DNA from: Bdellovibrio sp.
Lineage (GTDB): Bacteria > Bdellovibrionota > Bacteriovoracia > Bacteriovoracales > Bacteriovoracaceae
Assembly (NCBI GenBank): GCA_022729855.1
Contig: DZBG01000011.1
Coordinates: 1-39,747, forward strand
Length of the DNA stretch: 39,747 bases
Reading direction: 5' to 3'
A program made the position numbers and the translations under genes. Shown in pieces: positions 1 to 39,747 of the stretch. Position 1 is the stretch's first letter. Each line of letters starts with the position of its first letter. The notes beneath the pieces were generated by a model, which did not search any database, was not told where the DNA came from, and saw only the letters and a list, made by a program, of their open reading frames with translations.

Positions 1-37
1 GATACTAACGGAAGAAAACAGAATTAGAAGATGTGGT

Positions 38-982
38 TCATGGATCGCTTACGTTGTATCCACTAAATCCATAAAAGAGTAGAGAGTTGAGCCAAATATT
101 AAAATAGCTTGGATCCTTAATTTTTAGCGATATTGAGTAAGTTGTAATTTTATCATTCTGAATCAAGCGAAGTTGGTATTTCAGTGGCTTTTTAAAAAAA
201 GGAGAAGATGCGATGTCTTTTCCTGTTAGATTTGTATAAACCTGTTTGATTCCCTCGTAAGAGAGTGAGCTATACCTTCTCACTAGTGAGAGATCCATTC
301 TTGTACTCATATCTCGGGAATTATTAAGCTCGACATTGTATGCCTTAAACTCAATATGGCCCAAGTATGCTTTTTCTAGGATTGAGATAATTTCGGCTTC
401 TTCTGATTCAGTAAATGAAGTCTTATCGATAAATTTAATAAGCTGTTTTTGAACTGCAATACTTCTGAGCGCACCTTCGTTTCGTCCCTTCTTCTCAAGG
501 GCCAAAATCTCTTCATTTGTGTCTCTTACTATCTTATTAATGTTTTCACACTTCTTTTCATTAATTGTAGAGAGCATGCTCGGGAAGTTCTTCTTAAGCT
601 CCCGTAGCATAATTTCATAATACTCATTACAAGGAGTCGCTTCAGCATTAAGGTTCATCGCCACCATTTCAGCGATATTTTGGAATTTTTTTGAAATATC
701 ACCGCGGTGAGGAAAGAGGAAGTTGGCGAGTTTTAAGAAATCAAAACTGACTGATAATTTTCCGGCCTTTCTCTCTTGTTCAGCAATAAACATTAAGTCC
801 ATTGAAAGCTCGTGGGCAACCACAGTGTATTCAGCGGAATCATTATTCGTAATACGAAAGAGTTTATGATAATTGGCCGGAAGTTTATTCTCTATGCCTT
901 GAACATATTCATAGGGAACGCTTCTTGAGGCGAAAGCATTTGAGACGAATAAACTAGCGGCGAGTAAAATAGTGTAAATCAT
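38..982 (-). CDS. Exported protein of unknown function, 314 aa
   Basis: I do not recognise a family. The chosen ATG at 982 is preceded by GGAA with a 9-nt spacer. An upstream in-frame TTG at 997 would add five residues and spoil the signal peptide. From this ATG the protein begins with a hydrophobic stretch ending in an AFA-S type signal-peptidase I site at about residues 16-18, so it is probably periplasmic or outer-membrane. The rest is mixed alpha/beta in character with a few cysteines (an ATPCNEYYE segment and a KKCENIN segment about 40 residues apart) that could form a disulfide. It overlaps the 3' end of the upstream lipoprotein gene by 29 nt, so the two are probably translationally coupled. 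The gene ends near the window edge, so further operon members may lie outside. Confidence 0.75.
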   Translation of the reverse strand: MIYTILLAASLFVSNAFASRSVPYEYVQGIENKLPANYHKLFRITNNDSAEYTVVAHELSMDLMFIAEQERKAGKLSVSFDFLKLANFLFPHRGDISKKFQNIAEMVAMNLNAEATPCNEYYEIMLRELKKNFPSMLSTINEKKCENINKIVRDTNEEILALEKKGRNEGALRSIAVQKQLIKFIDKTSFTESEEAEIISILEKAYLGHIEFKAYNVELNNSRDMSTRMDLSLVRRYSSLSYEGIKQVYTNLTGKDIASSPFFKKPLKYQLRLIQNDKITTYSISLKIKDPSYFNIWLNSLLFYGFSGYNVSDP

Positions 983-1718
983 AATTATAATTTCCAAATT
1001 CGAAGTTTAAAACTTTATCATTTTCAAAGCTAACTGCTCTGTATCCATGAATCGCCTGAGATTGAGGTTGCTTTCCAATTGCGAGCTCCGCCGCTTTTTG
1101 TGACATTCCTTTATAGATCATTCGTCCTGCAATCGCTGTGGCTTCCGAGTCATTAAAATTGGCGAGTTCTATATTTTCGTGAACAATTTTATCCTCTTCT
1201 TCAAGGTGAAAGGCAAAGTCGTAGGGATCTTTAAATAAGGCAAAATCGATATCTGGAATGAGATGACATTTGACTTCTTTTTTACAAGTGATTGTTCCTA
1301 CTAAATTCAGTTTACCAAAAATGACTTGTTGAAATGATTTAAATTGGCCTGAAACTTCGAGTAAAAACTTCAGCTCATTTTCATTGAACTTTCCACCATA
1401 GTAAGGAGCAAAAGGAGTTTGGCCACTATACTCGTGCTTAGTTCCATCATCTTCTGTGAAAACAGTCATTCTCTGATTGCTAAGACCAAGTTTGTCGATT
1501 TTTATCATTTGAAAATTATTAAATTCCAAAAATGATGGGCCCGCATAAACATAGCTTCCATTCTTAAAAACATTATTAATAAAGAAGTTGGTGTACTCAG
1601 TTTTTAATCTTTGATTAAAAAGATAATCACCACGGCTTCTGTCTTTTGCAGGAGTGTCGTGAATGCTAGAGCATGCCTGAATAATAAAAAGGGTAGTGAG
1701 AATAAGAATTTTTTTCAT
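954..1718 (-). CDS. Predicted lipoprotein of unknown function, 254 aa
   Basis: The N-terminus is a lysine-rich start followed by a hydrophobic core and a lipobox (IIQAC, Cys16), the signature for lipid attachment by Lgt and LspA. The protein is therefore predicted to be membrane-anchored on the periplasmic side. A TITCKKEVKCHL segment carries two nearby cysteines. No domain is recognised. It is the first gene of a two-gene minus-strand unit with the exported protein that ends at 38. No purine-rich ribosome site precedes the ATG. Instead a CATAAT hexamer ends six bases before it, suggesting a leaderless transcript. Divergent from the metallopeptidase gene at 1864. Confidence 0.75.
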   Translation of the reverse strand: MKKILILTTLFIIQACSSIHDTPAKDRSRGDYLFNQRLKTEYTNFFINNVFKNGSYVYAGPSFLEFNNFQMIKIDKLGLSNQRMTVFTEDDGTKHEYSGQTPFAPYYGGKFNENELKFLLEVSGQFKSFQQVIFGKLNLVGTITCKKEVKCHLIPDIDFALFKDPYDFAFHLEEEDKIVHENIELANFNDSEATAIAGRMIYKGMSQKAAELAIGKQPQSQAIHGYRAVSFENDKVLNFEFGNYNYDLHYFTRR

Positions 1719-1724
1719 GTGTCC

Positions 1725-1730
1725 ATTATG
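1725..1730 (-). promoter_or_regulatory. Candidate -10 hexamer immediately upstream of lipoprotein ATG
   Basis: Read on the minus strand this is CATAAT (5 of 6 matches to TATAAT), ending 6 nt before the ATG at 1718. No convincing -35 lies 16-18 nt upstream, so support is moderate. A nearby inverted repeat (TTAAGA at 1754-1759, TCTTAA at 1762-1767) could be an operator. Confidence 0.35.
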
Positions 1731-1863
1731 ATTGAAGTTTAAATTAGGACATCTTAAGAGATCTTAATTCTTTTTAAACTTTAAGTGTATTGCTCGGGTA
1801 TTATTTTTATTAAGACATAAGAAATCCCTCAATTTTGTTTTAAACCGCCGATAAGTCCTATAG

Positions 1864-2772
1864 ATGAAATCGGCAATATTTCTTTTCACCATTCTCGTCT
1901 CTACACATCTCTTCGCTTTTGAAGAGAAGACTATCCATGTTGAGGGGAAGAGCACAGGGGTTTGGACAAGTTTTTCAAGTTCAGATGAGCTAAATCTAAA
2001 AAGGCTCTTCGCACTTGTGGCCAGATCTGAAACAGGCGAGAAACTTCTTCGCTTGGCCAAGTATAAAGCGGCCCAAAATGGCGAGACATTAAATGATGTT
2101 ATTAGAATAGGTAATGGTTCTTTAACTGATACGACCTTAGTTCGAAAATTCTCACCTCATTCTCCAGAACATGTGATTTTTGAGTCTCGTTCTGTGGTTT
2201 ATATCAATAGAAGCCTAGGGTGGGATGATGCCCTTCTAGATCTTTCTCACGAACTCACTCATTATATTTACCGATCAAGCTTCAACCCATATAGCGCAGA
2301 CTTCAATGCCAGAGATTTCATTAAATCGACTATTGAAGGTGAAGGTGGAGAAGTTCAGGCCTTCCTCATGGAATGCCGTGTTTTGCGTGAATTGTTTTCA
2401 ACTCAGGTACAAGGTCGTTCACATTGTCAGAAAATAACTGACGAGTCTGGTAAACTATCTTCTGCTAAAGCTGTGGAACTTTTTTATGACGTTGGTGATT
2501 ATTATGAAAAATTTGGACCTCAACTCAAAGAGAGGGGCCTTGCCTCAACTCTTGAGCAAGTGAAGGGACAAAAAATAAATTTTGTTTCGTCTGCCTATGG
2601 AGTTCCATACCCAATGGCCGCTCTCATGGAGTACGACCTAGTGGTTGAGAAAGTTTGTGAGAATGATAAAAAGAGACTTGCCTATATGCAGCAAGGACCA
2701 AAGCGTGGTCCTGCTTCAGTCGATACACGTTTTGACCAATTCAAAACTTCATACCAATCTCGATGTAAATAA
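1864..2772 (+). CDS. Secreted zinc-metallopeptidase-like protein, 302 aa
   Basis: An N-terminal signal peptide (hydrophobic to about residue 19, LFAF-EE cleavage region) is followed by a domain carrying HELTH at residues 129-133, the HExxH zinc motif. An EGEGGEVQA segment at 158-166 follows, about 30 residues downstream. E160 or E163 is a reasonable third zinc ligand, as in gluzincins. The HExxH plus downstream Glu geometry is known from many metallopeptidases; the specific family and substrate are not recognisable to me. Three cysteines (in MECRV, SHCQK and KVCEN) suggest disulfides in the envelope. It stands alone, divergent from the lipoprotein operon and upstream of nuo. No clear Shine-Dalgarno precedes the ATG. 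Confidence 0.7.
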   Translation: MKSAIFLFTILVSTHLFAFEEKTIHVEGKSTGVWTSFSSSDELNLKRLFALVARSETGEKLLRLAKYKAAQNGETLNDVIRIGNGSLTDTTLVRKFSPHSPEHVIFESRSVVYINRSLGWDDALLDLSHELTHYIYRSSFNPYSADFNARDFIKSTIEGEGGEVQAFLMECRVLRELFSTQVQGRSHCQKITDESGKLSSAKAVELFYDVGDYYEKFGPQLKERGLASTLEQVKGQKINFVSSAYGVPYPMAALMEYDLVVEKVCENDKKRLAYMQQGPKRGPASVDTRFDQFKTSYQSRCK

Positions 2773-2833
2773 ATTCTAATCTTAGACGCGTCTTCCCACT
2801 CCTTAAAAAACGACGAGTTTCCAAGGGCTTTCA

Positions 2834-2862
2834 TTGACGAAAATCCCAGCTAAAGGTACAAA
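2834..2862 (+). promoter_or_regulatory. Sigma70-type promoter of the nuoBCDI operon
   Basis: TTGACG (2834-2839), a 17-nt spacer and TACAAA (2857-2862). Transcription would start near 2869, leaving a leader of about 30 nt with a GGAG ribosome site seven bases before the nuoB ATG at 2899. Confidence 0.55.
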
Positions 2863-2898
2863 TAAGGATATAGTTTAATTTGTTTCTGGAGTTTATCC

Positions 2899-3381
2899 AT
2901 GCAAGACGGTGTTGTTCTTACGACAGTAGATGACTTTTTGAATTGGGGAAGAAAAAATTCCCTTTGGCCGATGACGTTTGGTCTTGCTTGCTGTGCAATC
3001 GAAATGATGGCCACTGGTGCTGCTAAATATGACTTAGAAAGATTTGGTTGTGGGGCCTTCATGGCCACTCCTCGTCGTTCAGATCTTATGATTGTTGCAG
3101 GAACTGTAACAATGAAGATGGCGACAAGACTTCAAACTCTTTATGAGCAAATGGCCGAACCAAAGTATGTGATCTCAATGGGATCATGTGCAAATAAAGG
3201 TGGGCCTTACTGGCAACACGGCTATCACGTTTTAAAAGGCGTTGATGAAGTTGTCCCAGTTGATGTTTATGTTCCTGGATGTCCTCCAAGACCAGAAGCT
3301 CTTATCGAAGGTGTAATGACTCTTCAAAAGAAAATTGCGAATGAGCGTCTTCTTCGCGACAAGTGGGTGAAACATGCTTAA
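2899..3381 (+). CDS. nuoB: NADH-quinone oxidoreductase subunit B
   Basis: Complex I Q-module subunit that carries cluster N2, the last iron-sulfur centre before quinone. The four N2 ligands are visible: the adjacent pair C31-C32 in [12 protein letters not shown]97 in MGSCANKGG and C128 in [10 protein letters not shown]. The [14 protein letters not shown] segment is also characteristic. At 160 residues it is a little short at the N-terminus relative to many homologues but complete in the core. The ATG has a GGAG ribosome site seven bases upstream. First gene of the four-gene nuoBCDI operon; its 3' end overlaps nuoC by eight bases. Identity is very secure. Confidence 0.97.
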
Positions 3382-3949
3382 TGAATTAGCGTCTCTAATT
3401 AATAAAAATATTCCAAGTGCAAAAGCCGTTGCTTCGATCCCTGAAGATACAAAGCTTGATGGATCAGTCACAGTAGAGACTTCATCAATTACTGAAGTGG
3501 CAAAATTTCTTAGATCAAATACTGAGATGCCATTCAATGTTCTTGAAGTCATCTCAGGTGTTGATTACTTAGAATTTATTGAAGTGAACTATATGTTTGC
3601 TCACTTTGACGTAAACAATATGAGAAGAGTCACTCTGAAAGTTAAAGTTACTGATCGTGTAAATGGTTCAGTAGATACAATTTGCAGAATCTATCCAGCA
3701 GCTAACTGGCAAGAGCGCGAATGCTTTGACATGTTTGGAATTAAGTTTAATCACCATCCAGATCACCGTCGTATTCTTTGTCCAGATGATTGGGAAGGTT
3801 TCCCACTTCGCAAAGATTATATTGCTGCAAAAGTTTACAATACAATGGAACTTTACCCAGAAAATAAAATGAACATGGCCGATCGTGATTTTATTGTTCG
3901 CCAAGATATGATTAAAAAAGCTCAAGGCGAAGCTGCAACTAAAGCGTAA
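3374..3949 (+). CDS. nuoC: NADH-quinone oxidoreductase subunit C
   Basis: The hydrophilic 30-kDa-type subunit that packs against NuoD in the complex I Q-module. The family signature is intact near the C-terminal half: [20 protein letters not shown] followed by [12 protein letters not shown]. The N-terminal part, residues 1-60, is variable as usual. The gene is separate from nuoD, not fused as nuoCD is in Escherichia coli. Its ATG sits inside the end of nuoB (ATGCTTAA overlap), pointing to coupled translation. Length 191 residues is normal for an unfused NuoC. Confidence 0.96.
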
Positions 3950-3968
3950 TTTTTAAAGGACACAATAT

Positions 3969-5144
3969 ATGCAAAGTCGATGGGATATTGGTGAACCAGA
4001 AAAACCAACCATTAACGAAGAAACTGAGCAACTCAAGTCAGAACTTCTCACCCTGAATATGGGGCCTCAACACCCTGCTACTCACGGGGTTCTTCGTATT
4101 GAAATTAAAACAGATTCTGAAATCGTAGCTCATGCGATTCCACACCTTGGTTATCTACACCGTTGTATGGAAAAACATTGTGAAAATTTAGACTATCGTG
4201 GAGTGATCCCATTCTTTGATCGTCTAGATTACCTAGCTTCTATGAGCCAAGAACATACATATGTGATGGCCGTAGAAAAAATGCTTGGAACAGAAGTTCC
4301 TCGTCGTGCGGAACTTATTCGTATTATCGTTTTAGAATTCCAACGTATTGCTTCTCACTTAATGGCCTTCGGAACTTATGCCCTAGATTTAGGTGCATTC
4401 TCTCCATTCCTTTATGCCTTCCAAGATCGTGAAGAAATCCTTCGCTTCTTTGAGGAGTTATCAGGAGCTCGTCTTCTTTATAACTATATTTGGGTTGGTG
4501 GTGTTTGGAATGACCTCACTGATGATCAAGTAGAGAAAATGAAAAGCTTTCTTGATCGCTTTGAAGAAAATACAAAAACTTATCATGAACTCGTTTCAAT
4601 GAATCAGATTTTCATTCAGCGTACAGCGAATGTTGGGGTGATGAGCCTTCAAGATTGTTTTGATTATGGGGCCACTGGACCAGTTCTTCGCGGAGCAGGT
4701 TATAAGTGGGATCTTCGTAAACAAGCTCCATATTCACTATACTCAGAATTTGATTTTGATGTTCAAGTTGGTGTTGGTGAAATTGGTCAAGTGGGAGACT
4801 GCTGGAACCGTTTCATCGTTCGTATGAGAGAGGTAGGAGAGTCGATTAAGATTCTTCGCCAAGCTTTTGATAAGTTAGAACCAGGTTCTATCATGGGTAA
4901 AGTTCCAAAAATCATTAAACTTCCAAAAGGTGAAATTTATATGAAGACGGAATGTCCACGCGGAGAGCTTGGGGTTCATCTTGTTTCTGAAGATGGTGGG
5001 AAAACTCCATACCGTCTAAAAGTTAAGTCACCTTGTTTTACACATACGTCAATGCTTCCAAGAGTAGCACCAGGACAAATGATTGCTGACTTTGTGGCAA
5101 CTGTAGGATCAATTGATATCGTACTTGGGGAGGTTGACCGATGA
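3969..5144 (+). CDS. nuoD: NADH-quinone oxidoreductase subunit D
   Basis: The 49-kDa-type subunit that forms the quinone-binding pocket with NuoB. Visible hallmarks are LNMGPQHPATHGVLR near residue 30, HRCMEKHCENLDYRG (the loop that normally reads HRGxEK), and the conserved C-terminal end around SMLPRVAPGQMIADFVATVGSIDIVLGEVDR-type sequence. Length 391 is near typical. An AAAGGA ribosome site precedes the ATG. Replacement of the usual small residue after HR by Cys, with a second Cys five residues on (HRCMEKHC), is a mild oddity in the quinone-site loop. The last four bases overlap the nuoI start (ATGA). Confidence 0.97.
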   Translation: MQSRWDIGEPEKPTINEETEQLKSELLTLNMGPQHPATHGVLRIEIKTDSEIVAHAIPHLGYLHRCMEKHCENLDYRGVIPFFDRLDYLASMSQEHTYVMAVEKMLGTEVPRRAELIRIIVLEFQRIASHLMAFGTYALDLGAFSPFLYAFQDREEILRFFEELSGARLLYNYIWVGGVWNDLTDDQVEKMKSFLDRFEENTKTYHELVSMNQIFIQRTANVGVMSLQDCFDYGATGPVLRGAGYKWDLRKQAPYSLYSEFDFDVQVGVGEIGQVGDCWNRFIVRMREVGESIKILRQAFDKLEPGSIMGKVPKIIKLPKGEIYMKTECPRGELGVHLVSEDGGKTPYRLKVKSPCFTHTSMLPRVAPGQMIADFVATVGSIDIVLGEVDR

Positions 5145-5650
5145 GCACTCATCTTCATCAGCATAGTAGTTTCAAACAATACTTTTTGAACTTATTTCAT
5201 GCGATCTATACAACTGTGAAAGGGATGTATATCACTTTCAGTTATGTATGGGGTGTGAAGGTCGTTTCAATTGAATATCCAGAAGTTCGTGAAGTTCTTC
5301 CGGCACGCGCTCGTATGCGTCTGTTTAATGATGCGGAAAATTGCATTAGCTGTACTCAGTGTGCGATGGCCTGCCCAGTAGACTGTATCTATATTGCTTC
5401 AGAGAAAATGCCTGAAGGTGCAGAGATTAAAAAAACAACGAGTGGTTCTCCTATTCGTCTTCTTTTAACTCAGTTTACAATTGATACAGCACTTTGTTGT
5501 TATTGTGGTCTTTGTACAACTGTATGTCCGACAGAGTGTTTAACTCACTCTCATGACTACGAGTTTGCTCAATACACTATCGATGCCATGAAATACGATT
5601 ACCTTGCTCCTGACGTGAGAGCTTGGAGAGACAGAATTGTTAAAGCATAA
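5141..5650 (+). CDS. nuoI: NADH-quinone oxidoreductase subunit I (2x[4Fe-4S])
   Basis: Ferredoxin-like subunit carrying clusters N6a and N6b, passing electrons towards N2 in NuoB. Two complete CxxCxxCxxxCP motifs are present: C68, C71, C74 and C78, then C119, C122, C125 and C129. A hydrophobic N-terminal segment (about residues 20-40) is the amphipathic anchor usual in NuoI. Start overlaps nuoD by four bases. The gene is last in the operon and is followed within 14 bases by a strong intrinsic terminator, so no nuoH, J-N or E-F-G follows here. Confidence 0.96.
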   Translation: MSTHLHQHSSFKQYFLNLFHAIYTTVKGMYITFSYVWGVKVVSIEYPEVREVLPARARMRLFNDAENCISCTQCAMACPVDCIYIASEKMPEGAEIKKTTSGSPIRLLLTQFTIDTALCCYCGLCTTVCPTECLTHSHDYEFAQYTIDAMKYDYLAPDVRAWRDRIVKA

Positions 5651-5663
5651 GTTTTAAAATAAG

Positions 5664-5690
5664 AAGGCCGCTTTAAGCGGCCTTTTTTTA
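5664..5690 (+). terminator. Intrinsic terminator after nuoI
   Basis: Perfect GC-rich stem AAGGCCGC / GCGGCCTT with a short TTTAA loop, followed directly by a run of seven T. Lies between nuoI and the convergent lipoprotein gene, whose stop codon begins at 5688. Confidence 0.93.
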
Positions 5691-6068
5691 TTGTGCTGAT
5701 ATTGTTTCAATATTGATGACATCGATACTAGTTGAAGGCGAGGGAGCATAACCACTATCTTTAACCGTACTTCCAGACAGTTTCACATTTGTATGTGAGC
5801 CAAGTTCTTTGGCGTAAATAAAACTGTAAGCTCCGGCAGAGCTATATTTTCCCACCTGGTAAGTTTTACCATTCATGACAATTTTATCAGTACCATCATT
5901 CACAGCGGGACGAACAAGAGTTCCAGAAAGGCCAGGTTGAGTAATCCCTTCACCAGTCGTGATAATCTGTGTGGCCTCCATTTCTGGTTTTGTAAATTCT
6001 ACCTTTGCTCCATTACAGGCAACAAAAGAGAAGAGCAGAATGAAGAGGGTAATAAACTTATTCACCAT
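5688..6068 (-). CDS. Small predicted lipoprotein, 126 aa
   Basis: From the ATG at 6068 the protein opens with a short signal sequence and a lipobox (SFVAC, Cys18), so it should be lipid-anchored. GGGA precedes this ATG by about ten bases, whereas the ATG five codons upstream has no ribosome site. The mature region is rich in Gly, Thr and Ser and includes a KIVMNGKTYQVGKYSSAG segment; it looks small and beta-rich. No family is recognised. It overlaps the upstream gene by 11 nt and is the last gene of a three-gene operon headed by the amidase, which suggests a cell-wall or envelope role. Confidence 0.7.
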   Translation of the reverse strand: MVNKFITLFILLFSFVACNGAKVEFTKPEMEATQIITTGEGITQPGLSGTLVRPAVNDGTDKIVMNGKTYQVGKYSSAGAYSFIYAKELGSHTNVKLSGSTVKDSGYAPSPSTSIDVINIETISAQ

Positions 6069-6468
6069 CTGATATTGTCCCATCGATTTTTAATTTTCCA
6101 TTCTCACGGACAAGAATGAAGTCGGAGTGACTAAAAGATTCTTTATTATTTTTGAGTGATGACTTCTCTTTCACTTTAGCAAAAATAATATCAGGAGATT
6201 TTACTCCCTGCTGAATCTTTACTTCGGGAGTTGCAATATTGGCCGACTTTAAAATAGGAAGCTCTTTGATCTTTTCAATAAGCTCTTTTTTTCCGCCAGC
6301 ACTTTTAATGTATTTCTCTGTAAAAACTTCTTCGATTAGTTCAGTTTTATGAAGGTCCATCACTTTTGAGTACTGTTTAAAAAGCGTTGCAGCTTCTTTT
6401 TCATCACTCGCGATAACATTCATTGATAAACATAAACCTAAAAGGAGGGCGATTAATTGAACTTGCAT
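6058..6468 (-). CDS. Exported protein of unknown function, 136 aa
   Basis: The ATG at 6468 has a good GGGAG ribosome site seven bases upstream and gives a clean signal peptide (MQVQLIALLLGLCLSMNVIA-S), so it is preferred over the upstream ATG at 6528, which would add 20 hydrophilic residues. The mature protein is about 115 residues: a helical N-terminal half (FKQYSKVMDLHKTELIEEVF) then strands ending in FILVRENGKLKIDG. This pattern resembles a small NTF2-like cone fold, but only by eye. It overlaps the amidase 3' end by 16 nt, so it is co-translated with a secreted amidase and may be an accessory or inhibitor of it (inference). Confidence 0.7.
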   Translation of the reverse strand: MQVQLIALLLGLCLSMNVIASDEKEAATLFKQYSKVMDLHKTELIEEVFTEKYIKSAGGKKELIEKIKELPILKSANIATPEVKIQQGVKSPDIIFAKVKEKSSLKNNKESFSHSDFILVRENGKLKIDGTISDGE

Positions 6469-7310
6469 CCGTAACTCCCTGCTTTGTCTCTGATTGTTTG
6501 AATATACTTCACTATATTTCCTGGACACGATGTTGCTTTATAAAAATTATGCCAACGGATCTTTGTAATACTTGGGTTCTTTTTTTGAAGCTGACAAGAA
6601 AGTCTTGCCACCATATCAATTGTTTCTGGTGTTGGATTACGAACTTTACTTTTTGGATAACCGTTAGGATTACTTCTAGAAAATGGAGAGTAGTTTCCTA
6701 TCACAACAACCCCGACTGAAGTATTATTGGCCTTAGTTTTTTTGCCATCAATAATCATGCTTGTGTTTGGGCTGAAAACACCACCATCACTTCCGCAACT
6801 GGTAGGATTTTCTTCTAAAATTTTTTTCTGTTTTTCATCTATCGTTTCAAATGCATCACTACCAGCATGGGCCCCCACTAAATCAAGAGGGCGACCTTGG
6901 AAAATTTTTGATTCAGGTTTTTTATCACCCTTATAAGGAGCAGTGACTGCATAGTGATAAGCAATCATATACCAAGGATCATCTGCAGTTCCGCGATTAA
7001 GATGAAACTCATTAATATCTTCTACTGTTGATGATGAGGGAGTTTCTGAGTGGTGGATGACAATAGTATCCACAATATCCATCGAACGTTTGCAGTAGGT
7101 TGCCTTTGGATTTCTCTCTAGAGTAGTAGGGACGATTTCAACGAGTGAATCTTCTCCGGCCACACAGATATCATTGGGATCCACCACTGGTTCTAAATGT
7201 GGAGGAAAGAGAAATGGCCAATATCTTTGAAAATAAGGAATCGGCACAAGATCTTGAGCATATGATTGCCCAAATCCCATTAATAATATGACTAGTAGAA
7301 GCTTTTTCAT
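6453..7310 (-). CDS. Secreted N-acetylmuramoyl-L-alanine amidase (Amidase_2 family)
   Basis: Would cleave the amide bond between N-acetylmuramic acid and the peptide stem of peptidoglycan in the periplasm or outside the cell. A signal peptide (residues 1-18, SYA-QD) is followed by the catalytic fold: IVIHHSETP with H86/H87, YHY at 118-120, AHAG at 147-150, and H254 eight residues before C262 in SCPG. The H...H-x7-C zinc ligand pattern is that of T7-lysozyme/AmpD/PGRP-type amidases. A roughly 40-residue insert after AHAG with a cysteine (SCGSDGG) is unusual, and extra cysteines (C49, C73, C239, C282) suggest disulfides. It heads the operon with two small envelope proteins. Confidence 0.88.
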   Translation of the reverse strand: MKKLLLVILLMGFGQSYAQDLVPIPYFQRYWPFLFPPHLEPVVDPNDICVAGEDSLVEIVPTTLERNPKATYCKRSMDIVDTIVIHHSETPSSSTVEDINEFHLNRGTADDPWYMIAYHYAVTAPYKGDKKPESKIFQGRPLDLVGAHAGSDAFETIDEKQKKILEENPTSCGSDGGVFSPNTSMIIDGKKTKANNTSVGVVVIGNYSPFSRSNPNGYPKSKVRNPTPETIDMVARLSCQLQKKNPSITKIRWHNFYKATSCPGNIVKYIQTIRDKAGSYGCKFN

Positions 7311-7399
7311 GCGACCTTATCTCCAGTTTACTCAAATCATATCGGAATACTCGGGTAACAACTTGAGAAAAATAATTTACTAAAACACTGGTCTAACCC

Positions 7400-7427
7400 T
7401 TGAGAACTGCGACATATTTGTTAAACT
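7400..7427 (+). promoter_or_regulatory. Sigma70-type promoter upstream of the DUF962 gene
   Basis: TTGAGA (7400-7405), a 16-nt spacer and TAAACT (7422-7427). The predicted start near 7434 lies just before the GGAGG ribosome site of the gene at 7451. Confidence 0.4.
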
Positions 7428-7450
7428 AATTGTATGGAGGGCCTTAGCCC

Positions 7451-7753
7451 ATGACTTTTAAAACTTTTAACGATTTTTACCCATATTACCTCGGCGAACA
7501 CTCAAACCTTACCTGCAGGAAGCTGCATTTTATTGGTACGAGCTGTGTGATAGCCTTGATTATCGTCTTTTTCTTTACGGGTAAATTACCTTTGTTGTGG
7601 CTTCTTCCCTTTGTTGGCTATGGTTTTGCTTGGGTAGGGCACTTCGTTTTTGAGAAAAATCGCCCAGCAACCTTTAAGCATCCATTCTATAGCTTTCTGG
7701 GAGATTTCAGAATGTTCTGGGATATTCTTACGGGAAAACTTAAGGCCTTCTAA
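7451..7753 (+). CDS. DUF962 / Mpo1-like membrane protein
   Basis: A 100-residue protein matching the DUF962 (Mpo1-like) family by its motif order: N-terminal FYPYYLGEHSN, then KLHFIGT, two transmembrane stretches around residues 34-65, and GHFVFEKNRPATFKHPFYSFLGDFRM near the C-terminus. The His residues of the HF and GH/KHP motifs are the candidate iron ligands. The yeast member Mpo1 is an iron-dependent dioxygenase in alpha-oxidation of 2-hydroxy fatty acids; the role of short bacterial members is not established. GGAGG precedes the ATG by about ten bases. Its TAA abuts the convergent ABC permease stop codon with no intervening base. Confidence 0.85.
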   Translation: MTFKTFNDFYPYYLGEHSNLTCRKLHFIGTSCVIALIIVFFFTGKLPLLWLLPFVGYGFAWVGHFVFEKNRPATFKHPFYSFLGDFRMFWDILTGKLKAF

Positions 7754-8539
7754 TTAACTACTCGCACTTGAGTAGTTCTTTAGTCCAATTTTCCAAACAG
7801 TCAGCATAAGAATCCAAAATATTGTCGTCACAAGGACCAGATGTCCTAGTGCACTCCATTCAAAATCTTCTAAGAAAATTTTTGTAGGAAAAGAAGCGAT
7901 AAGAGAAAAGGGAAGAATGGTTGTGAAGATAATTCTCAGCCATCCCTTAAAAATTTTATCAGGTCTCTCCATGGCCAGTCCCAAAGCATAGAATAGATCC
8001 ACAAATCCACGTGATGAATGAGTCCAGAACACAGGAAGAATCATCAGCATCTGAATTAAATAGTAAAGAAACACTCCATTGATAATGAGCGCACTAAAAA
8101 GCAGAAGCTCTCCAATAGAAAATGGAACGGGATAACTTATGAGAGCGTAAATAAGAAATCCAAAGGCCATAAAGAAATTTACAAACGAGTTTGCTGAAAA
8201 TTCTCTTAAACTTAAAAAGAAGAGAGGTGAAACAGGACGAATGAGATAATAGTCGAGTTCACCTTTATTAATAAAATAAGGAAGCCACCACATATTAGAT
8301 GAAAACACAGTCATATTAATCGCATCAATGACTAAATAACAGGCCACAAAAATCATCACTTGTGGCTGAGTCCATCCACCGAGGAGTGGAGTATGGAGAT
8401 AGACCAATTTAAAGAAGCTAATATTTATAAAATAATAAATAAGATCCATAAAAATACGAAAAAAGAAATCTAGGCGAAAGCTTAGGGCCTTAGAAAATGA
8501 GAATCGCAGGAAATAGAGATAGAGTTTTAGATATCTCAT
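7754..8539 (-). CDS. ABC-2 type transporter permease (second)
   Basis: Hydrophobic protein of 261 residues with about six transmembrane segments, of the ABC-2 permease type usually found in pairs beside one ATPase (DUF990-like arrangement). I chose the ATG at 8539, which overlaps the TAA of the upstream permease (TAATG) and has a GGA site seven bases before it. The ATG at 8581 would add 14 residues and a 43-nt overlap. A KGELDYYLIRPVSPLF segment is the cytosolic loop typical of these permeases. Substrate cannot be read from the sequence; such exporters often move lipids, polysaccharides or drugs. Last gene of its operon. Confidence 0.85.
   Translation of the reverse strand: MRYLKLYLYFLRFSFSKALSFRLDFFFRIFMDLIYYFINISFFKLVYLHTPLLGGWTQPQVMIFVACYLVIDAINMTVFSSNMWWLPYFINKGELDYYLIRPVSPLFFLSLREFSANSFVNFFMAFGFLIYALISYPVPFSIGELLLFSALIINGVFLYYLIQMLMILPVFWTHSSRGFVDLFYALGLAMERPDKIFKGWLRIIFTTILPFSLIASFPTKIFLEDFEWSALGHLVLVTTIFWILMLTVWKIGLKNYSSASS
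7756..7777. terminator. Hairpin at convergent 3' ends (DUF962 gene / ABC permease)
   Basis: Perfect 8-bp stem AACTACTC / GAGTAGTT with loop GCACTT, partly inside the last codons of the permease gene. There is no long T-run on either strand, so it may be only a weak bidirectional terminator or an RNA-stabilising end. Confidence 0.4.
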
Positions 8540-9345
8540 TAGATTCCAACTCCCGTGTACTGGTATTGTCCACGCTTCCAAATAAGTTTAGAAATCGTTG
8601 CACAAACAAGTACCCATAGAAGGAGAACTGAAGCTTGTTTGATCCAATCATGAAGTGAAATATTTCCCATAAATGTTTGTATGGGGAAATTTACAAAATA
8701 GGGGAATGGAGTCCATTCTAAAGCTTTATTTGCCCACTCAGGAAAAAAGACAAGTGGAATAAAAGCACCACCAAGAAAGTGCATAAAAAATCTGAAGCCA
8801 ACCATGAGCGACCAAGTATTATCGACCCATAAGGCGAGAAGCTCAATACTCATAGCTATCGACATTGAGGCCACACTTGCAATCAGGAACGTGAGTGTTC
8901 CGGCAATGGCAAAACCAAAATGCGTAAAATCAGGAAGTGAGTGGTAATAAAATAATGAGTAGAGAATATATAGGATGAGTAGTTGAATTGAGTAGAACAG
9001 AGAATAAGTTAAATAAGTAATAGATTTATAGCTAAAAAATGAAAGAGGATAAATAAGATATTTAGTAAAGCTGCCTTCATAAATTTCGCGTGAAATAAAT
9101 CCAATATTCTCACCAGTTAAAATTCTCGTCCCAATAGGAGCAATCAGATAATACAGAGTGAGGGTATCAATATTCATCCCATTCATTTCTGTCACATTGC
9201 TCGCTTCAAACACACTTTGCCAAAGAGCACGGCCAACAAAAAGTTGAATAAAGGTTTGTCCTAAAAATGAGAGCCAGAAATCTGAGCGATAGGCCAGAAT
9301 CTTACGGAGCTCCATCGAGATGACAAATCGGCCCCAGTTTTTCAC
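8539..9345 (-). CDS. ABC-2 type transporter permease (first)
   Basis: Hydrophobic 268-residue protein with about six membrane spans, a YEGSFTKYLIYPLSFF loop equivalent to that of its partner permease, and a C-terminal span ending IWKRGQYQYTG. Paralogous in layout to the next gene, so the exporter is probably a heterodimer of the two permeases plus an ATPase dimer. Its ATG overlaps the end of the ATPase gene by four bases. Length and topology fit ABC-2 exporters of the DUF990-like group. Confidence 0.85.
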   Translation of the reverse strand: MKNWGRFVISMELRKILAYRSDFWLSFLGQTFIQLFVGRALWQSVFEASNVTEMNGMNIDTLTLYYLIAPIGTRILTGENIGFISREIYEGSFTKYLIYPLSFFSYKSITYLTYSLFYSIQLLILYILYSLFYYHSLPDFTHFGFAIAGTLTFLIASVASMSIAMSIELLALWVDNTWSLMVGFRFFMHFLGGAFIPLVFFPEWANKALEWTPFPYFVNFPIQTFMGNISLHDWIKQASVLLLWVLVCATISKLIWKRGQYQYTGVGI

Positions 9346-10313
9346 TTTGATCCACTCTTCATCATAGATTCGATAATGTCTTCAATTGAGGGATCTTGAA
9401 TATTAAGATCAAGAACTGCAAACTCAGAGAAAAACTTTGCAGTCATCTCACCGAGTTTTTCACGTGGAATGGAAAGCGTGAAAACATTCTCGCTTTTTCT
9501 CTTCCCACCAAAAGCTTGAATCTTCTCATCTTTAAAGTCTTGCTCAGTAGTTATGGTGAGAACTTTTTCATCTCCCATCATCTTCTGAACTTGAGAGAGT
9601 TCACCGTCGTAAACAAACTGGCCATCTTTAATGATCACGATTCGTTTACAAAGTTCTTTAATATCTTCCATATAGTGAGAAGTCAGAATAATGATTGGTT
9701 TAAATCTTTTTTGATAATCTTTTAAGAACTCACGAACTGCTTTTTGTGCCGAGATATCAAGTCCGATAGTGGGCTCATCTAGAAAAATAACTTTTGGATT
9801 ATGAAGAAGGGCGGCCATAAGCTCTACTTTCATCCGCTCACCTAGTGAGAGCTTTCTCACAGGGATTTTAAGTTGCTCAGAGATCATAAGCGTTTCTGAG
9901 AGATATTTTATATTTTGCTGATAGATCTCTTCACTTAATTGATAAATTTCTTTTAAAAGAAGAAAGCTATCAAGAGCAGGAAGATCCCACCACACTTGGG
10001 CTTTTTGTCCCATGATAAGCGCCATTTGACGGCGGTAATCGTCTGAGCGCTCCCAAGGAGTGTGGCCCATGATTGAAGCAGTTCCATGACTTGGATGGAC
10101 AATCCCTGCAAGAATTTTTACAAGAGTTGTTTTTCCTGCACCGTTCGCTCCAATAAGACCAATCATCTCACCTTCATGAATTTTTAGATTGATATCTTTG
10201 AGAGCAGATTTTGTTTTTTTCTCACGAAAGAATAGCGCTTTGAGTGAGCCCTTGAGGCCTGGCTCTTTAGTTGTATAACTAAAATCTTTACCAAGACCAT
10301 TCACTTCGATCAT
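9342..10313 (-). CDS. ABC transporter ATP-binding protein (ABC-2 exporter)
   Basis: Complete nucleotide-binding domain: Walker A GANGAGKTT at 55-63, Q-loop MGQKAQVWW near 101-109, signature LSLGE at 155-159 (one of the common LSxGE variants), Walker B VIFLDEP at 175-181, and switch His in TSHYMED. The C-terminal 80 residues form an extra domain after the ATPase core, as in exporters of this class. It energises the two permeases encoded directly downstream, with ATGA-type overlaps that indicate a single translationally coupled operon. Its own ATG overlaps the methyltransferase gene by four bases. Confidence 0.92.
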   Translation of the reverse strand: MIEVNGLGKDFSYTTKEPGLKGSLKALFFREKKTKSALKDINLKIHEGEMIGLIGANGAGKTTLVKILAGIVHPSHGTASIMGHTPWERSDDYRRQMALIMGQKAQVWWDLPALDSFLLLKEIYQLSEEIYQQNIKYLSETLMISEQLKIPVRKLSLGERMKVELMAALLHNPKVIFLDEPTIGLDISAQKAVREFLKDYQKRFKPIIILTSHYMEDIKELCKRIVIIKDGQFVYDGELSQVQKMMGDEKVLTITTEQDFKDEKIQAFGGKRKSENVFTLSIPREKLGEMTAKFFSEFAVLDLNIQDPSIEDIIESMMKSGSK

Positions 10314-11524
10314 GATTTTTTCTCTAAGATGAGCCCTTTAAGATAATCCCCTTCAGGGAAGCCTTTGAGAGTTGGGCAATCTCCGCCAAGACGTAATCTG
10401 TCTCGGACTGTATAGTTGAGTTTTAATTCTTTAAGATTGTCAGTGATAACTCGTTCAAATTTTTGAGCAGTGACTTGATGTGTATTAAGAAACACAATCA
10501 TCATTCCGCCCTTATCTAAAACTTTATCCATGCGCGAGATTAAGTCTTTATAGTTAGTAATGGCACTCGTACGTTTATTTCCATCTGATGATGATGAAGG
10601 AGGATCCGAGAGAATAATATTAAATTTTCTTCCTGCTTTATGGAGATCATCAAGTGCATCTTCCACACTCATCGTCATAGACTGATGTTTTGTATGATCA
10701 AGATCTGCATTGAGACCCAGATTATTTTGAAGCCATTCAATATATTTTGGAGAGAGATCAACCGAGACCACGTCTTGAGATTGGTTTTTTAGCGCCCAAA
10801 GAGAAAAAGCACCTGTATAGCTGAATAGATTTAAAAATTTAGTGTCTTTATTTAGGTAAGGCTTAATGATCTGTCTGATATTAGACATATCAGTATAGAG
10901 TCCATGATCGTACTGTCCACCTAGACGAATCCAGTACTGAATCCCAAATTCTTGAAGATGAAACTCTTCGCGTTTTCCTTGCTCTCCCGCATTTTGAGGG
11001 AGTTTTTGAGAAGCCTGAGTTTCACCACGAGTTTGAAACCAAACTTTATCATCAGTAATTTCTGGAAAATATTCTTGAAATGTTGTTTGAAGAATTCCTT
11101 TATAACGAGTCCAAAATCCAGTGTAGAACTGAACCAGAATCCGATCTTGAAGTTTTTGAACGAATAAACCTGGGAGCTGATCTGCTTCTCCAAAAACAAG
11201 ATAATAATTATCACGTTCTTTAAGTTCACTCATCTGCTCACGTTTCATCACGGCATTTTCAATACGTGCTTGAATCGAAGCAGTGAAGTGAAGTGCCTCT
11301 CTGTCGAAAGGAAACTTTGTACTCCAGACGCGACCTTTAATAGATTTGTGAAGAGGATCGTTGATAAGAAGGGCCACTGGTCGCTTTCTCTCATCCATAG
11401 CGATCACGAATTCTTCATTTCGAGGAAAACGATTGCTGAAATTATCAGCTGTGACCCAGGGGTGGCCTTGCTTTAATAGCTTAACCGACACCGGATGCAC
11501 GAGGCATTCGCGTACTTTAGTCAT
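10310..11524 (-). CDS. Class I SAM-dependent rRNA methyltransferase, RlmI-like
   Basis: N-terminal PUA-like region (about residues 1-75, VHPVSVKLLKQGHPWV...) followed by a Rossmann methyltransferase: motif I LFSYTGAFSLWALK near 235-250, acidic VSVDLSPKYIEW, and motif IV ILSDPPSSSSDGN. This PUA-plus-methyltransferase architecture is that of RlmI/YccW-type 23S rRNA cytosine-C5 methyltransferases. The DPP motif fits, although family members usually have DPPxF/Y and here it is DPPSS, so target nucleotide and base are uncertain. Length 404 is normal. It sits four bases after the gene ending at 11529 and overlaps the ABC ATPase start, hence a five-gene operon. Confidence 0.85.
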   Translation of the reverse strand: MTKVRECLVHPVSVKLLKQGHPWVTADNFSNRFPRNEEFVIAMDERKRPVALLINDPLHKSIKGRVWSTKFPFDREALHFTASIQARIENAVMKREQMSELKERDNYYLVFGEADQLPGLFVQKLQDRILVQFYTGFWTRYKGILQTTFQEYFPEITDDKVWFQTRGETQASQKLPQNAGEQGKREEFHLQEFGIQYWIRLGGQYDHGLYTDMSNIRQIIKPYLNKDTKFLNLFSYTGAFSLWALKNQSQDVVSVDLSPKYIEWLQNNLGLNADLDHTKHQSMTMSVEDALDDLHKAGRKFNIILSDPPSSSSDGNKRTSAITNYKDLISRMDKVLDKGGMMIVFLNTHQVTAQKFERVITDNLKELKLNYTVRDRLRLGGDCPTLKGFPEGDYLKGLILEKKS

Positions 11525-11528
11525 AATT

Positions 11529-11834
11529 TTATTGCTTTAGTTGTTTTAATCTTTCTTCGGCATCATCAAGAAGTTGTAGGAGAAGGTTCGTCGCCTGATA
11601 CGGATTTGATAAGTGGGTGATTAATCCCAATTGTTCAATGATCTGTTTTACTTCAGGGATTTCCACGTCTTGAAAAGGATCAAAATGAATACCAAGAAAA
11701 TGTAGTTTTTTAAAAATGAGATCAACTTTTTCAAAGTCATCGAGTGCACTCAGTCCGAGTTTGAATGACTCGCGGTAATCCTGCGAGCTAACTCCTGAAG
11801 GTGTTGTCCAATTAAGTTTCGAAAGTGAATCCAT
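11529..11834 (-). CDS. Small cytosolic protein of unknown function, 101 aa
   Basis: No signal peptide or membrane span; a helical, acidic, Leu-rich protein ending LLDDAEERLKQLKQ. Not recognised. The ORF can be extended to a TTG at 11870, but that codon lies on the -35 of the predicted promoter. The ATG at 11834 sits seven bases after a TAATTT -10 element, so I take it as the start of a leaderless mRNA. It heads the operon with the RlmI-like methyltransferase and the ABC exporter; whether it functions with them is unknown. Confidence 0.6.
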   Translation of the reverse strand: MDSLSKLNWTTPSGVSSQDYRESFKLGLSALDDFEKVDLIFKKLHFLGIHFDPFQDVEIPEVKQIIEQLGLITHLSNPYQATNLLLQLLDDAEERLKQLKQ

Positions 11835-11841
11835 TGGCCAA

Positions 11842-11870
11842 AAATTACGCTTATCATTGCCTATCGTCAA
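11842..11870 (-). promoter_or_regulatory. Leaderless-type promoter for the methyltransferase/ABC operon
   Basis: On the minus strand: TTGACG (11865-11870), 17-nt spacer, TAATTT (11842-11847), then seven bases to the ATG at 11834. Interlocked with the plus-strand promoter at 11857-11886. Confidence 0.5.
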
Positions 11871-11886
11871 CCTTAAGCATTACAAG
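11857..11886 (+). promoter_or_regulatory. Leaderless-type promoter for the TadB/C-like gene
   Basis: TTGCCT (11857-11862), 18-nt spacer, TACAAG (11881-11886), then seven bases to the ATG at 11894. No ribosome binding site is visible. Each of the two divergent promoters has its -35 inside the other's spacer. Confidence 0.4.
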
Positions 11887-11893
11887 TTTTGAC

Positions 11894-12748
11894 ATGAATA
11901 TCGTGATTTATTTAATTATTATACTGCTACTCGCCATATGGGCCTTAAGCGCTGAAAAATCCGTGCTTTCTGTCACTCAATCAGGAAAACTACTTGAAGA
12001 CTGGCTCAAGAAATTTCATTGGACCGGTGCGGCTCTTCAGAAGAATCTCGATCTTCCTCGCTATAAATTTTTCTCTGATTTGGTCCAAGTTTTATTGTCC
12101 TTAGCAAGGCAGTGGGGGGCGCAGTACCAGCAAGTCTTCATTACTCTTCGTGAAATTTTGAATCAAGATCTGCAATTTGAAAAACAGCTTAAGGAGTTTA
12201 TTCAAGGATGCTGGTTTCAAATGGTGCTTATTGTGTGCATGAGTTGGCTTTTTATTATTCTTGGAACGAGCTGGGTGGATATTAAATTTCCTAAGTCTTA
12301 TATGGTGATGATTGGGGCATGGCAGACCCTAGGAATGATATGTTTTCACTTTGGCATTTTATATTTGAAGAAGCGATACTTAGAAGGTCTTGGACGATTT
12401 TGGAAAAGTCTGATTTGTTTGCGCGCTCTTGCTGAAACAGCACTTCCTCGAAGCGAAGTTGTCCGTATCAGTGAGCTTAAAAATCTAGATGAATGTTATC
12501 ATCAAGAATGGGTCGATTTTAAAGTAAAGGTCCATCATTTAGGTCAGTGGATGTTAAGCTCGGGGCAAAGTCCTTTAAAAGAAATCAATTATTTAATTGA
12601 GGAGCTGCGTTTTCTTGAGAAGCATCAAATTCAGAGTTTTCAGAAGATGAGTCATATTTATAAATTTATCGTACTAGTTATTTTCTTTATTCCCGCCTAT
12701 TTTGCCTTTCTTTTTATTATCTTTAGTAATCTTGGGACGATGTTCTAG
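11894..12748 (+). CDS. Membrane protein resembling TadB/TadC (type II secretion F-domain)
   Basis: Predicted topology is one N-terminal transmembrane helix (residues 2-17), a helical cytosolic region, two central spans (around 110-155), a second helical cytosolic region, and a C-terminal span ending in the window PAYFAFLFIIFSNLG. This is the layout of inner-membrane platform proteins of Tad pili and type II secretion. A helical repeat around LSLARQWGAQYQQVFITLREIL is compatible with a T2SF domain. Assignment is by topology only. The Tad ATPase and secretin begin 2.4 kb away, and no other platform protein is seen in the window, which supports the guess. The ATG at 11894 is preferred over an in-frame GTG at 11825 that would add 23 non-hydrophobic residues. 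Confidence 0.5.
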   Translation: MNIVIYLIIILLLAIWALSAEKSVLSVTQSGKLLEDWLKKFHWTGAALQKNLDLPRYKFFSDLVQVLLSLARQWGAQYQQVFITLREILNQDLQFEKQLKEFIQGCWFQMVLIVCMSWLFIILGTSWVDIKFPKSYMVMIGAWQTLGMICFHFGILYLKKRYLEGLGRFWKSLICLRALAETALPRSEVVRISELKNLDECYHQEWVDFKVKVHHLGQWMLSSGQSPLKEINYLIEELRFLEKHQIQSFQKMSHIYKFIVLVIFFIPAYFAFLFIIFSNLGTMF

Positions 12749-12808
12749 AGGTGACAGAAAAGCATTCACCCGTTAAGATACTGACTCAAAATCAATAAAG
12801 GATCGTGC

Positions 12809-14485
12809 ATGAGTCAGAAAATTATTTTTTCTATGTATAAAGTAGGGAAGATTTATCCTCCTAAGAAACAAGTCCTTCGAGATATTTCTCTTTCATTTTT
12901 CTACGGTGCAAAGATTGGTGTTCTTGGTTTAAACGGATCAGGGAAGTCATCTCTTTTAAAAATTATTGCAGGTCTTGATAAAGATTATAACGGTGAAGTG
13001 AATGCCTCAAAAGGTGTGAGCTTTGGTTACCTTGAGCAAGATCCAAAACTAGATCCAAATAAAACAGTTAAAGAAATCGTCCAAGAAGGACTTGCTGAAA
13101 TGGTTGGCATTGCTGCTCGCTATGAAGAAGTGAATATGAAGCTTGGCGATGAGATGACTGATGATGAAATGAATAAGCTTCTCGATGAGCAGTCTAATCT
13201 TCAAGATAAAATGGATGCCATGAATATTTGGGATCTTGATTCTAAGCTTGAGCTTGCTATGGATGCTCTTCGCTGTCCTCCTTCTGATCAACTTTGTGGA
13301 GTTCTTTCAGGTGGTGAGAAACGTCGTGTGGCCCTTTGTCGTCTTCTTCTTTCTGAACCAGATGTTCTTCTCCTAGATGAGCCTACCAACCACCTTGATG
13401 CTGAAACTGTATTCTGGCTTGAGCGCCATCTTCAGGCCTATAAGGGAACAGTTATTGCTATTACCCATGATAGATACTTCCTTGATAATGTTGCTGGTTG
13501 GATCCTTGAGCTTGACCGTGGACATGGTATTCCTTGGGAAGGAAATTATTCTTCATGGCTTGAGCAGAAAACAAATCGCTTAGCTGCAGAAGAGAAATCT
13601 CAATCTAAACAAGCAAAGAAAATGCAAGAGGAGCTTGAGTGGATTCGCATGGGTGCAAAAGCACGTCAGGCAAAATCTAAAGCTCGTATTCAAAACTACG
13701 AACAAATGCTTGCTGATACTAAAAATGAAGTTCGTAATGAAACAAATGAACTCTTTATCCCTGCTGGTCCTCGTCTGGGAGATATCGTTATTGATGCCAA
13801 TGAAATTTCAAAAGCATTTGGTGATAAGCTTCTCTACGAAAACCTAAGCTTCAAGCTTCCACCAGGTGGAATTGTAGGAATCATCGGGGCCAACGGTGCT
13901 GGTAAGACAACACTTTTTAAAATGATCACAAAGCAACTTGAGCCAGATCAAGGAACTTTCAAAATCGGTGATACAGTAAAGCTTTCTTATATTGATCAGT
14001 CTCGTGAAATGGATGCAGATAAAACTATCTACCAAGAAATTGCTGATGGTCTTGATCTGATCACTCTTGGTGGACGTGAAGTTAATGCTCGTGCTTATAT
14101 TTCTAAATTCAACCTTTCTGGTGAAGATCAAGGGAAGAGGATTAAAGAACTTTCTGGTGGTGAGAAAAACCGCGTTCACTTAGCAAAAATGTTAAGAGAA
14201 GAAGGAAACGTTCTTTTACTGGATGAGCCTACCAATGATCTTGATGTAAATACACTTCAAGCTCTTGAGCGCGCTCTTCTAGACTTTGCTGGATGTGCGG
14301 TAGTGATTTCCCATGATCGTTACTTCCTTGATAGAATTTGTACACATATACTTGCCTTTGAAGGTAACTCTCAAGTGACATGGTTTGAAGGAAACTTCCA
14401 AGACTATCACGAAGATCTTCGCCGCCGTATTGGTGACAAGGCCGATGTCCCAAGCCGAGTAAGCTATAAAAAATTAACTCGTTAA
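12809..14485 (+). CDS. ettA: Energy-dependent translational throttle protein EttA (ABC-F)
   Basis: Cytosolic ABC-F protein that binds the ribosomal E site and gates entry into elongation according to ATP/ADP level. Two ATPase domains are complete: Walker A GLNGSGKSS at 40-48 and GANGAGKTT in the second half, signatures LSGGEKRR and LSGGEKNR, Walker B ends DEPTNHLD and DEPTNDLD with both catalytic Glu residues. The linker between them carries the charged ARM/PtIM-type helical region (EEKSQSKQAKKMQEELEWIR). Length 558 compares with about 555 for the Escherichia coli protein. An AAGGA ribosome site lies six bases before the ATG. Monocistronic, followed by a strong terminator. Confidence 0.95.
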   Translation: MSQKIIFSMYKVGKIYPPKKQVLRDISLSFFYGAKIGVLGLNGSGKSSLLKIIAGLDKDYNGEVNASKGVSFGYLEQDPKLDPNKTVKEIVQEGLAEMVGIAARYEEVNMKLGDEMTDDEMNKLLDEQSNLQDKMDAMNIWDLDSKLELAMDALRCPPSDQLCGVLSGGEKRRVALCRLLLSEPDVLLLDEPTNHLDAETVFWLERHLQAYKGTVIAITHDRYFLDNVAGWILELDRGHGIPWEGNYSSWLEQKTNRLAAEEKSQSKQAKKMQEELEWIRMGAKARQAKSKARIQNYEQMLADTKNEVRNETNELFIPAGPRLGDIVIDANEISKAFGDKLLYENLSFKLPPGGIVGIIGANGAGKTTLFKMITKQLEPDQGTFKIGDTVKLSYIDQSREMDADKTIYQEIADGLDLITLGGREVNARAYISKFNLSGEDQGKRIKELSGGEKNRVHLAKMLREEGNVLLLDEPTNDLDVNTLQALERALLDFAGCAVVISHDRYFLDRICTHILAFEGNSQVTWFEGNFQDYHEDLRRRIGDKADVPSRVSYKKLTR

Positions 14486-14493
14486 TAAAAAAG

Positions 14494-14520
14494 AAGGCCC
14501 CAATTTGGGGCCTTTCTTAT
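14494..14520. terminator. Bidirectional intrinsic terminator between ettA and higA-like gene
   Basis: Stem AAGGCCCC (14494-14501) / GGGGCCTT (14507-14514) with loop AATTT. T-rich tract follows on the plus strand and also on the minus strand (CTTCTTTTTTATT), so it can serve both convergent units. Confidence 0.88.
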
Positions 14521-14527
14521 TTATTAG

Positions 14528-14842
14528 CTAAGCTACTTCTTTAATAAAAATCTCTCCTGAAATTCCTGCCGCATAAAGCTGATCTTCAAGAATATATTTG
14601 GCAAACATAAGAGGGGACATCTCAAGATATTCTGCAAACAGCTTGGCACGCTCTACACTAATTGTTTTACGTCTTTTTTCAATATTACATAGCTCTTGTT
14701 TGCTGATGTGAAGTTTTTGTGCAAAATCAACTTGTGAATAGTCCCAAGAAATTCGATATGAATAAAGCATTTCCCCAAAAGAAATATGGCCAAGAATATT
14801 TCTGGCAACGTCTTTTGCTTTTTTTAGCTTTTTAGTAGTCAT
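14528..14842 (-). CDS. Type II antitoxin, XRE-family helix-turn-helix (HigA-like)
   Basis: A 104-residue DNA-binding protein with an HTH_3 domain at about residues 35-80: FAQKLHISKQELCNIEKRRKTIS shows the helix-turn-helix and recognition helix. It follows the toxin gene with an 11-nt overlap, the toxin-first order typical of higBA. It should neutralise the toxin and repress the promoter at 15129-15156, where an 8-bp palindrome covers the -10. The C-terminal tail (AAGISGEIFIKEVA) is probably the toxin-contacting segment (inference). Confidence 0.85.
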   Translation of the reverse strand: MTTKKLKKAKDVARNILGHISFGEMLYSYRISWDYSQVDFAQKLHISKQELCNIEKRRKTISVERAKLFAEYLEMSPLMFAKYILEDQLYAAGISGEIFIKEVA

Positions 14843-15113
14843 GCTTATTTACCTCCAAAACCTCAACGACAATTTGATTTGTCTTGTCGTCCATTGAATA
14901 GATCACTCGCCAGCTTCTTGAAAGATAAGATGATCTTTGTCCTTTCCTAATGCCTTTGAGAGGATGGTCATTATAGCCATTAATTGCTTGCATGCGTAGG
15001 TAGCCTTCAAGCTCAATAGTTCTTATCCAGTACTCAAACTGAACTTGAATATGTCTCGGAGCATTTTTCAAATCTTTTTGTGCTTTTTTGGTTATGAAGA
15101 CAACGGAATTCAT
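14832..15113 (-). CDS. Type II toxin, RelE/HigB-like mRNA interferase
   Basis: A 93-residue RelE/ParE-superfamily fold: N-terminal helices (ITKKAQKDLKNAPRHIQVQFEYWI), a GIRKGQRSSYLSRSWRVIY strand core, and the typical C-terminal end VEVLEVNKHDY. The basic and His/Tyr residues near the end correspond to the region used for ribosome-dependent mRNA cleavage in HigB/RelE toxins; no activity is shown by the sequence alone. First gene of the pair, with its own near-consensus promoter and an AAGGAAGG ribosome site a few bases before the ATG. It lies immediately downstream of the Tad ATPase stop codon. Confidence 0.88.
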   Translation of the reverse strand: MNSVVFITKKAQKDLKNAPRHIQVQFEYWIRTIELEGYLRMQAINGYNDHPLKGIRKGQRSSYLSRSWRVIYSMDDKTNQIVVEVLEVNKHDY

Positions 15114-15128
15114 AAACCTTCCTTTTTG

Positions 15129-15156
15129 AGTATACTAAAATGGTTTACTTTGTCAA
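15129..15156 (-). promoter_or_regulatory. Near-consensus promoter and likely operator of the toxin-antitoxin operon
   Basis: On the minus strand: TTGACA (15151-15156), 16-nt spacer, TATACT (15129-15134). AGTATACT (15129-15136) is a perfect 8-bp palindrome covering the -10 and is a good candidate for autorepression by the HTH antitoxin. The predicted start near 15122 leaves a short leader with an AAGGAAGG ribosome site. Confidence 0.75.
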
Positions 15157-15162
15157 GATGGG

Positions 15163-16242
15163 CTAAATCGCCAATGTCTCATAAAATGCCTGCCCATTCT
15201 CTGACCCCAGTACCTTAATCACTTCTTTCACTTTCTTATCCTCTAGAAAAACCACATATCCAATATTGCGGCAAATGAGTTGGAGTACTTGTGAGTAGTT
15301 AATCTGCTGTCCATCGGAGTAAAGGCCAAAGAGCATGGCCAGGCGTGAGAGGGCATCGTAGGCACTCGAAGCATGGACTGTACTCATGAGACCTTTGTGG
15401 CCGGTGTTCATGGCCAGCATATAGGGAACTGTTTCTGCTCCTCTGAGTTCTCCAATAATAAGTCTCTGTGGACTCATCCTCATGGCATAACTCATATAGG
15501 CCTTAAGAGTTTTATTAGGGTTCTTCTCTTCGGCCAGAAGTCTCGTCGTAGAGGAGTGATTCAGCATGATTTCAAAAGTATCTTCAAGAATGATGAGGTG
15601 ATCATTCTCTTTTTGATAATGAAGAAGTGAAGTGAGAAAACTTGTCTTCCCACTTCCTGTTGAGCCTGCGATTAAAACATTTTCTTGTTTTTTAAAAAGT
15701 TCAAGAACGAGTTCCCCGCCTTCGCCGTAGTCGGTAGGGTTTCTTTTTTCTGAATTAAGCCTTCTTAGAAAGAGTTTTGAAACTCCTTCAGGTGAAACTG
15801 ATTTATGAAGGAGGGTTGCCCTAAAATTAGTCTGATGAAGTTTGATATAAAAACTGGCAAAAGGAGAGGAGAGGTTCCAGTTTTGCTTTTCTCGCATGGC
15901 AAGGATTTCTGTGAAAAGAGTCCAGTCCTCAAGTGAGAGCTCAAGCACATGAGATTTTTTCTCACCACTAGTGAGTTGAGTCTCAAGATAATCACTCCCA
16001 TGACAAAAAATTTCTTGAAGATTTTCAAAAAGGAAATCTTTTAAAAACATTCCTTCCTTTAAATCTTGATACCAGAACCTTTCCTCCGATGTCTCTTGAG
16101 CTTCAGTGGTGGGATAAAAGTTAAAAAGTTCCTCTTCTGTTGGAACAACTCCTTTATCTAAGCTCTGTCGTATTAGGCCTCTCAAATAGGTTTTTGAGTC
16201 AAAATCTTCTTTTTGTAATTGTTCTCCAAATAAAGCAAGCAT
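15163..16242 (-). CDS. Tad pilus / secretion ATPase, CpaF (TadA)-like
   Basis: Hexameric traffic ATPase of the VirB11/PulE superfamily, expected to power Flp-pilus assembly at the inner membrane. Walker A GSTGSGKTS at 193-201, Asp box IILEDT at 217-222, Walker B LIIGELRG at 261-268 and His box GHKGLMSTVHA at 281-291 are all present. At 359 residues it is shorter than most CpaF proteins, mainly because the N-terminal domain is reduced. Its ATG overlaps the secretin stop codon by one base, so the two are coupled. It ends the visible Tad operon; the toxin-antitoxin pair follows. Confidence 0.88.
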   Translation of the reverse strand: MLALFGEQLQKEDFDSKTYLRGLIRQSLDKGVVPTEEELFNFYPTTEAQETSEERFWYQDLKEGMFLKDFLFENLQEIFCHGSDYLETQLTSGEKKSHVLELSLEDWTLFTEILAMREKQNWNLSSPFASFYIKLHQTNFRATLLHKSVSPEGVSKLFLRRLNSEKRNPTDYGEGGELVLELFKKQENVLIAGSTGSGKTSFLTSLLHYQKENDHLIILEDTFEIMLNHSSTTRLLAEEKNPNKTLKAYMSYAMRMSPQRLIIGELRGAETVPYMLAMNTGHKGLMSTVHASSAYDALSRLAMLFGLYSDGQQINYSQVLQLICRNIGYVVFLEDKKVKEVIKVLGSENGQAFYETLAI

Positions 16243-17477
16243 TAAGGAATCTCCTCAAGAATGAGATAGCCATTGATCTGCTTATAGGTCTTCTCTGTGG
16301 TTTTTGATTTAAAAAGGTGCTTAAGAATAGGAATTTGATTCAAGAAGGGGATCGACTGATCCTGCTCACCTTGAGTTTGAAAACCAATTTGAAAAATCTT
16401 AGCTGGTTCATCAGGATGAACTAAAACCGTTGAGATTTCTTTTGAACCAGAAATAGAATTGGCCACGGGACGAGAAAATTCCGTTTCGTATTTGACGAGT
16501 ATTTTTCCGAAGGCCTCTTTAATTTCAGTCTTGATTCTGAGTCCTGCAAATCTCCAATCAATGGGTGCAATGATATTCGCTCCTTGAGTATTAATATTTT
16601 GATAGGGGATTTGTGAGCCAATTTCAATGAGCTGCGGATGACCAAGGTTAATAATTAAATCTGGTTCGGCGAGAGTTGAGAGATCAAGATGGGTGTCTCT
16701 TAATTTAAATCTATTCTCATCTACAATTTTAGTAAGCCCATGAGCAAAGAGATCTTTCATTGAGATATCAATTTGATCAAGACCGGTTGAGATTTCTCGC
16801 CCATCAATGCGCTCAACCTGAACGAGCTTCATCTTTAAGCGGTAATTTTTTTGGAGCCAGCGAGATTGCCTGGCGATAAAGCTCACTGCAAATCTTTTCT
16901 CCATTTCTTTTAAAAATGAAAGGTCAGCTCCCTCGGGTGAGTAATCGCAGAGAATTTCTGAAAAATGAGACTGACATGAAACTTGTGAGAAACCAGCGCG
17001 GAAGAGTTTATGATAAACCATCCCAATAATATAATTACGAAGCTTAGGATTGATTTCTGATTTGAAAAAAACTTGATCGCCATTTTTCTTTTTAAGTTTA
17101 TGAATATAAAGATAGTCCTCAAGACTCTGAATCTGCCCTTCGACTATAATGATAGGACCTTGAATATTCACAGTAAGATCTAGAGGCTTGAGTGCCTCGG
17201 CCAATTGATAAGTTTGAAGATGTTTTTGCTTTGAGAGGACATAGATTTTGTACTCAGTTTTCTCGCTTCCATGCCATACGACCAAGTCTGAAAATCCGAC
17301 TTTTTTCCCTTTTAAGAGAATTTTGTGTCCCTTTGGGAAATATTTGTAAGAGAGAACATCGCTATTTCCGACGGAATACTTCTTCAAATTGGGGATTGTG
17401 AGCTCTTTTTGCTCTCCTTTGGCCAGAATCAGGTCATCGGCCATGGCAACGCAAGGCAAAATGATAAGAATACTCAA
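16242..17477 (-). CDS. Secretin of Tad type (CpaC/RcpA-like); start unresolved
   Basis: Outer-membrane secretin expected to form the pilus exit channel. The N-terminal pilus-assembly domain begins ILAKGEQKELTIPNLKKYSVG, a small BON-like domain follows (VEGQIQSLEDY), and the C-terminal beta domain ends with the secretin signature SIPFLNQIPILKHLF. The open frame runs to 17696, but its upstream part is antisense to the basic mini-protein gene at 17563. A hydrophobic signal-like stretch (IFLSILIILPCVAMA) precedes the mature domain, yet no ATG or GTG lies before it in frame. The TTG at 17477 is given as a provisional start. About 410 residues is near normal for CpaC. Confidence 0.8.
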   Translation of the reverse strand: MSILIILPCVAMADDLILAKGEQKELTIPNLKKYSVGNSDVLSYKYFPKGHKILLKGKKVGFSDLVVWHGSEKTEYKIYVLSKQKHLQTYQLAEALKPLDLTVNIQGPIIIVEGQIQSLEDYLYIHKLKKKNGDQVFFKSEINPKLRNYIIGMVYHKLFRAGFSQVSCQSHFSEILCDYSPEGADLSFLKEMEKRFAVSFIARQSRWLQKNYRLKMKLVQVERIDGREISTGLDQIDISMKDLFAHGLTKIVDENRFKLRDTHLDLSTLAEPDLIINLGHPQLIEIGSQIPYQNINTQGANIIAPIDWRFAGLRIKTEIKEAFGKILVKYETEFSRPVANSISGSKEISTVLVHPDEPAKIFQIGFQTQGEQDQSIPFLNQIPILKHLFKSKTTEKTYKQINGYLILEEIP

Positions 17478-17484
17478 GAAGATT

Positions 17485-17513
17485 TTGACAGAATGAAGAT
17501 CAGAGCTTAAATT
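17485..17513 (+). promoter_or_regulatory. Promoter for the basic mini-protein gene
   Basis: TTGACA (17485-17490), 17-nt spacer, TAAATT (17508-17513). The same -35/spacer/-10 combination is found before the tRNA-Arg gene (39145-39173). It lies over the 5' end of the secretin gene on the opposite strand. Confidence 0.5.
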
Positions 17514-17562
17514 GTCAGTCTTCGATAATAGAGAATTAATTCCAGTGATACAGGAGCTCAAT

Positions 17563-17691
17563 ATGGCATCTAGAACTAAAGTTACAGAAAACAGAAGAAA
17601 AGCTAAAGCACGTAAGTCTGGAGCTAAAAGAAAAGCTACAAACAGAAATAAAGGTACTACACCTAAGTTTGCTGTACACGCTGCTAAGTAA
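17563..17691 (+). CDS. Very basic 42-residue protein of unknown function
   Basis: A short gene with strong translation signals: GGAG six bases before the ATG, promoter upstream, and a TAA stop. The product is about one third Lys/Arg, has no acidic residue after Glu9, and reads from MASRTKVTENRR to the C-terminal GTTPKFAVHAAK. Composition is that of a nucleic-acid- or ribosome-binding peptide, such as small ribosomal or histone-H1-like proteins, but I cannot match it to a named family. It sits on the opposite strand inside the Tad cluster, between the small exported-protein gene and the secretin. It covers the apparent upstream extension of the secretin frame. I believe it is real because signals and composition agree. 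Confidence 0.75.
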   Translation: MASRTKVTENRRKAKARKSGAKRKATNRNKGTTPKFAVHAAK

Positions 17692-17707
17692 TTCATAAGA
17701 GACGTCC

Positions 17708-18010
17708 TTACGGTTGTTGAAAAACGATCAACGTTTCATTAATAAAATTTTTATCGACGGAGACCACTCTTAGGTCTCCGTTGTTTTTTGTGCATACTGA
17801 AAGCCTCTCAAAACTCTTCAATTCCTCACAATTCCCATTCGTTTGCTTCATAGAAATTAACATTCCCGGTATACGGTGATTTGTTTCTAAGAAACTCTTC
17901 ACATGTTTCGCATATTCCAATCCTTCTGGTGCTTCATAAAAAACAATAATGGGCGAGGCAAAACACATCTGAGTAAGGGTGATGGCCAATAAACTAAAAA
18001 TGAATTTCAT
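17708..18010 (-). CDS. Small exported protein in the Tad cluster, 100 aa
   Basis: The ATG at 18010 has an AGGAG ribosome site seven bases upstream; a TTG two codons earlier is ignored. A signal peptide ends near CFA-SP (about residue 19), giving a periplasmic protein of about 80 residues that starts IIVFYEAPEGLEYAKHVKSFL. Two cysteines (GNCEELK and SVCTKN) could pair. No family recognised. It overlaps the end of the preceding gene by 17 nt and so belongs to the pilus operon; it may be a pilus-associated periplasmic factor (inference). Confidence 0.65.
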   Translation of the reverse strand: MKFIFSLLAITLTQMCFASPIIVFYEAPEGLEYAKHVKSFLETNHRIPGMLISMKQTNGNCEELKSFERLSVCTKNNGDLRVVSVDKNFINETLIVFQQP

Positions 18011-18500
18011 GATCAATCTCCTGAGCTTGTCTCTTAGGAGTCCTAAGAGTGAAATCTTTTAAATAAGGAAGAATATTCCAATTAAGCGGGCGGCCTAAAA
18101 CTTTATGAGCATCTGCAATTGAGGTGAGAACCAAATAATGTTTTTTATCATCAAGGTTTTGATTCTCAGGAAGAGTTAAAAGTTTTGCTCTTACTTTTAT
18201 TCCACTTCCGGTTTGAGTGAGAAGAACATCTTTTCCTTCACTAAAAGAAGTCATGAGTTCACCTTCAATTATGACTTCAACTTCGTCAGCACTATTTATC
18301 TTCTGTTTACTCACATTGGGAGATGAGAAAAGCATAAAAAAGAAAATATTAGAGAGAATGATCGCTGTGATTATTTTTATTATTTTCTTAGCGTCGATAG
18401 CGCTTGTTTTTTTTGTACTTTTTTTCAAGTCGATCCCACTTTTGAGTAAAGCGAGAAATCTCATTTTTATTTTTATAAACATAGTAACGATGAATGGCAT
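17994..18500 (-). CDS. Single-span membrane protein in the Tad cluster, possibly CpaB-like
   Basis: A basic cytosolic N-terminus, one transmembrane helix (IIKIITAIILSNIFFFMLF, about residues 40-58) and a periplasmic domain of about 100 residues with the strand-rich segment EVEVIIEGELMTSFSEGKDVLL. By position and topology it could fill the role of CpaB/RcpC, the secretin-associated periplasmic protein, but no SAF-type motif is obvious. The start is uncertain. The ATG at 18500 has a perfect GGGGAGG ribosome site but overlaps the upstream gene by 113 nt; that site also encodes Trp-Gly-Gly there. Alternatives are the ATG at 18464 and a TTG at 18428 with GGGA. Confidence 0.6.
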   Translation of the reverse strand: MPFIVTMFIKIKMRFLALLKSGIDLKKSTKKTSAIDAKKIIKIITAIILSNIFFFMLFSSPNVSKQKINSADEVEVIIEGELMTSFSEGKDVLLTQTGSGIKVRAKLLTLPENQNLDDKKHYLVLTSIADAHKVLGRPLNWNILPYLKDFTLRTPKRQAQEIDHEIHF

Positions 18501-18591
18501 AAATACCTCCCCAGATTGAACTTAGAAAAAACATTCCGAATACCACTGCTAGAGTGACGCTGCCTTGCTGGCCATAATGGATTTTTTCCAT
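18388..18591 (-). CDS. Small pilin-like membrane protein, 67 aa
   Basis: From the ATG at 18591 the protein has a short charged leader (MEKIHYGQQG), a hydrophobic segment SVTLAVVFGMFFLSSIWGG and a very basic tail ending KKNKRYRR. Glycine followed at once by a hydrophobic stretch resembles a prepilin-peptidase site, so it may be a minor pilin-like subunit, although the usual Glu at +5 is absent. It overlaps the upstream gene by 43 nt and the downstream one by up to 113 nt. The ribosome site is weak, which lowers confidence in the exact start. Confidence 0.5.
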   Translation of the reverse strand: MEKIHYGQQGSVTLAVVFGMFFLSSIWGGIYAIHRYYVYKNKNEISRFTQKWDRLEKKYKKNKRYRR

Positions 18592-19130
18592 TTGGGTTGA
18601 AGGACCTTGAGTTCTGGTAGCTCGTAGCGAACGACTAGAACATAAGGTCTTGATGAAAATAATGAAGTCCATGTGCGATCTCTCATAAGGGCAACTCCCT
18701 TCATATTTCTTTTGAAGTTTCCATTGCTGTATTCAAAAGGAGTTCTATACAAAGACAGAGGAGTTGAGCACCCTTTACGTTTAAGACCTGCAAGAAATAC
18801 TAAATATGAAACAGTACGAACGGTTTGAAGTTTTTGGAGGGCCTGTTTCACTTTTGAAACTTTCATTGAGACACCTTGAAGACCTGGGATGATGGCCGTG
18901 ACGACTTGAACTTTGGTGGCATTATTGATGCCCCAGTTGAGTTGGCTCATATTGGCCCAATAGGATTCAGAAAGACCCAGAACTTCTTTAGTACAAAGAT
19001 TAAGACGAAGTTTTTGTCGGAGCTGGCGATGATGAAATTCGAGACGATAGGTAAGAAGGCTTAAAAGGAGAAAACTTATCCAAAGGACAAGGCTCGCTGT
19101 CAGAGAAATTTCACCGCGCTCATTATTCAT
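18549..19130 (-). CDS. Pilin-like / TadE-G-like protein, 193 aa
   Basis: Short leader MNNERG followed by EISLTASLVLWISFLLLSLL: a Gly-Glu junction next to a single transmembrane helix, as expected for a prepilin-peptidase substrate. The remaining 160 residues are periplasmic, basic, and contain two cysteines (NLCTKEV and KGCSTPL). Pseudopilins TadE/TadF of Tad systems share this size and plan, but sequence identity is not evident to me. Its ATG overlaps the stop of the preceding gene (ATGA), which ties it to the pilin operon. Confidence 0.6.
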   Translation of the reverse strand: MNNERGEISLTASLVLWISFLLLSLLTYRLEFHHRQLRQKLRLNLCTKEVLGLSESYWANMSQLNWGINNATKVQVVTAIIPGLQGVSMKVSKVKQALQKLQTVRTVSYLVFLAGLKRKGCSTPLSLYRTPFEYSNGNFKRNMKGVALMRDRTWTSLFSSRPYVLVVRYELPELKVLQPKWKKSIMASKAASL

Positions 19131-19396
19131 ATCTTGCCATCCAAAGGAAAGCTGAGAGAAAAAGATTGAAGATGGTAGCCGATGCTGACGGTTTGATTAT
19201 TTCTTCTCATGAGTGCTGAGCACTTAGCATTGATACGAAAGGTGCTGGTTTCATTATACTCAGTGGGTTTGAGCCTTAGTTCTACGGCTTCAACTGTGAG
19301 TTGATGGTAACAATCAATTTGGCGATAGAAAGCGACACTGGCACCAAGGCCCGCCATCAGAAAGGTGATGCCAGTGATCGTTTGAAGGATAGTCAT
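19127..19396 (-). CDS. Small membrane-anchored protein of the Tad cluster, 89 aa
   Basis: An N-terminal hydrophobic stretch (ITGITFLMAGLGASVAFY) followed by about 65 periplasmic residues with two cysteines (IDCYHQL, AKCSALM). It has no recognisable family. It lies four bases after the Flp pilin stop and overlaps the next gene by four bases, so it is translated with the pilus proteins. It may be a pseudopilin or an assembly factor; the leader lacks a clear prepilin-peptidase glycine. Confidence 0.6.
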   Translation of the reverse strand: MTILQTITGITFLMAGLGASVAFYRQIDCYHQLTVEAVELRLKPTEYNETSTFRINAKCSALMRRNNQTVSIGYHLQSFSLSFPLDGKI

Positions 19397-19399
19397 GGC

Positions 19400-19573
19400 C
19401 TAAATTTTGATCTCATTATTAATCTTGGCCTTCATTTCCGTAATATTCTTTTTGATCGAAGTTCCGAACTGATTCATGGCCCCTAGGCAGAGAATGCCCA
19501 CGACAGCAGTGATGATCATGTATTCCATCATTCCTTGTCCCTTTTGATTTTTCATTTTTTTTATAAATTTCAT
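19400..19573 (-). CDS. flp: Flp/Fap-type pilin subunit
   Basis: A 57-residue prepilin. Basic leader MKFIKKMKNQKG is followed by QGMMEYMIITAVVGIL. Cutting after the glycine of KG puts Glu at +5 and Tyr at +6, the G/xxxxEY hallmark of Flp pilins cleaved by the TadV/CpaA peptidase. The mature pilin would be about 45 residues with one hydrophobic helix and a Lys-rich tail. The ATG at 19573 follows AGGAGG by four bases, an exceptionally strong ribosome site consistent with high expression of a major pilin; the upstream in-frame ATG at 19609 is rejected. First gene of the minus-strand pilus operon. Confidence 0.88.
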   Translation of the reverse strand: MKFIKKMKNQKGQGMMEYMIITAVVGILCLGAMNQFGTSIKKNITEMKAKINNEIKI

Positions 19574-19675
19574 AAATCCTCCTATGGATGTGTGAGAAGG
19601 AGTTCCCATAAGTCTTGGAGAAAAGTCATTAGGCGAGGGGAGTAGTGGAGCGAAAAGTTCGGAATTGAAACTCTA

Positions 19676-19704
19676 TTGCTTCAAATTCACTGACATCGTA
19701 AAAT
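19676..19704 (+). promoter_or_regulatory. Leaderless-type promoter for the SPOR-domain gene
   Basis: TTGCTT (19676-19681), 17-nt spacer, TAAAAT (19699-19704), then six bases to the ATG at 19711. The bases before the ATG (ACTCCT) contain no ribosome binding site. Confidence 0.45.
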
Positions 19705-19710
19705 ACTCCT

Positions 19711-20322
19711 ATGGAAGAAAATAATCGCGTTATCGTTTTTGAGAAAAAAGAAATCATTTTGATTTTGATTTTTGTATTAGTCCTCTTAGTGACAAGTTTT
19801 ACTCTTGGAATTCGTTTCGGGAAAAAGCTTGGAGCAGACATTAATCCAGAAATGAAAAAAGAAGTGCCAACCACTGAGGTTGTGCTTGAGTCTCCTGCTG
19901 AAGAAGAGGCCAATAAGGCACTTTCTGAATCACAATCAACAAGTGATGAAGAAAAACTTCTGAAGCTGACTGAGCAATCAAAAGAAGAGTTAAGTAAAGA
20001 GCTTTCTAAATTTTCTGAAGAAAAAATGGAAAATACTGGGGCCATTACTGATCCAACAATGAAAACTGATAATTCAATGGTTGGAAAATTTACTGTGCAA
20101 TTAGGTTCATACAATACAGCAGATGAAGCAAAACAATTTGCTGAAGGTTTTACTGTAAGAGGCTATAGTCCGATTATTAACGAAGTACGTATTCCTGAGA
20201 AGGGTGTGTGGTACAGAGTGAGTTTAGGGATTTTTCAATCAGTAGATGAAGCTAAAAATTATATCAAAGCGGAGCAAAGTCTTTTCCAAGGTCAAGACTA
20301 CGTTATCAAAGAAATTCGCTAA
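19711..20322 (+). CDS. SPOR-domain membrane protein, 203 aa
   Basis: A short cytosolic N-terminus, one transmembrane helix (IILILIFVLVLLVTSFTLG, about residues 15-33), an acidic low-complexity periplasmic linker rich in Glu and Ser (residues 45-115), and a C-terminal SPOR domain (about 128-203: FTVQLGSYNTADEAKQFAEG ... WYRVSLGIFQSVDEAKNYI). SPOR domains bind glycan strands lacking stem peptides at the division septum, so a septal or cell-wall-remodelling role is likely (FtsN/DedD-like layout). Divergent from the Flp operon; monocistronic, with a hairpin at its 3' end shared with purB. Confidence 0.9.
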   Translation: MEENNRVIVFEKKEIILILIFVLVLLVTSFTLGIRFGKKLGADINPEMKKEVPTTEVVLESPAEEEANKALSESQSTSDEEKLLKLTEQSKEELSKELSKFSEEKMENTGAITDPTMKTDNSMVGKFTVQLGSYNTADEAKQFAEGFTVRGYSPIINEVRIPEKGVWYRVSLGIFQSVDEAKNYIKAEQSLFQGQDYVIKEIR

Positions 20323-20342
20323 CCCTTATTTGTTGTAAGGGT
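20322..20342. terminator. Hairpin at convergent ends of SPOR gene and purB
   Basis: Perfect 7-bp inverted repeat ACCCTTA (20322-20328) / TAAGGGT (20336-20342) with loop TTTGTTG, containing the purB stop codon. There is no T-run, so termination strength is uncertain. Confidence 0.4.
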
Positions 20343-21612
20343 AGCGAGTAAAAATTCTCTTAAAAATTTCATTTTCGTGTTTTAGATAAATCTCACTTAC
20401 ATTTAGTGGAAGAAAGTTTGCCGGAAGCTCAAGTGAGCTTGCGAGCTTTCCTTCAAATTCTTTCAGTGACTTTGATTCAAAGCTTGCGGCTTGAATAATA
20501 GCATAGAGTTCTTCACGAGTTTTCTTCCAAGTAGGAAGAAGTGAGTGAAGGATATAGCTTGAGGTGTATTTAAAATCCTCAGCAATTCTTTTTTCAATCA
20601 CAGGAGTATTGATCACAAGATCAGTAATCGTAGAAGTGAGTCTTCTCACTGCATAAGTCACGAGTCCAAAGGCATCTGGGAGATAGAGTCTCTCAGCACT
20701 TGAGTGAGAGATATCACGCTCATGCCATAACAGAGTATTTTCGTGGGCCACAACAGTGTGTGAACGAATAATACGTGATAAACCTGAAAGATTCTCTGCA
20801 GAAATTGGATTCTTCTTATGGGGCATGGTTGATGAGCCTTTCTGGCCCTTTTTAAATCCTTCCATCACTTCATTCACATCACTGCGGTGAAGATGACGAA
20901 TCTCAATAGCAAAGCGTTCTATGGCATTAGCAATTCCTGCATGAATCGATGTGAGTTTCGCTAGGTAGTCACGAGAGATGATCTGAGTGCTAAGGGGCTC
21001 GACTTTCAGATCAAGTTTCTCCATGACTAATTTCTCAATCTCAGGAGTCAGAATTGTATATGAACCTACTGCACCAGACATTTGCCCAGAGAGAGATTTA
21101 TTAAACTCAACAAGATCTTCATAGCGACGAGAAAATTCAGTGTAAGCAGATAAAAATTTATGAGAAAAACTTACGGGTTCAGCATACATTCCATGAGAGC
21201 GCCCCATCGAAGGAAGATCTTTCGTTTCTTCTGCTTTTTTTGCCAAAGCTTTTAGAAGTAATTCTAAATCTGCGAGTTCAATCTTAATTGAATCTTTTAA
21301 CTGTAAAGAAAGGGCCGTATCAATAATGTCTGAGCTTGTGCAACCAAAGTGAAAAAACTTTCCGGCTTCAGGAGTGACTTGTTCAGTGACCGAGCTACAA
21401 AATGCAATGATATCGTGGTGAGTAGTGGCCTCGATCTCACTGATGCGAAGAGGGTTAATCTCTATATTTTTAAACTCACCTGAGACATTGGGAATAATCT
21501 TTTTTTCTTCAAGGGCCTGAAGCAGCGCCATCTCTACTTTGAAAAAATAAGAAAACTTAGCATTTTCATGCCAAAGCTCTGCCACTTCTTTTACTTCGTA
21601 TCGTGCAATCAT
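20326..21612 (-). CDS. purB: Adenylosuccinate lyase
   Basis: Cleaves adenylosuccinate to AMP and SAICAR to AICAR in purine synthesis. The fumarase/aspartase superfamily signature GSSTMPHKKNP is at 259-269, with the catalytic Ser in this loop, and RSHGMYAEP at 138-146 supplies the conserved His. HFGCTSSDIIDTA near 88-100 is also diagnostic. At 428 residues it is the length of the shorter bacterial PurB class. Its ATG coincides with the stop codon of the barrel-protein gene upstream, so a housekeeping gene ends an envelope operon here. Three bases separate its stop from that of the convergent SPOR gene. Confidence 0.96.
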   Translation of the reverse strand: MIARYEVKEVAELWHENAKFSYFFKVEMALLQALEEKKIIPNVSGEFKNIEINPLRISEIEATTHHDIIAFCSSVTEQVTPEAGKFFHFGCTSSDIIDTALSLQLKDSIKIELADLELLLKALAKKAEETKDLPSMGRSHGMYAEPVSFSHKFLSAYTEFSRRYEDLVEFNKSLSGQMSGAVGSYTILTPEIEKLVMEKLDLKVEPLSTQIISRDYLAKLTSIHAGIANAIERFAIEIRHLHRSDVNEVMEGFKKGQKGSSTMPHKKNPISAENLSGLSRIIRSHTVVAHENTLLWHERDISHSSAERLYLPDAFGLVTYAVRRLTSTITDLVINTPVIEKRIAEDFKYTSSYILHSLLPTWKKTREELYAIIQAASFESKSLKEFEGKLASSLELPANFLPLNVSEIYLKHENEIFKRIFTRYPYNK

Positions 21613-22388
21613 TAGAAAAAGCTCCCAATCTCAAGGGCAATTGATCCCCAGCCCAGAGTTAATGAACGCTCACGAGTTCTTTCGTCTTGAACGGCCGGTC
21701 TCACAACACTTGCAAGATTATAAGAAAATTTCATTCCGTAGAAAAATGAAGTGCTCGAGCGTTTATGAATTCCATAATTTGTTGTGAGTCCGTAGCCTGT
21801 ATAATCCTGCTTTGCATACCCATCATTAAGCTGAATATAATTGGCAAAAACATCCACTGACTCAAACATATTTTCAGTTTCAAAAAAATCAAGAAGAAGT
21901 TTGAATCTATAGCCAACACCTAATCCTCCAGCAAGGATTGATTGTTTAGCATCATTGGGTCTTGGATTTCTTGCATCAGAACTTGGACTTGAGGTCGCAC
22001 TTGCTGTTGGGTTCTGGGTAATAGCATCAAACCGTGCTTGATGACGGAATAGCTGAAGGCCATACCAGTACTGAGAATAATTATCGGCCCTTCTCATATA
22101 AGAGAAATCGAGCCCTTGAATGGCTGTGAAATGTTCATAATCAAAAGACACATGTCCAGCAAGTGAGAGGCGATTGCGATCTTGCCCAGTCCAGCGTCTC
22201 TGATCTTTAATTCCTAGATCCGAATTAAGATCATAAATCATGGACTCATTACGCAGGTATTTTTCTTTCTTTTTGATAAGAATATCTTCAGCCGAAGGAT
22301 CTTTATCTGCATCCGATAGATCAAGTGCGCTTTGAGCGAAAACAGGGAGTGAGAGAATAAAGATAAGAAGGAGTAGAGTTGTTTTCAT
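21612..22388 (-). CDS. Exported, probably outer-membrane beta-barrel protein, 258 aa
   Basis: Signal peptide with FAQS cleavage region (residues 1-18). After an N-terminal charged stretch, the rest is made of alternating aromatic/hydrophobic strands (GHVSFDYEHFTAIQGLDFSYM, QYWYGLQLFRHQARF, GLGVGYRFKLLLDFF, SSTSFFYGMKFSYNL) and ends with SIALEIGSFF, a C-terminal Phe typical of BAM-inserted barrels. No family recognised. It is coupled to a TolC homologue upstream (stop and start overlap), so it may act with that channel. Confidence 0.72.
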   Translation of the reverse strand: MKTTLLLLIFILSLPVFAQSALDLSDADKDPSAEDILIKKKEKYLRNESMIYDLNSDLGIKDQRRWTGQDRNRLSLAGHVSFDYEHFTAIQGLDFSYMRRADNYSQYWYGLQLFRHQARFDAITQNPTASATSSPSSDARNPRPNDAKQSILAGGLGVGYRFKLLLDFFETENMFESVDVFANYIQLNDGYAKQDYTGYGLTTNYGIHKRSSTSFFYGMKFSYNLASVVRPAVQDERTRERSLTLGWGSIALEIGSFF

Positions 22389-23938
22389 TATTTCACCGCC
22401 AATTGCTCAAAGTTCTCACCAGGGAGATCTTCAAGACCCATGCTATCTGATATTTCAAGTTTTCTAAGAAGGTGATCGTATTTCACATTCTCAGTATTCA
22501 CCGATGAGTTTACCAAGTTATCGATGGCCAGTTTGATATCAGGGTAAGTCGTGCGACCTGCTACATAATTATCTAGGGCCGAATCATAATTTGATTGAGC
22601 ATTTTTATACTGAAATTCAGCGATCTGAACTTTTTGCTCTAAGAATTTAATCGTTTTATAAATGGTGCGAACGCGAACTTCGATTTCTCGTTTCGCATTA
22701 TAATAACTAATCTCGGCGACTTTTTTATCAAGAAATGTTCTCTCGTTTTGACGTTGGTTAAAAAATCCATTCTCACCGATAAGTGTCCATTTCATATTAA
22801 TGGCTGCCACGAGTTCTACGTTTCTTGAACCATTTGAAGTTTGAAAATCCCAACTCTGTCCACCAGGATCAAAACCTGTACGGTAAGCCCCTAAGTTAAA
22901 ACTGAGTTTAGGAAGCGGAAGGTTGTCCTTAATTGTTTTCTCATAAGTTCGTGAAGCGTTCTCATAATTAAGTTTTGCATCTCTGTAAGGAACACTTTGC
23001 TCAAGGGAGTATTTAACTGCTTCATCAAGATTTGTATTAAGACCAACAAATTTTAATTGTTCAACAGTTCTGTAGCCAGCCTGATAATCATCCCCTAAAA
23101 AATTGGCCATACGTTCTTCTTCAAGTCCTACTTCATACTGGGCCTGTTGGTACTCTGTTTGAGAACGAAGATATTCAGAACGAGTTTGATAGTACTCTTG
23201 AGCGCGAATTTTTCTAAGATTCAGTTTTTCTCGTGCGAGACGGTGAATAAAAGAAGTTTGTCTTAACTGCTCAAGTTTGATGCGAGAAATTTCTTTAATT
23301 CGAATCAGGTTAAAATACTGAGTGATAAGATTAAACTTTAGACGACGACGGGCCTCGAGTAATTGTTGATTCTGACGAGTCAGAGTACTTTTATCATTGA
23401 GGTACTGAAGATAATCACGTCCCCAATTGAAGAGACTGTATTCTTCCATCACAATTCCAACTGAACCAGTAGGGGCTTGTTGAGCACCTGTGCCTGGTGT
23501 AGAAGTTGATGAAGTATGGAAGCGATCCATCTTATGATTGGCCCCAATCATCTCAAGCGAAACTTTTGGTAGCCAGAAACCTTGAGTAACATCTTTTCTT
23601 CTTAATTCAATTTGTTCTTTTTGTTGGCCACGAATTTGTTGGAACGGATTTTTTCGAAAACCTTCTTCAAGAATTGATCTTAAATCTAGTGAACGAGTAA
23701 TTTTTTCTTTATCAGTAATGGCCAATGAGTCTTGTGATCTTGGACTCCAACGACGGCGCTGTTTTGTAGTTTGAAAACTTGGAATATCAGCTGAATCATT
23801 TCCAGAATCAGTATTGATGGCATCTCTATCTTCAATAACAGGGCTTGAGGTTGTTTCAATTAATGATAAGGCATCATCCTGAGCAAGTGATAGCAAAGGA
23901 ATCATCATGCCTATGATGATATATGACTTTTTGAACAA
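22388..23938 (-). CDS. TolC-family outer membrane channel protein
   Basis: Outer-membrane efflux protein with periplasmic tunnel, used by type I secretion or tripartite efflux. Signal peptide (about 19 residues, LSLAQ) then two OEP repeats of long amphipathic helices rich in Gln, Arg and Glu (LREIL-type heptads, e.g. around RLKFNLITQYFNLIRIKEI and YKTIKFLEQKVQIAEFQYKN), separated by strand pairs. Length 516 is slightly above the usual. The start is TTG at 23938, supported by GGGAG six bases upstream. No inner-membrane pump or adaptor gene is adjacent, so its partners must be encoded elsewhere. Confidence 0.85.
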   Translation of the reverse strand: MFKKSYIIIGMMIPLLSLAQDDALSLIETTSSPVIEDRDAINTDSGNDSADIPSFQTTKQRRRWSPRSQDSLAITDKEKITRSLDLRSILEEGFRKNPFQQIRGQQKEQIELRRKDVTQGFWLPKVSLEMIGANHKMDRFHTSSTSTPGTGAQQAPTGSVGIVMEEYSLFNWGRDYLQYLNDKSTLTRQNQQLLEARRRLKFNLITQYFNLIRIKEISRIKLEQLRQTSFIHRLAREKLNLRKIRAQEYYQTRSEYLRSQTEYQQAQYEVGLEEERMANFLGDDYQAGYRTVEQLKFVGLNTNLDEAVKYSLEQSVPYRDAKLNYENASRTYEKTIKDNLPLPKLSFNLGAYRTGFDPGGQSWDFQTSNGSRNVELVAAINMKWTLIGENGFFNQRQNERTFLDKKVAEISYYNAKREIEVRVRTIYKTIKFLEQKVQIAEFQYKNAQSNYDSALDNYVAGRTTYPDIKLAIDNLVNSSVNTENVKYDHLLRKLEISDSMGLEDLPGENFEQLAVK

Positions 23939-24009
23939 AATTGTCTCCCTACGACTACGGAACGTGTGTGTAGAGGGATTCTAACATTAAGAAATTTGGG
24001 AAGTAAAAT

Positions 24010-24348
24010 TTAGAGATTAAGTCCGGGGCATCCAGAGCGAACAATTTTCTCTTCTAAGGCCTGAGTTTGGAGAGCGTTAAGATAAAGTTCATTTCTTACT
24101 TTGACATGATTAGACTCAAGACGCTTTTTTAAACCTACTTTATTGTCAGGAGAGCGTCTTTGAAGCACTTCATTTCGCTGAATAAGCCCTGAAAGCTTCT
24201 GTTTCATTGTAATTTTCTCTTCACGCTCTTTAAAAAGCTCCTTACATCTCAAAGATTGAGCAGGATCTTGAATGGCATTGCGCAGCAGTTCCGATTCTTG
24301 GGCACTGGCCGAACTCGCGAGAATAAACATGAAAAAAAGAAGTTTCAT
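24010..24348 (-). CDS. Small periplasmic coiled-coil protein, 112 aa
   Basis: Signal peptide with SASA-QE cleavage (residues 1-16), then about 95 residues that are almost wholly helical and charged (CKELFKEREEKITMKQKLSG, LNALQTQALEEKIV). Two cysteines, one near the start of the helix and one near the C-terminal end (SGCPGLNL). No family recognised. It precedes tolC on the same strand with a 71-base gap and might be co-transcribed with it. No ribosome site precedes the ATG; a TAAACT element ends seven bases before it, suggesting a leaderless transcript. Confidence 0.65.
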   Translation of the reverse strand: MKLLFFMFILASSASAQESELLRNAIQDPAQSLRCKELFKEREEKITMKQKLSGLIQRNEVLQRRSPDNKVGLKKRLESNHVKVRNELYLNALQTQALEEKIVRSGCPGLNL

Positions 24349-24355
24349 AGAAATT

Positions 24356-24383
24356 AGTTTAGCATGAGACTTTAATAATGCAA
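24356..24383 (-). promoter_or_regulatory. Leaderless-type promoter for the coiled-coil protein gene
   Basis: On the minus strand: TTGCAT (24378-24383), 16-nt spacer, TAAACT (24356-24361), then seven bases to the ATG at 24348. Confidence 0.4.
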
Positions 24384-24404
24384 TGTTTCTTCTTACTGAA
24401 AATA

Positions 24405-24433
24405 TTGTCTAGTTGTCTCTAAAACTCTAAGAT
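24405..24433 (+). promoter_or_regulatory. Promoter of the kdsB-pyrG-kdsA-kdsC operon
   Basis: TTGTCT (24405-24410), 17-nt spacer, TAAGAT (24428-24433). The start predicted near 24440 leaves a leader of about 23 nt containing a GAGG ribosome site for kdsB. Confidence 0.45.
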
Positions 24434-24462
24434 AAAGGATCAATTTTCTTGAGGATTTATAG

Positions 24463-25191
24463 ATGTCAAAAGTAGTGGTCCTGATCCCTGCTCGTTACCA
24501 GTCGTCCCGTTTTCCGGGAAAGCCACTTGCCCTCCTCAAAAACAAAACAATGATTGAGCATGTTTATCAAAATTGTGCGAAGTCTGGATTTGAATGTGCA
24601 GTTGTGACTGATGATGATCGTATTGAAGCCGCCGTCAAAAAATTTGGTGGAAAGGTTCTTCGTGTGAATGATGATGTTCCATCTGGTTCGGAGAGAATTG
24701 CTCTGGCCTATGAACGTTTTTATGAAGGGAAGGCAGAGCTTGTGATTAATGTGCAAGGGGATGAGCCTCTTCTTCAGGGAGAGAGTTTAAAAACTCTTGC
24801 TGAATTTCATTTAAAAGAAAAATTTGATATCACGACCATGGTTCGTCCTCGTAAAAATACAGAAGAAGATTTTAAAAATACCAATGTGGTAAAAGCAGTT
24901 CTGGCCGAGATGTCAGGACAGTGTCTTTATTTTTCAAGGGCGTCAGTTCCCTTTGATAGAGATCAGACAAGCGTCTATGATTGGCATCAACATATTGGTG
25001 TTTATAGTTATCGCCCTGAGGCCCTTAAGGCCTTCGTCAAAGCGCCTATGGCAAAATTAGAAAATTTAGAAAAACTAGAGCAATTACGTGCCATGGAAAT
25101 GGGATTTAGTATTGGTGCCCTAAAAGTGAATAGCATTCTTCAAGGAGTAGATACTCCTGAGGATATAGAAAAAGTTGAGAGGTACCTGTAG
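24463..25191 (+). CDS. kdsB: 3-deoxy-manno-octulosonate cytidylyltransferase (CMP-Kdo synthetase)
   Basis: Activates Kdo with CTP to CMP-Kdo for lipid A glycosylation. The nucleotide-binding signature VVLIPARYQSSRFPGKPL opens the protein, followed by VVTDDDRI and VNVQGDEPLL (here VINVQGDEPLL), the metal/CTP-site Asp, and a VYSYRPEAL segment. Length 242 is typical. The GAGG ribosome site lies eight bases before the ATG. First gene of an operon whose second gene, pyrG, makes its CTP substrate and whose third and fourth genes make Kdo; its stop codon abuts the pyrG ATG. Confidence 0.95.
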   Translation: MSKVVVLIPARYQSSRFPGKPLALLKNKTMIEHVYQNCAKSGFECAVVTDDDRIEAAVKKFGGKVLRVNDDVPSGSERIALAYERFYEGKAELVINVQGDEPLLQGESLKTLAEFHLKEKFDITTMVRPRKNTEEDFKNTNVVKAVLAEMSGQCLYFSRASVPFDRDQTSVYDWHQHIGVYSYRPEALKAFVKAPMAKLENLEKLEQLRAMEMGFSIGALKVNSILQGVDTPEDIEKVERYL

Positions 25192-26799
25192 ATGAGTGCG
25201 CACAAGAAAAAGTATATTTTTATCACCGGTGGAGTGACGAGCTCACTTGGAAAAGGGTTGGCAGCAGCATCTTTGGCAGCTCTCTTAGAGAGACGTGGAA
25301 TAAAAGTTAATATGCTTAAAATGGATCCCTATATCAATGTCGATCCAGGAACCATGAGTCCCACTCAGCACGGTGAAGTTTTTGTGACCGATGATGGAGC
25401 GGAAACGGATCTGGATCTTGGACACTATGAGAGATTTACAAAATTAACTCTTTCTCGCGAAAACAATTTCACAACAGGTAAAGTGTATCTTCAAGTTATT
25501 GAGAATGAGCGTGAAGGAAAATATCTTGGAAAAACTGTTCAAGTTGTTCCCCATATTACAGATGAAATTAAACGTCGAATTCATGTGGCCGCAGAAAAGT
25601 GTGATCTTCTTATGGGAGAGATTGGCGGAACAGTAGGGGACATTGAATCACTTCCGTTTATGGAATCAATTCGCCAGTTCGCTCTAGATGTTGGGCCTGA
25701 GAATGTTTGTTTAATCCATCTTGTTCTTGTTCCTTATTTGGATGCCGCTGGAGAGTTAAAATCAAAGCCAGCTCAGCATTCAGTTAAAGAATTGCGCTCG
25801 ATCGGTCTGACTCCGCAAATTATTATTTGCCGTGCAGATCGCAAGATTGATGAAGATATTTTAGAGAAGATTTCTCTGTTCTGTAATGTTTCTAAAAAGA
25901 ATGTATTTCAATCTATTGATTTAGATTTGATTTACAAAGTTCCTCTTGAATTTCATAAGCAAGGACTCGATCAAAGAGTGTCTGAGATTTTAGGCATCTG
26001 GTCGACTCAACCTGATATTAAAGATCTTGAGCAGGTTGTTTATAATGCTGAACATCCACTTAAGACGCTCACAATTGGTGTTGTTGGAAAATATACTGAT
26101 CTGATTGAGAGTTATAAATCTCTTGATGAGGCACTCAGACATGGGGCCATTGCTAACCAAGTAAAACTTAAACTTGAGTATATTGATGCCGAAGACTTAG
26201 AAAAGGGTGAAAAATTTGATCAACTTGAAAAAGTTGATGGAATTCTTGTTCCTGGTGGATTTGGTTCACGTGGAACGGAAGGAAAAATTAAGGCCATAGA
26301 ATTTGCCCGCACTCATAATACTCCTTTCTTTGGAATTTGTTTGGGACTTCAACTTGCTATTATTGAGTTTGCTCGACATAAAGCTGGTATTAAAAATGCC
26401 ACCTCGATGGAATTTGATAAAGCAGGGGATTTTGTCATTCATTATATGGCGGGACAAAGTAAAGAGGGGGCGAAGGGGGGAAGTATGCGCCTTGGAGCTT
26501 ATGACTGTGAAATTTCTGAAGGCACTCTTGCTAAGAAGATTTATGGGACTGAAAAGATTAGTGAACGTCACCGTCACCGCTTAGAAGTCAATAATGAATT
26601 TATTGGGCCACTTGAAAAAGCAGGACTGATCATTTCTGGAAAAAATACAAAACACAATTTGGTTGAGATCATTGAACTAAAAGAGCATCCATTTTTTATT
26701 GCTTGTCAGTATCATCCTGAATTCAAATCTCGACCATACAGTCCACATCCTCTATTTAAGTCATTCGTAGAGGCCTGTGGTAATAAAGAAAAGAGGTAA
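25192..26799 (+). CDS. pyrG: CTP synthase
   Basis: Converts UTP to CTP using glutamine. The N-terminal synthase domain shows FITGGVTSSLGKG (residues 10-21) and MDPYINVDPGTMSP, MGEIGGTVGDIES; the C-terminal glutaminase has LVPGGFGSRGTEGK and GICLGLQ with the nucleophile C383, plus the C-terminal His-Glu pair in YHPEF. Length 535 is standard. Placed directly between kdsB and kdsA, it supplies CTP for CMP-Kdo formation as well as general needs. Confidence 0.98.
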   Translation: MSAHKKKYIFITGGVTSSLGKGLAAASLAALLERRGIKVNMLKMDPYINVDPGTMSPTQHGEVFVTDDGAETDLDLGHYERFTKLTLSRENNFTTGKVYLQVIENEREGKYLGKTVQVVPHITDEIKRRIHVAAEKCDLLMGEIGGTVGDIESLPFMESIRQFALDVGPENVCLIHLVLVPYLDAAGELKSKPAQHSVKELRSIGLTPQIIICRADRKIDEDILEKISLFCNVSKKNVFQSIDLDLIYKVPLEFHKQGLDQRVSEILGIWSTQPDIKDLEQVVYNAEHPLKTLTIGVVGKYTDLIESYKSLDEALRHGAIANQVKLKLEYIDAEDLEKGEKFDQLEKVDGILVPGGFGSRGTEGKIKAIEFARTHNTPFFGICLGLQLAIIEFARHKAGIKNATSMEFDKAGDFVIHYMAGQSKEGAKGGSMRLGAYDCEISEGTLAKKIYGTEKISERHRHRLEVNNEFIGPLEKAGLIISGKNTKHNLVEIIELKEHPFFIACQYHPEFKSRPYSPHPLFKSFVEACGNKEKR

Positions 26800-26802
26800 T
26801 TT

Positions 26803-27606
26803 ATGACAACACCAAAAATGGATTTTCATATCGGGCCATGTGTTCTTGAGAGCATGGATCTAGCACGCCAAATTGCAGAAACTCTAGTAAAAGAACTTGA
26901 GCCTTTTAAAAATCAAATCAATCTTCATTTTAAAGGAAGCTTTGATAAGGCCAATCGTTCAAGCTTCACTTCTTATAGAGGTCCAGGCATTGATGAAGGT
27001 CTTAAGATGCTTGAAACCATCAATAAAGAATTCGGTCTTCCGACTCTGACTGATTATCATATTCCTGATCAAGCTGAAATTGTGGCCAAGTCAGTAAGTG
27101 TGCTTCAAGTGCCAGCATTTTTATGTCGTCAAACTGATATGATCTTTGCTGGGGCAGAAGCTTGTCTAAAGCACAATAGAGAATTAAAAATTAAGAAAGG
27201 TCAGTTCCTTTCTCCTGAAGAGACAAAAAATATCGTTGATAAAGCTTCTCACTTCCTCCCAAAAGATAAAATCATTCTTACTGAGCGTGGGACAAGCTTT
27301 GGTTATAATAATCTTGTTGTTGATATGGCCTCATTTCAAATTATGAAGTCTTATGGAGTAAGAACAGTTCATGATGCTACTCACTGTGTTCAACGTCCGG
27401 GTGGACTTGGAACGGCGACAGGCGGAAAACGTGAGCAGATTATTACATTGGCAAAAGCTGCAGTCGCAGCAGGAGCTGATGGGATCTTTATGGAGTGTCA
27501 CCCGAATCCAGAAAAAGCTCTTTCAGATTCAGCAACAGCTCTTCCACTTTCTCAAGTGAAGTCTATTGTGGAAGTTCTTTTAAAAATTAAAACGGCCGTA
27601 GGTTAA
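26803..27606 (+). CDS. kdsA: 3-deoxy-8-phosphooctulonate synthase (Kdo-8-P synthase)
   Basis: Condenses phosphoenolpyruvate with arabinose-5-phosphate to Kdo-8-phosphate. Diagnostic stretches are IGPCVLES near residue 11, LHFKGSFDKANRSS, TDYHIPDQAE, VPAFLCRQTDM and the C-terminal GADGIFMECHPNPEKALSD. The RPGG loop appears as QRPGGLGTATGGKRE. Length 267 is normal. A cysteine at the family's metal-site position (GPCV) suggests a metal-dependent subtype, by analogy only. Three bases after pyrG, with an AGAGG ribosome site. Confidence 0.96.
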   Translation: MTTPKMDFHIGPCVLESMDLARQIAETLVKELEPFKNQINLHFKGSFDKANRSSFTSYRGPGIDEGLKMLETINKEFGLPTLTDYHIPDQAEIVAKSVSVLQVPAFLCRQTDMIFAGAEACLKHNRELKIKKGQFLSPEETKNIVDKASHFLPKDKIILTERGTSFGYNNLVVDMASFQIMKSYGVRTVHDATHCVQRPGGLGTATGGKREQIITLAKAAVAAGADGIFMECHPNPEKALSDSATALPLSQVKSIVEVLLKIKTAVG

Positions 27607-27607
27607 T

Positions 27608-28147
27608 ATGAAGTTAAAAGAATTTGCGAAGAAGCATGAGGCAAAACTAAAAAAGATTAAAGTTTGTGCCTTTGATCTCGATGGTATCCTCACTGACTGC
27701 AAAGTTTTCTGGCAAGGCGAAGAAGTCGGATTCAATCGTACCTTTAACATCTATGATGGTTTCGGAATGAAACTACTTATGAAGGCCGGACTTAAAGTGG
27801 GAGTGGTGACAGGGGGAGACTCTGTCTCTGTTCAAAAACGCACAAGTCAGCTTGGAGTCGATTTCTGTTACGCAGGTAATGAAGATAAAAGAGAAGCTTT
27901 TCTTGATTTAATGAAGCGCTATAATGTGGCCGCTGATGAAATTCTTTATATGGGAGATGAATTATTTGATCTTCCCCTTTTAAAGAAAGCAGGATTCTCT
28001 GCCACGGTACCAAATACAACTGAAGAAGTGACTGCAGTTGTGGATTATGTCACAGAAAGAAAAAGTGGCGAGGGATGTGCCCGTGAAGTGATGGACCTTG
28101 TTCGTTATGCGCAAGGGATTACGGCCGCTCACGTGGAGGATTTCTAA
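27608..28147 (+). CDS. kdsC: Kdo-8-phosphate phosphatase (HAD family)
   Basis: Removes phosphate from Kdo-8-P to give Kdo. HAD motif I FDLDGILTD has nucleophile D23 and acid/base D25, motif II VVTGGDS, and motif IV YMGDELFDLPLL; the C-terminal RKSGEGCAREVMDL is typical of KdsC. Length 179 matches the capless KdsC tetramer class. The gene follows kdsA by one base, completing kdsB-pyrG-kdsA-kdsC, and its stop overlaps the next ATG (TAATG). Confidence 0.94.
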   Translation: MKLKEFAKKHEAKLKKIKVCAFDLDGILTDCKVFWQGEEVGFNRTFNIYDGFGMKLLMKAGLKVGVVTGGDSVSVQKRTSQLGVDFCYAGNEDKREAFLDLMKRYNVAADEILYMGDELFDLPLLKKAGFSATVPNTTEEVTAVVDYVTERKSGEGCAREVMDLVRYAQGITAAHVEDF

Positions 28148-28725
28148 TGGGAAAAGTTAGAAAGATGTATAAAACTTCTATGCTCACAAGCTTAAGAGTT
28201 CTTATTCTCGCGATCACACTTTTCTTCTTCTATGACTTTTATCTAGAAACTTATTCTTATGCGAAGTTCTTTGGAGAAGGTCAGTATGGGCCCCTCGCTG
28301 TCTTGAAATTTCATTACCGCTATCCTGCAGAGTTTATTTCATTTTTCTTATTAGTGCTTGTTCCTGCATTTTACTATTCTGTGATCAGAGGTGTGAAGTT
28401 CTGTGAGAAAGGATTTTATTATAATAGAGGACTTCCTTTTTTAAATAAATTCGTGCCTTACGGAGATGTGAAGAGTTTTAAACTTCTTCACCCGAAACTT
28501 GCGATCACAATCACTTCTCAAAAAGGTGATATTTATGTGGTGGCCGATAATAGTGTAGAAAGAGTGATTGCGATCCTCGATCAGCACAATATTCCAGGAA
28601 ATCTGACTCAAGATGAATACGTAAAACTTTTTAGTAATTTTAAAAAGTTTCTTTATATCGTCTTCGCTTTTACGATTCTTCTTTTTGTCGTTAAAAAATT
28701 AGGTTTATTTCAAATGGGATTTTAA
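28147..28725 (+). CDS. Membrane protein with PH-like domain, unknown function
   Basis: Two transmembrane helices (about residues 15-33 and 60-80), a cytosolic beta-rich domain (FCEKGFYYNRGLPFLNKFV ... AITITSQKGDIYVVADN) reminiscent of bacterial PH domains, and a C-terminal span (FLYIVFAFTILLFVV). In many Kdo operons the gene after kdsC is lptC; this protein does not have LptC's single N-terminal anchor and beta-jellyroll plan, so I do not call it that. Operon position suggests a role in LPS or envelope biogenesis, an inference only. Its start overlaps the kdsC stop. Confidence 0.75.
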   Translation: MGKVRKMYKTSMLTSLRVLILAITLFFFYDFYLETYSYAKFFGEGQYGPLAVLKFHYRYPAEFISFFLLVLVPAFYYSVIRGVKFCEKGFYYNRGLPFLNKFVPYGDVKSFKLLHPKLAITITSQKGDIYVVADNSVERVIAILDQHNIPGNLTQDEYVKLFSNFKKFLYIVFAFTILLFVVKKLGLFQMGF

Positions 28726-28735
28726 GCAGTATATG

Positions 28736-28766
28736 GCCTTGGTCTAAATCAGATCAAGGCTCTTTG
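28736..28766 (+). terminator. Intrinsic terminator of the Kdo operon
   Basis: Stem GCCTTGGTCT (28736-28745) / AGATCAAGGC (28751-28760), ten pairs with one G-U wobble and loop AAATC, followed by TCTTTGCTTT. It overlaps the last codons of the convergent threonylcarbamoyl-AMP synthase gene. Confidence 0.7.
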
Positions 28767-29709
28767 CTTTATCCAGTCGATTCCAGATCCCACGCCACTC
28801 TTCAGTTTTAAAATACTCTTCAACTTTCAGAACAATAATATCTGATCCATTCTGGTCAAACTCTCTCATGTTTTGATAGAGGACTCGACTGGCCAAACTT
28901 ACATCTTGCGGTAGTTTCCAATGAGCAGGAGTGTTGAATTTTGTTTTGAGTGCAGCCTCAACTTCGCCTTTATCTTTATCCCAATTAAAGTCATCACCAG
29001 TAAGGATCAAAGGGATCTTTGGCATATAATGATGCTTAAGCTGGCCAGGGGCCACAGGACTTTGGGCATAAAGCACTTCAATTCCTAAATCGTGAATGGC
29101 AAAAAGATTATCGAAATGCTTTTTTGTTAAATGACCAGGGCGATAAATTTTGAGTTTCCAGTTATCTTCTTTTACAAGTCCTACAACTGTAGACTCAATT
29201 CCTACATCACACTGTCCGCCATCAATAATGGAAACAGAATTTCCAAATTCCTCAAAAACATGTTGAGCATTAGTAGGGGAAGTTTTTCCAAATTTATTAG
29301 CACTCGGGGCAGCCACACCGCCTTCAATTTGTGAGAGAAGCTCAAGAGTGAGTTTATGGTACGGACAACGAACACCGACTGAATCAAGGCCCGAAGTAAT
29401 AAGCGGATTCACATGACCTGCTTTGGGCAAAATCATTGTCAGAGGTCCAGGCCAAAAACTAATGGCAAGAAGTTCATGAATCTCAGTCCAGTCACTGGTT
29501 AATTTTTTTGCTTTCTCAACTGTATCAACATGAACAATCAAGGGATCAAAGAAGGGGCGCTCTTTAGTGGAAAAAATTTTATGAAGTCCAGCTTCTGAAT
29601 TAATCCATCCACCAAGGCCGTAAACGGTCTCAGTAGGAATGGCGACGACCTCTCCTGATAGGAGCTTATCTTTGGCCTCGGTAATGGAAATAAGAGGAAG
29701 CTTTGTCAT
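28744..29709 (-). CDS. L-threonylcarbamoyladenylate synthase, Sua5 type
   Basis: Makes threonylcarbamoyl-AMP for the t6A37 modification of tRNAs decoding ANN codons. The YrdC-type domain is evident: VAIPTETVYGLGG near residue 20, KERPFFDPLIVHV, FWPGPLTMILP, VGVRCPYHKL and GGVAAPSANKFGKTSPT, then GIESTVVGL. The 321-residue length and the VAPGQLKHHYMP linker followed by a C-terminal domain identify the longer Sua5 form, not the short TsaC. It lies two bases after the stop of the large exported protein gene on the same strand. Confidence 0.93.
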   Translation of the reverse strand: MTKLPLISITEAKDKLLSGEVVAIPTETVYGLGGWINSEAGLHKIFSTKERPFFDPLIVHVDTVEKAKKLTSDWTEIHELLAISFWPGPLTMILPKAGHVNPLITSGLDSVGVRCPYHKLTLELLSQIEGGVAAPSANKFGKTSPTNAQHVFEEFGNSVSIIDGGQCDVGIESTVVGLVKEDNWKLKIYRPGHLTKKHFDNLFAIHDLGIEVLYAQSPVAPGQLKHHYMPKIPLILTGDDFNWDKDKGEVEAALKTKFNTPAHWKLPQDVSLASRVLYQNMREFDQNGSDIIVLKVEEYFKTEEWRGIWNRLDKAKSLDLI

Positions 29710-29711
29710 GC

Positions 29712-31895
29712 TTACTCATTTACCACACTCGCAGGGGTTCGAGAACCCAGAGTTCTATTATAATTGTCTATGACCCCAAGGCCTCTGAAGACTCCATCAT
29801 TAAAGGGAACAGAGTAATTCCCACCTGCGGCAGTGGTAGCCTGAAGCTGTCCATTGATAAAGACGTTTTGAACACCAAAAAGACTTTTAATCTCATTGAT
29901 ATTATTGGCCTCTTTAAAAAACTTTGAGACAACATTTTTAAGAAGCGCCAGGGATGGTTTCCCATCACGAGCAAGATCAGATTTGAATTCGTAATATGAT
30001 TTCACAATCTTTTTCACACAAGAGTCTTTTCCGATTTGGAGACGGCGAAGCATCTTGGTGCGTTTGCTAGAATTGAGCCAATCATTTTTTCGTTTTGAAT
30101 TACAAGCATCGGCAATGGGGCCAATCACATTATTCTCTGGACTATAAAGCATATAATTCAGACCTGCTTTTTCAATACGAATATTGGTCGTCACTCTCAT
30201 TGGGCCTTTTAATTGTTCATTCTTGATGAAGTCCACATAGTTTGGAGTAAGAGTAGTAAATGATCCCACAACCCAGGCCACATCATTTTTATATTTACGG
30301 TCAATCCATCGGTCGGTTCGGGCCGCTTCGTAACTCACGGCCATGACCAGTGAGGCTTGCTCAGTAGAGTCAACCTTCATTACACTAGGTTTACTGGCCT
30401 GTGGATTAGTGGCTTCATATTCAAAAGTGATCTCGTTTGAATAATAGGCCATATTCTTTGTTCCCATTGGAAACTTAAAAATTTTATAGATAACGGCACC
30501 TAGAATTCGACTCAGAAAGTTTTGAACAACTTTCACATTTTGAGCATAGTTTCGGTAAAAAGTTTTTACTGTCCCATCTTTAATAATTCTTACTTGCTCA
30601 GTTTTTGTTTTAGAGAGTTTTCCCCAGATGAGAACACTGGCACGTTGACCTAAGGCCGATGATTCATTCTCATTGAGCTGACTTACATAAGGTTCAAGTA
30701 CATCAACTTTTGCGTAGCCTCGAAGAATCTTTTTAAATTCATCACCTTCACTATTTGAAGTGACGAGTGTTGGCATAATACTTTGTGGAAGAGAGAGTTG
30801 AAATTCCTTAGCAGAGCTAAACTCATACTGAAGATCATAACTTAAAATCGTAAGTTTTAAGAGTTTGAAAAAATCCAATTGAAGAGAAGCATTCACTCCA
30901 ACCATAGCACCTTTTGTTTGTTTCAGAGAAACTCGAAGGCGCTCTTTCTCGGCCATTGAGGCGGGATTTGATTGGACTGAGAGCTGACTTTTAAAATTTC
31001 CTTCAGCTAGGACTCCAATACTTCCACTCACTCCATAGATTGGAGGAGAGGTCACCTGGCCACCAGCTTTAATGGTCCATGCATCTTCTTGTTTGATGAT
31101 TTCATCGGCGCCAAGTCTCACCACTGCATTGGGTGAAAATCTAAGGAAGGGAAGAAAGAGTGCAGAAAAGTCTGATCTCAATCCTTCATCATATGAATTT
31201 GCATAATGATAAATGGTATAGATTCTTCTAAAAGTGATTCCTGCGAAGGCCCCAATATCAACGGCACTCATGCTAGTGGCACCAGCTTCAGTGAGTTTTT
31301 CTAAAAATGTAGAGGCGGCAATATCAATAGTGAAGGTATCTTGGATAAGCCAATTTGAACCAAAGAGATTAGGAGTCACTTGGCGATCGGCCCAAACTTG
31401 AACTGCTCCAAAGGGTTTCTGCCAACTGAATCCAGAAAAATTATCGACTCCAAGATTAAACTGACGGCGGATCATATCTAGCTGAGTCACTTCACCTAAA
31501 CCGATTTGTTGATGGCTGGCCTCAAGCTCTCTTCTAATCTGCTCATAGATAGGTGATTCCTCACCATCGTTAGGGAAGGGAGAAGTCCAATCCCCAAGGG
31601 ATTTAAGAGTCTTGCTACTTGTATTGCTGCTAGCAGAATTCGTTGATGTCACCCCTAATACGGCGCTTAAAACCTTAGATCTAGTGTCATCAAGGACCTC
31701 AGATTTCTCGGCAATCATACTTTTTTGAGCATTTGCAGAAATTAATGATTTAGAATTAACAGTTGTTGTCGATTTTTGTAGCAAGGCGGATTCAATTTCT
31801 GGCTTTAATTTGATATGAGTAAACTCACTTGCATTTGCATGAGATAAAAGGCCAAGCAATAAGAATACGCTAAGGGATAGGAAACTTCCATTCAT
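29712..31895 (-). CDS. Large exported protein of unknown function, 727 aa
   Basis: The ATG at 31895 is preceded by GAGG six bases upstream and gives a good signal peptide (hydrophobic to LLSHANA-SE); the ATG at 31940 would put 15 hydrophilic residues in front. After a Ser/Thr-rich linker (residues 40-95) the protein is strand-rich with many aromatic and Gly residues, consistent with an outer-membrane-associated or surface protein. It includes segments such as VSGSIGVLAEGNFKSQLSVQ and YDLQYEFSSAKEFQLSLPQS. A cysteine pair sits in IADACNSKRKN and GKDSCVKKI. No family recognised; probably lineage-specific. It is upstream of and likely co-transcribed with sua5. Confidence 0.72.
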   Translation of the reverse strand: MNGSFLSLSVFLLLGLLSHANASEFTHIKLKPEIESALLQKSTTTVNSKSLISANAQKSMIAEKSEVLDDTRSKVLSAVLGVTSTNSASSNTSSKTLKSLGDWTSPFPNDGEESPIYEQIRRELEASHQQIGLGEVTQLDMIRRQFNLGVDNFSGFSWQKPFGAVQVWADRQVTPNLFGSNWLIQDTFTIDIAASTFLEKLTEAGATSMSAVDIGAFAGITFRRIYTIYHYANSYDEGLRSDFSALFLPFLRFSPNAVVRLGADEIIKQEDAWTIKAGGQVTSPPIYGVSGSIGVLAEGNFKSQLSVQSNPASMAEKERLRVSLKQTKGAMVGVNASLQLDFFKLLKLTILSYDLQYEFSSAKEFQLSLPQSIMPTLVTSNSEGDEFKKILRGYAKVDVLEPYVSQLNENESSALGQRASVLIWGKLSKTKTEQVRIIKDGTVKTFYRNYAQNVKVVQNFLSRILGAVIYKIFKFPMGTKNMAYYSNEITFEYEATNPQASKPSVMKVDSTEQASLVMAVSYEAARTDRWIDRKYKNDVAWVVGSFTTLTPNYVDFIKNEQLKGPMRVTTNIRIEKAGLNYMLYSPENNVIGPIADACNSKRKNDWLNSSKRTKMLRRLQIGKDSCVKKIVKSYYEFKSDLARDGKPSLALLKNVVSKFFKEANNINEIKSLFGVQNVFINGQLQATTAAGGNYSVPFNDGVFRGLGVIDNYNRTLGSRTPASVVNE

Positions 31896-31924
31896 GGAAT
31901 ACCTCGAGTTTGAGACGCCGGTCC

Positions 31925-31950
31925 GTGCCGTTAGAATCAAAGATCGGCAC
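31925..31950. repeat. Short inverted repeat upstream of the 727-aa protein gene
   Basis: GTGCCG (31925-31930) and CGGCAC (31945-31950) flank a 14-base AT-rich segment in the 5' region of the minus-strand gene. It could be an operator or a leader hairpin; nothing else supports either. Confidence 0.3.
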
Positions 31951-32050
31951 TCTTAGTAAAAAAATTAATCGGCCTAAAATGGTAAGCCTCTGAAACTCCA
32001 CTGAGCTTTAGGTTTTTCAGCTGGTTACAGAGAGAAAAAAAGGGAAAAAA

Positions 32051-32311
32051 ATGTCGTTTGATTGGGATAAATTCAGAGCATTACTTGATGAAACTTATCA
32101 GTGGCCTGATTATTATGAGTTTAAGTTTATTGTCAAAGATGCTGATAAGAAGCAAGTATTAGACATTCTTGAGGATTTTCAGATTACTGAGCACCCTTCT
32201 AAAAAAGGGACTTATGTTTCGATCAATGCAAGAAAGCTTATACATAAAACGGATGAAATAATTGATATTTATATAAAGATGGCACCTCTGAAAGGAGTGA
32301 TGAGTCTTTAA
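32051..32311 (+). CDS. DUF493 (YbeD-like) family protein
   Basis: A compact 86-residue ferredoxin-like alpha/beta protein. The pattern WPDYYEFKFIVKD near the N-terminus, the middle HPSKKGTYVSINA strand and the C-terminal IIDIYIKMAPLKGVMSL match the DUF493 family. Members such as Escherichia coli YbeD resemble ACT-type regulatory domains; function is not established. A GGGA site precedes the ATG. Eleven bases upstream of gpsA and probably co-transcribed with it. Confidence 0.85.
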   Translation: MSFDWDKFRALLDETYQWPDYYEFKFIVKDADKKQVLDILEDFQITEHPSKKGTYVSINARKLIHKTDEIIDIYIKMAPLKGVMSL

Positions 32312-32322
32312 GGGAGACAGGG

Positions 32323-33354
32323 ATGAGTTTCAAAACAGCGCTAGTTTTAGGTGGAGGGGCATTTGGTACTTCTATCGCATTTGACTTGGCCCAAAATTTT
32401 GAAAAAGTAATTATCAAAGTCAGATCTCTTGATATCTATGAACAGATGAAATCCGGTGAGAATACTGTTTATCTCCCTGGACAAAAAATTCCTAAAAATA
32501 TTGTTCCCGCCTTTACATGGGATGAAGTTGAAAAAGAAAAATCAGGTAAGATTGAACTTCTTGTCTCAGGTCTTCCGACTTCGGCCATTGATTCTTTTTG
32601 CCAAGAACATCTCGCTCAACTTGAGGGATATCTTCAAACCGGCGTGCCTTTTGTTTCTTTGGCCAAAGGTATTGATCACGAAACATTAAAATTTTCAGAT
32701 GATATGTTTGAAACGTATTTTCTAAAATATAGAAGCCAATTGATGTATCTCTCAGGCCCATCGTTTGCCAAAGAAATTTTAGATAAGCAAATTACACTCG
32801 TCTCACTCGCTGGCTGTGATAGAGAAAAATTAATGACGGCTGCAGAAATGCTTTCAACTGATTTTTTTAAGGCCATGCCAACTACTGATATCAAAGGAGT
32901 TCTTCTTGGAGGAGCTCTGAAAAACGTGATCGCTATTGCAGGCGGGATTATGGAGGGCCTCGGCTATAACCATAATACTCGTGCCGCCCTTATCACTCGA
33001 GGAATTGTAGAAATGTTGAGATTTGGGCATGTCTTTGGGGCAAGACCTGAGACATTTTATGGGCCAAGTGGAATGGGGGATTTTATTCTCACGACCACAG
33101 GAGAGCTCTCACGTAATAAATCTTTTGGGATTGAAATCGCTAAAGGGCGATCACCTGAGGAGATAATTGCGTCTCAGAGATCAGTGGTTGAAGGATACAA
33201 AACAACGAAAGCTGCTTTTAGGATTGCCGAAAAATATAAGATTCGTGCTTTGATTTTTAGTGGTCTGTATATGGTTCTGTATGAAAAGCTTGACCCTAAA
33301 GCAGTTCTGCAGGAGCTGATGAAGCTCCCGCCGAAATTTGATGATGAAGGCTAG
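32323..33354 (+). CDS. gpsA: Glycerol-3-phosphate dehydrogenase [NAD(P)+]
   Basis: Reduces dihydroxyacetone phosphate to sn-glycerol-3-phosphate for phospholipid synthesis. Rossmann motif LGGGAFGTSIA at 9-19; LSGPSFAKEI; the catalytic-Lys helix GALKNVIAIAGGIMEGLG; and FYGPSGMGDFILTTTGELSRN with substrate-binding residues before VVEGYKTTKAAF. Length 343 is typical. GGGAGACAGG precedes the ATG. Its TAG overlaps the stop of the convergent dsbD-like gene in a shared CTAG. Confidence 0.96.
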   Translation: MSFKTALVLGGGAFGTSIAFDLAQNFEKVIIKVRSLDIYEQMKSGENTVYLPGQKIPKNIVPAFTWDEVEKEKSGKIELLVSGLPTSAIDSFCQEHLAQLEGYLQTGVPFVSLAKGIDHETLKFSDDMFETYFLKYRSQLMYLSGPSFAKEILDKQITLVSLAGCDREKLMTAAEMLSTDFFKAMPTTDIKGVLLGGALKNVIAIAGGIMEGLGYNHNTRAALITRGIVEMLRFGHVFGARPETFYGPSGMGDFILTTTGELSRNKSFGIEIAKGRSPEEIIASQRSVVEGYKTTKAAFRIAEKYKIRALIFSGLYMVLYEKLDPKAVLQELMKLPPKFDDEG

Positions 33355-35498
33355 TTTAAATTCGATTCAATCTTTTTGATATTAATCGTTTCACCAAGTG
33401 GGATGATTGTTCCATCTGGCTTCTGAATAAAATAAGCGGGAACTCCTACGATCTTATATTTCTGAAGGAAGCGAGTGATATTATCATCTCTTCTTGTCCA
33501 GTCAGCTCTGACTAAAGTTAAGTTTTTATCTTTAGTTAATTTTTCAAAATCAGAAGTTTCAAGAACCAATTTTTTATTCACCTTACAAGTAAGACACCAC
33601 TCTGCTGTGAAATCGATAAAAACCCATTTGCCTTCATTTTTTAAATCCTGAAGTTTACTCTCACTCCATGGGGCCCAAAGAGATTTTGTCGTTGTTGCGA
33701 TAGCAGAGTCAAGAGGCTTGAGTTCTAAATTTTTAAGATTTGTTCCAATTAAATAAAAAGGAAGAATGGCCACAAGCCCTGCTAGATACCATTTTTGAGA
33801 AATCTTTTTATAAAAGAAGATCGCAAAGAAAATGGTGGCAAAGATTAAATGTATTTTCCAATTAAGAGAGCTCATATCTACAAGGCTTTGAAAAACATCA
33901 TAAAGCCAAATAACTGTGGCCACCAAAGAAAGACCCAAGAAGTATTTCAACTTCTCCATCCACATACCAGGCTTTGGAAGAACTTTTAGCATACTTGGAA
34001 AAGCAGCCGTCATAATAAAAGGGAAAGCGAGACCAAGACCCACAAAAAGAAAGATGGCAAAAATCATCGACGTGCTTGTTGTAAAAGCAAAAGTCAGGGC
34101 CGTGCCTAAAAAAGGAGCTGAACAAGGAGTTGAGAGAATTGTAGTTAAGATTCCAGAAAAGAAATCTCCTGAAAATCCTGTCTCAATTTGTTTTGATCCA
34201 AGGCTTCGTCCACCAGGAGTCACAAATTCAAAAAGACCAAAAAGATTTAAGCTCATCACAAATAAAATAAGCATCATGGCAAGAATGAAAGTAGGAGACT
34301 GTAATTGAAATCCCCATCCGACTTGTTCTCCAGTGGCCTTCACTCCAGCAACAACAAGACCGAGTCCCATAAAAGTTGAAAGCACGCCTAGAGTGTAAGC
34401 AAAATTATGTTTAAGAAGAGCAGAGCGTGGAAGATTTTGGTGTTTGATAAGCCCAAATAATTTAATACTTATAACAGGAAGCACACAAGGCATGAGGTTT
34501 AAAATAAGCCCGCCTAAAAAAGCGAGGGCCGCAAAATAGAAAAATGATTCAGTGATTTCATTTTCTGCACTTTCAATACTCCCACTAACCATTCCATCAA
34601 ATTTATCAAGACCTTGGTAAAACTTATCAAGGATAGGTGTGGCCGGTGAGAAATTATCGACTCGTAGTTTGATGACACTAATTTTATGATTCACAGGAGA
34701 GTTGTAGAGAAACTCAAGATCATAAGGTGTTGCAAATTTTCCATCTGTAGGAAGGGGGACTACTGGTTCTTGATATTCTCCGTCCCATTCAATGGCCAAT
34801 TTCCCATGAAGAGTTTCGGTCTTTTTATCGTAGTAAAGATTTTCTCTTTTGTAACCAAAAGGGATTTTCGGAAAGGGAGTGAGCCAATTGAGATGAGTCT
34901 CAAGTTTAGGATTCTTTATTCCCTTGAGAGAGTAATGGAGATCAAGAGTTGAATTATCTTTATTGATAGTTAAATAATATTCAAGATTCTCAGGAGATTT
35001 TTCAGCTTTTGGAAGTTGATCAAAAGCCGTCTTTAAATCTGATTCACTAAAAGCTTTAGCTGGTTTTGTTGATGTGAAGCTTCCATCTTCAAGTTTAAGA
35101 TTAACCACACCTTCACCAGGAATACAGATATCCTTACAGATGAGAAAATTTGCTTTCACATCTAAGTTCTTTCCCATGGCCGATTTGGGAATTTCAAAAA
35201 AGAAATGCTGAACGCCGATATAACCGATGGTTAAAATATCTCCAGCTTCAATATGTTTTTCTGGGATTGGCCATTCAAGAGGAGTCAGCTCTTCTGAGAA
35301 TTTAAATTGAGAAGCAATTCCTGAGTCTCCGGGATTTTTCCAATAGGTATGCCAACCCTTATCGTGATTAATGGTCACAACAAGATGGTGCTTGTCTCCG
35401 ATTTTTAAAACTTGTGCGGAAGTTGTTTCATTCTTTGCATTTTGCGCCCAAGTTGAAAAAGAGAGAAGGACAAGTAATAGAGAAAGTACGTATTTCAT
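33351..35498 (-). CDS. Thiol:disulfide interchange protein, DsbD/ScsB type
   Basis: Moves electrons from cytosolic thioredoxin across the inner membrane to periplasmic thiols. Signal peptide (TWAQ), an N-terminal periplasmic domain with C121 and C125 in ICKDICIPGE (the ScsB-like form of the alpha domain), a central eight-span DsbD beta domain with LNLMPCVLP and STPCSAPFLG, and a C-terminal thioredoxin gamma domain with WCLTC at 634-638. All three redox pairs are present. Length 715 exceeds classical DsbD (about 565) because of the longer N-terminal domain, as in ScsB-type proteins. An AAGGTG site precedes the ATG. Confidence 0.9.
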   Translation of the reverse strand: MKYVLSLLLVLLSFSTWAQNAKNETTSAQVLKIGDKHHLVVTINHDKGWHTYWKNPGDSGIASQFKFSEELTPLEWPIPEKHIEAGDILTIGYIGVQHFFFEIPKSAMGKNLDVKANFLICKDICIPGEGVVNLKLEDGSFTSTKPAKAFSESDLKTAFDQLPKAEKSPENLEYYLTINKDNSTLDLHYSLKGIKNPKLETHLNWLTPFPKIPFGYKRENLYYDKKTETLHGKLAIEWDGEYQEPVVPLPTDGKFATPYDLEFLYNSPVNHKISVIKLRVDNFSPATPILDKFYQGLDKFDGMVSGSIESAENEITESFFYFAALAFLGGLILNLMPCVLPVISIKLFGLIKHQNLPRSALLKHNFAYTLGVLSTFMGLGLVVAGVKATGEQVGWGFQLQSPTFILAMMLILFVMSLNLFGLFEFVTPGGRSLGSKQIETGFSGDFFSGILTTILSTPCSAPFLGTALTFAFTTSTSMIFAIFLFVGLGLAFPFIMTAAFPSMLKVLPKPGMWMEKLKYFLGLSLVATVIWLYDVFQSLVDMSSLNWKIHLIFATIFFAIFFYKKISQKWYLAGLVAILPFYLIGTNLKNLELKPLDSAIATTTKSLWAPWSESKLQDLKNEGKWVFIDFTAEWCLTCKVNKKLVLETSDFEKLTKDKNLTLVRADWTRRDDNITRFLQKYKIVGVPAYFIQKPDGTIIPLGETINIKKIESNLN

Positions 35499-35626
35499 AA
35501 TTCACCTTAGTGAGATTCATATTCATGTTATTTCAAAAAATTATATGTCGTCCTGACTCAGTCGTCGAGTCACATAACGTATCGTAGCAAAATGCACAAA
35601 AACAGAGTCAGTTTATAGTCATTTCT

Positions 35627-35655
35627 TTGTCAATTTTGTCCCTGAGGATTATACT
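35627..35655 (+). promoter_or_regulatory. Leaderless-type promoter for the BtuF-like gene
   Basis: TTGTCA (35627-35632), 17-nt spacer, TATACT (35650-35655), then seven bases to the ATG at 35663. The predicted transcription start falls on the start codon. Confidence 0.6.
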
Positions 35656-35662
35656 GAAGACT

Positions 35663-36439
35663 ATGGGCCAATATCCTCAACGAATCATATGTTTAACCGA
35701 AGAATCCGTGGAAACTCTTTTTCTATTGGGGAAGTCAGAACTCATCGTGGGTGTGTCTCACTATGTAGAGCGTCCAGTGGAAGCCAAATCGCTTCCTAAG
35801 GTTTCTCATTTTATCTCAGGACAAATTAATAAGATAATTGACCTCAAGCCTGATCTCATTCTGGGTTTTTCCGATATTCAAAAAGATCTGGCCAGAGACC
35901 TTATAGGACGTGGCCAAAATGTTTTTGTGACAAATCAGAGAAGTTTTGAAGATATTTTTAATTATATTTTAATGCTCGCCCGTTTAGTGGGAGCTGAAGA
36001 GAAGGGTAAAGACTTAGTGGCTTCTTATAAGCTCAAATTAGAGCAATTTAAGCTTAAAGCAATGAGAAGAGCCACAAGACCCAAGGTTTACTTTGAAGAG
36101 TGGGATGAGCCTAAAATATCGGCCATTCAGTGGGTGAATGAATTGATTCTAGCGGTGGGTGGTGAACCATTATTCGGTGAGCATCAAGGTGTGACGGCCA
36201 GTGAGCGCTTTGTCTCTGATGAAGAAGTGATCAGCCGTAATCCAGATATTATTTTTGGTTGTTGGTGTGGAAAGAAAGTCAAACTTGAGCAGTTCTATCA
36301 ACGAGAAGGTTGGGATAAAATTTCTGCCATTAAAAACAAAAAAGTAATTGAGCTACCTCCTGAGGTATTCTTACAACCAGGACCTGCACTTTTTGAAGCA
36401 GGACTGGACCAAATGTCCGAGGCCCTTGACTTGATTTAA
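35663..36439 (+). CDS. BtuF-like metal/cobalamin-binding protein without signal peptide
   Basis: Cluster A-II substrate-binding fold as in BtuF and iron-siderophore receptors: opening RIICLTEESVETLFLLGKSELIVGVSHY, then INKIIDLKPDLILGFSDIQ, a long connecting helix, and NPDIIFGCWCGKK. Family members are normally periplasmic, but from the ATG at 35663 (MGQYPQRIICL) there is no signal sequence or lipobox. Extending to a TTG at 35627 gives no convincing one and would overlap the -35. No transporter permease or ATPase is adjacent. A cytosolic cobalamin- or metal-binding role is therefore possible, unless a start outside the visible signals is used. Confidence 0.75.
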   Translation: MGQYPQRIICLTEESVETLFLLGKSELIVGVSHYVERPVEAKSLPKVSHFISGQINKIIDLKPDLILGFSDIQKDLARDLIGRGQNVFVTNQRSFEDIFNYILMLARLVGAEEKGKDLVASYKLKLEQFKLKAMRRATRPKVYFEEWDEPKISAIQWVNELILAVGGEPLFGEHQGVTASERFVSDEEVISRNPDIIFGCWCGKKVKLEQFYQREGWDKISAIKNKKVIELPPEVFLQPGPALFEAGLDQMSEALDLI

Positions 36440-36453
36440 TCAGGAGCTATATT
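36426..36453 (+). promoter_or_regulatory. Leaderless-type promoter for the Hsp20-like gene
   Basis: TTGACT (36426-36431), 16-nt spacer, TATATT (36448-36453), then seven bases to the ATG at 36461. The -35 lies in the last codons of the BtuF-like gene. Confidence 0.55.
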
Positions 36454-36460
36454 AAAAAAT

Positions 36461-37024
36461 ATGAAAACGACTCTCTCAGTGATGAGTTTAGTCCTCATCC
36501 TCCATTCATTTCCTAGTTTTGCTCAGAATCAAGATGCCGATCGTATGAGGCGGCGAATGCAACTTCGTGAAGAGGCGCACCGACGGATGCGAGAAAAAGT
36601 TCTTAAGGGTCGTGGCGGGGATGATCTCTTTGAAGATTTAGAGAAAATGTTTAATGATATGGTCAACGATTCTTCAAGCTCATTTCAGCCGAGAGAAGAA
36701 TTTGCTCTCACCTCAGATAGTTTTTCAAGCAATTGGGTAAGTGATGATAAAACTAAGACCCTCATCCTCACACCAAAAGATAAATCAGTAGAGCTTGATA
36801 TAAATGTAAAAGATCAAGTGATCACAATTAGATCTAAGCAGAAGTCCAAAGATCAAAATACATATTCTGAATCTTCGAGTACATCAATTTTCCCAGTTCC
36901 TGTTGAGTGTGATGGCGGGAAAGTTCAGATGAAAAGTGTGGACAATAGCATCCACTTGGTTTTTCCATTGAAAGGGAATAACCGCCAACCATTAAAACCT
37001 TCAGCAGGTGATGTGGAAATTTAG
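36461..37024 (+). CDS. Exported Hsp20/alpha-crystallin-like protein
   Basis: A signal peptide (residues 1-21, SFAQ) is followed by a very basic Arg/Met helix (RMRRRMQLREEAHRRMREK), a Ser-rich linker and a C-terminal beta domain. The latter follows the alpha-crystallin pattern: KSVELDINVKDQVITIRSKQ, a loop, SIFPVPVECDGGKVQMKSVDNSIHLVFPLK. The strand order and the 'vDg/kaxxxnGxLxIxxPk'-like ending are those of small heat-shock proteins, which are normally cytosolic. Export would make it a periplasmic holdase (inference). It is probably transcribed from its own promoter and ends in a four-base convergent overlap with the next gene. Confidence 0.65.
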   Translation: MKTTLSVMSLVLILHSFPSFAQNQDADRMRRRMQLREEAHRRMREKVLKGRGGDDLFEDLEKMFNDMVNDSSSSFQPREEFALTSDSFSSNWVSDDKTKTLILTPKDKSVELDINVKDQVITIRSKQKSKDQNTYSESSSTSIFPVPVECDGGKVQMKSVDNSIHLVFPLKGNNRQPLKPSAGDVEI

Positions 37025-37764
37025 TTTTTCATTGATTTGAGCATATGCTCAGTTTGAGAACGGAAATTTCCAATCATTGTATTATCTGTTCGTGCAAACG
37101 GTGGATAATTAAAATACGAGTTTGCTTTTGGTAAATCAAATCCGGCCATGATTGTTGCAATAATAAGAGTCTTACCATTAGCTAGCTCTTTCGTATAAAT
37201 CACTGAATAGTTCTGATACATGAGCTGCGAGAAATTAGTCATATTAAGAGTCATGAATGATTCTCTACCAGTTCCAGCAAAGCCAGCGGCTTGAGAAGTA
37301 AAATAAGATCTAACAGCAGCTGAGGGAGTCGTTTCTTTAAGTTCAAGAGTAAAGCTTACTTTGAATGGAAGACCGTAAGCTTTTACTTTATTTGTCACAT
37401 CAAAAACATTTGAACTCTTCTGTGTTGTTGATACTGATCTCAGCATATCTTTTACCATCTTCGCAGTGGCCAAGTTTTTTACTGAAAAATCATTCATGGG
37501 ACGATTTGAAATCATTGCCGTTTTTGCGTTGATCATTTGTAATTTAGAAGGATTAAGTTTATTCACACGGACTAGATCAGTGATGCTAATTTCTGTTGAT
37601 CTAAATTGATCCGGACTTTGCCACTCAATTGCAATTTGATCTTCACCTCTCTCTAAAAGTGTTTGATCAACTCTAAAATCCACATCTTTTTCCTCAAGTG
37701 CTAAAGCATTAAAGGCGAATGCGAGTGTCGTTAGAATGACAAGAGTCGTTTTTGTAAAGTTCAT
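37021..37764 (-). CDS. Exported protein of unknown function, 247 aa
   Basis: Signal peptide with NALA-LE cleavage (residues 1-22), then a domain with LLERGEDQIAIEWQSPDQFRS, a helical centre, a strand-rich region (PFKVSFTLELKE) and LIIATIMAGFDLPKANSYF. There are no cysteines in the mature part. I do not recognise the family; it may be one of the uncharacterised periplasmic proteins common in this lineage. A GGGA site lies six bases before the ATG. Convergent with the Hsp20-like gene, their stop codons overlapping by four bases. Confidence 0.72.
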   Translation of the reverse strand: MNFTKTTLVILTTLAFAFNALALEEKDVDFRVDQTLLERGEDQIAIEWQSPDQFRSTEISITDLVRVNKLNPSKLQMINAKTAMISNRPMNDFSVKNLATAKMVKDMLRSVSTTQKSSNVFDVTNKVKAYGLPFKVSFTLELKETTPSAAVRSYFTSQAAGFAGTGRESFMTLNMTNFSQLMYQNYSVIYTKELANGKTLIIATIMAGFDLPKANSYFNYPPFARTDNTMIGNFRSQTEHMLKSMKN

Positions 37765-37905
37765 ATTAATTCCCTGAAAGTTAGATATGGCCCATCCTAA
37801 TCCCAGTTAGTTGAAATTGCATTAGACATTGACTTAGACAGGTACTTTTTACAAATACTTAACTCATTGAAACCTGATCAAATAAAAACGGAAAGTTTTT
37901 CCTCA

Positions 37906-37914
37906 TGATATAAT
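37906..37914 (+). promoter_or_regulatory. Extended -10 promoter upstream of the small lipoprotein gene
   Basis: TGATATAAT is a perfect TATAAT (37909-37914) with the upstream TG of an extended -10; no -35 is evident. It leaves a leader of about 40 nt before the ATG at 37963. Confidence 0.55.
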
Positions 37915-37962
37915 AAAAATGACCGAAGAGTAGATATGGATATTAACCCTGAGGGGGGCCCG

Positions 37963-38118
37963 ATGAAAAAAACTTTTGTAATGTTCTTTCTTTTAGGTCT
38001 GATGGTTAGCTGTGCTTCTCAACAGGAGCGTTCAGTTTCATCAATTGATGAAGCAGATGAGCCTGTACAACAGAGACATGTGCATCCAACTTTTGAGCCT
38101 CGTGCTTCATTCCGCTAG
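37963..38118 (+). CDS. Small predicted lipoprotein, 51 aa
   Basis: Starts MKKTFVMFFLLGLMVSC with a lipobox (LMVSC, Cys17), so a short acidic lipid-anchored peptide of about 35 residues remains. The ATG at 37963 is preferred over the in-frame ATG at 37936 because the former has a GAGGGGGG purine tract just upstream and starts the signal sequence properly. No family recognised. Its TAG overlaps the rsgA stop in a shared CTAG. Confidence 0.65.
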   Translation: MKKTFVMFFLLGLMVSCASQQERSVSSIDEADEPVQQRHVHPTFEPRASFR

Positions 38119-39080
38119 GTGGATTTTTTCATCCAGTCAGGAATGTCTGAGACTTCGGACAAAATGCGATGATAAGATTCTAATCGAGAGAGGATCAATT
38201 GATCCGCTCTTTGGTTAGAATCAAGTCCCGCAAAAAAGCAGCCTTTTGTGCCTTCGTGATGTTGGCATGTTGAAAACTTGCACTTCGTTCCCCAGAGTTC
38301 AATATCTGGAAAACACTCCTTCAATTCATCAATGGTCATATCACTCAAAGACATAGATCTAATTCCTGGCGAATCAATAAGTGTGAATGGCCCTGTATCA
38401 ATGAGCTCGGCCCAAGTGGTAGTATGTGCACCTTTGCTACCTTTACCAAGAGCTCCGCTAAGAAGTTCCGTCTTTCCATGAGTAAGTTTACTAATGAGTC
38501 GACTTTTTCCTACACCAGATTGTCCAACCATAATGGCGGTTTTTCCGTTCAGTAAGGCCTCTAATTCATCCATCCCTTTTTCAAGATAGAGAGGTTTATA
38601 ATTTGAATTCTCAGATGAGACTTCAAAACTTTGAACTTCAAGTTCATTCAGCCTATCGGCCTCAAACTTCGGATCAAATTCACTTGTAAATAAATCCATT
38701 TTATTAAAGACCACAAGTGCGGGAATTCCCCAGTAGGCAGAGCGAGTGAGGTAGCGATCCACTAGGCCACGTTTATAGTCAGGCCTGCCAGCACTTCCCA
38801 CCACAACGATGACATCAATATTTGAAGCGATAACTTTCTTTTTTTGTTCCCGTGGTATGTTTCGAAACATACAGTTTTTTCGAGGCTCAACTTTATGAAT
38901 AACCCACTCATGGGCAGCATTTTGTGGAGGCTCAAGTTGGACATAATCACCCACAACCAAATGATCTTCTTTCAGAAGAGTGGCGAGGGCCGTGGCCACC
39001 ACAATTTCATCGGTTCCCGCTAACTTGCAGTCAAAGGTGCGCTTAGATGAGCGGAAAATACGTGCCGGCCGTAGGGACAT
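38115..39080 (-). CDS. rsgA: Ribosome small subunit-dependent GTPase A
   Basis: Circularly permuted GTPase that matures the 30S subunit. An N-terminal OB-type domain (about residues 1-80) is followed by a G4-like VVFNKMDL, then G1 VGQSGVGKSRL, G2 region TTTWAEL and G3 LIDSPGIRSM; the order G4-G1-G3 is the permuted one. The C-terminal zinc motif appears as CKFSTCQHHEGTKGC. Length 321 is typical. The ATG at 39080 is used; the ribosome site is weak. Confidence 0.95.
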   Translation of the reverse strand: MSLRPARIFRSSKRTFDCKLAGTDEIVVATALATLLKEDHLVVGDYVQLEPPQNAAHEWVIHKVEPRKNCMFRNIPREQKKKVIASNIDVIVVVGSAGRPDYKRGLVDRYLTRSAYWGIPALVVFNKMDLFTSEFDPKFEADRLNELEVQSFEVSSENSNYKPLYLEKGMDELEALLNGKTAIMVGQSGVGKSRLISKLTHGKTELLSGALGKGSKGAHTTTWAELIDTGPFTLIDSPGIRSMSLSDMTIDELKECFPDIELWGTKCKFSTCQHHEGTKGCFFAGLDSNQRADQLILSRLESYHRILSEVSDIPDWMKKST

Positions 39081-39144
39081 TAAAGTTAAACCTTTTAGGG
39101 GGAGAGTTATCTCCCAAACTTACCATAAAAAGCGGTAACTTACA

Positions 39145-39173
39145 TTGACAACTGGGCTTTGTCTGGTTAAATT
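39145..39173 (+). promoter_or_regulatory. Promoter of the tRNA-Arg gene
   Basis: TTGACA (39145-39150), 17-nt spacer, TAAATT (39168-39173), giving a start near 39180 and a precursor leader of about 60 nt before the tRNA. Confidence 0.6.
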
Positions 39174-39242
39174 CTTCAGTCTATATATGACTCAGGCTGA
39201 ACTCCTTGGAATCACGGATCTTAAAGTTGGAAGTTATTAAGT

Positions 39243-39319
39243 GCACCGGTAGCTCAGTTGGATAGAGCAACCGATTTCTAATCGGTAGGTCACAGGTTCG
39301 ACTCCTGTCCAGTGCGCCA
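39243..39319 (+). tRNA. tRNA-Arg (anticodon TCT)
   Basis: Full cloverleaf with encoded CCA (39317-39319). Anticodon stem CCGAT/ATCGG holds loop TTTCTAA, anticodon TCT, which reads AGA. D arm GCTC...GAGC and T arm ACAGG/CCTGT with TTCGACT loop are normal. The acceptor stem GCACCGG / CCAGTGC has one C-A mismatch at pair 5-68. The 3' 30 bases are also the antisense end of the recombinase gene. Confidence 0.95.
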
Positions 39320-39747
39320 TTTTAAATCTACGCTCATTTCCTTCAACAAAGCGAAAGGCTTTTTCAAATCATATCGAACGTTTGTACCATTCAAAGTCGG
39401 GTTCGATAGTATCATCTCCAAAACTTTCTTACGCTCCTCTGGTGATTGAGTAATCCACAATGATTTCGCATGAATGGCGAGTTCGATAACGGATTTACAA
39501 GTTTCATAAACTGAATCAGTGAGACTTCTTTGAAGAGCACGAAGTTGTCTCAAGAGTTCATCTTGTTCACCTCTAATTCGCTCCTGCTGTCGCTTAAAAG
39601 ATTCAGGAGTGAGAAGCCCATCATGGTACATATCAATGATTCGGTCTTCACGGGCACGAAGTATTTTTTGCTCATCCAAAAGAAGGTCAATTTGCTCCTT
39701 TAAGAAAGCAAGTGACATTAGAATATTTTTCTCCCTGTCCCCCTTTA
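39290..39747 (-). CDS. Serine recombinase (large), C-terminal part; continues past window
   Basis: Coiled-coil and tail of a large serine recombinase: LLLDEQKILRAREDRIIDMY, DGLLTPESFKRQQERI, then SPEERKKVLEMILSNPTLNG and KPFALLKEM, all typical of the region after the zinc-ribbon domain. The frame stays open beyond the ATG at 39718 to the window edge, so this is the 3' end of a longer gene, not a 142-residue protein. Its last nine codons (WRTGQESNL) and stop are the complement of the tRNA-Arg 3' half, so the integration crossover probably created this tail. It is the likely integrase of an element extending to the right. Confidence 0.85.
   Translation of the reverse strand, partial: KGDREKNILMSLAFLKEQIDLLLDEQKILRAREDRIIDMYHDGLLTPESFKRQQERIRGEQDELLRQLRALQRSLTDSVYETCKSVIELAIHAKSLWITQSPEERKKVLEMILSNPTLNGTNVRYDLKKPFALLKEMSVDLKWRTGQESNL

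Follow-up and report, generated by a model that had tools for sequence, protein, structure and literature searches.

To our knowledge, the large serine recombinases (LSRs) described so far as LI/A118-, phiC31-, Bxb1- and SPbeta-type integrases use protein-coding or intergenic targets. In the attachment sites of such enzymes, the zinc-ribbon motif covers bp 16-24 of the attP half-site and bp 11-19 of the attB half-site, which amounts to a shift of 5 bp (Rutherford 2013, PMC3783163). The 3' ends of tRNA genes are the classic target of tyrosine integrases, and according to a reference database of tRNA islands from 2015, serine integrases were not known to target tRNA genes (PMC4383910). In M. abscessus, tRNA or tmRNA sites are used by 16 of 23 tyrosine systems; tRNA sites were assigned to tyrosine integrases in a mycobacterial prophage survey, and the satellite-like elements of M. 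abscessus that carry serine integrases are described as integrating elsewhere than at tRNA or tmRNA sites (PMC10654092). In the portion available to us, the 2025 TIGER resource gives no breakdown of targets per integrase family (PMC12424338), so that tRNA-targeting serine integrases may exist in unpublished or tabulated form; the subscription literature lay mostly outside our search. A partial parallel is offered by streptococcal ICEs with a serine integrase in rumA, where integration exchanges the C-terminus of the integrase with the target. Like the elements described below, they have short direct repeats in the target and integrase genes, but they target one protein gene and not a set of tRNA genes (PMC4701971).

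The window analysed here is the complete contig C124 of 39747 bases. At its right end, an intact tRNA gene overlaps the tail of an LSR gene on the opposite strand, and the following features were assigned.

39243..39319, plus strand: intact tRNA-Arg with anticodon TCT (ARAGORN), its 3' half being the presumed former attB
39290..39694, minus strand: C-terminal remnant of an LSR with 134 aa kept (frame, homology, alignment A1)
39290-39292, minus strand: LSR stop codon, complementary to the tRNA-Arg 3' half
39293..39319, minus strand: last nine LSR codons, WRTGQESNL, host-encoded and antisense to the tRNA, with the Trp codon TGG complementary to the CCA end
39296..39301, plus strand: T-loop motif GTTCGA, the proposed zinc-ribbon motif of attB (from the sequence, and from partner sites in relatives, where it lies at 28 nt)
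39314..39319, plus strand: GCGCCA, counterpart of the minimal attL/attR core in relatives, with the crossover probably inside
39320..39345, plus strand: putative right arm of attP (element half of attL), overlapping the LSR frame (homology with G122)
39695..39747, no strand assigned: end of a multicopy, insertion-sequence-like repeat (family A) that cuts the LSR gene and closes the contig (copies at other contig ends)

An earlier note on this DNA had read the last nine codons and the stop codon of a large serine recombinase as the complement of the 3' half of tRNA-Arg(UCU), which both ARAGORN and the frame coordinates confirm. The assignment of the tail to an LSR is equally sound. In a search of 129 genomes, the 134-aa tail showed 42-51% identity to the nearest full-length LSRs over almost its entire length, and its first 126 residues, up to the conserved Trp518, correspond to residues 393-518 of the relative L090 (alignment A1). 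Relatives of the tail were found in 24 of these genomes, including its own. The open frame on the minus strand (39290-39745) leaves the contig at its right end, where the contig itself and not just the window stops. The frame had been taken for a recombinase that runs off the window; it does reach the end, but its outermost part is not recombinase. The last 53 bases (39695-39747) recur with 100% identity at approximately 16 contig ends of the same genome. Because these identical copies each join unrelated sequence, this stretch is the end of a multicopy repeat (repeat A), and thus the first 17 residues of the frame (KGDREKNILMSLAFLKE) are repeat-derived. Repeat A interrupts the LSR gene at a point that corresponds to residue 393 of 518. 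The remaining fragment has no Pfam domain above cut-off, and neither PF00239 (Resolvase) nor PF07508 (Recombinase), which together characterise an LSR, was found in the window's assembly; the C-terminal 134 residues alone remain. On sequence grounds, the window recombinase is a dead remnant that has lost its catalytic, recombinase, and zinc-ribbon parts. Alternatively, the cell could possess an uninterrupted gene, with the contig end a mere assembly break, as might be expected from a contig that stops within an open frame and from a repeat that is in frame with the recombinase. This is improbable, however: the same 53 bases precede unrelated sequence at about 16 other places, intact relatives differ in sequence ahead of the break point, and the assembly that lacks both domains is rated 99% complete. 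We thus retain the dead remnant. The earlier note had the element extending to the right and had itself named a dead remnant as a finding that would speak against its reading; such a remnant is what the window contains, an active recombinase continuing rightward is not supported, and the copy is inactive because repeat A cut the gene.

The same note called the pairing of an LSR with a tRNA gene unusual. This is true of the published record (PMC4383910), whereas in the bacterial family of the host the pairing is the rule. PF07508 is present in 76 of 129 family genomes. Among the 30 best loci, LSR frames end in or cross a tRNA gene in 13 cases and the tmRNA gene in four, and 18 of 25 homologues of the window tail do the same at tRNA or tmRNA genes. 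Taken together, 35 of the 55 LSR genes examined in the family genomes end inside or pass through one of these genes. One relative (L102 in G019) occupies the same isoacceptor as in the window, tRNA-Arg(tct), and a tree of 32 LSRs with 13 different targets requires at least 21 target switches. Both PF00239 and PF07508 score above cut-off in L090 and in the LSR of G122, which are thus LSRs by their domains, and among solved structures, that of the SPbeta integrase YokA (9dxh) comes closest. Additional relatives are present in Bdellovibrionota, Myxococcales, a deltaproteobacterium, and Nitrospira. Wherever tails of the window type run straight into a tRNA, the last conserved Trp lies on the complement of CCA and the T-loop at 23 nt; in the window tRNA-Arg, TTCGA likewise begins 23 nt ahead of the CCA end. 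An overlap that arose by chance, or from mobile DNA accumulating beside tRNA genes, might be suspected from the many repeat ends near tRNA 3' ends in the window genome. At more than 20 loci, however, the Trp codon coincides with CCA to the base, with the overlap always at the same side and on the same strand; together with the empty site described below, this makes such an origin extremely unlikely.

For 22 loci, stretches of up to 20 kb were taken on the element side. No extended repeats of the tRNA 3' end were detected in them; the repeats measure 13-16 bp at most and go down to 6 bp. Consequently, a search for short cores was carried out, in which attL and attR proved to have as little as the last 6 bases of the tRNA in common. 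Partner sites were not found within the stretch taken for about half of the loci. Where intact relatives, among them L102 at tRNA-Arg(tct), have one, it lies 7-31 kb away, an arrangement that bears out the proposal that the window contains the left edge of a formerly integrated element. The relatives also place the attachment core at the acceptor/CCA end, in agreement with the T arm/acceptor region suggested in the earlier note. The expected direct repeat of about 30 bp (39290-39319) did not materialise; the core in relatives can be as short as 6 bp, and no partner site was found for the window tRNA, the attR pattern TTCGA-N17-GCGCCA giving no match in its own genome. The body of the element is absent from the assembly as well.

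The partner sites differ from the tRNA in one consistent respect. In G118, the far site GCAGTTCGAAAGTCATCTACTAGGGTGCGCCA has the same end as the tRNA GGGAGTTCGAATCTCTCAGGGTGCGCCA, but the T-loop motif is placed 5 bp further out. The same displacement occurs in G067, G063, G122, G019, G141, and G060. In a scan of the 22 stretches, every site that ends in the same six bases as its host tRNA was taken, and GTTCGA (with at most one mismatch) was counted at each distance from it. A first set of loci, in which the spacing had originally been noticed, yielded 10 motifs at exactly 28 nt, whereas other distances averaged 0.35 (Poisson 6e-12, relatedness ignored); the tRNAs themselves have the motif at 23 nt. 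A second set, chosen afterwards, yielded four against 0.29 elsewhere (Poisson 2e-4, relatedness ignored), two of which carry one mismatch and may be chance matches. The opposite strand has no GTTCGA at 28 nt in either set. The scanned loci are related to each other and hence not fully independent; independent of the initial observation are the second set, the junctions without a tRNA, and the empty site. At four LSRs that are not next to a tRNA (L112, L114, L166, and L170), the motif lies at 28 nt beside the LSR, as expected of an unsplit attP. In 9 of 12 loci of the second set, the other half of attP carries the motif in inverted form at +14, which places the centre of symmetry near tRNA bases 71-72. 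In one subclade, symmetry suggests that these two bases, GC or GT, are the central dinucleotide. GC is self-complementary, which would be odd for the central dinucleotide of a serine integrase.

The +5 spacing most likely represents the known shift of the LSR zinc-ribbon motif between attP and attB, and a short core combined with a 5-bp shift of this motif, both hallmarks of LSR sites, is found in the intact relatives. Instead of a recognition motif, GTTCGA at 28 nt might also be what decay has left of a tRNA 3' end that was once duplicated. This reading would fit the partner sites of G118 and G122, which match 11-13 bases of the tRNA acceptor strand. Yet the motif is found at exactly 28 and not 23 nt in at least seven genomes at different tRNAs, whereas the T-stem bases between motif and end are not conserved. 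Decay would not repeatedly yield an identical gain of 5 bp, and a shift of the same size is known from well-studied LSR sites (PMC3783163). Decay is thus an unlikely source of the motif, and a shifted recognition motif is the preferred interpretation.

A comparison of two genomes of one genus delimits an intact element. Past attR of the G122 element lie a terminator-like hairpin and the gene for a 392-aa protein. In G134 (L216), an intact tRNA-Glu(ttc) is followed immediately by the same junction, CCAAATTTATAAA, the same hairpin, and the gene for the 392-aa protein. G134 hence has an empty site where G122 has an integrative element. Because tRNA-Glu(ttc) of G134 joins the DNA beyond the predicted attR, the G122 element measures 9.8 kb and is bounded as the spacing rule predicts. 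The empty site also assigns the side that corresponds to 39320..39345 of the window to element DNA, and these bases are therefore taken as element-derived. Besides the LSR, the G122 element encodes a small resolvase, an SSB, a D5-type primase, and proteins of unknown function. In the G118 element, genes for a primase and a resolvase are accompanied by those for a DNA methyltransferase and a DndB-like protein, and one product weakly matches a restriction enzyme. For the latter element no empty site was found, its outer flank having no conserved neighbour in the genus.

An ordinary tyrosine integrase located elsewhere on the elements could in principle drive entry into tRNA genes, with the serine recombinase a passenger at the end. 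The preference of tyrosine integrases for tRNA 3' ends (PMC4383910) makes this conceivable, as does a tyrosine-integrase-like tail near tRNA-Leu(taa) in the window genome (C89, L022). In the G122 element with its known boundaries, however, no tyrosine integrase domain was detected among the ORFs scanned, and the LSR and the small resolvase are the sole recombinases among them. Moreover, the core is as short as 6 bp where a longer tRNA fragment would be expected, the half-sites have the serine-specific 5-bp shift, and the gene at the junction is the LSR. A tyrosine integrase is thus a very unlikely driver, and we attribute entry to the LSR. On the best reading, the window thus holds what decay has left of attL, the left end of an integrative element inserted into tRNA-Arg(TCT) by an LSR.

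A scheme built from sequence comparison would account for these patterns if the relatives are active. For the integrase, attB would be the 3' half of a tRNA or tmRNA gene; its zinc-ribbon domain would probably contact the T-loop GTTCGA there, approximately 16-20 bp from a crossover within the last six tRNA bases (..GCACCA). This crossover position would put GTTCGA in or at the edge of both published zinc-ribbon windows. The attP site would bear GTTCGA 5 bp further out and copy part of the acceptor 3' strand, so that the tRNA would be restored upon integration. The integrase gene would abut attP and read into it, and its last codons after integration would thus be host tRNA antisense, with Trp TGG opposite CCA; the tail past this Trp would be host DNA and should change upon integration. 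Nearly all tRNAs possess the T-loop and the CCA end, so that a new target would demand changes only in the short segment separating the two. This would allow frequent target switching, and the presence of the T-loop in tRNAs and tmRNA alike would explain such switching among related enzymes. In the window, a copy of repeat A would have cut the recombinase gene after the element had entered. We consider it highly likely that the account as a whole is correct, namely that the window contains a decayed attL in tRNA-Arg(TCT) and that LSRs of its relatives recognise the T-loop and CCA end of tRNAs and switch between tRNA genes. It is also likely that one LSR clade, with the T-loop GTTCGA as zinc-ribbon motif and the CCA end as crossover site, has jumped repeatedly among tRNA and tmRNA genes in Bdellovibrionota and some neighbours.

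These enzymes resemble the LI/A118, phiC31, Bxb1, and SPbeta (YokA) integrases in their Resolvase and Recombinase domains, the short core, and a zinc-ribbon motif that lies 5 bp nearer the centre in attB than in attP (PMC3783163). They differ from the described members of this group in their tRNA and tmRNA targets and in that the proposed motif is the T-loop itself. The elements share with the Islander class of tyrosine-integrase islands the tRNA/tmRNA 3' end as target, the restored tRNA, and possibly tandem stacking, but have a serine enzyme, a core as short as 6 bp, and a shifted T-loop mimic in place of a long tRNA fragment. The G118 and G122 elements are also reminiscent of satellite-like elements with P4/D5-type primases: both carry a D5-like primase, to which G122 adds an SSB, their sizes are 10-15 kb, and none of their scanned ORFs was recognised as a virion gene. 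Unlike those satellites, the elements here have a serine integrase at a tRNA gene, and their hosts are related to predatory bacteria (Bdellovibrionota). An LSR clade that targets tRNA genes and has an evident site-reading rule provides a naturally occurring set of related enzymes that differ in their targets, which could help to learn how serine integrases shift specificity, and offers integration tools for tRNA 3' ends. Island finders that expect long tRNA repeats will overlook such elements.

Several further observations concern the elements and their cargo. In G063:C8, G067:C144, and G118:C42, several att-like sites occur in a row or a second LSR-type arm is found at the far site, which points to elements that have accumulated in tandem at one tRNA; those in G063 would belong to two different LSR subclades. 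At 10900-15200 of L115 (G118:C42), the G118 cargo combines an N6/N4 DNA methyltransferase with a DndB/DpdB-like protein and a product that weakly matches a type II restriction enzyme, possibly a restriction-modification system. A 33-kb viral contig from IMG/VR (L176) has a related LSR at its end, whose own end is tRNA-like antisense; judged from the ORF reading, this LSR adjoins a RecT-like gene.

Repeats also mark other places in the window genome (G000). A second LSR-like remnant with its end inside tRNA-Asp(gtc) is likewise cut by repeat A, again in frame with MSLAFLKE (L016, G000:C27). The putative C-terminal tail of a tyrosine integrase, recognised from its translation, lies approximately 200 bp from tRNA-Leu(taa) and adjoins nested repeat ends, a family B end being inserted in a family A end (L022, G000:C89). 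About 8 of 16 family A ends are found 200-450 bp from a tRNA 3' end, far more than expected at random among the sampled contigs with that end. A preference of repeat A for one orientation toward tRNAs was considered and dropped, as the sample consists of contigs carrying that single end only. An exact 22-mer from the end of repeat A had no match in genome_contigs. IS110 was considered as a name for repeat A but not adopted: an IS110 transposase of G022 has an 84% similar end, but in a single copy there; the G022 protein has no match in the window's own assembly, and no partner end sharing the terminal sequence was found. The G022 locus (L058 1-1700, G022:C9) has the IS110-type transposase at 165-1211; after it comes a 42-bp stretch whose identity to repeat A is 84% and which may be related to the repeat. 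Overall, the contigs of the window genome (L009-L022) break at several repeat families, A to F. Family A ends in ..CTTTCTTAAAGGAG and family E in ..GATGCGTAGCCCC, while B and F have AAATGAGGACACGCCCTA and C and D have GTTGCACTAGGAAA in common; each of these two pairs looks like the two ends of an insertion sequence.
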